Of a DNA stretch of 38,034 nt, positions 1 through 38,034 are shown in pieces. The translations under genes were made by a program, and so were the position numbers. Location of the stretch: the IMG/VR virus record IMGVR_UViG_3300032116_000576, positions 1 to 38,034 of that record; one strand, written 5' to 3'. Within the stretch, counting starts at the first letter, position 1; the number at the start of each line of letters is the position of its first letter. This DNA comes from a virus. A model generated the notes under the pieces. That model did no database searches, had not been told where the DNA came from, and was given only the letters and a program-made list of their open reading frames with translations.

Positions 1-291
1 AAAGTAATTCTTGAAGTCAACAAAATTATAGTTGTACTGGATTACATCAATAAAATTTATATTAGTAATACCATGTGGGAATAGTAAGTATTGGTACTTT
101 TCAACAAAAGAATTTCGTATATCCTGTGAATTCAATACTTTATCAGATTCAGTTATTCCTTTTATTATAAAAAAACCGCCTAGATATATTACCTGAATTA
201 TTGATTTGTGAGTTTCATCTATATGGTTAACAATGTAATCGGCTAATTTATTAACCAAACCACTTTTTGAATTGGGATTAATGTATTTCAT
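1..291 (-). CDS. Partial hypothetical protein, C-terminus beyond left edge
   Basis: An open minus-strand frame begins with ATG at 291 and stays open for 97 codons to the window edge. The product starts MKYINPNSKSGLVNKLADYI and contains a short hydrophobic stretch (IIQVIYLGGFFIIKGI) near residues 34-49. I do not recognise the family. No TATTTAT element lies directly upstream, unlike most minus-strand genes here. It ends beyond the window, so length and function cannot be judged. Confidence 0.6.
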   Translation of the reverse strand, partial: MKYINPNSKSGLVNKLADYIVNHIDETHKSIIQVIYLGGFFIIKGITESDKVLNSQDIRNSFVEKYQYLLFPHGITNINFIDVIQYNYNFVDFKNYF

Positions 292-341
292 TGATAAAGA
301 TATAATAAAAAATATATGAACACTAAATAGTAAAAACAAAA

Positions 342-362
342 AAAGAGGGTCGTACCCTCTTT
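342..362 (-). terminator. Rho-independent terminator of the 46-aa minus-strand gene
   Basis: A perfect 9-bp inverted repeat (342-350 with 354-362) has a 3-nt loop. On the minus strand it is followed by a T-rich run, which is the A-rich stretch at 330-341 on the plus strand. It sits 23 bases after the stop of the 385-525 gene. Confidence 0.8.
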
Positions 363-384
363 TAATTACTTTTAATAAGACAAA

Positions 385-525
385 TTATTTTTTCTTATTA
401 TAGTATTTCTCAACAACTTTTTTAATAGATTCCTGAATATTTGGATTCTTAGCTTGTTGTTGTTGTGGCTGAGCAGTTTGTGGCTGAGCCGCTTGTTGAC
501 CTTTATTCTTACATCCGCACCCCAT
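385..525 (-). CDS. Small Cys/Gln-rich protein, MGCGC N-terminus (46 aa)
   Basis: The 46-residue frame starts MGCGCKNKGQQ, continues with two AQPQ repeats and a run of four Gln, and ends in a Lys-rich amphipathic helix (ESIKKVVEKYYNKKK). A terminator lies just downstream, and a TATTTAT element (565-571, minus) lies about 39 bases upstream, so it has gene-like boundaries. The two N-terminal Cys could bind metal or be acylated, but there is no classical lipoprotein signal peptide. The longer overlapping frame on the same strand lacks any such features and is taken to be a shadow. Function is unknown. Confidence 0.65.
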   Translation of the reverse strand: MGCGCKNKGQQAAQPQTAQPQQQQAKNPNIQESIKKVVEKYYNKKK

Positions 526-564
526 AGGTTATTTTTTTTTAAGTTTATTTCAAGTTTATATATG

Positions 565-571
565 ATAAATA
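565..571 (-). promoter_or_regulatory. TATTTAT late-type element (long leader)
   Basis: TATTTAT read on the minus strand, about 39 bases before the start of the 46-aa gene. The spacing is much longer than the usual four bases, so this copy is less certain than the others. Confidence 0.35.
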
Positions 572-623
572 TCTCCACAATCCTTTAATTGTCAATAAAA
601 CCAATATTTTATTTCTTACAAAC

Positions 624-630
624 TATTTAT
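624..630 (+). promoter_or_regulatory. TATTTAT late-type promoter element
   Basis: TATTTAT followed by AGGT and then the ATG at 635, giving the four-base spacing seen at many genes in this window. Confidence 0.65.
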
Positions 631-634
631 AGGT

Positions 635-2008
635 ATGAAAAATATTCTCAGAAAAATTTTAAGAGAACAAGAAGAAAGTCAATATTATAAGATGACTCCA
701 CAGGAGTATTTAGACCTTATGAAATTGTCAGGATATCATGGTAATGTCACAAAATTAAAAAAATTTGAAGGAAAACCAATTTGGATTACAGGTCCTTTGG
801 ATATTTCACGAACACCCACAGACTCTTTGGGTAATGTTGCTAAAATAGATGGTAGAGTAGATATATCACATACAAATATAAGAGATATTTCGGGTATTGA
901 AATTAAAGGACACGTTTGGGATAGTGGAACACCAAGAGAAAGAATCAGATTGGCCGCAGAACTTAGACAAAAAAGAGAAGAATCCCAAGAAAGAAGACAA
1001 AATGGTGAATGGGATTTAGAAAATGCTGATGACGAAGGATTGAAAGCAAATGCGTTATATCAGTGGTTAATTGATGAAGGTGAAATTGAAGAGTTAAATG
1101 ATGAAGAAAAAGATGAATTGGTAAATCTTAAAGAAATTTCTAAACAACTGAATATAGAATATGATGAGTGTAAAGAAAATTGTGATGAATTATACGATAA
1201 GATAAATGAAATTGACGAAAGAATTGAAGAACTTGAACTTATTATGAATGACGTTTATGTTATTTACCCACTAAGAGGTTCTTATTATGGTTTATCACAA
1301 TTTGAGGTTATAGGAATTGATGGATTAAGAGACCATAGTTACGCAGTTGGAACGGAACAAGAAATGGATGACGCTGCTTTAGAATATGCAAAACAATATA
1401 TCGATGATGTCGGTATAGAAGGATTTAGGGAATATTTTATTGTCAGTTATATAGATGAAAGTGGTTTAGAAGATTATGTTAGAGAAGATTATGAATACGA
1501 TGTTTGGCAAAATCCTGAAATATATTTTAGTGATGATGACTTTGAATTATCTGAAGAACAGGAAAAAAGAATCGAGGAATTAGAAAACTATATCCAACAA
1601 CTTGAAGAGTATATTGAAAGAATGGAGGAAGAACAAAGTGACCTTGACGATGAGATTGAAGACCCTGACGAATATACCACAAGATATGATGAGATTCAAA
1701 AAATGATTGATGACGCTGAAACAAAAAGAGATGAGGCTCAAGATGAAATAGACTCAATAGAACCCGATACAGAACCAACTCAAGAAATGGTGGATAAAGT
1801 TGTTGATTCAAGAGTAAGTGAAGCTTTAGGTGACCCATTAAATTATATTAAGGAGAGAGGTTTAAATTTAAAAGATTTTATTGATGAGGATGAATTAGCT
1901 AAAGGTATAGTTGATGAGGATGGTTATGGTATAATGAACGGATATGATGGGTCATACGATTCAATTTATTTTGAAGACGAACTATATTATATAATGAGGA
2001 CTGAATAA
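635..2008 (+). CDS. Acidic coiled-coil protein with packaging-type N-terminus (457 aa)
   Basis: The protein starts MKNILRKILREQEES, which matches the recurrent N-terminal peptide of putative late proteins in this window and contains an L-x-E site like that cut by T4-type prohead proteases. Residues about 150-210 and 305-385 are strongly acidic heptad-like helices (many E, D, K and Q), predicted coiled coils. The middle (about 210-300) is a mixed alpha/beta stretch with YPLRGSYYGLSQFEVIG and a possible YAVGTEQEMDDAALEYAKQY segment. No enzyme motif is seen. It is a single gene behind a TATTTAT element with a four-base spacer, and the next gene has its own element. It is probably a late virion or internal head protein, by inference only. 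Confidence 0.8.
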   Translation: MKNILRKILREQEESQYYKMTPQEYLDLMKLSGYHGNVTKLKKFEGKPIWITGPLDISRTPTDSLGNVAKIDGRVDISHTNIRDISGIEIKGHVWDSGTPRERIRLAAELRQKREESQERRQNGEWDLENADDEGLKANALYQWLIDEGEIEELNDEEKDELVNLKEISKQLNIEYDECKENCDELYDKINEIDERIEELELIMNDVYVIYPLRGSYYGLSQFEVIGIDGLRDHSYAVGTEQEMDDAALEYAKQYIDDVGIEGFREYFIVSYIDESGLEDYVREDYEYDVWQNPEIYFSDDDFELSEEQEKRIEELENYIQQLEEYIERMEEEQSDLDDEIEDPDEYTTRYDEIQKMIDDAETKRDEAQDEIDSIEPDTEPTQEMVDKVVDSRVSEALGDPLNYIKERGLNLKDFIDEDELAKGIVDEDGYGIMNGYDGSYDSIYFEDELYYIMRTE

Positions 2009-2031
2009 AATGTTCATTTATATTAAAACTT

Positions 2032-2038
2032 TATTTAT
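2032..2038 (+). promoter_or_regulatory. TATTTAT late-type promoter element for the 2049-6789 operon
   Basis: TATTTAT ten bases upstream of the ATG at 2049. It is the only promoter-like element seen before the nine tightly packed genes that follow. Confidence 0.55.
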
Positions 2039-2048
2039 ATTTTTTTAA

Positions 2049-2840
2049 ATGACAACAAAGAAGAAAAATAAAGTAAAGTTCCTGATGGATACAGATTGGT
2101 TATTTGATGGAATTGTAGATGCGGAGGAGAAAGAATATCGATTATTAAGTTATTTCCAAAAGTTGAATAAAAATCTTGATGAAATGAAGGTTTATCCAAT
2201 GTTTACCGAAATTTCATTACATCTTGGTAATATTCAAACATTAATAAATCAAAATAAAATTTTGTATTCTGAAAGAAACCTATCATCCTTTGATGATGAA
2301 TTATTATTATCTGATTTGAAACTTAAGGATATTCCAGTTTTAGCGGATGATGAATACAATGAATACCAAAAAATTTTAAAATATACCTTACCAAAATTAG
2401 AATACTATTTCAGTATAACCAAGTCTATTTGGGCAATTGTTTATGACTCAATTAAATTAACTGTAAAGAAAAATAAAAATAACTTACAGTCTAAAAGTGG
2501 GTTTTTTTATTTTACAACCAAGGAAACTAACTATATTTGGCAGTACAATATCAGAAAAGTTAGAAAAGAAGAGAACACTACAAAAACCACAATAAAATTA
2601 ATACATAAAGATTCAATCTCAGATTTGACAATCCAAGAGATTATCTCTAATTTTATGGTATCACAAAATAAACCAAAAAGTCATAAATTACCGATTTTTG
2701 AAATAGTTTGTGAAGACATGTTCCCACTTGAGGAAACCCTGATACCAATCTTCAAAAGGAAAGTTATGAGTTATATTACTCAAAGTGTGAAAAACGAAAA
2801 TGAAAAAAACCAAAAGTTAATTACCAATGGGGTTCAATAA
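2049..2840 (+). CDS. Hypothetical protein, first gene of GS/methylase operon (263 aa)
   Basis: The 263-residue frame starts with a Lys-rich segment (MTTKKKNKVKFLMDTDWLFDG) and is mostly helical, with a Lys-rich C-terminus. I see no signal peptide, membrane segment or enzyme motif and do not recognise the family. It is the first gene of a co-directional block reaching the terminator at 6788, and its stop lies inside the next gene (14-base overlap), which suggests translational coupling. It may be a virion-assembly protein given the late-type element upstream, but this is not shown by its sequence. Confidence 0.75.
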   Translation: MTTKKKNKVKFLMDTDWLFDGIVDAEEKEYRLLSYFQKLNKNLDEMKVYPMFTEISLHLGNIQTLINQNKILYSERNLSSFDDELLLSDLKLKDIPVLADDEYNEYQKILKYTLPKLEYYFSITKSIWAIVYDSIKLTVKKNKNNLQSKSGFFYFTTKETNYIWQYNIRKVRKEENTTKTTIKLIHKDSISDLTIQEIISNFMVSQNKPKSHKLPIFEIVCEDMFPLEETLIPIFKRKVMSYITQSVKNENEKNQKLITNGVQ

Positions 2841-3033
2841 AAGGTACGTTAGTTTAGATAGTATAAAAAATTTTGTTGATAATGGGTATCCTGTCTGTAA
2901 AATATTTGAGGTGGATGCCCTTTTTTTTATGGATGAAAAATCTCACGAAATATATAAGTTGTGTTTAGAAGGTGTTAATGATACAGAATTAAAAAAAATA
3001 ATCAAAAATGAAACAGAACTCAGAAATCAGTAA
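2827..3033 (+). CDS. Small hypothetical protein (68 aa)
   Basis: The 68-residue frame starts MGFNKRYVSLDSIKNFVDNG and overlaps the preceding gene by 14 bases and the next by 26. The overlaps in changing frames and the shared direction support real coding. No known motif is visible. Confidence 0.6.
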   Translation: MGFNKRYVSLDSIKNFVDNGYPVCKIFEVDALFFMDEKSHEIYKLCLEGVNDTELKKIIKNETELRNQ

Positions 3034-3193
3034 TTTGTTGGCTAAACTCAGACAACCATTAGGAATTGAGTTTATAAGTGAAAATATTCTTAAAATGGAT
3101 GAGTTTAAGACTAAGGAAATTCTAAACGAATTGATTGAAGATGGCGTAATTGAAAAAAATGGAGAATATTACGTTTTGAAAAAGAAAAAATAA
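3008..3193 (+). CDS. Small winged-helix-like protein (61 aa)
   Basis: The C-terminal half (FKTKEILNELIEDGVIEKNG, then EYYVLKKKK) has the pattern of a recognition helix followed by a two-strand wing, as in small winged-helix DNA-binding domains. It overlaps the preceding gene by 26 bases and lies four bases before the glutamine synthetase gene. It could be a DNA-binding regulator, or it could simply be a small helical protein. No family is assigned. Confidence 0.6.
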   Translation: MKQNSEISNLLAKLRQPLGIEFISENILKMDEFKTKEILNELIEDGVIEKNGEYYVLKKKK

Positions 3194-3197
3194 ATAT

Positions 3198-4403
3198 ATG
3201 AATATAAAGTTAGAATATGTTTGGTTAGACGGTTATTCACCTGAACCAAATTTAAGAAGTAAAGTTAAAGTTATTAGCACAAGTAAGTTGGTTTTTGACT
3301 TAAATGATATTCCTGAGTGGAATTTTGACGGCTCATCAACCCAACAAGCGGAAGGTTCAAAATCTGATTGTATTTTGAAACCAGTAAGATTATATCATAA
3401 ACCATTGAGTGATAGAGTTTATGTTTTTTGTGAAGTTACAAATCCTGATGGGACACCACATGAAACAAACTTACGTTCTGAGTTAGGTCAGGAAGATGAA
3501 AGTATTTGGTTTGGTTTTGAACAAGAATACTTTATCCGAAAAAACAATGGAAATGTTTTAGGTCATGATGCACAATATGTTGAACCACAAGGAAAGTATT
3601 ATTGCGGTGTTGGGTCAAAAGTTGTTGGGAGAGATTTTGTTGAAGAACATTTAGATTTTTGTTTATCCCACGGTATAGAAATTACAGGAGTAAATGCTGA
3701 GGTTGCTTTAGGTCAATGGGAGTTCCAAGTTTTTTCTAAAGGTAAACTTAAAGCTTGTGATGACCTTTGGATGTCAAGGTACTTCTTAGAAAAAATTTCT
3801 GAAAAATATGGTTATATGGTAGACATACACCCAAAACCATTAAGAATGGGAGAATGGAATGGTTCAGGGTTACACACTAACTTCTCAACAGATAAAATGA
3901 GAAACGTTGGTGGTGAAAAGTATTTTCAAGCTTTGTTCTCCTCTCTTGAATCTAGAAGAGAACAACACATCAAAAATTATGGGTCAGATAATCATATGAG
4001 ATTAACTGGTAAATTCGAAACTCAATCAATTGATAAGTTTTCAGTTGGAGTTAGTGACCGAGGAGCGTCAATAAGAGTACCCGCACAAACTGTTACAAAT
4101 AATTGGAAAGGATATCTTGAAGATAGAAGACCAGCATCAAACGCCAATCCTTACAATGTGGTATTTGAATTAATTGAAACCTTAAAAATGGCGGATGAAT
4201 TAAGTGAAGCTCTAAATAACATGTACTCAAATGTCAATATGAAAAAATTTGACGAGATAAGAGAAAAATATAATGGAATTCCTAGCTCTGACGAATTATT
4301 GAACGAGTACAGGGATGATAATGATTTTGAGGTCGATTCTGAAACCATGAAAGGTTGGAACATACCTTCCGAAGAAATAAAATTTGGTTTAAATGGAAAA
4401 TAA
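3198..4403 (+). CDS. Glutamine synthetase, type II (GSII/GlnII-like)
   Basis: Glutamine synthetase makes glutamine from glutamate, ammonia and ATP in the cytoplasm. The type II (eukaryote-like) signature is clear: WNFDGSST at 41-48, EQEYF near 109, GVNAEVALGQWEFQV at 164-178, NGSGLHTNFS at 221-230, HMRLTGKFET at 266-275, SDRGASIRVP at 286-295 and YLEDRRPASNANPY at 306-319. These cover the metal, glutamate and ATP sites, so it looks catalytically complete. At 401 residues it is somewhat longer than usual GSII proteins because of a roughly 70-residue helical C-terminal extension after residue 330. It sits inside a phage-like operon with DNA methylases. It may raise glutamine supply for nucleotide synthesis during infection, or act in a non-metabolic role. 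The family call is very secure; the role is inferred. Confidence 0.95.
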   Translation: MNIKLEYVWLDGYSPEPNLRSKVKVISTSKLVFDLNDIPEWNFDGSSTQQAEGSKSDCILKPVRLYHKPLSDRVYVFCEVTNPDGTPHETNLRSELGQEDESIWFGFEQEYFIRKNNGNVLGHDAQYVEPQGKYYCGVGSKVVGRDFVEEHLDFCLSHGIEITGVNAEVALGQWEFQVFSKGKLKACDDLWMSRYFLEKISEKYGYMVDIHPKPLRMGEWNGSGLHTNFSTDKMRNVGGEKYFQALFSSLESRREQHIKNYGSDNHMRLTGKFETQSIDKFSVGVSDRGASIRVPAQTVTNNWKGYLEDRRPASNANPYNVVFELIETLKMADELSEALNNMYSNVNMKKFDEIREKYNGIPSSDELLNEYRDDNDFEVDSETMKGWNIPSEEIKFGLNGK

Positions 4404-4803
4404 AATGTTTGAATTTAGAGCATACGAGCCATTAAGGGCTAACAGATGGATTATTGAAACATCTCCAACAGAGATTACCCCGTACCTTTTTAGAAAGTAT
4501 AGAATGTTCAATGAGGGGAATAAGATAGTGTTTAAAACAGAGTTTTTAGAAACTGTTGATATTTCATATAACCCATTGGATTTAATGGAAATTACTGATA
4601 TAACATTAAAATATCTTGACCCAGTAGGTGAAGTTGTTGGAGGGTTCAAGATGATTGTTGGTGGATTGAACTTTGACAAAAAACATTCATATTCGGATGA
4701 CGAATTTTTAATTACCAAAATGAGATTTGTTATTGAACAAATCCAACCACTATATAAAAAATCTGAAGAAATATATTCAAGTCATGGACAACCAAAGGAA
4801 TAA
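4393..4803 (+). CDS. Hypothetical protein (136 aa)
   Basis: The frame starts inside the end of the glutamine synthetase gene (11-base overlap). A second ATG at 4405 would give a one-base gap instead. The product starts MENKMFEFRAYEPLRANRWI and appears beta-rich in the middle (TDITLKYLDPVGEVVGGFKM, then IVGGLNF). The RANRWIIET opening and alternating hydrophobic pattern are vaguely like small phage tail-tube or baseplate proteins, but that is weak. Its stop overlaps the next gene by 20 bases. Confidence 0.7.
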   Translation: MENKMFEFRAYEPLRANRWIIETSPTEITPYLFRKYRMFNEGNKIVFKTEFLETVDISYNPLDLMEITDITLKYLDPVGEVVGGFKMIVGGLNFDKKHSYSDDEFLITKMRFVIEQIQPLYKKSEEIYSSHGQPKE

Positions 4804-5017
4804 TGAACAAATTAATCATCCTGAACATTACGGTGGGGAAAATAATGCTTATGAAGCGATAAAAGTTATTGACGCTTGGGGATTGGGGTTTTCTCTTGGT
4901 AATACTGTTAAGTATATCTCAAGAGCAGGAAAGAAAGTTAAAGAAAAAGAGTTGGAGGATTTAAAAAAAGCTCTTTGGTATCTACAACACCACATAGAAA
5001 ATTTGGAAAAAAAATGA
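4784..5017 (+). CDS. DUF3310 family protein (77 aa)
   Basis: The product contains INHPEHYGGENNAYEAIKVI followed by DAWGLGFSLGNTVKYISRAG, then KKVKEKELEDLKKALWYLQ. This is the conserved pattern of the DUF3310 (SaV-like) family, which is common in phages and often found near nucleotide-metabolism or DNA-modification genes. I placed the start at the internal ATG at 4784 (MDNQRNNEQ), since upstream residues lack family resemblance. Its end overlaps the start of the adenine methylase (ATGA). The biochemical function of the family is not established to my knowledge. Confidence 0.85.
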   Translation: MDNQRNNEQINHPEHYGGENNAYEAIKVIDAWGLGFSLGNTVKYISRAGKKVKEKELEDLKKALWYLQHHIENLEKK

Positions 5018-5805
5018 ATTCACCTATAAGATACTACGGAAGTAAAGGGGGGTTTTATAAAAGAATCATTGAGAATTTTCCAAAAACAAAGTATGAAACC
5101 TACATAGAACCATATGGAGGAACATATATTGTGGGATTAATGAGTGAACCCGCAAAAGTTGAAATTTATAATGATTTGGAACAAAATGTTTATTCATTAT
5201 ATAAGGTGATTTCAGATAAAGAATTATTTCTGCAATTTAAAGAAAAGTGTGATTTAGTTTTCTATTCTGAAGACATTAGAAAAGAATGTAAAGATAAGTT
5301 GAATGATGAAAACTTATCAATTGTCGACAGAGCCTTTAATTTCTTTTATGTAAACAGAACCTCACACAATGGTATCGGTGGATTCTCCATGAACTCACAC
5401 GTTAGAAGAGGTATGAGTAAAGCAGTATCTGATTTCCTATCATCAATAGACAGGTTACCTGAATTACACGATAGATTATCAAGAGTTATGGTTACAAATA
5501 TGGACGGTGTTAAGTTGATTGACAAATACAGTGACCCAAATGTATTCATTTATTGTGACCCACCTTATGAACAATCAACAAGAACTGGTGCTAGATATAA
5601 AGTTGATATGGATAGACAAAAACACGAAGAGTTTTTAAATTCCGTACTAAAGTCTAAATCTAAGATATTAATAAGTGGTTATGACTGTGATTTATATAAT
5701 GTGTTAGTTGAAAATGGTTTTGAAAAAGTACAATTTGAGGTAAAAACTATTGATGGTAACTTTAATAAAAAAACTAAAGTTGAAACTTTGTGGAAAAATT
5801 ACTAA
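5014..5805 (+). CDS. D12-class (Dam-like) adenine-specific DNA methyltransferase
   Basis: The product transfers a methyl group from S-adenosylmethionine to adenine N6 in DNA. Motifs appear in the alpha-class order: YYGSKGG at 7-13, EPYGGTYIV at 32-40 (cofactor pocket) and the catalytic DPPY at 182-185. The length of 263 residues is normal for MethyltransfD12 proteins. The start at 5014 (MNSPIRYYGSK) overlaps the DUF3310 stop by ATGA, and the longer upstream reading adds 13 residues without homology. No restriction endonuclease is adjacent, so it is an orphan enzyme, probably for protecting or marking phage DNA. A second methylase follows in the same operon. Confidence 0.93.
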   Translation: MNSPIRYYGSKGGFYKRIIENFPKTKYETYIEPYGGTYIVGLMSEPAKVEIYNDLEQNVYSLYKVISDKELFLQFKEKCDLVFYSEDIRKECKDKLNDENLSIVDRAFNFFYVNRTSHNGIGGFSMNSHVRRGMSKAVSDFLSSIDRLPELHDRLSRVMVTNMDGVKLIDKYSDPNVFIYCDPPYEQSTRTGARYKVDMDRQKHEEFLNSVLKSKSKILISGYDCDLYNVLVENGFEKVQFEVKTIDGNFNKKTKVETLWKNY

Positions 5806-5815
5806 TATTATAAAT

Positions 5816-5956
5816 ATGGAGGCTGAAAATACAAAAAACGAAAAGGAAATTATTTCCTATGAACTAATCGAACAATTAGTCAAAGACTTCCCTAACGACA
5901 TGGAATTGGGTAAGAAAATTAGGGAAATCGTTATTAAAGAAAACAAAAACAAATGA
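5816..5956 (+). CDS. Small acidic/Lys-rich helical protein (46 aa)
   Basis: The ORF from ATG 5816 starts MEAENTKNEKEIISYELIEQ and is predicted fully helical. It lies ten bases after one methylase and overlaps the next by four bases (ATGA), a typical coupled arrangement. No known family; it might be a small partner of the methylases, but nothing in its sequence shows this. Confidence 0.6.
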   Translation: MEAENTKNEKEIISYELIEQLVKDFPNDMELGKKIREIVIKENKNK

Positions 5957-6789
5957 TAGAAACTAACAAAATTATAAATGGGGATTGTATTGAAGTATTA
6001 AAAACATTCCCCGAAAACAGTATTGACTTGATTTGTACTTCTCCACCTTATGGGGTTGGTATTGGATATGATGTTCATAATGATGATATGATTTGGGAGG
6101 AATACTCTGAATTTAGTCGTTCATGGTTAACAGAAGCGTTAAGAGTTTTAAAAGAAGATGGACGTATTGCTCTTAACATCCCTTACGAAATTAACAGACA
6201 ATCTAAAGGAGGTAGAATATTTTTCGTATCTGAGGTGTACCAAATAATGAAAGAAGTTGGGTTCAAGTTTTTCGGTATTGTTGACTTGGAAGAAGACAGT
6301 CCACATAGAAGTAAAACTACCGCATGGGGCTCATGGATGAGTCCATCAAGTCCATACATTTACAATCCTAAAGAATGTGTAATCCTTGCGTATAAAAAAC
6401 ACCATATTAAAAAAGTTAAAGGCGAACCTCAATGGAAAGGGGAAGTTGTTGAATTGGAGGATGGTAAGAAAAAAACAATGTACGCAGAAGAAGATAAAAA
6501 AGATTTTATTAGTTTGGTTTACGGTCAGTGGAAATATTTTGCCGATACTAAATCATTAACTAAAGCAACTTTTTCTATGGACATACCAACAAAGGCTATC
6601 AAGATACTCTCATATAAGAATGACATTATATTAGACCCATTCAACGGAAGTGGAACAACTTGTGTGGCGGCAGAAATCTTAGACCGTAGATGGATTGGAA
6701 TTGAATTAAGTCCAAATTATTGTGAGATTGCGTCAAACAGGGTACAAGCATTTGTTGATTCAAAAAAACAACAAGTAATTGAGTTTTAA
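5953..6789 (+). CDS. N4/N6-type DNA methyltransferase (beta-class order)
   Basis: The product carries the catalytic TSPPY motif at 29-33 and the cofactor motif DPFNGSGTT near 228-236, with the catalytic motif N-terminal and the cofactor motif C-terminal (beta-class arrangement, PF01555-like). SPPY is typical of N4-cytosine enzymes but also occurs in some N6-adenine enzymes, so the target base is open. The 278-residue length is ordinary. Residues 120-190 hold an insert with a Lys-rich loop that probably belongs to the target-recognition region. It is the last gene of the operon; the stop is followed at once by a terminator. No cognate nuclease is seen. Confidence 0.93.
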   Translation: MIETNKIINGDCIEVLKTFPENSIDLICTSPPYGVGIGYDVHNDDMIWEEYSEFSRSWLTEALRVLKEDGRIALNIPYEINRQSKGGRIFFVSEVYQIMKEVGFKFFGIVDLEEDSPHRSKTTAWGSWMSPSSPYIYNPKECVILAYKKHHIKKVKGEPQWKGEVVELEDGKKKTMYAEEDKKDFISLVYGQWKYFADTKSLTKATFSMDIPTKAIKILSYKNDIILDPFNGSGTTCVAAEILDRRWIGIELSPNYCEIASNRVQAFVDSKKQQVIEF

Positions 6790-6820
6790 AGAGGTGAAAC
6801 CACCTCTTTTTCTTTTTTTA
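6788..6820 (+). terminator. Rho-independent terminator of the 2049-6789 operon
   Basis: Nine-base inverted repeat (6788-6796 with 6801-6809) with a four-base loop, followed by a T-rich run to 6819. The left arm overlaps the stop codon of the methylase. Confidence 0.88.
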
Positions 6821-6822
6821 GA

Positions 6823-6829
6823 TATTTAT
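6823..6829 (+). promoter_or_regulatory. TATTTAT late-type promoter element
   Basis: TATTTAT directly after the terminator and 16 bases before ATG 6846. Confidence 0.55.
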
Positions 6830-6845
6830 AAGAAAAAATATCATA

Positions 6846-7988
6846 ATGGAAAAAACTCTATTTACAGAATCTGAACTTAAAAACAGAATCGCTGAGATAT
6901 ACGAAGAAGAAAGACTCAAAATAATAAATGAAAAGTGGTCTAAGTTATCAGGTAAAGACAGAACATTTGTTCTTGAATTTTTAAAGGCTTTACACCCTGA
7001 AAAGGCAATGTTAGTCACTGAAGCTAGATGGTACAACACACTCGGTGACATCGTAGGTATATTCGACCCAACAGGAATCGTCGATTTAATAAATGGTATT
7101 AGTTATTGGAGACAAGGTGATAAATTATTTGCTATTTTATCATGGGTTTCTGTTATACCTTATTTTGGAGATTTGATTGCGAAACCTGTTATTGGTCTAA
7201 TGAAAATGGGTGGAGGAGCAGCCAAAGCTTTTAAAGCCGCAACTTTGACGGGTGACGTGGTAAAAATAGGTAAAACCGCTAAAACCGCGGGAGGTCCTAT
7301 TGCAAAAATGGTTGAAAAAGCCCCAAGTTGGGGAACTAAACTAATGGACGTATTAAAAAGTGCGGTAGGTAAAGTTCCTGGATTAGGAGGTTTAATTAAA
7401 GTCATCGAGGAATACGTTACAATATTTAAAGGGGCTAGTAAAGAGATGAAAGTCTCTAAAGAGATAACAGGTAAGTTGGCGGCTAAAGCGGAAAAACAAG
7501 CGTTAAGTAAATCTGAAAAAGATATTTTGGCGGCTGAACTTAAGAAACAAGACCAATTTAGAGGTTTTAGGGATTACACAGGTGCAGGACAATCTTGGAG
7601 AGCAAAATACATTTCAGGTGGAATGGGAAGATTATGGGGTAATCGAGCTACAAGGTCTTTGATGAGAAGAACTAAATGGTATTTGGGTCTACTTGACTTT
7701 TTAGGTGTCGCAAATTTTGTCGGACCTAGTGAGTTGGAACAGAAATATGCCGATTTGGAAGCAAAAATTGATGAATACAATAAAACAAAAGAGGCTCAAC
7801 AATATGCCGAGGAAGAGTTTGGAGACGTTATCGGAAATGTACAACCACCTCAACCACCTCAAACACCTCAATCTCCGACAGGACAACCATCTACAGGAAC
7901 AGGTAGTGGTATGGATGTGGTAAGTGTTTTAGGTTCATTATTCTCAGGTGGAGGCGCAGGTTCGAAAGCATTAGGAAGTTTGATATGA
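6846..7988 (+). CDS. Hydrophobic/Ala-rich putative virion protein with Pro-rich tail (380 aa)
   Basis: The protein starts MEKTLFTESELKNRIAEIYE, a variant of the recurrent late N-terminal peptide. Residues 66-118 (GDIVGIFDPTGIVDLINGIS, then YWRQGDKLFAILSWVSVIPY and FGDLIAKP) resemble the hydrophobic, Gly/Pro-punctuated segment found before the toxic domain of some polymorphic toxins and in phage structural proteins. Residues 120-240 are Ala/Lys-rich helices. The C-terminus has a PPQPPQTPQSP repeat (about 335-350) and a Gly-rich end. No catalytic motif is seen. It overlaps the next gene by ATGA. It could be a membrane-interacting protein delivered by the virion; this is inferred. Confidence 0.8.
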   Translation: MEKTLFTESELKNRIAEIYEEERLKIINEKWSKLSGKDRTFVLEFLKALHPEKAMLVTEARWYNTLGDIVGIFDPTGIVDLINGISYWRQGDKLFAILSWVSVIPYFGDLIAKPVIGLMKMGGGAAKAFKAATLTGDVVKIGKTAKTAGGPIAKMVEKAPSWGTKLMDVLKSAVGKVPGLGGLIKVIEEYVTIFKGASKEMKVSKEITGKLAAKAEKQALSKSEKDILAAELKKQDQFRGFRDYTGAGQSWRAKYISGGMGRLWGNRATRSLMRRTKWYLGLLDFLGVANFVGPSELEQKYADLEAKIDEYNKTKEAQQYAEEEFGDVIGNVQPPQPPQTPQSPTGQPSTGTGSGMDVVSVLGSLFSGGGAGSKALGSLI

Positions 7989-9394
7989 TGAAAAAATTAA
8001 TAGTTGAAAGTGGTTTAAGAGAAATTAATGCACTTGCGAAAAGGTATCCTAAGGCTGAAATATATTTTCATCAGGACTTAGATGGAGTTACGACCGCAAT
8101 CGCAATGAAACATTATTTAGAAAATAATGGAATTAAAGTTGTTGATGCTCACGTAATACAATATGGGGATAAAGAGTTTGCGGTTAAGAAGAACGATGCT
8201 CAAGGAGATACGATGCCTGTTTTAGTTGATTTTGCTCACGGAAAACCCATGTTTATTATTCACACTGACCATCATGACAGACAAGCAGGTGCTGAAGACA
8301 CGAAGTCAACTTCTTTTAGACAATCTAGGTCAAATGTCGAAACAATTTCTCAAGTGGTTTCTCCAAAAGATATTTTTACGTCAGATGATTTATTATTAAT
8401 ATCCACAGTTGATTCCGCTAATTATGCGGTAAACCAAATTTCAGTCGACCAAGTCATCAACTACCTTTTCAAATTGGACACTAATGAAAGTGTTAAAAAG
8501 AATAAGATGGCGTTAGGATTGGTTGCAAACAAACTATTGTTGGCGTTTAAAAATAAGCCAGGGTTTCTTGAAGAGTTAGTTATGGTGACAAAGCCATCAA
8601 TATTGAACTTATTACTCAACATCAAAAGGATAATGGTTGAGAAAGGATACGCCTCAATTCCTGAATTGGAGAAAAACAAAGAGGAGTATATCAAACAAAT
8701 GAAAACTCACCCAAACGTAAAAATTGATGGTAATATTATTGTACAATATGGTGGAGGTAAAATGACATCTCCAGGTTCTTATGATAGATATACCCCGTTC
8801 AAAAATAATCCTGAAGCCGACTTTATAGTAATTGCATGGCCTTTAGGATTAGTACAAGCTTCATGTAACCCCTTCAAAAAAGAGAGGGAATTGAAAGGAG
8901 TTAATTTGGGTGAAATTGCTCAAGAAGTTTTAGGTAAATGGGAAGGACAATTAAAAGAACGAGAAATTCCATTATCAACTATTAAATGGATTTCTGAATC
9001 CGCAAAAGATTTTGGAGCAGAATCTGTTGGTTTTACATTCAAAGACTTTGTTGCGTTATATGGTAAGAACTTTAAAACAATGGACAACGGTAGAGAAATG
9101 TTAACCCACATAGGGGAAATGATGAACGTTCCATTTAAAGATTTACCTGAAGAACATAAACAAATGTTAGACGATATTACAGTAAACGCTTGGGATTTGA
9201 TACAAGCAAACTCTGGAGGACACAAATGTATTACAAATATTTCGGGATTAAATTATATGGGAAGAAGTAAAAGACCACCACAAGGAAGTTACAAGTATAA
9301 TCCTGATAAGGAAGATTCCCCTTATGTTAAGTTTACCAAAATGATTCAGAATGAATTTGTTAGAGTTTTGAAAGAAAAAATCAATACTCAATAA
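7985..9394 (+). CDS. DHH/DHHA1 family phosphoesterase (469 aa)
   Basis: DHH-family enzymes cleave phosphodiester bonds with two metal ions (RecJ nucleases, NrnA oligoribonucleases, GdpP cyclic-dinucleotide hydrolases). Here FHQDLDGVTTA at 28-38 is motif I, VDFAHG near 81-86 is motif II, HTDHHDR at 93-99 is the DHH motif, and SGGH near 410-413 is the DHHA1 substrate-binding motif. The two domains are separated by a long insert (about 130-330). The exact substrate is unclear. The start may be ATG 7985 or 7988; the latter gives MKKLIVESGLREINAL, which resembles the packaging-type peptide of other late proteins. It is coupled to the preceding virion-like gene and overlaps the convergent DUF192 gene by 14 bases. 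Confidence 0.88.
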   Translation: MMKKLIVESGLREINALAKRYPKAEIYFHQDLDGVTTAIAMKHYLENNGIKVVDAHVIQYGDKEFAVKKNDAQGDTMPVLVDFAHGKPMFIIHTDHHDRQAGAEDTKSTSFRQSRSNVETISQVVSPKDIFTSDDLLLISTVDSANYAVNQISVDQVINYLFKLDTNESVKKNKMALGLVANKLLLAFKNKPGFLEELVMVTKPSILNLLLNIKRIMVEKGYASIPELEKNKEEYIKQMKTHPNVKIDGNIIVQYGGGKMTSPGSYDRYTPFKNNPEADFIVIAWPLGLVQASCNPFKKERELKGVNLGEIAQEVLGKWEGQLKEREIPLSTIKWISESAKDFGAESVGFTFKDFVALYGKNFKTMDNGREMLTHIGEMMNVPFKDLPEEHKQMLDDITVNAWDLIQANSGGHKCITNISGLNYMGRSKRPPQGSYKYNPDKEDSPYVKFTKMIQNEFVRVLKEKINTQ

Positions 9395-9722
9395 AGTCTC
9401 CTTCTTTAATATCAGAGTTTCTACAAGTTCCTCCAGCAACTTCTAACACATAGTTACCTGATGAACAATAATTTATACATTCTTCCTCAAAACATGGAGG
9501 ACAGTTATGATGTATTTTAACAATTTCATCATCTTGAATAAAAATAATATCTAACGGAACTATGCAATTTTTCATCCAAAAACAATGTTCACCATCCCTT
9601 AACATAAAAAACATTCCGTTAAAGGTATTGTCAAAATCCCTATTCATCATTCCTTTCTGAATATCTTTTTCGGAGAATACTGTTTTGACTTTAAAATTTA
9701 TTCCGTTTATATTTAAGACCAT
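9381..9722 (-). CDS. DUF192 family protein, Cys-rich (113 aa)
   Basis: The product shows the DUF192 pattern: KGMMNRDF near the N-terminus, FWMKNCIVPLDIIFI in the middle, and NYVLEVAGGT with IKEGDFIEY at the end. An unusual Cys-rich insert (NCPPCFEEECINYC) lies between them. The start at 9722 is supported by TATTTAT with a four-base spacer; further upstream the frame enters the divergent NUDIX gene. No signal peptide is present, whereas many bacterial DUF192 proteins are exported. The function of the family is not known. It is convergent with and overlaps the DHH gene by 14 bases. Confidence 0.88.
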   Translation of the reverse strand: MVLNINGINFKVKTVFSEKDIQKGMMNRDFDNTFNGMFFMLRDGEHCFWMKNCIVPLDIIFIQDDEIVKIHHNCPPCFEEECINYCSSGNYVLEVAGGTCRNSDIKEGDFIEY

Positions 9723-9726
9723 ACTT

Positions 9727-9733
9727 ATAAATA
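9727..9733 (-). promoter_or_regulatory. TATTTAT late-type promoter element (minus)
   Basis: TATTTAT on the minus strand, then AAGT, then ATG at 9722: a four-base spacer. It lies between the divergent DUF192 and NUDIX genes. Confidence 0.65.
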
Positions 9734-9750
9734 CTATAACAACACTAAAA

Positions 9751-10173
9751 ATGGAGAGAACTAAACGATATGGAGGTATCATTGTAAAATGTAACAATGA
9801 AGTTCTTTTATGTAAAAGAAATAATTTTGGTGATTTACCTGGTGTATGGTCTATTCCTGCAGGGAAATTAGGTAAAACTGAGAATGCGTTAGTTGGGGCT
9901 AAAAGAGAATTTTTTGAAGAAACTAACATAGAAGTAAAGGATAATATTAAATTGGTTGGTTTTATAAATAGAAAAACTAGAGATGGTGAATCAACAAAAG
10001 GGTTAATGTATGTTTTTCTATATGAAGTTAATGAAAAAATTTATCCTGATTTAGAAAATGCCATTGATGGGGAAGAACATACGGAATGTGGGTATTTTAC
10101 AGAAGAAACCCTACCAATGGATAAAAATGACCAACTTTATCTACTAATTAAAAATATTTTAAATAAAAAATAA
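9751..10173 (+). CDS. NUDIX hydrolase (140 aa)
   Basis: NUDIX enzymes hydrolyse nucleoside diphosphates linked to another group. The NUDIX box runs from G38 to I60 with G38, E44, R52, E53, E56 and E57 all present; only the late Gly of the consensus is Asn (N59). The flanking pattern YGGIIVKCNNEVLLCKRN and LPGVWSIPAGK is typical. I chose ATG 9751 because the upstream extension encodes a hydrophobic stretch without similarity and overlaps the divergent gene. The substrate cannot be read from the sequence. No clear promoter element is seen on this strand in the 28-base divergent spacer. Confidence 0.92.
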   Translation: MERTKRYGGIIVKCNNEVLLCKRNNFGDLPGVWSIPAGKLGKTENALVGAKREFFEETNIEVKDNIKLVGFINRKTRDGESTKGLMYVFLYEVNEKIYPDLENAIDGEEHTECGYFTEETLPMDKNDQLYLLIKNILNKK

Positions 10174-10193
10174 GTTTTTTGTAAATTACGATA

Positions 10194-10200
10194 TATTTAT
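10194..10200 (+). promoter_or_regulatory. TATTTAT element without a following gene
   Basis: TATTTAT (within ATATATTTAT) about 20 bases after the NUDIX stop. No coding frame follows before the terminator at 10244, so it may drive a short RNA or be chance. Confidence 0.35.
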
Positions 10201-10204
10201 TTTT

Positions 10205-10282
10205 CATAAAGCCCAACAACCCCTTTCATAGTTGGTTGATATTAACCCTAACAAGAGTAAAATTTTGTTAGGGTTTTTTTAT
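10205..10282 (+). ncRNA. Candidate small RNA (about 75 nt) or 3' UTR element
   Basis: Between the TATTTAT element at 10194 and the terminator there is no coding frame, but there is a stem (CCAAC near 10213 with GTTGG near 10231) followed by the strong terminator hairpin. This would give a two-hairpin RNA of about 75 nt. It may equally be the NUDIX 3' UTR. Confidence 0.3.
10244..10281 (+). terminator. Rho-independent terminator after NUDIX gene
   Basis: An 11-bp perfect inverted repeat (10244-10254 with 10265-10275), a ten-base loop and a run of T to 10280. Confidence 0.88.
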
Positions 10283-10291
10283 TTTTTTTCT

Positions 10292-10299
10292 TATCTTTG
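10292..10299 (+). promoter_or_regulatory. Bacteroidota-type promoter (TATCTTTG) for smpB
   Basis: TATCTTTG matches the TAnnTTTG -7 element of the Bacteroidota primary sigma factor. It ends eight bases before the ATG of smpB, so the transcript would have almost no leader. A TTTG lies at 10264-10267 but at 24 bp the spacing is long. Confidence 0.6.
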
Positions 10300-10307
10300 T
10301 TTTTGAT

Positions 10308-10733
10308 ATGAAGAATTCAGTACATATAGAGAATAGAAAAGTTAGACACGACTATTTCATTGAAGATACTTACACTTGTGGTATTATGTTAACGGGACCC
10401 GAAGTTAAAATGATAAGACAAGGTAAAATGTCTTTTCCTGATTCATTTTGTTATTTTAAAAACGGGGAATTATTTCTCAAAAATTCACAAATCCAAGGAA
10501 TTGGAAATGATAATATCGGTAGAGAAAGAAAACTGTTATTAAAAAAGAAAGAACTCCAAAAATTAGAGTCTAACTTAATAAAAGGTTATTCTATATTACC
10601 ATATAAAGTTTTTACCAACGAGACAGGTTTAATAAAGATTGAAATAGTTCTTGCTAAAGGAAAAAAATTGTATGATAAAAGAAATTCAATCAAAGAAAGA
10701 GATTTAGATAGAGAAATGGAAAAACAATTTTAA
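10308..10733 (+). CDS. smpB: SsrA-binding protein SmpB
   Basis: SmpB binds tmRNA and carries it to stalled ribosomes for trans-translation. The family pattern is clear across the length: NRKVRHDYFIEDTYTCGIML, TGPEVKMIRQGKMSFPDSF, the RERKLLLKKKELQKLES segment, and the C-terminal KGKKLYDKRNSIKERD with the DKR motif. At 141 residues it is slightly shorter than cellular SmpB, lacking a few N-terminal residues and part of the C-terminal tail (it ends EMEKQF). No tmRNA is recognisable in the window. It sits behind a host-type promoter. A phage copy is unusual; it might rescue ribosomes using host tmRNA or alter that pathway. The family call is secure, the role inferred. Confidence 0.93.
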   Translation: MKNSVHIENRKVRHDYFIEDTYTCGIMLTGPEVKMIRQGKMSFPDSFCYFKNGELFLKNSQIQGIGNDNIGRERKLLLKKKELQKLESNLIKGYSILPYKVFTNETGLIKIEIVLAKGKKLYDKRNSIKERDLDREMEKQF

Positions 10734-10734
10734 T

Positions 10735-10971
10735 ATGGAGAAAAGAAGTAATCACTATGGAGATGTGTCAAAATGGATTGAAAAGGTAATTGATTCTTGT
10801 GAGACGTATCAACAAACTTTTGTTGTAAAAAAATTAATTTCTAATTTTAGAAAACAATTGATGAAAAACCGCCCCCAAAAGTTTTGGAATGAGTATCAAC
10901 CTGAGGTGATTTGGAGATTGGAGGCGTTATTAATTTCTAAAAGACAATCTTTTATAGGTAAATCTGAATAA
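10735..10971 (+). CDS. Small basic hypothetical protein after smpB (78 aa)
   Basis: The frame begins one base after the smpB stop, so the two are probably co-transcribed. The product (MEKRSNHYGDVSKWIEKVID at the start) is basic and helical. No family is recognised. Its position suggests a function linked to translation or simply to the same expression phase. Confidence 0.7.
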   Translation: MEKRSNHYGDVSKWIEKVIDSCETYQQTFVVKKLISNFRKQLMKNRPQKFWNEYQPEVIWRLEALLISKRQSFIGKSE

Positions 10972-10974
10972 TAT

Positions 10975-11005
10975 TTTGGTAGAGTAATATTTTTTACTAT
11001 CTTTG
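10975..11005 (+). promoter_or_regulatory. Bacteroidota-type promoter TTTG-N19-TATCTTTG
   Basis: TTTG at 10975-10978 and TATCTTTG at 10998-11005 with 19 bases between. Both elements and spacing match the Bacteroidota consensus. The ATG of the next gene is 30 bases downstream. Confidence 0.8.
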
Positions 11006-11035
11006 TAAGACAATCACTTACAAAATACCATCACA

Positions 11036-11809
11036 ATGTCACACAAAGAACTACAACAGAAACATATCAAAGATACCTTCAGAGCGGTTCAAGAAACTGC
11101 CAATAGATTCAAATCTGAAAAAGATAAAATCGAGTCTGAATGGAATAAGTATTTCCAAGAGGTAGTAAAACACTCTGATAATTTCGAACTTATAAAAACT
11201 CCTCGAACTCAAGCGTACGAAGTTAAACCATATGTCTTAGACGCTGATGGAACTTACAGTTATTCTTCTGAAAGAGTACTTTTAGGTACTGTTGATGTTA
11301 ACTATAATGAGTTCGAAATTATTTACACAGGAAAACTTCCTGAAGGTGAGAACAATCGTAGTATCAGAGTATTCATTGAAGAACATACAACAACACCAAG
11401 AGGTTCTTGGAGAAGCACGAGTCATGGATATAAACTCAAAGTAAGATTGGGATATGATGATAGTAAAACTTACTACAAGACAGGACGACCAGTTGTTAAA
11501 ATGGTTGAGGACTATGTAAAGTCTAAATGGGACGCTCATAACGCTAAAATCAAAGCAAGAGATTTGAAAACAAAGGCTTTTGGTTTAGCTTTCAGTAAAT
11601 ACAGAAATTCTATCGTTGATTTTGGAGGTAACCGAGTTAATAATCTTGTTACAAATTACAATCAAATTGTTGTTAAAAATAATAATGGTAGTGTTGTGGT
11701 TTTGAACTACAGAGATGTTAATGGTGAAGTTGAATTTACTGTCGCACAAGTTTCTTACGGTAGTTTAAGTGCAGATTCTGTGATTGAGGCGTTAGGAAGT
11801 GTGAAATAA
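11036..11809 (+). CDS. Hypothetical protein behind a strong host-type promoter (257 aa)
   Basis: The product starts MSHKELQQKHIKDTFRAVQE, a helical N-terminal region to about residue 50, followed by a beta-rich middle (about 75-150) and a basic helical part (155-190: DYVKSKWDAHNAKIKARDLK), then another beta-rich end. It uses more C-ending codons than the late genes nearby, as do other genes behind host-type promoters, which suggests high early expression. No motif or family is recognised. A nucleic-acid-binding role would fit the basic segment, but this is speculative. Confidence 0.8.
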   Translation: MSHKELQQKHIKDTFRAVQETANRFKSEKDKIESEWNKYFQEVVKHSDNFELIKTPRTQAYEVKPYVLDADGTYSYSSERVLLGTVDVNYNEFEIIYTGKLPEGENNRSIRVFIEEHTTTPRGSWRSTSHGYKLKVRLGYDDSKTYYKTGRPVVKMVEDYVKSKWDAHNAKIKARDLKTKAFGLAFSKYRNSIVDFGGNRVNNLVTNYNQIVVKNNNGSVVVLNYRDVNGEVEFTVAQVSYGSLSADSVIEALGSVK

Positions 11810-11815
11810 TTTTAT

Positions 11816-11823
11816 TAACTTTG
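11816..11823 (+). promoter_or_regulatory. Bacteroidota-type -7 element (TAACTTTG)
   Basis: TAACTTTG fits TAnnTTTG and lies 17 bases before the ATG at 11841. No TTTG is found at the expected -33 position. Confidence 0.55.
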
Positions 11824-11840
11824 TATCAAATATTAACTTT

Positions 11841-12116
11841 ATGATAACAGTATATTACAATATCAAGATAGAACACGAAAAATTTGGAGTGTTAGTTAGC
11901 GAATCTTTTGTAGACCAAACTCAATTTAAGTTGTTTCTTAAAATGGTGAATGGGTGTTTAGAATTGAAAAACGACCTGACCTTTTTCAACGGGATAGACT
12001 TCTTAGTACACGTCCCTTACAAATACCTTGTTGATTCGATTGTATTGGCATCAAGTTCTCCATACAGTTTGTCGGACTATGCTAAGAGTAAAATAGAGGC
12101 TTTAGTAACTAAATAA
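11841..12116 (+). CDS. Hypothetical protein (91 aa)
   Basis: The protein starts MITVYYNIKIEHEKFGVLVS and looks like a compact alpha/beta fold. No family is recognised. It has its own probable promoter and lies eight bases before a small membrane protein gene. Confidence 0.7.
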   Translation: MITVYYNIKIEHEKFGVLVSESFVDQTQFKLFLKMVNGCLELKNDLTFFNGIDFLVHVPYKYLVDSIVLASSSPYSLSDYAKSKIEALVTK

Positions 12117-12124
12117 TAAGAAAT

Positions 12125-12298
12125 ATGGAGTGGTTAATAATCAGTGCAATAGGTTTATACTTAATTTACAAATTTTGGGCGGTAATTATTAAATGGGTTA
12201 TAATTTTTTCAATTTGTTCATTCATATTTTTTGTGTGTAAAGATACAGTGGTTGAGAAAATGAAAGAAGTTCCTATACTCTCACTGATAGTGAGTTAA
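12125..12298 (+). CDS. Small membrane protein (57 aa)
   Basis: ATG 12125 opens a 57-codon frame (MEWLIISAIGLYLIYKFWAV at the start). It encodes two closely spaced hydrophobic helices, about residues 3-19 and 20-38, and a short hydrophilic part before a hydrophobic end (VPILSLIVS). It follows the preceding gene by eight bases. Many phages encode such small inner-membrane proteins (superinfection exclusion, holin-like or host-takeover roles), but none can be assigned here. Confidence 0.65.
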   Translation: MEWLIISAIGLYLIYKFWAVIIKWVIIFSICSFIFFVCKDTVVEKMKEVPILSLIVS

Positions 12299-12351
12299 CG
12301 TTTCCTTGTTCGTAAAATAAGGTGGTGGATTCGCTGACTAAAGTCGGCCCC

Positions 12352-12379
12352 AAAAGGAGACAACTTGTCTCCTTTTTTT
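12352..12379 (+). terminator. Rho-independent terminator
   Basis: Ten-base inverted repeat (12352-12361 with 12367-12376) with a five-base loop, running into a T tract. A smaller imperfect stem (about 12332-12347) lies just upstream. Confidence 0.85.
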
Positions 12380-12388
12380 ATTTCAAGA

Positions 12389-12395
12389 TATTTAT
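12389..12395 (+). promoter_or_regulatory. TATTTAT late-type promoter element
   Basis: TATTTAT ten bases after the terminator tail and 13 bases before ATG 12409. Confidence 0.55.
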
Positions 12396-12408
12396 TATAA
12401 AAGAATCC

Positions 12409-12714
12409 ATGAAAAAAATTGTTATTTCTGAAAACCAATTAAGAAGATTATCTAAGAATCTTGTAGAATCACCTGAAAAAGGTTCGTACATGGCAAAACA
12501 ACAATTATTTGTTATTGCAACACTTGCATATAAGATGTGGGAATCTATGGAGGATGGAGAACAATTGGAAGATTGGATGGAAACAAAAATCGCTCAATCA
12601 GAACAAAGTATAACTTCTGTAGTTAAAAGTTTCATGTATGATGAGTTTACTGAAAACCCTGAAACTGACGGTATGGGTAAACTTAGTTTTGATGATTTGA
12701 TTATCGGTAAATAA
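12409..12714 (+). CDS. Small late protein with packaging-type N-terminus (101 aa)
   Basis: The start at ATG 12409 was chosen because upstream codons run through the terminator and TATTTAT element. The product begins MKKIVISENQLRRLSKNLVE, the same style as several other late proteins here, with an L-V-E that could be a prohead protease site. The rest is acidic and helical (WESMEDGEQLEDWMETKIAQ). No known domain. It is a single gene between a terminator and the rml genes. Confidence 0.75.
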   Translation: MKKIVISENQLRRLSKNLVESPEKGSYMAKQQLFVIATLAYKMWESMEDGEQLEDWMETKIAQSEQSITSVVKSFMYDEFTENPETDGMGKLSFDDLIIGK

Positions 12715-12769
12715 ACCCAAAAAGTTTACATAATACTTTTTTTGTACTATTTTTAGTATAAAAAAATAT

Positions 12770-13690
12770 ATGAGTAGAATTATTGTTACTGGTGGATTAG
12801 GGTTTATCGGTTCACATTTTGTTAATTACATTAATAACAATACAAATCATGAAGTTTTAATTGTTGATAAGATTACGTATGCCGCCAACAGAAAAAACAT
12901 TCAAAAAAATACACCTTTATTAGAAAAAGATATTTGCGATGTCACTCCTGAAGATTTAGGTGAGTATGATTATATTGTACATTTTGCCGCAGAGTCACAT
13001 GTCGACAACTCAATAAAAGACGGGCTACCATTTGTTAAAACTAATGTTCAAGGGACATTCAATTTATTAGAAGTTGTAAGAAAAAATAAAAAACTTATTA
13101 AATTTTTACATATATCTACAGACGAGGTTTATGGGGATATGGATGATTATAAAAACATATCAGATAGTTATCGTGCGAATGAAGGTGAAAAACTAAACCC
13201 GAGTTCATATTATTCCGCAACAAAAACTGCCTCAGATTTATTGGTTATGTCGGCAAATAGAACTTTTGGTTTACCATACTTAATAACTAGGACTTGTAAC
13301 AATTATGGTGAAAACCAACACCATGAAAAGTTTATCCCAAAAATTATTCATTCAATAAAAAATGGTTTAGAAGTTCCTGTATATGGGGATGGAAATCAAA
13401 TCAGAGAATGGATACATGCGGATGACAATTCAAAAGCGATTTACAATTTATTAGTCTCTGAAAAAGTTAATCAGATTTATAATATTGGTTCTTGGGAATC
13501 CTATACTAATAATGAGATAATCCAAATGGTTGGCGAAATTATTGGTAAAGAAGTTAAGTTTAAATACGTTGAAGATAGATTAGGGCATGATAGAAAGTAT
13601 TCATTAAATTGTTTTAAATACAGGATTGAATTTGATGAAATACAGAATATTAAATTGAAAGATTGGTTAAAAAAATATATTTTAAATTAA
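12770..13690 (+). CDS. dTDP-glucose 4,6-dehydratase-like SDR enzyme (RmlB-like)
   Basis: RmlB converts dTDP-glucose to dTDP-4-keto-6-deoxyglucose using NAD. The nucleotide-binding TGGLGFIGS is at 7-15, the catalytic STDEVYG at 116-122, YYSATK at 147-152 holds the Tyr-x3-Lys pair, and NNYGENQHHEKFIP at 177-190 is typical of RmlB. At 306 residues it is shorter than the usual 330-360. It is followed by an rmlC-like gene one base later, which supports a sugar-nucleotide role, perhaps modification of phage DNA, virion glycosylation or change of the host surface. RmlA and RmlD are not in the window. Confidence 0.9.
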   Translation: MSRIIVTGGLGFIGSHFVNYINNNTNHEVLIVDKITYAANRKNIQKNTPLLEKDICDVTPEDLGEYDYIVHFAAESHVDNSIKDGLPFVKTNVQGTFNLLEVVRKNKKLIKFLHISTDEVYGDMDDYKNISDSYRANEGEKLNPSSYYSATKTASDLLVMSANRTFGLPYLITRTCNNYGENQHHEKFIPKIIHSIKNGLEVPVYGDGNQIREWIHADDNSKAIYNLLVSEKVNQIYNIGSWESYTNNEIIQMVGEIIGKEVKFKYVEDRLGHDRKYSLNCFKYRIEFDEIQNIKLKDWLKKYILN

Positions 13691-13691
13691 A

Positions 13692-14201
13692 ATGGAAAGT
13701 CCAGTACTTTTAAAAGGGAAATATTTTGAAGATAATAGAGGTGTTTTTGCACCATTACAACTCAATTATAATGAAGGTATTCTTAATAAAGAATGGTTAC
13801 AGAGTAACATAAGTTATAATCCAAAACCTTACACATTTAGAGGATTACATTTTCAAACAGGGGAATATGCACAAACTAAACTAATTAAAGTTATTAGTGG
13901 TGAAATCATAGATTTTGTGGTTGATATAAGACCAACATCTCCTGACTATTTGAAAGTTAGTAAATTTAAAATGAAGGATGGAGACGAATTATTAGTTCCA
14001 AGAGGATTTGCACATGGATTTATAACCTTGGGATTCAACGTAATTGTACAATATTTGGTGGATAATCATTACTCACCTGAAAACGAGGGTTCAATTTTTT
14101 GGAAAACTTTTCCTGAAGTATTAGATGAAGTATTAAAGTACACGAACGAAAAATCAATAATAATTTCTGATAAAGATTTAGTCACTAAAAATTTTGTTTA
14201 A
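13692..14201 (+). CDS. dTDP-4-dehydrorhamnose 3,5-epimerase-like (RmlC-like)
   Basis: The cupin enzyme RmlC epimerises the 4-keto sugar made by RmlB. FEDNRGVF near 12-19, RGLHFQ at 50-55 (catalytic His), DIR at 78-80 and VPRGFAHGF at 102-110 are characteristic, and the length of 169 residues is close to normal. It starts one base after the rmlB-like stop and overlaps the following small gene by one base, so the three form an operon. The final product could be a dTDP-6-deoxy sugar other than rhamnose. Confidence 0.9.
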   Translation: MESPVLLKGKYFEDNRGVFAPLQLNYNEGILNKEWLQSNISYNPKPYTFRGLHFQTGEYAQTKLIKVISGEIIDFVVDIRPTSPDYLKVSKFKMKDGDELLVPRGFAHGFITLGFNVIVQYLVDNHYSPENEGSIFWKTFPEVLDEVLKYTNEKSIIISDKDLVTKNFV

Positions 14202-14458
14202 TGTTACATTTTTCCAAATTGTATGAAAAAAACGTAATCTTAATCGAAGTACCATCCACAAAAAACGATAGAGTTAAAGTCTTCATTGATGAAATACTTG
14301 AGGATAATTACGATATAATTTTTAAAGTAGAAATACAAAACAAAGAAGACTTTAAGTATCTAACTGAAAACATCTTGGTTTTTTATATAAAATCTCATTT
14401 AGAGTTATGTCTTAAAATATTCTCAATTGAAAAAGATGTTAAAGTAAGTTTTACCTAA
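14201..14458 (+). CDS. Small hypothetical protein in rml operon (85 aa)
   Basis: The ATG overlaps the stop of the rmlC-like gene (TAATG). The product, MLHFSKLYEKNVILIEVPST at the start, has alternating hydrophobic strands and a Lys-rich content. No family is recognised. Coupling suggests, without proof, a link to the sugar pathway. Confidence 0.65.
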   Translation: MLHFSKLYEKNVILIEVPSTKNDRVKVFIDEILEDNYDIIFKVEIQNKEDFKYLTENILVFYIKSHLELCLKIFSIEKDVKVSFT

Positions 14459-14464
14459 ACACGA

Positions 14465-14471
14465 TATTTAT
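14465..14471 (+). promoter_or_regulatory. TATTTAT late-type promoter element
   Basis: TATTTATTGTT, the most common extended form in this window, 17 bases before ATG 14489. Confidence 0.55.
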
Positions 14472-14488
14472 TGTTAAATACTTTAATA

Positions 14489-14929
14489 ATGGACGATAAA
14501 TTTAAAAACGCAATTCTTCAAGAAGTTAAAAAAAGAGGAATCATTTTGGAACAAAAAACAAAAACAAATGATTTTGTTGAAATGATATCATTGTTACTTC
14601 ACTCAAGAACACAAATACATACACTTCATTTACAAACAAAATCATATCCCGAACACATTGCATTAAACGAATACTATGATGGTATTGGTGATTTAATTGA
14701 TGGTTTGGTAGAATCTTATCAGGGTAAATACTCCATATTGAAAGGTTATAAAAATTACGATATTGAAGGATATAAAGACACCAGTTCAACAATAAATTAT
14801 TTAAAAGACCTTTGTGGTAAAGTTGAGGAGTTACGAGATTGTTGCGACGATTCATACATCCAAAATCAAATAGATAATGTATGTCAGTTAATTAATTCAA
14901 CTCTTTATAAATTAAGATTCTTAAAGTAA
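14489..14929 (+). CDS. Helical late protein (146 aa)
   Basis: ATG 14489 (MDDKFKNAILQEVKKRGIIL) is preferred over an ATG at 14471, which lies in the promoter element. The N-terminal helix has ILQE and IILE sites of the I/L-x-E kind. The rest is helical, with SLLLHSRTQIHTLHLQTKSY and a C-terminal CGKVEELRDCCDDSY segment with three Cys. No known domain. A terminator follows. Confidence 0.75.
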   Translation: MDDKFKNAILQEVKKRGIILEQKTKTNDFVEMISLLLHSRTQIHTLHLQTKSYPEHIALNEYYDGIGDLIDGLVESYQGKYSILKGYKNYDIEGYKDTSSTINYLKDLCGKVEELRDCCDDSYIQNQIDNVCQLINSTLYKLRFLK

Positions 14930-14948
14930 AGAAAAAACATTTTTTAAG

Positions 14949-14976
14949 ACCCTCACAGAAATGTGGGGGTTTTTTA
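14949..14976 (+). terminator. Rho-independent terminator (copy 1 of a 32-bp repeat)
   Basis: A nine-base stem (14949-14957 with 14962-14970, one G-U pair), GAAA loop and T run. The segment 14949-14980 is identical to 31178-31209. Confidence 0.85.
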
Positions 14977-14989
14977 TTATATTTGGTTT

Positions 14990-15334
14990 ATGAATGAGAT
15001 GTTACATCCAAAAAGGTTAAGATTGTTTATGGAAGAGATACATAAACAATATCCCGAGACGGAGAATAGTGAGAATTATAGATTTTATTATTTGTATACT
15101 GACTATGAAGAACCACAGGAATATATGTTAATAATTGCAAGACCTAGTTCGATGAGTAATGTTGGTCAAAAACTTCACCACTCCATACAACTATGGAAAG
15201 AGTTGTTTGGATTTACTGAAGCTTCGGTAATGACTGAGGACGATTTCCAAAGAGTAATAGAAACACAGATAACAGAATTACAAAATATAATAAGAGGAAC
15301 TAAGTACACTTCTGTTTTCTATGAAGTATGGTAA
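14990..15334 (+). CDS. Hypothetical protein (114 aa)
   Basis: I use ATG 14990 (MNEMLHPKRLRLFMEEIHKQ); an earlier in-frame ATG at 14963 lies inside the terminator hairpin and is unlikely, and ATG 14999 is another option. The product contains YYLYTDYEEPQEYMLIIARP (beta-hairpin-like) and a helical end. A TATATTTG at 14978-14985 resembles the host -7 element but is very close to the ATG. No family is recognised. Confidence 0.65.
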   Translation: MNEMLHPKRLRLFMEEIHKQYPETENSENYRFYYLYTDYEEPQEYMLIIARPSSMSNVGQKLHHSIQLWKELFGFTEASVMTEDDFQRVIETQITELQNIIRGTKYTSVFYEVW

Positions 15335-15350
15335 AAACATTTTTCATGAA

Positions 15351-15357
15351 TATTTAT
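15351..15357 (+). promoter_or_regulatory. TATTTAT late-type promoter element
   Basis: TATTTAT, then TATT, then ATG 15362: four-base spacer. Confidence 0.65.
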
Positions 15358-15361
15358 TATT

Positions 15362-16321
15362 ATGAAAAATTTAATTCTTAGAATATTAAAAGAACAGTTA
15401 GAAGGGGTTGGAGAAAATCCATTATCGGAGAAAGAAGTGAGGATGTTTAAGTACGTCAACAAATTGAAACCAACTCTTAAAACACAAAAAGAATTTTTCG
15501 ATTTATTTAAGACTTTAATGAAGATGGTTGGAAGACCTGAATCAGATTATAGATTCTATTACGAGGTTTATACTGCAAACTATAGACCCGAAGGTGATTA
15601 CGAAAATTTAAATAAACGAGACTTTGTTCATTATAGAAGTTTTAAACAAAGAAGAACACCTAATAACAGTGCATATGAATACAGTGCCGCTAAATTACCG
15701 TTTAGAGGTTCTAATTTAGAGGGTTTTTGGGATATTAATGAAAACAATGATTGGTATTATGTTGTAACTTCTTATGACTGGTATCCGATTTATTTATTCA
15801 TCAACAATCAATGGTATAGAGTTAGTAATTCTTACTCATCAAGTACTGCAAAACATTTGTCAGGTGCTAACCCAATGAGAAGAATGACTTACGACCCAAA
15901 TATCAAAGACAACATCATATCAGTAACACCTGATGAAATAAAAGCAATTCGTAATGGAAGACCTATGGAAACCATTAAGGCTAATAGGGTTAGAGATTTC
16001 ATGAGTAATGATGGTAGAAACATTTTAACTATTCCGACTAGAATGATATCGATTGGTTGGGGAAATGATAAAAAGAAAGTGAAATTCACTGTAACAGACA
16101 TTAAGGAAAAAAATGGTAAGATACATTTTAATATAAGAATTGACAAAGCGGGAACTGTAGAAGGAACAAATAGAATGGTGGTTAATCCTGAAGGATATGT
16201 TGTACCAAGTCCATTCTCGGAAGATATTGAAAATGGTATTAAACAAAGATTACTGATGGATTATAGTGATAATTTGAAAGAGGATAACACCGAGTTTAAA
16301 TTCCAACATCCACAAAAGTAA
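15362..16321 (+). CDS. Putative late/virion protein with packaging-type N-terminus (319 aa)
   Basis: The protein starts MKNLILRILKEQLEGVGE, one of the clearest copies of the recurrent peptide, with L-K-E as a possible cleavage site. The remainder is rich in Tyr, Asn and Arg, with a beta-rich region (about 125-170, DWYYVVTSYDWYPIYLFINN) and a mixed C-terminal domain. No enzyme motif or known fold is seen. Its stop overlaps the next start (TAATG), so the two are coupled. It is likely a late protein, by promoter and N-terminus. Confidence 0.8.
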   Translation: MKNLILRILKEQLEGVGENPLSEKEVRMFKYVNKLKPTLKTQKEFFDLFKTLMKMVGRPESDYRFYYEVYTANYRPEGDYENLNKRDFVHYRSFKQRRTPNNSAYEYSAAKLPFRGSNLEGFWDINENNDWYYVVTSYDWYPIYLFINNQWYRVSNSYSSSTAKHLSGANPMRRMTYDPNIKDNIISVTPDEIKAIRNGRPMETIKANRVRDFMSNDGRNILTIPTRMISIGWGNDKKKVKFTVTDIKEKNGKIHFNIRIDKAGTVEGTNRMVVNPEGYVVPSPFSEDIENGIKQRLLMDYSDNLKEDNTEFKFQHPQK

Positions 16322-16878
16322 TGAATAACAATCTTAAGAAGGCGATTTTAAGTTATACCCAATTAGAGTTACCTGGGATAGAATTTGACATTGAAACCCA
16401 TCACAATGAACCGTATTTAATGATTGTTGTGGATTGGAGTAAAATGGATAGAAATAGTACAAATTTTGACGAGTCGTATCGAAAAAAAATATATACAGAA
16501 AGACCTGAAGGACACGAAGGGATTTGGATTTCAAACCCACTTAGTAAAATTGATAAAATCAACACAGAAATTAGTAAATTTTTCAATATAGAATTAAGGT
16601 CGGCATTCAAATTTACGAATTATGATTTTTTAAAACCTATACAAGAAAAAATAAGAAATGCAGTTAAAAAATCTGAACTACCACATTTAGAATTTGATTT
16701 CAGAGGAGATTCAAGTAAACCAATTCTTGAAGCATGTTTTTATAATTTTAATAGACAAAATGACAAAGAAAACTACCCAAACCTCCAAGTGTATATCAAA
16801 GAGTTGGAAAAAATACTTGATAATAAGATAGTACTTGAAGGAAATTATTCATGGGTTTTTTCAGGTATTAAAAAATAA
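16321..16878 (+). CDS. Internally duplicated alpha/beta late protein (185 aa)
   Basis: The protein contains two similar halves. Residues 16-24 (ELPGIEFDI) and 119-127 (ELPHLEFDF) match, each is followed by a second strand, and each half closes with a helix and strand (INTEISKFFNIELRSAFKF versus YIKELEKILDNKIVLEGNY). This points to a tandem duplication of a domain of about 90 residues. Related patterns occur in other late proteins of this window. It is translationally coupled to the 15362 gene. No biochemical function can be assigned. Confidence 0.75.
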   Translation: MNNNLKKAILSYTQLELPGIEFDIETHHNEPYLMIVVDWSKMDRNSTNFDESYRKKIYTERPEGHEGIWISNPLSKIDKINTEISKFFNIELRSAFKFTNYDFLKPIQEKIRNAVKKSELPHLEFDFRGDSSKPILEACFYNFNRQNDKENYPNLQVYIKELEKILDNKIVLEGNYSWVFSGIKK

Positions 16879-16911
16879 TACTTTATTCTTGGTTTATTGT
16901 TTTATGTTTTG

Positions 16912-16919
16912 TATCTTTG
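16912..16919 (+). promoter_or_regulatory. Bacteroidota-type -7 element (TATCTTTG)
   Basis: TATCTTTG, 21 bases before ATG 16941. A TTGG lies near the -33 position. Confidence 0.65.
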
Positions 16920-16940
16920 TAAAACAAATACAGAGACATT

Positions 16941-17675
16941 ATGACAACAGACATCACAACCCAAGTAAAAAACTATCAAGGAAACAACTCATTCATCCTT
17001 AAAATGAAAGACGCTCTAACTAAATACGGTTCACTTACCGTAAACCAAAGAGCTGCAGTGACCAAAATCATGTCAAACCCAACCGAGGCTAAGAAAGTGG
17101 AACTAACTGGCGACCTTAAGGTTATTGCAGACTATCAAGGTGAAAACTCATTCGTAAATGAATTGAAAGGTAAACTTGAGAAGTACGGTAAACTTTCTGA
17201 CAAACAAGTTTCCGCAGCAATCAGAACAATCCAATCTGACGAGAATAAAGCGAATACACGCAAATTTAACATCCCTACTATTGGTGAAACAGTTAAAGTT
17301 GGTCGCTCAATCGGTCAGAAAATGAAAGAGACTTACGGTCTTCAGTTCAACCCAATCCTTTTGGATATCACTAAAGTATTGGCAGTATCTCCAAAAGCGG
17401 TTAAATTCTCAGGTAAGATGACTGTAAAACGTGGAGACATTTGTGTGTGTTGTGCTAAAACACTTACTGACGAGTTCTCAATGTTGACTAAAATGGGTAA
17501 GACATGTGCAAAACACATGGGTGTAGAATACATCACAGACGCAAGTCAAGCAGAACGATTCCGTAACGAATACTTGGCTAAGGTTGAAGAGATTGGTGAA
17601 ATGGAGTTTTGGGTTCCTAAATCCAAAATCATCAAGTGGGACGGTAAGACCGAGGTTATCTTGAAGATGATTTAA
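16941..17675 (+). CDS. Repeat protein with a DUF6011-like Cys/His motif (244 aa)
   Basis: Two copies of a helical repeat open the protein: YQGNNSFILKMKDALTKYG at 13-31 and YQGENSFVNELKGKLEKYG at 65-83, each followed by an L-T/S-x-x-Q helix. In the second half, RGDICVCCAKTLTDEFSMLT and CAKHMGVEY form a Cys-x2-Cys...Cys...His pattern resembling the zinc-binding DUF6011-type domain found in phage and mobile-element proteins. Codon use is richer in C-ending codons than in neighbours, fitting strong expression from the host-type promoter. It may bind DNA or protein; the function is unknown. Confidence 0.8.
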   Translation: MTTDITTQVKNYQGNNSFILKMKDALTKYGSLTVNQRAAVTKIMSNPTEAKKVELTGDLKVIADYQGENSFVNELKGKLEKYGKLSDKQVSAAIRTIQSDENKANTRKFNIPTIGETVKVGRSIGQKMKETYGLQFNPILLDITKVLAVSPKAVKFSGKMTVKRGDICVCCAKTLTDEFSMLTKMGKTCAKHMGVEYITDASQAERFRNEYLAKVEEIGEMEFWVPKSKIIKWDGKTEVILKMI

Positions 17676-17683
17676 TAATAAAA

Positions 17684-17699
17684 GGGGGAGAAATCCCCC
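17684..17699 (+). terminator. Hairpin, possible weak terminator or attenuator
   Basis: A six-base GC-rich stem (17684-17689 with 17694-17699) and GAAA loop. The following sequence is only weakly T-rich, so partial read-through into the 68-aa gene is likely. Confidence 0.5.
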
Positions 17700-17723
17700 A
17701 TTAAACTTTTAAAATAAAAAAAT

Positions 17724-17930
17724 ATGCAAACATTAGTTTTTAACACAACAACAAAAACAGTTACTCTTTATAGTAGTTCAAGAATGAACGGGAGTATTAT
17801 CGAAACATTTTACTCAGTTCCGACTGTAAAGATTGAAGGAAATTATTACCAAGTAATGCAAGAGATTGAGGAAAGAGTTCCTGTGATGAGAGTTCCTGTT
17901 TCTAACACAAACATGATTATTGAGAAATAA
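17724..17930 (+). CDS. Small conserved-looking protein (68 aa)
   Basis: The product starts MQTLVFNTTTKTVTLYSSSR and ends VPVMRVPVSNTNMIIEK, and appears to be a small beta protein. The pattern resembles short hypothetical proteins that I associate with Bacteroidota phages, but no function is known. It lies behind the hairpin at 17684 and was probably transcribed with the preceding gene. Confidence 0.7.
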   Translation: MQTLVFNTTTKTVTLYSSSRMNGSIIETFYSVPTVKIEGNYYQVMQEIEERVPVMRVPVSNTNMIIEK

Positions 17931-17931
17931 A

Positions 17932-17963
17932 TTTGACTTCATAGGGTTTGTTTATTATACTTG
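17932..17963 (+). promoter_or_regulatory. Bacteroidota-type promoter TTTG-N20-TATACTTG
   Basis: TTTG at 17932-17935 and TATACTTG (one mismatch to TAnnTTTG) at 17956-17963, spaced by 20 bases; ATG follows 20 bases later. Confidence 0.6.
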
Positions 17964-17983
17964 AATAGTAAATCAAAAAAAAC

Positions 17984-18421
17984 ATGACAGTTAAACAAGC
18001 ACTGAAATTAAAAAACAAATTGGTTAAAGAAATAACCGAGGAGTTACAAAAAGCTCAAATGTATAATAGTGTTGAGTCGGGTAGCAAAAGACCATATTCA
18101 TCAACTGAATCTTTGGCCAAAGTAAATGAATTAACAAATCAGTTAATTGATTTGAAAACTAAAATTCATTTGGCTAATTCGCCAGTCTATGGTAAGATTT
18201 TCAGATTGTCTGAATTGAAATCATTGGTGTCAAAAATCAAGTCGTTGAATTGTACCGAGGGTACTGCAACTGACTATTACTCGAGAAGAGTTGAAAATCC
18301 ACCTGTGATGACATCTGAAATCTCAATAGTCGAAAGAGATGACATGGTAAAAATCATGGAAGATGAGATTGAATCCATTCAAGAAGAATTGGACACTCAT
18401 AACGCCCTGACTCAAATTTAG
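17984..18421 (+). CDS. Coiled-coil protein, DIP1984-like pattern (145 aa)
   Basis: The helical N-terminal half (VKQALKLKNKLVKEITEELQ, then VNELTNQLIDLKTKIHLANS) resembles the DIP1984 family pattern of two antiparallel helices ending in an LI-x-x-K/R-I-x-x-x-N motif. The middle has YYSRRVENPPVMTSEISI and the end another acidic coil. The family function is not established. A structured, terminator-ended RNA segment follows its stop directly. Confidence 0.72.
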   Translation: MTVKQALKLKNKLVKEITEELQKAQMYNSVESGSKRPYSSTESLAKVNELTNQLIDLKTKIHLANSPVYGKIFRLSELKSLVSKIKSLNCTEGTATDYYSRRVENPPVMTSEISIVERDDMVKIMEDEIESIQEELDTHNALTQI

Positions 18422-18611
18422 TATCTGGGATAGTCGAGGACTGATGTATACATTACTATTGTTCTGAACCGATGTTAAGATTTTGATTTAGTACGGTCCT
18501 TTAGTCAAGATTCAAGCGTTCAACAGTTATTCGTCAAAACTTAACACTCTAGTCCTGACATTAAGACCTCACTTGAACAGATATAGAAAACCCCTCTTCG
18601 GAGGGGTTTTT
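18422..18611 (+). ncRNA. Structured noncoding RNA candidate (3' of the 145-aa gene)
   Basis: A stretch of about 190 bases without a coding frame ends in a strong terminator. It can form a long-range helix of 13 pairs with a single bulged A (18473-18486 with 18534-18546), enclosed by a nine-pair helix with one bulge (18433-18442 with 18551-18559), and contains a palindrome at 18444-18453. This organisation is not expected of a random 3' UTR. No promoter is visible directly upstream, so it may be processed from the 17984 transcript. It does not look like tmRNA, 6S or RNase P RNA to me. Confidence 0.55.
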
Positions 18612-18612
18612 G
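18587..18612 (+). terminator. Strong terminator with UUCG loop
   Basis: Perfect ten-base stem (18587-18596 with 18601-18610), TTCG loop, and T-rich tail. The A-rich left arm could also work for the minus-strand gene ending at 18615. Confidence 0.92.
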
Positions 18613-18614
18613 TT

Positions 18615-18965
18615 TTAATCAATTTCTAAATCAACTGTTCTCATCATCCATATTGGTTTTTCTTTTGCCTCTAACGCCATAACCCATTCTTTAGCACATG
18701 GGATATGATTGAAACAGTCTTCCCTGACATGTTGTTCACCAATATAACGAGTATAAACGGTTTTCCCGTCACTGTTTGTAAACATTGAACCAAACACCTT
18801 CTCACACTCGAAAATACCCTCAGAGTGGTGTCTAAACATCCTGTGTATAGAATGACCATACCATCCTTTGGTTTCATCAAACCAATTATGTATATGAATG
18901 TAGTCCTCCCATTTACCACCAAATTTTTTAGCGGACGATTTAGAATGTTGTATTGGATGTGACAT
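18615..18965 (-). CDS. DUF6915 family protein (116 aa)
   Basis: The full length matches the pattern I know for DUF6915: HSKSSAKKFGGKWEDYIHIH, NWFDETKGW, RMFRHHSEGIFECEKVFG, TNSDGKTVYTRYIGEQHV and a closing CAKEWVMALE. The conserved His and Asp residues could bind metal, but the function is unknown. It is the only minus-strand gene between 9.7 kb and 20.7 kb and is convergent with the RNA/terminator at 18587. Confidence 0.85.
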   Translation of the reverse strand: MSHPIQHSKSSAKKFGGKWEDYIHIHNWFDETKGWYGHSIHRMFRHHSEGIFECEKVFGSMFTNSDGKTVYTRYIGEQHVREDCFNHIPCAKEWVMALEAKEKPIWMMRTVDLEID

Positions 18966-19021
18966 AATTTTTTATTTAAATATAAAAGACAAAAGATATT
19001 GTTAAATGTTTGATTAATTCT

Positions 19022-19029
19022 TATTTTTG
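19022..19029 (+). promoter_or_regulatory. Bacteroidota-type -7 element (TATTTTTG), near-leaderless
   Basis: TATTTTTG ends four bases before ATG 19034, where transcription would be expected to begin, so the mRNA may lack a leader. Confidence 0.6.
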
Positions 19030-19033
19030 TATT

Positions 19034-19558
19034 ATGAAAACAATGAAAGAAAAAATTGATTGGATTATTGACCAACACAAAAATACCAATCACATGTATG
19101 ATGTCTACTTACCTTATGAATTCCATTTGAGAATGGTTGTTGGCGTTTATGAACAGTTTAGAAATCTTGTTGAAGAAGTTAAGCGTGATGAAATTAAACT
19201 TTCGTGTTTTGGTCACGACTTAATTGAAGACACTCGAGTAACTTATAATGATGTTAAAGAAATTTTGGGGTATGATGTGGCTGAAATAGTTTACGCATTA
19301 ACAAACGAAAAAGGTAAGAACCGTAAAGAACGCGCGAATGATAAGTACTACGAAGGTATACGTAAAATAAAATATGCGTGTTTTGTAAAAATGTGTGACC
19401 GAATTGCTAACGTCCAATATTCAAAAATGTCAGGTAGTAGAATGTTCGAAATGTATAAAAAGGAGAATGATAGATTCATTGAAAAACTGGGAATCAACCA
19501 ATATCATTTATGTTACCCAATGAAACAATACTTGGATAAGGTTTTTGAAGAGAACTAA
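19034..19558 (+). CDS. HD-domain hydrolase of the SpoT/Mesh1 type (174 aa)
   Basis: Small HD enzymes of this type remove pyrophosphate from the alarmone (p)ppGpp. The metal-binding set is in place: H31 (PYEFHLRMV), H61-D62 in FGHDLIEDT with the catalytic ED at 65-66, and D122 in VKMCDRIANV. The intervening EILGYDVAEIVYALTNEKG also matches the RelA/SpoT HD pattern, and the length fits stand-alone hydrolases. ATG 19034 was chosen from the promoter position. It might lower alarmone in the infected cell or act on a related nucleotide; substrate is inferred. Confidence 0.82.
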   Translation: MKTMKEKIDWIIDQHKNTNHMYDVYLPYEFHLRMVVGVYEQFRNLVEEVKRDEIKLSCFGHDLIEDTRVTYNDVKEILGYDVAEIVYALTNEKGKNRKERANDKYYEGIRKIKYACFVKMCDRIANVQYSKMSGSRMFEMYKKENDRFIEKLGINQYHLCYPMKQYLDKVFEEN

Positions 19559-19573
19559 ACTCAAGAATCTTCA

Positions 19574-19580
19574 TATTTAT
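19574..19580 (+). promoter_or_regulatory. TATTTAT late-type promoter element
   Basis: TATTTAT, TGTT, ATG 19585: the canonical form with four-base spacer. Confidence 0.68.
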
Positions 19581-19584
19581 TGTT

Positions 19585-20118
19585 ATGAAAGTTAAAATAA
19601 CAGAACAACAACTAAATAACTTACAAGAAGTTGAATCATATAAAAATATGATATTCAAGTATTGGGATAAATTCGGACCTGGTATTAGTGATGATATGAT
19701 TAAATTGTTCGGGATTACATTTGGTAAATCGTCTTTACGTATGACTGATTTACAAAGATGGTTACGAGAATATTTGGGAGATGATAAGATTAAAGAGATT
19801 TCTAAAAGTTTTTTTGAACAAAAACAACACCATATCGATGAATGTGGAGGTTATGAGTTTTATTTTACTTTAACTCATAAGTTTGAAGATGGTGAATATT
19901 TGTTTGATGTTGTTGTAAATGATATAGACGGTATTGTGATATTAGTTATGGTAGATGGTTCTATACACAAAATTAAAGATGCTAGAAATCAAGAATACGG
20001 ATGGGAAATTGAAAATGAAGTTGAGGATTGTGTACACGATTACATTTCAAAAAATTTAGAGGATAAGACAGGTGTTCCATTTGTTTTCGAAAAATTAAGT
20101 TTTAAATCGGATATGTGA
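19585..20118 (+). CDS. Late protein with packaging-type N-terminus (177 aa)
   Basis: The product starts MKVKITEQQLNNLQEVESYK; the ITExxL pattern and L-Q-E site match other late proteins here. Residues 90-140 form a probable beta sheet (GYEFYFTLTHKFEDGEYLFD, then VVVNDIDGIVILVMV), followed by an acidic helix near the C-terminus (ENEVEDCVHDYISKNL). No known family. The stop overlaps the next start region (TGATG). Confidence 0.78.
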   Translation: MKVKITEQQLNNLQEVESYKNMIFKYWDKFGPGISDDMIKLFGITFGKSSLRMTDLQRWLREYLGDDKIKEISKSFFEQKQHHIDECGGYEFYFTLTHKFEDGEYLFDVVVNDIDGIVILVMVDGSIHKIKDARNQEYGWEIENEVEDCVHDYISKNLEDKTGVPFVFEKLSFKSDM

Positions 20119-20744
20119 TGAGTCCTGAAAAATACTTAGAGTTATATAAAAAATACATTGGAGGTGAACTAAACTTAGATGGAATCATTTTAACCCCAAT
20201 TAGTATTAATGGTGAATATGATATAACTTTTCATTTATCTAATCCTGAAGATAAGTCATATTCTGAACCCGCAATAAGAGGATGGGTTAATGAAAACAGG
20301 TTTAAGTTTTTAGAAATTTTAGGTGTTGGTAGAGATTATATGCCAAGTTATTTGGATATAGAAAAACTTTATTTCAGTAAAACATTAATCAAACAATTAA
20401 CTCAGTATTTTAAGAGTGTTAAAGTTGTTAAAATTGGCGCTTGGTCAATCTATGTTAAACATTTATATTTTACCGCGGGAATTAGAAGAGATGAATCTTT
20501 AGTTGTTACTAATTATGTCGAACCTTATAAATGTGTGGTAACAACTCAAGAGGGTAAAGTTTACGATGTACCATTAAAAGAAGGTCTTGAACATTATAAA
20601 CATTGGCAACGAGATTCTAAATACGATGAAACCGAATTAAACTATCCTAATTTTGATGAAATAATCGACAGTGAAGGAGAAGTTTTAGTTGATGGAGATT
20701 GGATGGTTCAATATGTAGTTACCGAGTTTGATTTAAACCCTTAG
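20118..20744 (+). CDS. Late protein, paralogue of the 21990-22661 gene (208 aa)
   Basis: Residues about 10-55 (YKKYIGGELNLDGIILTP, YDITFHLSNPEDKSYSEPA) align with the minus-strand protein at 21990-22661 (HKYLKPEYDYHGIILEP, STITWLISNPKNISYSVAA), showing a shared domain with GIIL-x-P and SNP-x4-SYS-x2-A. ATG 20118 is used; a GTG at 20115 is possible. The gene is coupled to the preceding one and overlaps the convergent gene at 20719 by 26 bases. Function is unknown. Confidence 0.78.
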   Translation: MSPEKYLELYKKYIGGELNLDGIILTPISINGEYDITFHLSNPEDKSYSEPAIRGWVNENRFKFLEILGVGRDYMPSYLDIEKLYFSKTLIKQLTQYFKSVKVVKIGAWSIYVKHLYFTAGIRRDESLVVTNYVEPYKCVVTTQEGKVYDVPLKEGLEHYKHWQRDSKYDETELNYPNFDEIIDSEGEVLVDGDWMVQYVVTEFDLNP

Positions 20745-21120
20745 TCATTCTTTCCCATTGAGTTTTACCCATACTTCCTGGGTTCATAACCATTAAATCC
20801 TCCAACCAATCGAAAATTTTAATACCCTTGTTATTATAAATTTCAAGTTGGTAATCCCCTGAAGTTATTGGTAAATGTTTGAATGGAATTAACTTTGTTA
20901 TATATCCTACAACATGGTGGTCAATCAACCAAAATGGGTCAACTGATTCATATAAGTCTTCTTTAGTTATGTCTTTATTGATATACAACTTATAAACTAA
21001 AAATGGATAATCTCCATCAACCATTGAGACTTCAATTCTGTCCAAGTCAGGATATACACCCTTTATTAAGTTAGAATTTATTATTTTATTAAGTGAAGAA
21101 AGTTCAGATTGTTTATCCAT
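20719..21120 (-). CDS. Late protein in minus-strand pair (133 aa)
   Basis: The product starts MDKQSELSSLNKIINSNLIK. It contains YPDLDRIEVSMVDGDYPFLV, a pattern (P-x-L-x-x-I-x-V then a second strand) similar to the duplicated domain of the 16321 protein. It follows the 21122-21475 gene with a single base between, under the same promoter. The 3' end overlaps the convergent 20118 gene by 26 bases. No function known. Confidence 0.72.
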   Translation of the reverse strand: MDKQSELSSLNKIINSNLIKGVYPDLDRIEVSMVDGDYPFLVYKLYINKDITKEDLYESVDPFWLIDHHVVGYITKLIPFKHLPITSGDYQLEIYNNKGIKIFDWLEDLMVMNPGSMGKTQWERMTKGLNQTR

Positions 21121-21121
21121 T

Positions 21122-21475
21122 TTAAAAAAGTACTGTTTTTACAGGTAAATTATATTTCTTTTCAAACCAAGTTTTAACAAATTCATCTATTTTATCTCCG
21201 AACATTTCTTTTATTTTAATGTCTGCATTAATTTTAAGTAATGGTTGAGATTCTAAATCAATTTCGTTCCATCCTTCAGGTCTTGATTGTATCGGATAAT
21301 ATTCCATTTGAGGCATGTCGGGTTCGCTTTCGAAAAATATAACATCAACAGAAACCACTTGGTCCCAATCAAAAAAGTCCTCTTCAACCATTGTTAAATT
21401 CTCTAATTCAGGTATTGAGTCCAAGTAAGACATTACATATGACTGTAATTTAGATTCTGAGATTATAAATTTCAT
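21122..21475 (-). CDS. Late protein with packaging-type N-terminus (117 aa), paralogue of 23242
   Basis: The product starts MKFIISESKLQSYVMSYLDS, close to the start of the 23242-23628 product (MKIVITESKIRDVIFNYLND). The C-termini also match in pattern: PLLKINADIKIKEMFG, FVKTWFEKKYNL versus PLIELDTNYVYNQLSN, YVREWINQKFGL. The middle is a beta-rich acidic region. It is first in a two-gene minus-strand unit and shares a two-way TATTTAT element with the divergent 21497 gene. Function is unknown. Confidence 0.8.
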   Translation of the reverse strand: MKFIISESKLQSYVMSYLDSIPELENLTMVEEDFFDWDQVVSVDVIFFESEPDMPQMEYYPIQSRPEGWNEIDLESQPLLKINADIKIKEMFGDKIDEFVKTWFEKKYNLPVKTVLF

Positions 21476-21480
21476 ATAAA

Positions 21481-21487
21481 ATAAATA
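21481..21487 (-). promoter_or_regulatory. TATTTAT element, minus half of a two-way promoter
   Basis: TATTTAT on the minus strand, five bases before ATG 21475. It overlaps the plus-strand element by two bases inside the 12-base palindrome ATAAATATTTAT (21481-21492). Confidence 0.65.
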
Positions 21488-21492
21488 TTTAT
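21486..21492 (+). promoter_or_regulatory. TATTTAT element, plus half of a two-way promoter
   Basis: TATTTAT, TGTT, ATG 21497: four-base spacer. Part of the palindrome 21481-21492. Confidence 0.65.
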
Positions 21493-21496
21493 TGTT

Positions 21497-21886
21497 ATGG
21501 AAACCGATAAGAATTTAAATAAAACATTGGAATTAATCCATTCTTTCTTAAAAGGTAAACACTGGTACGAAGATTGGTATAGTATGCCGTACTCAGATTC
21601 AAACGATGATTATGTAGATTTTAAAATACAGTATCGAATTGAAAAAGTTTCATTATGGAAATCAAAAGACAGTAACGACTGTTTATATGAAGGAACTGTT
21701 TATATTGAACCACTTAGTTTATCATTAGGTGTTAATGATGAGTGGGAACACAACTTCAAACAACATGATATCTACGAAAGTAATTGGGGTGATTTGGGTG
21801 ATAAATTGGTAGAAGATATTATGACGTATTTACCACATGTATGTGTTGATTATGATTTTAATTTCTCTACCTTAAATAAAGGATGA
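21497..21886 (+). CDS. Late hypothetical protein (129 aa)
   Basis: The protein starts METDKNLNKTLELIHSFLKG and has a beta-rich centre (DDYVDFKIQYRIEKVSLW; CLYEGTVYIEPLSLSLG), the helix-then-strands layout also seen in the neighbouring late proteins. Its stop overlaps the next small gene (ATGA). No family is recognised. Confidence 0.75.
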   Translation: METDKNLNKTLELIHSFLKGKHWYEDWYSMPYSDSNDDYVDFKIQYRIEKVSLWKSKDSNDCLYEGTVYIEPLSLSLGVNDEWEHNFKQHDIYESNWGDLGDKLVEDIMTYLPHVCVDYDFNFSTLNKG

Positions 21887-21993
21887 ATATGAATTATATC
21901 GAATCGGTAATACACGTTTTTGGAATTGGAATAACAGTTGTTTTAATTGGCATACACTTAATAATAAGATGTACAAGTAAAATAGAGGATTAA
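21883..21993 (+). CDS. Single-pass micro-membrane protein (36 aa)
   Basis: ATG 21883 overlaps the preceding stop (ATGA) and opens a 36-codon frame with one hydrophobic helix (VFGIGITVVLIGIHLII) and a short charged C-terminus. The coupling and the clean membrane segment argue that it is real. Its last four bases overlap the convergent gene. Confidence 0.5.
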   Translation: MNMNYIESVIHVFGIGITVVLIGIHLIIRCTSKIED

Positions 21994-22661
21994 TCCCAAT
22001 TTATTTTTATTTTTTTACCGTCACTATATAATGGTAAAATATCTGGGGCAAAATAAAAATAATTAGTGTCAGTAAATGTTGGCATGTTCCAAAGATATCC
22101 AATTATAGGATTAAACAAAACATATTGGTAATCACCATAAAAATCGTCATCCCCAAAAATTTTCTTTAAAATATCAGAGATAAGTGCAATATCTTTATTC
22201 TTATCAATGGATTTAGTAAATCTCATTGCAATTGTGATATTTACTTCCTCACTTCCAGAAATATTAATTTCAAACCATTCTGAATTAAATTCAAGATAAT
22301 AGTTTTTAAATTCTATTTTATTGATTGTTTTTAATCTTTTTTGTAACTCTTTATTATCTTTTGAGTTCAGATAGTATTCTCTATCGTCTTCCTCAAATTT
22401 GCATAATTTTTTATAATTTTCTCTAAAAAAGTTTTGGTCACCTATCAAGTTTGAATATTCTCTTAATAGTTCATCAGGAAATCCCATTAAAGCTGCAACC
22501 GAATAAGAAATGTTTTTTGGGTTAGATATTAACCAAGTGATTGTTGATTCTTTAGGGTCAAAAGTTGGTTCAAGTATTATACCATGGTAATCATACTCAG
22601 GTTTAAGGTACTTGTGGAAATAAGTATAAATTTTTTTGTTGTAGAATTGTCTATCATCCAT
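21990..22661 (-). CDS. Late protein, paralogue of the 20118 gene (223 aa)
   Basis: The N-terminal domain carries YDYHGIILEPTF and LISNPKNISYSVAALMGF, aligning with the 20118 product. The C-terminal part is Tyr/Phe-rich (DDFYGDYQYVLFNPIIGYLW) and differs from the paralogue. Its start lies four bases from a TATTTAT element. It is divergent from the 22689 gene. No function is known. Confidence 0.78.
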   Translation of the reverse strand: MDDRQFYNKKIYTYFHKYLKPEYDYHGIILEPTFDPKESTITWLISNPKNISYSVAALMGFPDELLREYSNLIGDQNFFRENYKKLCKFEEDDREYYLNSKDNKELQKRLKTINKIEFKNYYLEFNSEWFEINISGSEEVNITIAMRFTKSIDKNKDIALISDILKKIFGDDDFYGDYQYVLFNPIIGYLWNMPTFTDTNYFYFAPDILPLYSDGKKIKINWD

Positions 22662-22665
22662 AACA

Positions 22666-22672
22666 ATAAATA
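22666..22672 (-). promoter_or_regulatory. TATTTAT late-type promoter element (minus)
   Basis: TATTTAT, TGTT, ATG 22661 on the minus strand; four-base spacer. Forms a divergent pair with 22677-22683. Confidence 0.66.
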
Positions 22673-22676
22673 CTTA

Positions 22677-22683
22677 TATTTAT
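22677..22683 (+). promoter_or_regulatory. TATTTAT late-type promoter element
   Basis: TATTTAT, then TATTA, then ATG 22689: five-base spacer. Confidence 0.62.
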
Positions 22684-22688
22684 TATTA

Positions 22689-23249
22689 ATGAATAACGAA
22701 AAGAAAAAACGATTAAGGTTATTGGTTGATGAACGTGGATTACGTGAAGCAGCTAAAATGTTAGGTTTAACGCAAGTTGAATTAGTTGTTGAACTTAACA
22801 TACCAGTCGATTATAATTTAGCCAATCAACTTTTATTTGATTTATTTAATTTAGGTAAGTTACCTGAAGTATATAGAGAATACGAAATAAGCGTTGATAG
22901 ATTTAACGGAACATTCGAATGGAGATTGAACTCACCAACCGATTTTTATGGTGACGATGCTGAGTATAAAGAAATGTATGCTTGTTACGCAACTCCTTTT
23001 TGGGATGGTTCTGATTACACACCTGTTGAAGCTATTTATTATACTGTTACAAAAGACGGTAAAACAATAATTGATAAGGAAATGATTGGTGAACATTATG
23101 AATCTCTCAAGTCAATAACTGAGTTCCGTAATTTAGAACATTTATTGGTTTGGTATAGAGATTTCTATTTACCAAATGTATATTATATTTTGAACAGATT
23201 ATTTCTTACTAATATAAGAGAAGAAAGTTTATTAAGTGATATTAATTAG
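22689..23249 (+). CDS. Late hypothetical protein with HTH-like segment (186 aa)
   Basis: ATG 22689 is chosen from the promoter position; a longer upstream reading crosses the divergent promoters. The N-terminus has RGLREAAKMLGLTQVELV, which looks like a helix-turn-helix, but the segment is short and could just be helices. The rest is a mixed alpha/beta region with many aromatic residues (AEYKEMYACYATPFWDG; LEHLLVWYRDFYLPNVYYIL). It overlaps the convergent gene by eight bases. Function is unknown. Confidence 0.75.
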   Translation: MNNEKKKRLRLLVDERGLREAAKMLGLTQVELVVELNIPVDYNLANQLLFDLFNLGKLPEVYREYEISVDRFNGTFEWRLNSPTDFYGDDAEYKEMYACYATPFWDGSDYTPVEAIYYTVTKDGKTIIDKEMIGEHYESLKSITEFRNLEHLLVWYRDFYLPNVYYILNRLFLTNIREESLLSDIN

Positions 23250-23628
23250 GTTCTAAATGAGTCGCATCCAAACCAAATTTTTGGTTAATCCACTCTCTTA
23301 CATATTTTTTAACCATATCCTCAGTGAAAAGATTGGATAATTGATTGTACACGTAATTTGTATCCAATTCTATTAACGGGAATAACTTGGGAGGGTAAAC
23401 ATCCCCAACACCTGTAATGATTTCGTATGATTCAGGGTCTCTGTAATAAGTAAATACATGGTCGTAGTCTGGGTCAATATCATCCCCCCAATGGACAGTC
23501 TGAAAATATTCTTTAACCGCCGCAGGATAACCCGTCCTATGTTCCTCAACCCCCTGAAATAGTGGAGAATCATTAAGATAGTTAAAAATTACGTCTCTTA
23601 TCTTAGATTCAGTTATTACAATCTTCAT
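23242..23628 (-). CDS. Late protein with packaging-type N-terminus (128 aa), paralogue of 21122
   Basis: The protein starts MKIVITESKIRDVIFNYLND and ends with a helix (EDMVKKYVREWINQKFGL) in the pattern of the 21122-21475 product. The centre is Tyr- and Asp-rich. A TATTTAT element lies four bases before its ATG. No function is known. Confidence 0.8.
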   Translation of the reverse strand: MKIVITESKIRDVIFNYLNDSPLFQGVEEHRTGYPAAVKEYFQTVHWGDDIDPDYDHVFTYYRDPESYEIITGVGDVYPPKLFPLIELDTNYVYNQLSNLFTEDMVKKYVREWINQKFGLDATHLEPN

Positions 23629-23632
23629 ATTA

Positions 23633-23639
23633 ATAAATA
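23633..23639 (-). promoter_or_regulatory. TATTTAT late-type promoter element (minus)
   Basis: TATTTAT, TAAT, ATG 23628 on the minus strand; four-base spacer. Confidence 0.66.
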
Positions 23640-23647
23640 GTAAAATT

Positions 23648-23678
23648 TTTGATAATTCAAAAAAATGGGTTAATTTTG
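23648..23678 (+). promoter_or_regulatory. Bacteroidota-type promoter TTTG-N19-TAATTTTG, near-leaderless
   Basis: TTTG at 23648-23651 and TAATTTTG at 23671-23678, 19 bases apart. ATG 23683 comes four bases after the -7 element, so transcription should begin at or next to the start codon. It heads an eight-gene operon. Confidence 0.8.
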
Positions 23679-23682
23679 TGGT

Positions 23683-24270
23683 ATGATAGATAATTTAGAA
23701 TTAATAAAACCGTTATTAAATTTTAGCGAGTGGGGTGACTTCTACATGTTATATGTCTTTAAAAGAAAGAAAGACCAACCTGAAGGAGAAAGGGAAAATC
23801 ACCAGTCAGTAAGGACTATCAAAACTTATTGTGTTGATTCTATTCCATACTTAGAAAAAAGATATGATGAGATTAAGCAACTTTGTGAAATCTTTAACGC
23901 TCGTGCGTATATTCATGTACAAAAACAAAACCATAAAGATGTATCGTTAAATATGCTAGCGATTCTTGCTGAACGTATTAGGGATGGTGTGTCAAATCAA
24001 AAAGGATTATTTGATTCAGTTGTTGGGCAAATTAAAACACAAGAAAAACGTTGGATTGTAGATGTTGACACAACTGATTATCAGGAGGTTCATGAACTAA
24101 CAAGATTTATTGAAACATTAAAACCTGAAGGTCCAAAAATTGAGTCGGTATTACCAACCAAGAATGGATACCATTTAATTACAGGTAAGTTTGATGCTAA
24201 AACATTCAGCGAGAAATACCCTGACATTGATATACAAAAGAAAAACCCAACAGTTTTATATATACCATGA
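23683..24270 (+). CDS. Conserved Bacteroidota/phage protein of unknown function, possibly primase-like (195 aa)
   Basis: The protein has DFYMLYVFKRKKDQPEGE near the N-terminus, CEIFNARAYIHVQKQNHKD in the middle, RWIVDVDTTDYQEVHELTRF at 126-145, and a C-terminal PTKNGYHLITGKFD ending NPTVLYIP. I associate this layout with hypothetical proteins in Bacteroidota genomes and phages. The VDVD pair followed by KNGYHLIT vaguely recalls archaeo-eukaryotic primase-type folds (acidic pair, then a His-containing strand), but this is weak. First gene of an operon; the stop overlaps the next start (ATGA). Confidence 0.78.
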   Translation: MIDNLELIKPLLNFSEWGDFYMLYVFKRKKDQPEGERENHQSVRTIKTYCVDSIPYLEKRYDEIKQLCEIFNARAYIHVQKQNHKDVSLNMLAILAERIRDGVSNQKGLFDSVVGQIKTQEKRWIVDVDTTDYQEVHELTRFIETLKPEGPKIESVLPTKNGYHLITGKFDAKTFSEKYPDIDIQKKNPTVLYIP

Positions 24271-24854
24271 AAACAAATTTGCTAACCACACCACTCACAA
24301 TTAAAGAAATTGGTTTTCCATCACAACAAGATAAAAGAACTATCATGTTGAATAATGTATTAAATAAGATTTTAAATGCGGGGGATTGGACTAAACACGG
24401 TGTTACCTGTGAATTTAGATGTAATTACCCTGGTAGGGATTATTATTTTTACATAATGACCAATCAATATAATAACCCTGATATTCTTTGGGAGTCCATT
24501 TATCATTTAGTTGAAAATGTTATGTCTTGGTATGATTTATCTGACATTGAGAATTTTGAAATTAAAGTTGAAGAAGGTGGTCGAAGAAACAAATGTACTT
24601 ATTATGATTTGGCGTATTGGGGTTGGGATAGACAAAGTGTTTTTGGTAATAAACCTTTTTACTCTGAAGAAAAACACAAGAGAATTATCAAATGGTTTAG
24701 AGAAAAGATGAGGAATGAGGAGAAAGAATATAACGCAAAAATGAATCGTGCTCTTTATGGTGGTTATGGTATGTACAAAAATTCTGATAAACAAATTATT
24801 GTAAAGCCAAAAACTTTTATTAGTAAAATCAAAAATTTATTTGTAAATTTGTAA
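24267..24854 (+). CDS. Hypothetical protein (195 aa)
   Basis: The product starts MKTNLLTTPLTIKEIGFPSQ, has a central aromatic-rich part (YYFYIMTNQYNNPDILWESI; YWGWDRQSVFG) and a basic C-terminal tail (KPKTFISKIKNLFVNL). No family is recognised. It is coupled to the previous gene by ATGA and is followed two bases later by the nucleotidyltransferase gene. Confidence 0.75.
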   Translation: MKTNLLTTPLTIKEIGFPSQQDKRTIMLNNVLNKILNAGDWTKHGVTCEFRCNYPGRDYYFYIMTNQYNNPDILWESIYHLVENVMSWYDLSDIENFEIKVEEGGRRNKCTYYDLAYWGWDRQSVFGNKPFYSEEKHKRIIKWFREKMRNEEKEYNAKMNRALYGGYGMYKNSDKQIIVKPKTFISKIKNLFVNL

Positions 24855-24855
24855 A

Positions 24856-25593
24856 ATGAGTTTATTTAATTTTTATGAAGTCGGGGGTAAGGTAAGGGAT
24901 GAAATCTTAGGATTGCAGTCCAAAGATGTTGACTATGTTGCAGTCCCCAACGACGCTCTTTTGGAGAAGTACAAAAGTGCTTATGAGATGTTTGTAGTTC
25001 TTGAATCTTACCTTAATAGTGAAAAGTTCGAGATATTCTTATCAACTCCCGATTGTTTTACAATTAGGGCAAAATTCCCGAAAAATCATAAGTATCAAGG
25101 AGTTGCCGACTTTGTTATGGCTCGTAAAGAAATTGGTTATGTTCCTGAGACAAGAACACCAATCGTTAGACCTGGAACTCTTTTCGATGATTTAGAGAGA
25201 CGTGACTTTACCTTGAATGCTCTTGCAAAAGATGAAGACGGGAATATCATTGATTATTTTGATGGTATGGAAGATTTGAAAAATGGTCTTCTTAGAACTC
25301 CATTACCGACTGAAAAAACTTTTGACGATGACCCTTTGAGAATTCTAAGAGCAATTCGGTTTTCAATTACCAAAGGATTCAAAATCCCTGCGACCATGGC
25401 AATAACTATTGATTGTTATAACTATGAAAAACGTATGGGAGTCGTCTCAACCGAAAGAATTAGAGAAGAATTATTAAAATGTTTTAAACATGATACTCTT
25501 GAAACGTTGAAAGTGTTAAATGAATTTCCTATGCTTAAGAACTATATCTTCAAAAATAATATTTTGTGGTTAAAACCAACAATGGAACAATAA
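24856..25593 (+). CDS. tRNA nucleotidyltransferase / poly(A) polymerase family (CCA-adding type), short
   Basis: Class II CCA-adding enzymes and poly(A) polymerases add nucleotides to RNA 3' ends. Here the head domain shows VGGKVRDEILG at 9-19, KDVDYVAV at 23-30 with the metal-binding D24/D26, LERRDFTLNALA, IDYFDGMEDLKNGLLRT, and DDPLRILRAIRF. The first half is complete, but the protein ends at 245 residues whereas bacterial relatives are usually 380 or more, so most of the body and tail domains are missing. No tRNA gene is seen in this window. It may mature phage tRNAs encoded elsewhere, repair host tRNAs, or add tails to RNA. Confidence 0.9.
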   Translation: MSLFNFYEVGGKVRDEILGLQSKDVDYVAVPNDALLEKYKSAYEMFVVLESYLNSEKFEIFLSTPDCFTIRAKFPKNHKYQGVADFVMARKEIGYVPETRTPIVRPGTLFDDLERRDFTLNALAKDEDGNIIDYFDGMEDLKNGLLRTPLPTEKTFDDDPLRILRAIRFSITKGFKIPATMAITIDCYNYEKRMGVVSTERIREELLKCFKHDTLETLKVLNEFPMLKNYIFKNNILWLKPTMEQ

Positions 25594-25594
25594 T

Positions 25595-25762
25595 ATGGAA
25601 AAACGATTTATAATAACTGATAAACAAGATGAGATTCAATCTTGGTTAGATTTGGGATTTGAAATAGAAAAGATGATACCTCTTCATATATCTACAGGTA
25701 GTGGTGCTTACAGTAATACTTATCATGGTAAAGTTGCAGTTTACTTAAAAAAAAATAAATAA
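25595..25762 (+). CDS. Small hypothetical protein (55 aa)
   Basis: ATG 25595 lies one base after the previous stop and opens a 55-codon frame (MEKRFIITDKQDEIQSWLDL; GSGAYSNTYHGKVAVYLKKN near the end). It is too short for confident classification. Tight packing within the operon supports it. Confidence 0.55.
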   Translation: MEKRFIITDKQDEIQSWLDLGFEIEKMIPLHISTGSGAYSNTYHGKVAVYLKKNK

Positions 25763-25763
25763 C

Positions 25764-25922
25764 ATGGATAACAAAGAAAAAGATTACGTTGAAATTTGTG
25801 TGGGTATTGGTACTGACCAACTAACCCCACAATACATTAGAATTCCTAAAACAAAAAATGATGTAGAACAAGGAAATCAAGACCAAGAGTCCGATAACTC
25901 AGGAGAAATTAAAGAATTATGA
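25764..25922 (+). CDS. Small acidic hypothetical protein (52 aa)
   Basis: ATG 25764 is one base after the preceding stop; the stop at 25920-25922 is one base before the metallophosphatase start. The product (MDNKEKDYVEICVGIGTDQL at the start) has an acidic, Gln/Asn-rich end. No family is recognised. Confidence 0.55.
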   Translation: MDNKEKDYVEICVGIGTDQLTPQYIRIPKTKNDVEQGNQDQESDNSGEIKEL

Positions 25923-25923
25923 T

Positions 25924-26619
25924 ATGAAAATAGTTGCAGTGGGTGACACTCACGGAAGAAGTAAATGGAAAGAGATAATCGATAAGGAGAAGGACTTCGA
26001 CAAGTTTATCTTTATTGGTGACTATTTTGATGCAAAAGATGGTGGGTACAGTGCAAACCGACAAATTGAAAACTTTAAAGAGATTGTCGAATTCAAACGA
26101 AGTAATCCTGATAAAGTTGTGATGTTACTAGGTAACCACGATTTCCATTATTTAACGAATGCTAATGAAGAATATTCATCATTTCAATGGAGTTACAGAA
26201 AGGACATAAACGAGGTATTACAACCTATTGTTGATGAAGGATTGATACAAATGTGTTACCAAGATGGTAAGTACTTTTTTAGTCATGCAGGTATTACCAA
26301 AACGTGGTGTAATAATAGTGGAGTTGATTTGGATGGTAACATTCAAGATGAAATAAATAAACTATTTAAAACTGATATAAGTAAGTTCAGATTTACGATG
26401 GGTGATAATGGTAGTTACGGTGGAAATGATATCACACAACCACCAATTTGGGTTAGACCTCAGTCATTGGTTAAAGACATGGTTGATAATGTTATTTGTA
26501 TCGTTGGTCATACTCAGGTGAGAGAATTAACATACATGAAAGAGGAAAATTTAATTCTAATTGATTGTTTGGGAACAAGTGACGATTATTTGGTAATTGA
26601 AGATGGGGAAGTAAAATAA
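25924..26619 (+). CDS. Calcineurin-like metallophosphoesterase (Ser/Thr-phosphatase type)
   Basis: Members of this superfamily hydrolyse phosphoesters with two metal ions; the closest well-known phage example is the lambda phosphatase. GDTHG at 7-11, GDYFDA at 32-37, GNHDFH at 70-75, SHAG at 120-123 and GHTQ near the C-terminus supply the metal ligands in the usual order. Its 231 residues match lambda-type phosphatases. It lies in the operon with the CCA-type enzyme. Substrate (phosphoprotein, nucleotide or RNA end) is not evident. Confidence 0.92.
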   Translation: MKIVAVGDTHGRSKWKEIIDKEKDFDKFIFIGDYFDAKDGGYSANRQIENFKEIVEFKRSNPDKVVMLLGNHDFHYLTNANEEYSSFQWSYRKDINEVLQPIVDEGLIQMCYQDGKYFFSHAGITKTWCNNSGVDLDGNIQDEINKLFKTDISKFRFTMGDNGSYGGNDITQPPIWVRPQSLVKDMVDNVICIVGHTQVRELTYMKEENLILIDCLGTSDDYLVIEDGEVK

Positions 26620-26628
26620 TATTTAAAG

Positions 26629-26691
26629 ATGAGTAAAGAAAAATACCACCAGATTATTAATGAGTTGTATAATATTAAAAATAAAATATGA
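26629..26691 (+). CDS. Very short possible ORF (20 aa)
   Basis: ATG 26629 opens a 20-codon frame (MSKEKYHQIINELYNIKNKI) ending in TGA that overlaps the next small gene's start. It is helical and charged. Its length makes it doubtful; the only support is the operon spacing. Confidence 0.25.
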   Translation: MSKEKYHQIINELYNIKNKI

Positions 26692-26783
26692 TGAAAGATT
26701 ATAATGAAAAGTGGTACATTATAGGTACTTTGGTAGGTATATTTGCAGGAATTGCAATTGGGTATTTAATGTTCCATTCATAA
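26688..26783 (+). CDS. Single-pass micro-membrane protein (31 aa)
   Basis: ATG 26688 opens a 31-codon frame with one hydrophobic helix (YIIGTLVGIFAGIAIGYLMF) after a short charged N-terminus. It is the last gene of the host-promoter operon. It resembles in size the 36-aa membrane protein at 21883. Function is unknown. Confidence 0.45.
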   Translation: MMKDYNEKWYIIGTLVGIFAGIAIGYLMFHS

Positions 26784-26804
26784 GTTACATTTGAAATAAC
26801 CGAG

Positions 26805-26811
26805 TATTTAT
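26805..26811 (+). promoter_or_regulatory. TATTTAT late-type promoter element
   Basis: TATTTAT, TAGT, ATG 26816: four-base spacer. Confidence 0.66.
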
Positions 26812-26815
26812 TAGT

Positions 26816-28798
26816 ATGAATTTATCTGCTTGGGAAAAGTCTGCATCAAATTTATTAACTAGTTCAGTTGATAAACCTTCTAAAAACTTTCATAGTATTG
26901 TTGTGGATGTTTATCTTACTGACTATGGTAGATACGAAGTACATGTAACTACATTATTCAAAAAACCTTTTAAACAAGAAGACTCTGATTTTTACTACAG
27001 TCATAGAGGTAAATTCCAAAAGTACATGAAAGAATTTTTACCTCCACTAAGTAAAGATGATTACTACATTAGTCAAGGTGCCTCAACCATAGAAAGCTAC
27101 GAAACTACAAGTAAACCTTACTATGAAATGAAAAAGAAACCCAAAATTGAAGAACAAACCTTAAACATTCTGAAAAAATTAAATGAAGGTTTGATTTCTG
27201 AGGCGTCAAAAAAGAAAGTTCTGATAGACAAAGTTGGGTTAAGTGAAGAGAATGCTGACTATCTTGATAAAACATGTGGGTCTTTAGCCGTTTGGATGGC
27301 AAATAAATTAATTGATTTGCAATTGGTTAACATGGCTAGTTGGAGAGCTAGTGGTATTGAAACACAACTAACAAAACAAAACGCTATAGACAAACTTAAT
27401 TCAGGTAATCTTAAAAATTATTACGGACAAAAGGTCACAGAGATTATGGATTGGGTTCGAATTGGATTGGACGGAAATCTCGGAGAATATAAAAATTTAT
27501 CAATAGAAGAGTTATTAAAAAAATCAAAAGAATGGCATGACTCTTTAGGTATTGGAGGAGGAGAAATTAATTATGTAGAAAAAAATCCAATTATTTTAGA
27601 TTTTAGAAATAAAGATGGTGAAGGATTTTACTGGGTTGATTTACAGACCAATAATTCTACCGAAGAATGTGAAAGAATGGGTCACTGTGGTAGAACAGGA
27701 TATGGAAACAATCTTTATTCATTAAGAGATGTAAGAAAATTACCAAACGGTAAATACACAATAAACAAAAGTCATTTAACTGCATCAATTGGTAGAGATG
27801 GAACTTTGTATCAATTAAAAGGACCTAAAAACTCAAAACCAAAAGAAGAGTTTCACAGTTATATATTACCATTATTTTATTATGAAACTGAAGATGATGG
27901 TTATCTGATTGATGGTTTTGGAACAGAATACGCATCTGAGAGAGACTTCAAATTAACTGATTTACCTGATAGTGTAATTAAAGATTTGTATACAAACAGA
28001 CCTGAATTATTTGGAACAAGAAGTTTACAAAGAAAGTTAATTGATTTAGGTGTTATTGAAGCCCCACAAATTAATTACCATATCACATTAAATATTAAAC
28101 CTGATGATGTTGGAAGATATGTTGATGGTGATTGGGTTTTAAATAGAAGAAAAGTCAAAAAAACAACTCCTGCAGGACAAACATACGAAAGTACTGTTGA
28201 GACATGGTTATTTGAAACCATATTAAGTGGTGACGCTTGGGAACTTTGGCAACCTTATGAAGTTGATTGGAAATCATCTTTACAATATGAGGTTAACGAT
28301 GAAAATGAAAAAAGGATTCGTAACATTTTAAAACACATTGCTCAAAAAGATAATCCAGATTTTAATGAAGAGGATTTCAATGAAGAGAGTATCGAAGATT
28401 TGATTAAAGATTTGGATGATGATTATCAAATACGTAGTGCCATATCAAATGCAACATCTAATGCTGAATCTGACGATTATGTTAACTACCTATATAAAGA
28501 GTTGAAAGGTGAGTTAGAAGAATACGGTCAAGTTGAAAAAATGAATGATGAAGGTATTATATTACATGTTGACGTAGAACCTTATATTGATAACTTAGAT
28601 GAATCATATTACGATGATTATATGGAAAGATGTGATGACGACATTGAATGTGTATTTCATGAAATGTTGTCAGAAGGTGACATCGACAAACCTAAATTTG
28701 ATACTGATGACAGATGGTATCCAAGTATTGATACAATTAATTTTAATGATATGTTATCAGATTATTTGAGTGACGCGGAATATCACCACACAAAGTAA
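26816..28798 (+). CDS. Large late protein with PcfJ-like motif and internal packaging-type peptide (660 aa)
   Basis: Residues 1-110 form a small alpha/beta domain (HSIVVDVYLTDYGRYEVHVT). At about 113-130, EQTLNILKKLNEGLISEA resembles the recurrent N-terminal peptide of other late proteins but is internal. Residues 135-430 include EECERMGHCGRTGYGNNLYS followed by LRD, similar to the HCV/HCG...SLR pattern of PcfJ-like proteins. The C-terminal third is very acidic (many D and E, with NDENEKRIRNILKHIAQKDN). No catalytic site is evident. It looks like a fusion of a small late domain with a PcfJ-like protein. It is probably a virion protein by promoter type. Confidence 0.78.
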   Translation: MNLSAWEKSASNLLTSSVDKPSKNFHSIVVDVYLTDYGRYEVHVTTLFKKPFKQEDSDFYYSHRGKFQKYMKEFLPPLSKDDYYISQGASTIESYETTSKPYYEMKKKPKIEEQTLNILKKLNEGLISEASKKKVLIDKVGLSEENADYLDKTCGSLAVWMANKLIDLQLVNMASWRASGIETQLTKQNAIDKLNSGNLKNYYGQKVTEIMDWVRIGLDGNLGEYKNLSIEELLKKSKEWHDSLGIGGGEINYVEKNPIILDFRNKDGEGFYWVDLQTNNSTEECERMGHCGRTGYGNNLYSLRDVRKLPNGKYTINKSHLTASIGRDGTLYQLKGPKNSKPKEEFHSYILPLFYYETEDDGYLIDGFGTEYASERDFKLTDLPDSVIKDLYTNRPELFGTRSLQRKLIDLGVIEAPQINYHITLNIKPDDVGRYVDGDWVLNRRKVKKTTPAGQTYESTVETWLFETILSGDAWELWQPYEVDWKSSLQYEVNDENEKRIRNILKHIAQKDNPDFNEEDFNEESIEDLIKDLDDDYQIRSAISNATSNAESDDYVNYLYKELKGELEEYGQVEKMNDEGIILHVDVEPYIDNLDESYYDDYMERCDDDIECVFHEMLSEGDIDKPKFDTDDRWYPSIDTINFNDMLSDYLSDAEYHHTK

Positions 28799-29302
28799 TT
28801 AATTTAATTTTTCATCCCAAATTGCGATATAATCAGTGTCAAATTTTTCAGACAGTTTACTAAAAATCTCACTAATTTTAGGTGAATATCTTTCATCAAC
28901 TTTTAAAGCTAAGTTTGGAACGTAACTATTAAAATTAACTGCAAAATGTACTTTCATTTCACCTAACATATCAAAAAGAGGTTCATAAACTTCAGTATTA
29001 GAGTGTTCCCAAACTATTCTAACTTCAACCTCATCAGTAATAACATATTGAACTAAAGAATAAACCTCGTCCTCAATATTATTATCTAAACCCTCAACCA
29101 TATCCATATAATCTTTTGAATATGAAGGTGAACTTGGCCAATACTTAGAATGGTCGTTTGTGAATGTGACGTACACTTGATAATTTTTTTCTGAAGTATC
29201 ATTTATATATTCAAATACCTCAACGGCAAAATCAATTCTATCTTTAACAACGAGTGTATTAATTAACTTATATATAGACTTTTCAAGTTCCTGTGTTGAC
29301 AT
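28799..29302 (-). CDS. Late hypothetical protein (167 aa)
   Basis: ATG 29302 (MSTQELEKSIYKLINTLVVK) was chosen because TATTTAT lies exactly four bases upstream; an earlier ATG at 29323 would place the element inside the gene. The N-terminal helix is followed by RIDFAVEVFEYIND and YQVYVTFTND, a helix-strand-strand layout like residues 1-60 of the convergent 660-aa protein. The two genes end back to back with no spacer. Function is unknown. Confidence 0.76.
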   Translation of the reverse strand: MSTQELEKSIYKLINTLVVKDRIDFAVEVFEYINDTSEKNYQVYVTFTNDHSKYWPSSPSYSKDYMDMVEGLDNNIEDEVYSLVQYVITDEVEVRIVWEHSNTEVYEPLFDMLGEMKVHFAVNFNSYVPNLALKVDERYSPKISEIFSKLSEKFDTDYIAIWDEKLN

Positions 29303-29306
29303 AATT

Positions 29307-29313
29307 ATAAATA
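29307..29313 (-). promoter_or_regulatory. TATTTAT late-type promoter element (minus)
   Basis: TATTTAT, AATT, ATG 29302 on the minus strand; four-base spacer. Confidence 0.66.
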
Positions 29314-29338
29314 TACTAACCATTTATTATTGTTTAAG

Positions 29339-29345
29339 TATTTAT
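29339..29345 (+). promoter_or_regulatory. TATTTAT late-type promoter element
   Basis: TATTTAT followed by an 11-base leader and ATG 29357. It is divergent from the element at 29307-29313. Confidence 0.58.
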
Positions 29346-29356
29346 AGTATATTAAT

Positions 29357-30991
29357 ATGAAGAAGTTACTAATTACCGAGGAAGATAGAAGACATATTCT
29401 AAACCTTTATGGTTTGATTAATGAACAGGAGGTAACAATCCCACCTCCAATGGATGTATTAATCAATTTCCAAAGTGGTTGTCACTCTAATAAAGGAGGT
29501 AATAAGTGTTCAGCAAATCAAGTTAGTAACAATATAGACCCTAAGATAAAGGAAATTGAAGATTTCTTAAGAAAGGCTCCAAAAGGAAAGTTAATCGAGG
29601 TTGTCTTATCATCAGGAGAATCTCAAGTACCAAACAAAGACGCTGAGAAAACTGATTTACCAAGACTTAAACCTGGAGTATTATCACAGATGAGATATAC
29701 ATCTTTAGAACAGTATCTAACTACTAAATTCCAAACATGGATTTCCCAAGGAGTTATATCTTCCATGCCAAGATTCACTAAGATTGACCCCGTTATAGGA
29801 CCTACTGCTTGGGACCCTAAAAAAGGCGCTCAACACCCTGATTACACAAAGGAACAATTTATGAAAGTTACTTTAAGAGTAACTAATGAACCCGTTACTC
29901 AAACAACAACTGTTAAAGTTACAGGTGAAACTACAATACCTAATGTTGACCCAGGTTGTGCGGTGGGGCTTAAAATAAGAGTGTACGTACCAACTCATAA
30001 ATGTCAAAATGCAGAATTCTTTATTTTTGCAAACAACACACTTTTATATAATGTAAGTGGAGGTATGACCGCCAATTTAAATAATGCAGATACTAGCTTA
30101 GGTGTACCAACAAGTTCAGCTCAAAAGTTCTCAAAAAAACTGTTAAATCCTGGATATGGTCTTTTACCTAATGGTGATGAAACGACAGGAAGTTACAAAT
30201 ACGGTAATAAAAATAATAACGGTGATTTGAACGGTTATAGGTCAGACACTTTTATTGTTACCCAAGAACAATCTGCTAAAATAGTTAAAGAAGGTAATGG
30301 TTTTATTAATATTTGGATGGTTGCAACTACCAAAAATGCTCATAGAGACATACCTGTAGTTACTATTCGTAAAATTGTTGATGGAAAAGAAACGGTCGTA
30401 TTACCACCAACAGAAAAGAAGGCGGTACAAAGTAAACTACTTACGTTGGATGCTTGTGGAAATAAAGTAGTAGATACTGATAACGGTGCGACCGCTCCTG
30501 TAATTACCACTTATTTGAATCAACTTTTAGCTCAAAAAAATAATATCAAAAAAGGTATTAAACCTGGTGAAGAAGGTGAGGAAAAGATTGACACTAAACA
30601 ATTGGTTTTGGATAGAACTTCTGATTTGATAACTAAGGCGACTAGTCTAATGAATTTTATTATAGACACGCCAAGCACAAAAGAAGAACTACCAAAAATA
30701 CAAGAAAGAATAACTAATGATTATAATGTTTTCTATACAGAATTAAACAAAGAACCTAAATTAACTAAAACACCTTCAGGTAAATATGAAAATGAGACTT
30801 GGAACGGTAAAATGTATGGTGATGTTAGAATGGATTTGGATTTATTTTATAGAATATTTGATGGTGTATATAAAAAAGACGGAAAGATTGACCCTACAGG
30901 AATCAAAGCCGAAGGAAGTAGTCGATTAGGATTAGGGACAATTAGGGGTAATATGAGAAAAATTAAAAATACTTTGATGTTACAGGCGTAA
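29357..30991 (+). CDS. Large late protein with packaging-type N-terminus (544 aa)
   Basis: The product starts MKKLLITEEDRRHILNLYGL followed by INEQ, a long copy of the recurrent peptide with I-N-E as a possible cleavage site; this style is frequent in large marine phage proteins that I have seen. The middle is beta-rich with Thr-rich strands (TTTVKVTGETTIPNVD) and two Cys pairs near residues 47-57 and 203-219. The C-terminus has helices (about 400-450) and a Gly/Arg-rich end (GSSRLGLGTIRGNMRKIKNT). No enzyme motif is recognised. It is most likely a virion or internal protein. Confidence 0.8.
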   Translation: MKKLLITEEDRRHILNLYGLINEQEVTIPPPMDVLINFQSGCHSNKGGNKCSANQVSNNIDPKIKEIEDFLRKAPKGKLIEVVLSSGESQVPNKDAEKTDLPRLKPGVLSQMRYTSLEQYLTTKFQTWISQGVISSMPRFTKIDPVIGPTAWDPKKGAQHPDYTKEQFMKVTLRVTNEPVTQTTTVKVTGETTIPNVDPGCAVGLKIRVYVPTHKCQNAEFFIFANNTLLYNVSGGMTANLNNADTSLGVPTSSAQKFSKKLLNPGYGLLPNGDETTGSYKYGNKNNNGDLNGYRSDTFIVTQEQSAKIVKEGNGFINIWMVATTKNAHRDIPVVTIRKIVDGKETVVLPPTEKKAVQSKLLTLDACGNKVVDTDNGATAPVITTYLNQLLAQKNNIKKGIKPGEEGEEKIDTKQLVLDRTSDLITKATSLMNFIIDTPSTKEELPKIQERITNDYNVFYTELNKEPKLTKTPSGKYENETWNGKMYGDVRMDLDLFYRIFDGVYKKDGKIDPTGIKAEGSSRLGLGTIRGNMRKIKNTLMLQA

Positions 30992-31008
30992 TATTCGAAA
31001 AAAAGTAT

Positions 31009-31016
31009 TATCTTTG
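31009..31016 (+). promoter_or_regulatory. Bacteroidota-type -7 element (TATCTTTG) for the 31020-31205 RNA
   Basis: TATCTTTG, 18 bases after the stop of the 544-aa gene. No coding frame follows, only the structured RNA region. A -33 TTTG at correct spacing is not seen (a TTCG is nearby). Confidence 0.6.
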
Positions 31017-31019
31017 TAT

Positions 31020-31205
31020 TGTTGAATTGAGAGAGATAAAATCTTAACCGAAAACAAGTGAGCCGAGTCTTAGAACAAAGCAGCGAGTACGTCAAAGACG
31101 GTGGTTAAGTGGGTGTCTTGGAAGTCCCAACCAAGCGTAATTACAAGGGTACAACACGAGAGGTTTTTGTACCGCCAACCCTCACAGAAATGTGGGGGTT
31201 TTTTA
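31020..31205 (+). ncRNA. Stand-alone structured noncoding RNA (about 185 nt)
   Basis: This segment has a host-type promoter element at 31009-31016 and a strong terminator at 31178-31205 but no coding frame. Nested complementary segments suggest a compact fold: CTTAACC at 31043-31049 with GGTTAAG at 31103-31109, enclosing GTCTT at 31067-31071 with AAGAC at 31095-31099; then CTTGG near 31117-31121 with CCAAG near 31131-31135; then GGTACAA at 31148-31154 with TTGTACC at 31167-31173. It is also more GC-rich than its surroundings. I do not recognise it as tmRNA, 6S, RNase P, a tRNA or a known riboswitch. Confidence 0.75.
31178..31205 (+). terminator. Rho-independent terminator of the RNA (copy 2 of a 32-bp repeat)
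   Basis: Same hairpin, loop and T run as at 14949-14976; 31178-31209 is identical to 14949-14980. Confidence 0.88.
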
Positions 31206-31817
31206 TTATCTTGGGGAATTAACTCTTATTTCCCTGTCTGCATTGTGGAAATGTAGTCCTTGACCTTTTATTTGATTAACAAGTATTAAGTTATAGGCGG
31301 AACTTTTTTCTTTACTTAAGATTTCGTTAAATGTTACTAAAATTTGGTAATGAGTACCATCTTTGGTTTCGATTCTTACCAAATCATTGTTTTTGATTCT
31401 TTTAGTTAATATTTCCTGAGCTAGTCTATCTTTATTGTATAAAAGTAAATTAATACCTTCATATGGAGATGGATTAACAACTCTTTCATCATTTTTATAT
31501 TTCGGGTCTTCCTTTCTAAAAAGCCTCTCAACATAATGGTAAGTAGGAACAATATTAAACTCGATAGATTTCTCAACACCTGTAAACTTATCAGTAAAAG
31601 AACCACTAAATGGGTTTACTATTTTTAATTTATCTTTAAGGTATTCAAATTCTGAGTTAACTTGTTTTTTAACTTCAGGTGAAAATTTAATTCTTGCTCC
31701 GTGTACGTTTTCGCGAATTAGTTTTGATTGTGAATCTGTTAAATTACCAATCACTTTAATATTGATGTCCTTAGAATCTACAAATTCTTTTAAAATGTTT
31801 CTGATTAATTTTTTCAT
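31206..31817 (-). CDS. Late protein with packaging-type N-terminus (203 aa)
   Basis: ATG 31817 gives MKKLIRNILKEFVDSKDINI, a clear copy of the recurrent peptide with L-K-E. An upstream in-frame ATG at 31883 would add 22 residues across the promoter element and is rejected. The middle has FSGSFTDKFTGVEKSIEFNI, and the C-terminal half has HYVERLFRKEDPKYKND and DGTHYQILVTFNEIL, which could be a small enzymatic or toxin-like domain (His, Glu, Arg in a row), but no family can be named. It is a single gene, convergent with the RNA's terminator. Confidence 0.78.
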   Translation of the reverse strand: MKKLIRNILKEFVDSKDINIKVIGNLTDSQSKLIRENVHGARIKFSPEVKKQVNSEFEYLKDKLKIVNPFSGSFTDKFTGVEKSIEFNIVPTYHYVERLFRKEDPKYKNDERVVNPSPYEGINLLLYNKDRLAQEILTKRIKNNDLVRIETKDGTHYQILVTFNEILSKEKSSAYNLILVNQIKGQGLHFHNADREIRVNSPR

Positions 31818-31824
31818 TACATTA

Positions 31825-31831
31825 ATAAATA
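31825..31831 (-). promoter_or_regulatory. TATTTAT late-type promoter element (minus)
   Basis: TATTTAT on the minus strand, seven bases before ATG 31817. Confidence 0.58.
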
Positions 31832-31843
31832 TATTAAAAAAGA

Positions 31844-31875
31844 TTTGGCGGATTGGGATAAACGCAGTATATTTG
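31844..31875 (+). promoter_or_regulatory. Bacteroidota-type promoter TTTG-N20-TATATTTG
   Basis: TTTG at 31844-31847, 20 bases, TATATTTG at 31868-31875. The best full match in the window. It precedes the 50-aa basic protein gene by 43 bases. Confidence 0.82.
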
Positions 31876-31918
31876 TATAACAATAACGATAGACATTAAC
31901 CCTTTAAAACATACGACA

Positions 31919-32071
31919 ATGAAAACTTACGACCAACATAAGATGAAGAGAACCCAAATCAGACAAGACCAAATGAAAGCTGGGTTCTTTGACGGTAGAT
32001 TCGTAGCGAGAACTGAAACTCCTAAGAATGTCTACTCAAGAAAGGCGAAACATAAAAAAGATTGGAACTAA
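31919..32071 (+). CDS. Small very basic protein (50 aa) with own promoter and terminator
   Basis: ATG 31919 opens a 50-codon frame: MKTYDQHKMKRTQIRQDQMK, a central GFFDGRFVARTET, and a C-terminal YSRKAKHKKDWN. The protein has a strong positive charge, which would suit binding to nucleic acid or ribosomes. It is flanked by a full host-type promoter and by a strong terminator, and it uses C-ending codons often, so it is probably abundant early in infection. No known family. Confidence 0.72.
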   Translation: MKTYDQHKMKRTQIRQDQMKAGFFDGRFVARTETPKNVYSRKAKHKKDWN

Positions 32072-32079
32072 TATAGTAA

Positions 32080-32109
32080 ACCCGAGGACACCACTCGGGT
32101 ATTTTTTTA
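32080..32109 (+). terminator. Rho-independent terminator of the 50-aa gene
   Basis: Seven-base GC-rich stem (32080-32086 with 32094-32100), seven-base loop, T run 32102-32108. Confidence 0.88.
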
Positions 32110-32127
32110 TTATTTGGCATGAATCTG

Positions 32128-32134
32128 TATTTAT
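32128..32134 (+). promoter_or_regulatory. TATTTAT late-type promoter element
   Basis: TATTTAT with an 11-base leader before ATG 32146. Confidence 0.55.
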
Positions 32135-32145
32135 AGTAAAAGAAT

Positions 32146-32775
32146 ATGTCATATTTAAATTCCAACATCCCAATCATAAATTGTTTAATCAGAAATGAAT
32201 TTTTGTTCAACCACAAAAAAGGTCATAAAGATTTTACACCATGTGATGTTCATTCAGTTGCCTCAATACAAGGAAGAACACCTTTATTTGAGGCTTTTCT
32301 TGAGAACGGAGTTAATTGGACAAGAAGACCAATCCACGCTTTTGTTTGGAAAGAAGACGCTGAAGAATTACCATTAACAGAACATATATATTGGGATTGT
32401 TTTAGTCCTTATATCGATGTTAAAGTTAGAGAAAGATTATCAGGACTAAGAGCCGATTTAATTTCAATTACGGGAATTAAAAGACAGGGGACTTATTTGT
32501 TTACCCTTGATTGGTCTCATGAGAATAGAAACAATTTGGATTTAGGTTTTTCTGAAACACCTGAACATAAATGCGGACACGTATTCAAAATGGACAATGG
32601 TAATTATTTTATTTACCCTAACAATAGGATTATATGGTTTGACAGAGCTTGGACATTTAACAGGATAGATAAAAACCCTGGATATGAAATCGACCTAAAC
32701 ATATATTCTGTGGAGAATAAGACTTATCACTCGACAGACTATTCTTATATGACAGAGTTCAAAAAAGAAGATTAA
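32146..32775 (+). CDS. Late hypothetical protein (209 aa)
   Basis: The product starts MSYLNSNIPIINCLIRNEFL and contains a Trp/His-rich stretch (NWTRRPIHAFVWKEDAEELP; TEHIYWDCFSPYIDVKVRER), then LFTLDWSHENRNNLDLG and a C-terminal beta-rich region. The conserved-looking Trp, His and Cys residues suggest a folded domain, but I do not recognise it. It stands alone behind a TATTTAT element and precedes the UvrC gene with its own host-type promoter. Confidence 0.75.
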   Translation: MSYLNSNIPIINCLIRNEFLFNHKKGHKDFTPCDVHSVASIQGRTPLFEAFLENGVNWTRRPIHAFVWKEDAEELPLTEHIYWDCFSPYIDVKVRERLSGLRADLISITGIKRQGTYLFTLDWSHENRNNLDLGFSETPEHKCGHVFKMDNGNYFIYPNNRIIWFDRAWTFNRIDKNPGYEIDLNIYSVENKTYHSTDYSYMTEFKKED

Positions 32776-32793
32776 AGTTTGAATTTTTTTCAC

Positions 32794-32801
32794 TATCTTT
32801 G
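32794..32801 (+). promoter_or_regulatory. Bacteroidota-type -7 element (TATCTTTG), near-leaderless
   Basis: TATCTTTG ends five bases before the GTG start of the UvrC-like gene, so its mRNA probably has no leader. Confidence 0.65.
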
Positions 32802-32806
32802 TAATC

Positions 32807-34078
32807 GTGATAGTAGAAAAACTTAAAAATATTCCCGAATTTCCTGGTTGTTATCTTTTCAAAGATGAGAAGGGACAGATAATTTATGTCGGGATGTCAA
32901 AGTTTTTACCAAAAAGAGTGACATCCTATTTCCAAAAAAATCATACCGATACTAAAACAATTGCTCTTGTTGAGAACATCAAGGATGTTGATTTTATAAT
33001 ATCTTCATCTGAACAAGAAGCTCTTTTATTAGAGGAAGATTTAATCAGGACTTACAAACCAAAATTTAACATTAAGGGGAAAGATGACAAGTCAAGGAAG
33101 TGGTCTATATGTCTCACAGATGAAGAATTCCCTAAGTTAGAGATTATCAGAAATAAAATTGATGACAGAAAATCATTAGATTTTACAAATGGTTTAATCT
33201 GTAAAGAAGTTCATGATATGATTGGGAGAGTTCTCAGTTTGAGAACTTGTTCATATGTTTTGTCTGAAGAAAATATTCAAAAAAACAAGTTCAAGGAGTG
33301 TTTAGATTATCACTTACAAAAGTGTGATGCACCATGTGTTTCAGGAATCAGTAAGTTTCAATACTCAATCATTGTAAAACAAGTAAACCGAATTTTTGAT
33401 TTGGATTTTTCAGGACTAAAAAAAGATTTGAAAAAACTGATGAAGTATTTGTCGGAAAATCTTGAGTTTGAAAAAGCGAACATGGTTTTACACAAAATAA
33501 AAACTATTGATGAACTTGAGAAAAAATTAGAAGTAATCAGAGTTCGAAAATACAATAAAACCGCCTTTGAAATCAAAAAAAGTTTGGGGTTGAAAAAAAT
33601 ACCAAACATAATTGAAGCTTTCGATAACTCACATAATCAAGGTGATTCTAATGTTGCGGCTTCAGTTAGATTCGTTAATGAAAAACCTAACAAATCTGAC
33701 TACAGAAAGTATAATATTAAAACCTTCAAAGGAGTAGATGACTACGCGTCTTTTGATGAGGTTCTAAATAGACGTTTTAAGAGACTTTTGGATGAAAAAC
33801 AACAACTACCTGACTTGGTAGTTATTGACGGTGGTAAAGGTCAATTAAATGTTGCAAAAAACGTATTTGATAACTTGGGTATTACAGAAAAAATAGATTT
33901 GGTCTCAATCTCAAAAGATAAAGGACATAAAAGTTCTATTATCCACACAACTGACGGTCAAACTATTGAAATTAAAAGTGATAAGATTTATTCTGTTTTA
34001 GGAAAAATCCAAGAAGAAGTTCATAGATTTGCTATTAAGTTTCACAGAGAAAAACAATCTAAAAAATTACTCAATTAA
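32807..34078 (+). CDS. Compact UvrC-like excinuclease subunit (423 aa)
   Basis: UvrC makes the two incisions in nucleotide excision repair. The N-terminal GIY-YIG domain has FPGCYLF and IIYVGMSK with catalytic E76 in EALLLEED. Four Cys (C148, C165, C173, C177) match those that hold an iron-sulfur cluster in cellular UvrC. The UVR segment (ENLEFEKANMVLHKIK) is near 217-232. The RNase H-like nuclease keeps D273 (EAFDNSH), D341 (VVIDGGKGQL) and H406 (EVHRFAIKFHR). At 423 residues it lacks the C-terminal helix-hairpin-helix pair and has a shortened segment after the UVR motif; cellular UvrC is about 600. The start is GTG. Both nuclease sites look intact. It overlaps the convergent gene by 12 bases. 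Confidence 0.93.
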   Translation: MIVEKLKNIPEFPGCYLFKDEKGQIIYVGMSKFLPKRVTSYFQKNHTDTKTIALVENIKDVDFIISSSEQEALLLEEDLIRTYKPKFNIKGKDDKSRKWSICLTDEEFPKLEIIRNKIDDRKSLDFTNGLICKEVHDMIGRVLSLRTCSYVLSEENIQKNKFKECLDYHLQKCDAPCVSGISKFQYSIIVKQVNRIFDLDFSGLKKDLKKLMKYLSENLEFEKANMVLHKIKTIDELEKKLEVIRVRKYNKTAFEIKKSLGLKKIPNIIEAFDNSHNQGDSNVAASVRFVNEKPNKSDYRKYNIKTFKGVDDYASFDEVLNRRFKRLLDEKQQLPDLVVIDGGKGQLNVAKNVFDNLGITEKIDLVSISKDKGHKSSIIHTTDGQTIEIKSDKIYSVLGKIQEEVHRFAIKFHREKQSKKLLN

Positions 34079-34573
34079 ACGGATTGAATCTTTGTCAAAT
34101 TTAACATCAGTTGTTTCACCATCATAATAATCAACGTCTATTTCATCTCCATCATAATAATCAAAAGTCCCTTCATTTTCCATAGAATCAACTGTGGATT
34201 TAATAAGTTCTTTAGAATATGAAGTCATTTCATGTGAATAGGTCCTCCTAACATGTTCGATTCTATATTCATCTATATCAAACCTATATAAATGCGCTTC
34301 AGGTCTTTTTAGTGTTCCTGTTGGTTTTGAAGTCGAAAAATCAAAGTCAGAGTAATTCAATTTAATCGTTGCCGCTAAGTAATTATGGTCAATTGCAAAA
34401 TCTAATTCTAAACCAACAATTTTACCTGCATCATCACACGCTGAAATAAAACTATTATCATCCATTATATATATATCTCTGTATATATCGGATAAACTAT
34501 GTTCATTGGCAATTGATTTAATTAAGAAAAATAATTGAGTATTACCTATGTTTTCTAATTGAGACCTTTCCAT
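34067..34573 (-). CDS. Late hypothetical protein, acidic C-terminus (168 aa)
   Basis: ATG 34573 (MERSQLENIGNTQLFFLIKS) lies six bases from a TATTTAT element; another ATG at 34579 touches the element. The middle has KIVGLELDFAIDHNYLAATI, a strand-turn-strand pattern similar to other late proteins. The C-terminus repeats YYDGDEIDVDYYDGETTDV, a direct repeat of YYDG with acidic residues. Function is unknown. Confidence 0.75.
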   Translation of the reverse strand: MERSQLENIGNTQLFFLIKSIANEHSLSDIYRDIYIMDDNSFISACDDAGKIVGLELDFAIDHNYLAATIKLNYSDFDFSTSKPTGTLKRPEAHLYRFDIDEYRIEHVRRTYSHEMTSYSKELIKSTVDSMENEGTFDYYDGDEIDVDYYDGETTDVKFDKDSIRLIE

Positions 34574-34579
34574 ATTCAT

Positions 34580-34586
34580 ATAAATA
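34580..34586 (-). promoter_or_regulatory. TATTTAT late-type promoter element (minus)
   Basis: TATTTAT on the minus strand, six bases before ATG 34573. It forms a closely spaced divergent pair with 34590-34596. Confidence 0.58.
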
Positions 34587-34589
34587 TAC

Positions 34590-34596
34590 TATTTAT
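34590..34596 (+). promoter_or_regulatory. TATTTAT late-type promoter element
   Basis: TATTTAT, then AATAA, then ATG 34602: five-base spacer. Confidence 0.62.
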
Positions 34597-34601
34597 AATA
34601 A

Positions 34602-34937
34602 ATGAAAACACTAATAAAACGAATACTTAAAGAAGAAGTTGAAGAGTTTGATAAAACTATACTTAATTTTCTTAAAAGGCGAGTTAAGGTTGAAAAAAAA
34701 CAATTAGGGGATGATGAATATCCTATATCTGTTACAACTGTTAGTTTTAAATTTGGGGATGATTATTATATGTTTAATTCTTTTATGAGTAAAAAAGAAC
34801 AAGTCAGAAAGATATTGGAAATGTTACATGAAAATGAGGTGATTGATTTGGGTGAATATAATCCTAATATTTTAGACACCGATAGACAAAAAGTGATTAG
34901 AACCATAAGATATTTTATAAATGGTTTAGATATTTAA
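34602..34937 (+). CDS. Late protein with packaging-type N-terminus (111 aa)
   Basis: The product starts MKTLIKRILKEEVEEFDKTI, one of the clearest copies of the peptide with L-K-E. The remainder is a small alpha/beta domain (YPISVTTVSFKFGDDYYMFN) with a helical end. It precedes the 34942 gene by four bases and probably forms a two-gene unit with it. Function is unknown. Confidence 0.8.
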   Translation: MKTLIKRILKEEVEEFDKTILNFLKRRVKVEKKQLGDDEYPISVTTVSFKFGDDYYMFNSFMSKKEQVRKILEMLHENEVIDLGEYNPNILDTDRQKVIRTIRYFINGLDI

Positions 34938-34941
34938 AAAT

Positions 34942-35337
34942 ATGGACAAAACAATTTACAAACAGAATGTTCTTAAAACATTACCTAAGATAAAAAATTT
35001 AATTTATTTGTCTGAACCAGCATTAATAGGTTTACCTAAACTTTCTTTTATTGATTATGATTATAATGAAGAAGAAGGTTTAACTATGGTTTTAATACAA
35101 GTTTCTTTTTCAGTTGAAACAGACCCTATGTTAAAAGAAATTGTAGACCATTTAAATGAAATTGAAAACAAACTTACGAATATAATGAATAAAGTATCAT
35201 TTGATGAAAATGGTAATTTGTTCTCGGCTAAAGTAGGAAAAGGATTAATTAATACAGGTACTGCGTTAGTAAGTAAGTTGAATTTCTCTCACAGAAGTGA
35301 AGAAATTGAATTAGAATTAGATTTTATGTTTGGATAA
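34942..35337 (+). CDS. Late alpha/beta protein (131 aa)
   Basis: The protein starts MDKTIYKQNVLKTLPKIKNL. LIGLPKLSFIDYDYNEEEGL followed by TMVLIQVSF has the same L-P-x-h-x-F then second-strand pattern as the duplicated domain in the 16321 gene. A long amphipathic helix follows (LKEIVDHLNEIENKLTNIMN), then a C-terminal sheet (EEIELELDFMFG). It is the last gene before a strong two-way terminator. Confidence 0.76.
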   Translation: MDKTIYKQNVLKTLPKIKNLIYLSEPALIGLPKLSFIDYDYNEEEGLTMVLIQVSFSVETDPMLKEIVDHLNEIENKLTNIMNKVSFDENGNLFSAKVGKGLINTGTALVSKLNFSHRSEEIELELDFMFG

Positions 35338-35338
35338 A

Positions 35339-35368
35339 AAAAAAGGAGGTTTAAACCTCCTTTTTTTA
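35339..35368. terminator. Bidirectional rho-independent terminator
   Basis: A long palindrome centred near 35352 (AGGAGGTTTAAACCTCCT core) is flanked by A on the left and T on the right, so it can stop transcription from both the 34942 gene and the convergent 35366 gene. Confidence 0.88.
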
Positions 35369-35974
35369 TTTAATATCAGTTGACTCTATCAGAGTATATG
35401 AAAATTTATTTCCGTGAATTTTTGCCGCCTTTTTACAGATAGACATAAATACATCAAAATCTTTTACTCTTTTAAATACCTGACAACCCTCACTCCAATT
35501 CTCGACCCACTGAGAGTCTTGTCCTGCTTTGTGGATGTTAATACCAAACATACCAGTATCTGTTTTCGTTTCCTCAAAAATAAGGTCTTTGTTTGCATCC
35601 CTCCAAACAGTTACATTTCCTAATCTTTGACAAAGTGCTTCGTATTTTCCTTGGTGTAAATCAATTTTCCACACACCTCTGTATTGTCCTGGTACTAATC
35701 TTGCAACACCATTTTTATTATGGAATTGTTGAACACCTTTTTTACCTGGGTCACACGTTGCCATCCAACAGTAGAATTGTTCAACACCTTTCTCATCTTT
35801 AAATGTTAATGTAAGACAATCATCAAACACATTTGTTACTTTTTTTGCAACTGATGGTGAGTTATTTCTTACTCCTACGATATTCACATCATAACCTTTG
35901 TTTGCGGTATCTTCAAACCATTTATACCCTTTGGATTTAACTGACGTTTCAATTTGTTCTTTTGTATAACACAT
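35366..35974 (-). CDS. Putative L,D-transpeptidase-like / cell-wall-active protein (202 aa)
   Basis: The C-terminal half contains FGINIHKAGQDSQWVENWSE followed by GCQVF. A His followed after about a dozen residues by S-x-G-C resembles the active site of YkuD-type L,D-transpeptidases (His ... S-x-G-C), which act on peptidoglycan. The ending FMSICKKAAKIHGNKFSYTL fits the same C-terminal strand pattern. The N-terminal half (DVNIVGVRNNSPSVAKKVTN; WMATCDPGKKG; VPGQYRGVWKIDLHQGKY) is beta-rich. No signal peptide is found, so a virion-borne or lysis role is possible. The family match is by motif only. Confidence 0.62.
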   Translation of the reverse strand: MCYTKEQIETSVKSKGYKWFEDTANKGYDVNIVGVRNNSPSVAKKVTNVFDDCLTLTFKDEKGVEQFYCWMATCDPGKKGVQQFHNKNGVARLVPGQYRGVWKIDLHQGKYEALCQRLGNVTVWRDANKDLIFEETKTDTGMFGINIHKAGQDSQWVENWSEGCQVFKRVKDFDVFMSICKKAAKIHGNKFSYTLIESTDIK

Positions 35975-35990
35975 AATAATTAATTTTACT

Positions 35991-35997
35991 ATAAATA
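35991..35997 (-). promoter_or_regulatory. TATTTAT late-type promoter element (minus)
   Basis: TATTTAT on the minus strand, 16 bases before ATG 35974. Confidence 0.55.
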
Positions 35998-36029
35998 TTA
36001 TCTATTTTGAAAAGTAAAGAGTTAGTTGA

Positions 36030-36036
36030 TATTTAT
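36030..36036 (+). promoter_or_regulatory. TATTTAT late-type promoter element
   Basis: TATTTAT, TGTT, ATG 36041: canonical four-base spacer. Confidence 0.68.
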
Positions 36037-36040
36037 TGTT

Positions 36041-38026
36041 ATGACAAAACTTTCAAAGATATCCTTATTTATTTCGGTAATTATTATGATTGCCTTTTTT
36101 ACCACACAATCATTAGTTGTTTTTAAATTTATAAATTATATCGATGAGGTCGGTTATTTTGGTTACGCTTGTTTTTTGGCGTTTTTACCATTTTTCGCGG
36201 TCGTTGTTTTAGAATATGTAAAAAGAAATAGAATTGGTAAAAACCATAATAAGTATATTAAAGAATTAAATAATACACTTTTATCACAGTCACATAATCC
36301 TTTATTTTATGAAGGGAATACAACAGAAGGAGCTAAAGTACTAACTAAAGAAGTTACAGAATCGATAAGCGCCGATAGATGTTCAATATGGTTATACAAT
36401 GAAGATAAAACCGCAATTATATGTGAACAATTATATATTAAATCTGAAGATAACTGGTATCAGAATATAACTCTATATAAAAAAGATTTTCAACCATACT
36501 TTTTATCATTATTAATAAACCCAATCATTATTGCAAATGATGCCGAATCACATACGGCAACTTCTTGTTTTACTGAAACATATTTAAAACCACTTGGTGT
36601 AAAATCTATGTTAGATGTCCCTATTGTTTATCGTGGGGAAACGATTGGGGTTATTTGTATTGAGTCATTAACTCTTAGAGATTGGGATAATGCTGAAGTT
36701 AATTTTGCCCAACTATTATCATCCCTTTATACTTTTGCTTATTCAGTTAAAGAAGGAAACGATTTATTAAGAAGAAATAAAGAAACTGAAAACTTCTTAA
36801 ATGAATCATCAATTATATCAGTTACCGATAAGTATGGTAAAATCACATACGTTAATAAAAAATTTGAGGAAGTTTCAGGTTGGTTGTTAGATGAAGTTAA
36901 AGGTAAGGACCATAGTGTCGTTAACTCTGGATTACAACCTGATGGGTATTGGGGAAAGATGTATGAAAAAGTAATGAAAGGTGAAATATGGAACGATGTT
37001 GTTACCAATAAAGGAAAGTCAGGAGAACTATATTATGTTGATACATATATTAGAGCAAAATTCGATAAAGACGGTAAATTAGAAGGTTTCTCATCAATTA
37101 GACAAGATGTTACGGACCTTAAGAAAAAAGAAGTTGAAATTCGTAATAGAATGAACGCAATAAATAAATCTAATGCAGTTATTGAGTTTGATTTAGAAGG
37201 GAATATTATTTTTGCTAACGACTTATTTTTAAATACTATGGGGTATTCATCAATCGATGAAATAGTCGGAAAACATCATAGAATATTTATAGATGAGGAA
37301 CATTTAAAAAGTGAAGAATATAATCTTTTTTGGAAAAAATTAAATGATGGTATATTATTTACTGGTGAAATCACTAGAATCAAAAAGGACGGTTCTTTAG
37401 TATATTTACAGGCTACCTACAATCCTATTATTGGTTTGGACGGTAAAATTTATCGTGTTATGAAAATTGCAACAGATGTCACCACTACTCACGAACAAAA
37501 GAAAGAGATTGAAAAAAAGAACACTTATTTGGAACACGCGGCTAAAATATTAAGACATGATATGCACTCAGGTATTAACACATATATGCCAAGAGGGTTA
37601 AGTTCATTAGAAAGAAGATTAAGTTCTGACGACATTACATCATTAAATATTGAAGCGCCTATTAGAATGATTAAAGAAGGGTTAAAACACTCTCAAAAAG
37701 TTTACAAAGGTGTTTATGAGTTTACCAATTTAGTTAAAAAGGATGTTGTTTTAAATAAGACAGAATGTAATTTAAAAACCATACTTAATGATTATTTGTC
37801 ATCAACTGTGTACAGTAGTCAAGTCATTATTGAGGATTTACCAACTATAGAGGTGAACGAAGCATTATTCTGTACTGCGGTTGACAACTTAATTAGAAAT
37901 GGGTTAAAGTATAATGATTCAGATACTAAGTTTGTTAAAATTTATTCTGATGGGAATAATATCCATATACAAGATAATGGTAGAGGAATCACACAAGAAG
38001 ATTTTGACCACCTACGTAAACCATAA
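36041..38026 (+). CDS. Membrane sensor histidine kinase (2 TM, GAF, PAS, PAS, HisKA, broken ATPase domain)
   Basis: ATG 36041 follows a TATTTAT element by four bases. Two membrane helices (about 7-32 and 38-60) are followed by a GAF-like domain (about 88-240), PAS (about 255-360) and PAS (about 378-480). The phosphoacceptor is H506 in AAKILRHDMHSGIN, and the ATPase N box is DNLIRNGLKYND at 615-626. DNGRGI (645-650) is the G1 box. The frame then stops at residue 661, before the F and G2 boxes. The bases after position 38021 in another frame encode I-R-K-E, the expected continuation, so a one-base shift or sequencing error near 38021-38026 is likely. No response regulator is in the window. A full-sized histidine kinase is rare in phages. 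Confidence 0.85.
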   Translation: MTKLSKISLFISVIIMIAFFTTQSLVVFKFINYIDEVGYFGYACFLAFLPFFAVVVLEYVKRNRIGKNHNKYIKELNNTLLSQSHNPLFYEGNTTEGAKVLTKEVTESISADRCSIWLYNEDKTAIICEQLYIKSEDNWYQNITLYKKDFQPYFLSLLINPIIIANDAESHTATSCFTETYLKPLGVKSMLDVPIVYRGETIGVICIESLTLRDWDNAEVNFAQLLSSLYTFAYSVKEGNDLLRRNKETENFLNESSIISVTDKYGKITYVNKKFEEVSGWLLDEVKGKDHSVVNSGLQPDGYWGKMYEKVMKGEIWNDVVTNKGKSGELYYVDTYIRAKFDKDGKLEGFSSIRQDVTDLKKKEVEIRNRMNAINKSNAVIEFDLEGNIIFANDLFLNTMGYSSIDEIVGKHHRIFIDEEHLKSEEYNLFWKKLNDGILFTGEITRIKKDGSLVYLQATYNPIIGLDGKIYRVMKIATDVTTTHEQKKEIEKKNTYLEHAAKILRHDMHSGINTYMPRGLSSLERRLSSDDITSLNIEAPIRMIKEGLKHSQKVYKGVYEFTNLVKKDVVLNKTECNLKTILNDYLSSTVYSSQVIIEDLPTIEVNEALFCTAVDNLIRNGLKYNDSDTKFVKIYSDGNNIHIQDNGRGITQEDFDHLRKP

Positions 38027-38034
38027 GAAAAGAA

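Follow-up and report, generated by a model that had tools for sequence, protein, structure and literature searches.

A phage-encoded SmpB with a host-length C-terminal tail and a shortened central loop in a conserved viral gene block

The smpB locus and its viral gene block

The window analyzed here is a linear virus record of 38,034 bases. Its last open reading frame (ORF), a histidine kinase, ends within a few bases of the end of the record and looks cut, and the window is therefore taken to be a fragment, one piece of the genome of a large freshwater phage. It carries a genuine, apparently intact smpB gene (Table 1). The product of 141 residues matches PF01668 (SmpB) over profile positions 2-140 of 143 with 156.7 bits (4.7e-46), far above the curated cut-off of 27 bits, and matches phrog_6791 of the PHROGs with 3e-39. 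Together with the KGKKLYDKR motif, this bears out the initial annotation of the gene as an SmpB with the DKR motif. An AlphaFold2 model computed with 35 relatives as input has a mean pLDDT of 86 and a pTM of 0.73 and predicts the OB fold of SmpB, followed by a C-terminal helix spanning residues 120-140; confidence is lower for the last 20 residues, with block means of about 65-81. Foldseek returned 20 matches to the model at E <= 0.001, all 20 of them SmpB structures, with 7ljp (2.1e-13) and the ribosome-bound 4v8q (8e-12) among the top matches.

Table 1. Position of smpB, its parts, its neighbors and other features of the window
Feature	Position	Strand	Basis and remarks
Glutamine synthetase-like protein	3198-4403		Unusual phage gene
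DHH-family-like protein	7985..9394	+	PF01368, 1.8e-4, under the curated cut-off; viral-family marker
Nudix hydrolase	9751..10173	+	PF00293, 1.9e-15; upstream border of the SmpB slot; neighbor conserved in relatives
Terminator-like hairpin and T-run	10244..10275	+	Intrinsic-terminator scan; 13 pairs, T-tail; between the Nudix gene and smpB
TATCTTTG	10292..10299	+	16 nt upstream of the smpB start codon; look-alike of the Bacteroidota -7 box, suggestive only
smpB	10308..10733	+	Stop codon within coordinates; OB-fold SmpB with KGKKLYDKR decoding motif and helical C-terminal tail (predicted)
Codons of the shortened central loop GIGNDNIG	10497..10520	+	Residues 64-71; five residues below the bacterial norm
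KGKKLYDKR motif and 16-residue C-terminal tail	10656..10730	+	Residues 117-141; tail length and residue comparison with E. coli SmpB
78-aa ORF	10735..10971	+	ATG one base after the smpB stop
91-aa conserved ORF	11841..12116	+	Downstream border of the SmpB slot; present with or without SmpB
tRNA nucleotidyltransferase-like protein	24856-25593		Unusual phage gene
UvrC-like GIY-YIG/RNase H nuclease	32807-34078		Unusual phage gene
Endolysin-like protein	35366-35974	-	phrog_33083, 6.9e-10; 83-86% identity in several relatives
PAS/GAF histidine kinase	36026-38026		Unusual phage gene, cut by the contig end

Of the 50 ORF starts in the window, 8 have the sequence TAnnTTTG, exemplified by the element upstream of smpB, in the 50 nt before them, where about 2 are expected; this excess is compatible with a Bacteroidota host and proves nothing. 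The 78-aa ORF that follows smpB adjoins the SmpB gene in four related loci as well (L174, L176, L179, and L227) and has no match in Pfam or PHROGs. About ten otherwise unrelated ORF products of the window have a similar leader at the N terminus, of the form MKxLIRxILKEE or MKxxITExxL (ORFs 635, 7985, 15362, 19585, 21475(-), 23628(-), 29357, 31820(-), and 34602). These putative leaders resemble the signal that targets the internal proteins of T4 to the capsid.

The DHH-family-like protein has 240 relatives in IMG/VR, and the viral loci of the best 80 of the 240, at 79-91% identity, were compared for gene order. The order MTase - ORF - DHH - Nudix - [SmpB] - ORF 11841 - ORF 12322 is kept in these loci, and 50 or more related viral contigs share it, usually with SmpB in the same slot between the Nudix gene and the downstream ORF. 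The slot is occupied in loci L002-L009, L013, L015, L018-L022, L170-L184, L196-L198, L204, L221, L227, and others, and lacks SmpB in L185-L190, L192, L199-L202, L210, L222, L230, L244, and others. A contig of 318 kb (G044), from a lineage without SmpB in the slot, carries the gene elsewhere, at 62.5-62.9 kb, with a tmRNA (61.2-61.6 kb) under 1 kb away. G044 has the same gene block as the window together with a T4-like portal and a terminase, and therefore the block belongs to a tailed phage. Thus, the gene order conserved in dozens of related viral contigs answers the initial concern that the contig might be bacterial chromosome, and the parallel concern that related phages might lack the gene applies to the slot in one lineage, whereas SmpB is present in dozens of other relatives and in G044 at a different place.

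A phylogeny with host SmpBs, called for in the initial annotation, puts the window SmpB into a group of 35 rows that contains only phages and stands next to the Bacteroidota SmpBs, with moderate support (86, inner group 93). Because the gene block is a conserved viral one and the clade is restricted to phages, smpB is a viral and not a host gene in this window. An old acquisition of SmpB by phages, with Bacteroidota affinity, is likely rather than shown because the support of the tree is moderate. Pairs of relatives with usable dS gave dN/dS values of 0.02-0.30, indicating purifying selection; the values apply to close relatives only, the synonymous sites of the window protein itself being saturated.

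The gene had initially been described as rarely reported in phages, a view that has to be given up. SmpB matches were obtained in 66 records of a phage collection, including Lak phages and phages of 634-735 kb, and at about 130 different loci in IMG/VR (two scans), and huge phages have been reported to encode tmRNA and SmpB (Al-Shayeb et al. 2020, PMC7162821). Some of the IMG/VR matches (L023, L032, L064-L068, and others) come from host smpB-ssrA pairs that border prophages; there, a structural descriptor locates ssrA near smpB. The huge phages (LR745206, 634 kb; LR756502, 642 kb; LR756501, 735 kb; and Lak phages; PMC7162821) resemble the present case in having SmpB in a large phage genome, and in two of them, LR745206 and LR756502, the DHH protein of the window has a relative too. 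However, their SmpBs are only about 39-45% identical to the window SmpB, have a central loop segment of 29-31 residues instead of 25, and lie in a different gene neighborhood. No dedicated study of phage SmpB was found in the open-access literature searched. SmpB genes of huge phages were known before, and the finding is in itself mostly ordinary; the loop type and the arrangement in two places, described below, are the points that deserve attention.

C-terminal tail and central loop

Because the C-terminal tail had initially been called short, its length was compared with that of other SmpBs. The window SmpB has 16 residues after the DKR, its nearest viral relatives have 15-17, and E. coli SmpB has 21. 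Chromosomal SmpBs of Chitinophagales and Cytophagales have 14-19 and those of Flavobacteriia mostly 20-22, so that the description as short fails. The last tail residue aligns with residue 155 of E. coli SmpB, and the tail is predicted to be helix-forming. The numbering of the E. coli reference sequence used here is consistent with the residues named in the cited papers. The window protein is identical to it at positions N17, H22, Y24, G33, E40, and R88-K89-L90-L91-L92 as well as at K131-G132-K133-K134, D137-K138-R139, K143, and R145. It fits the decoding motif KGKK-x-[HY]-DKR, with Tyr at the position of E. coli His136, as in nearly all Bacteroidota.

The exchange of His136 for Tyr in SmpB has been reported to have only a minor effect (PMC4151336). 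Removal of the last five residues of E. coli SmpB leaves tagging unaffected, whereas removal of two more affects it (PMC8363625). Because the length is host-like, the end falls at residue 155, the decoding-center and mRNA-channel residues are kept, and the His136Tyr difference is minor, the tail is judged from these comparisons to be normal for Bacteroidota-type SmpBs. A short tail as the source of the small size of the protein was ruled out against about 160 SmpBs.

The window SmpB is short overall because its central loop, not its tail, is shortened. In an alignment of 163 distinct SmpBs, 80 of them bacterial, the segment from LFLK to RKLLLK comprises 25 residues in the window protein versus 30 in 79 of the 80 bacterial SmpBs, so that the full-length loop is lacking. 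The loop GIGNDNIG is common to the window SmpB and those of L170, L173, L175, L177, L180, L182, L221, L227, and L010; L010 and L395, both with the short GIGNDNI loop, have a tmRNA on the same contig. Chromosomal Bacteroidota SmpBs (e.g. Chitinophagales L090-L093) are 50-56% identical to the window SmpB and share its KGKKLYDKR motif and its range of tail length (14-19 versus 16), but they differ in the loop segment (30 versus 25) and branch apart from the phage-only group.

The central loop is reported to touch the tRNA-like domain, and some accepted SmpBs from highly reduced genomes have none (PMC4131195); because accepted members can do without it, the assignment of the window protein to SmpB stands despite the short loop. 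Central-loop residues have also been lost in the SmpBs of Carsonella, Hodgkinia, and hemoplasmas (PMC4131195). In those proteins, however, the loop is missing, the genomes are highly reduced, and Carsonella has lost the tail as well, whereas the window SmpB lacks five residues, keeps its tail, and has relatives under purifying selection.

Two further loop variants were observed among viral SmpBs. The sister SmpBs of L181, L183, L184, L196, L197, and L204 have a loop segment of 23 residues, 7 short, and carry RRNKSYEKK or RRNKNYDKK in place of the decoding motif KGKKLYDKR. The dN/dS of this group is 0.03 in the single usable pair, indicating purifying selection, and the group is possibly a repurposed SmpB. 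In the viral SmpB of L028:8215-8562, with 120 aa, the central loop is almost wholly gone (LFLNDIKLLLN).

The probable tmRNA partner

Neither a tRNA nor a tmRNA was found in the 38-kb window by ARAGORN or Rfam, and the search for a tmRNA with a structural descriptor or a phage-trained HMM was likewise negative. The initial statement that no tmRNA is visible is thus true of the window by four methods, but it does not carry over to a meaningful absence, because the window is a fragment and portal-bearing SmpB relatives carry tmRNA. In the kin group, 10 out of 10 SmpB contigs with a T4-like portal have a tmRNA (G044, G057-G060, G064-G066, G072, and G073), about seven of them independent, as G057-G060 look like near-copies. 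The tmRNA of G064 lies just under the Rfam cut-off and scores 2.9e-93 with the phage model. Contigs without the portal have no tmRNA, with the exception of L395. No tmRNA was found by search in two slot contigs of 200 and 215 kb (G046 and G010). The portal is missing from both, as are the Clp and peptidase genes between which the tmRNA of relatives is situated; therefore, the tmRNA region is not covered by those contigs.

The tmRNA loci that were found from the peptidase side are of two kinds, one with an adjoining SmpB (most of L405-L431, and L433) and one without SmpB beside the tmRNA (L432, L434-L439, L442, L444-L449, L451, and L452). The latter would be the kind expected of phages with SmpB in the slot. 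Searches from the SmpB side and from the tmRNA side found no contig that joins slot SmpB and tmRNA, and because no single contig carries both, their pairing is one that we infer. The two contig types share 3 of about 20 samples, as judged by eye, an overlap that is uninformative.

A ClpA/ClpC-like AAA unfoldase (L258:6857-8905) lies some 2.3 kb away from the tmRNA of G044 and is conserved at the tmRNA locus in relatives; it could degrade the tagged proteins. The tag frames of the phage tmRNA loci L405-L452 are long and have a common motif, e.g. KMALVGLVRQDELVNVA, KMSAVGLIRAEEVVVA, and KLSAVGLVRTEEVAVA. The tag frame in the tmRNA of L010 and L395 is NNMEVAGLLATSKVAA.

The SmpB-encoding phages LR745206 and LR756502 yielded no tmRNA with Rfam RF00023 or ARAGORN. 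Homologous tmRNA-like genes were located at equivalent places in the two genomes (L290:9891-10274 in LR745206 and L324:17479-17860 in LR756502). In both, the 7-bp acceptor stem includes a G3-U70 pair (the identity element for alanine), and between the two genes there is a compensatory change. The element AACGNNAACG precedes the tag frame, and the T-stem loop is GGGCGGTAC or GGGCAGTGC, replacing the usual TTCGANN, with the consensus GGGCRGTRC. The tag of LR756502 ends with ISVGDLAVA. An HMM trained without these genes matched them weakly (E of 0.03 and 0.75), and their later strong scores come from a model that includes them. As a control, the structural descriptor produced 5 matches in 4.7 Mb of shuffled sequence, none of the 5 with the AACG element. 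An SmpB without a tmRNA was rejected for LR745206 and LR756502, the weak HMM matches at equivalent places being tmRNA-like genes. Calls of SmpB without tmRNA are unreliable when they rest on fragments or when Rfam and ARAGORN are the only tools used, because these two published huge phages hold divergent tmRNA-like genes missed by both tools.

Possible role in ribosome rescue

The locus is best explained by a functional phage SmpB, the partner of which is probably a phage-encoded tmRNA outside the 38-kb fragment, with the host tmRNA as a fallback. Direct support extends to the family, the predicted fold, the functional residues, the conserved slot, purifying selection in relatives, the phage-only clade, and the tmRNAs in relatives; activity, partner, and benefit we infer. 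By homology, the protein would bind the tRNA-like domain of tmRNA, and its C-terminal helix would enter the mRNA channel left empty when a ribosome stalls on a truncated mRNA. The alanyl-tmRNA brought in by SmpB would then free the ribosome and provide the unfinished protein with a degradation tag. The phage might benefit because ribosomes would remain at its disposal despite the breakdown and truncation of mRNAs in the course of infection. Support of rescue during infection, as initially suggested, is thus the best reading, given the functional residues kept, purifying selection in relatives, and relatives with tmRNA.

A phage without a tmRNA of its own might instead pair its SmpB with the host tmRNA and so raise or maintain trans-translation of the host while the infection lasts. 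The protein matches Bacteroidota host SmpBs in tail and decoding motif, and tmRNA was found neither in the window by four methods nor in the 200- and 215-kb slot contigs. However, the genome region in which relatives have their tmRNA lies outside those contigs, a tmRNA is present on all SmpB contigs on which a portal gene was found, and the central loop, the reported contact to the tRNA-like domain (PMC4131195), is unlike the host type; this alternative is accordingly given a minor chance. It had also been proposed that the protein competes with its host counterpart, a dominant-negative effect that might arise from a shortened tail or loop. The loop is indeed five residues short, and in the sister group it is 7 short and the decoding motif is replaced. 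Tail mutants of SmpB keep tmRNA and ribosome binding (PMC4151336), so that the sister group could conceivably be inhibitory, the window SmpB less readily. The latter has lost neither tail nor decoding residues: the tail is host-length and reaches residue 155, the residues that accommodation reportedly requires are conserved, relatives evolve under purifying selection, and L010 and L395 with the same short loop also carry tmRNA, all of which makes competition quite unlikely.

A different role, such as RNA binding or regulation without trans-translation, is conceivable since regulation by SmpB alone is reported for Aeromonas veronii (PMC4468919), and in the slot lineage the gene is not adjacent to a tmRNA. 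Yet all ribosome-engaging residues are conserved and no positive evidence for another role was obtained, leaving this role highly improbable. An artefact, in which a host gene lies on a misassigned bacterial contig or a prophage edge, would agree with the many smpB matches in IMG/VR for which the host smpB-ssrA pair sits at the end of a prophage. A prophage edge accounts for that part of the database matches, not for the window locus, which has the same neighbors in dozens of viral contigs, an SmpB within a phage-only clade, and its block repeated in the 318-kb contig with T4-like portal and terminase; an artefact is extremely improbable here.

The window SmpB joins known cases of phage-carried trans-translation parts, namely the tmRNA genes of mycobacteriophages, Bacillus phage G, and methylophage Melnitz (PMC4131195, PMC9004378). 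Those papers describe the RNA, whereas in the window it is the protein that is present and the RNA is found only in relatives. The picture of a rare, short-tailed, tmRNA-less phage SmpB is corrected: large aquatic phages with this gene block appear to carry a complete rescue system, in some lineages split over two places in the genome. A tentative and rather doubtful extension is that the short loop is a shared adaptation making the phage SmpB specific for the distant phage tmRNA, in which case SmpB, tag, and Clp-type unfoldase of the phage would form a private trans-translation parallel to and insulated from that of the host. If the loop change does mark specificity for phage tmRNA, these phages would be a naturally occurring case of a private pathway for trans-translation.
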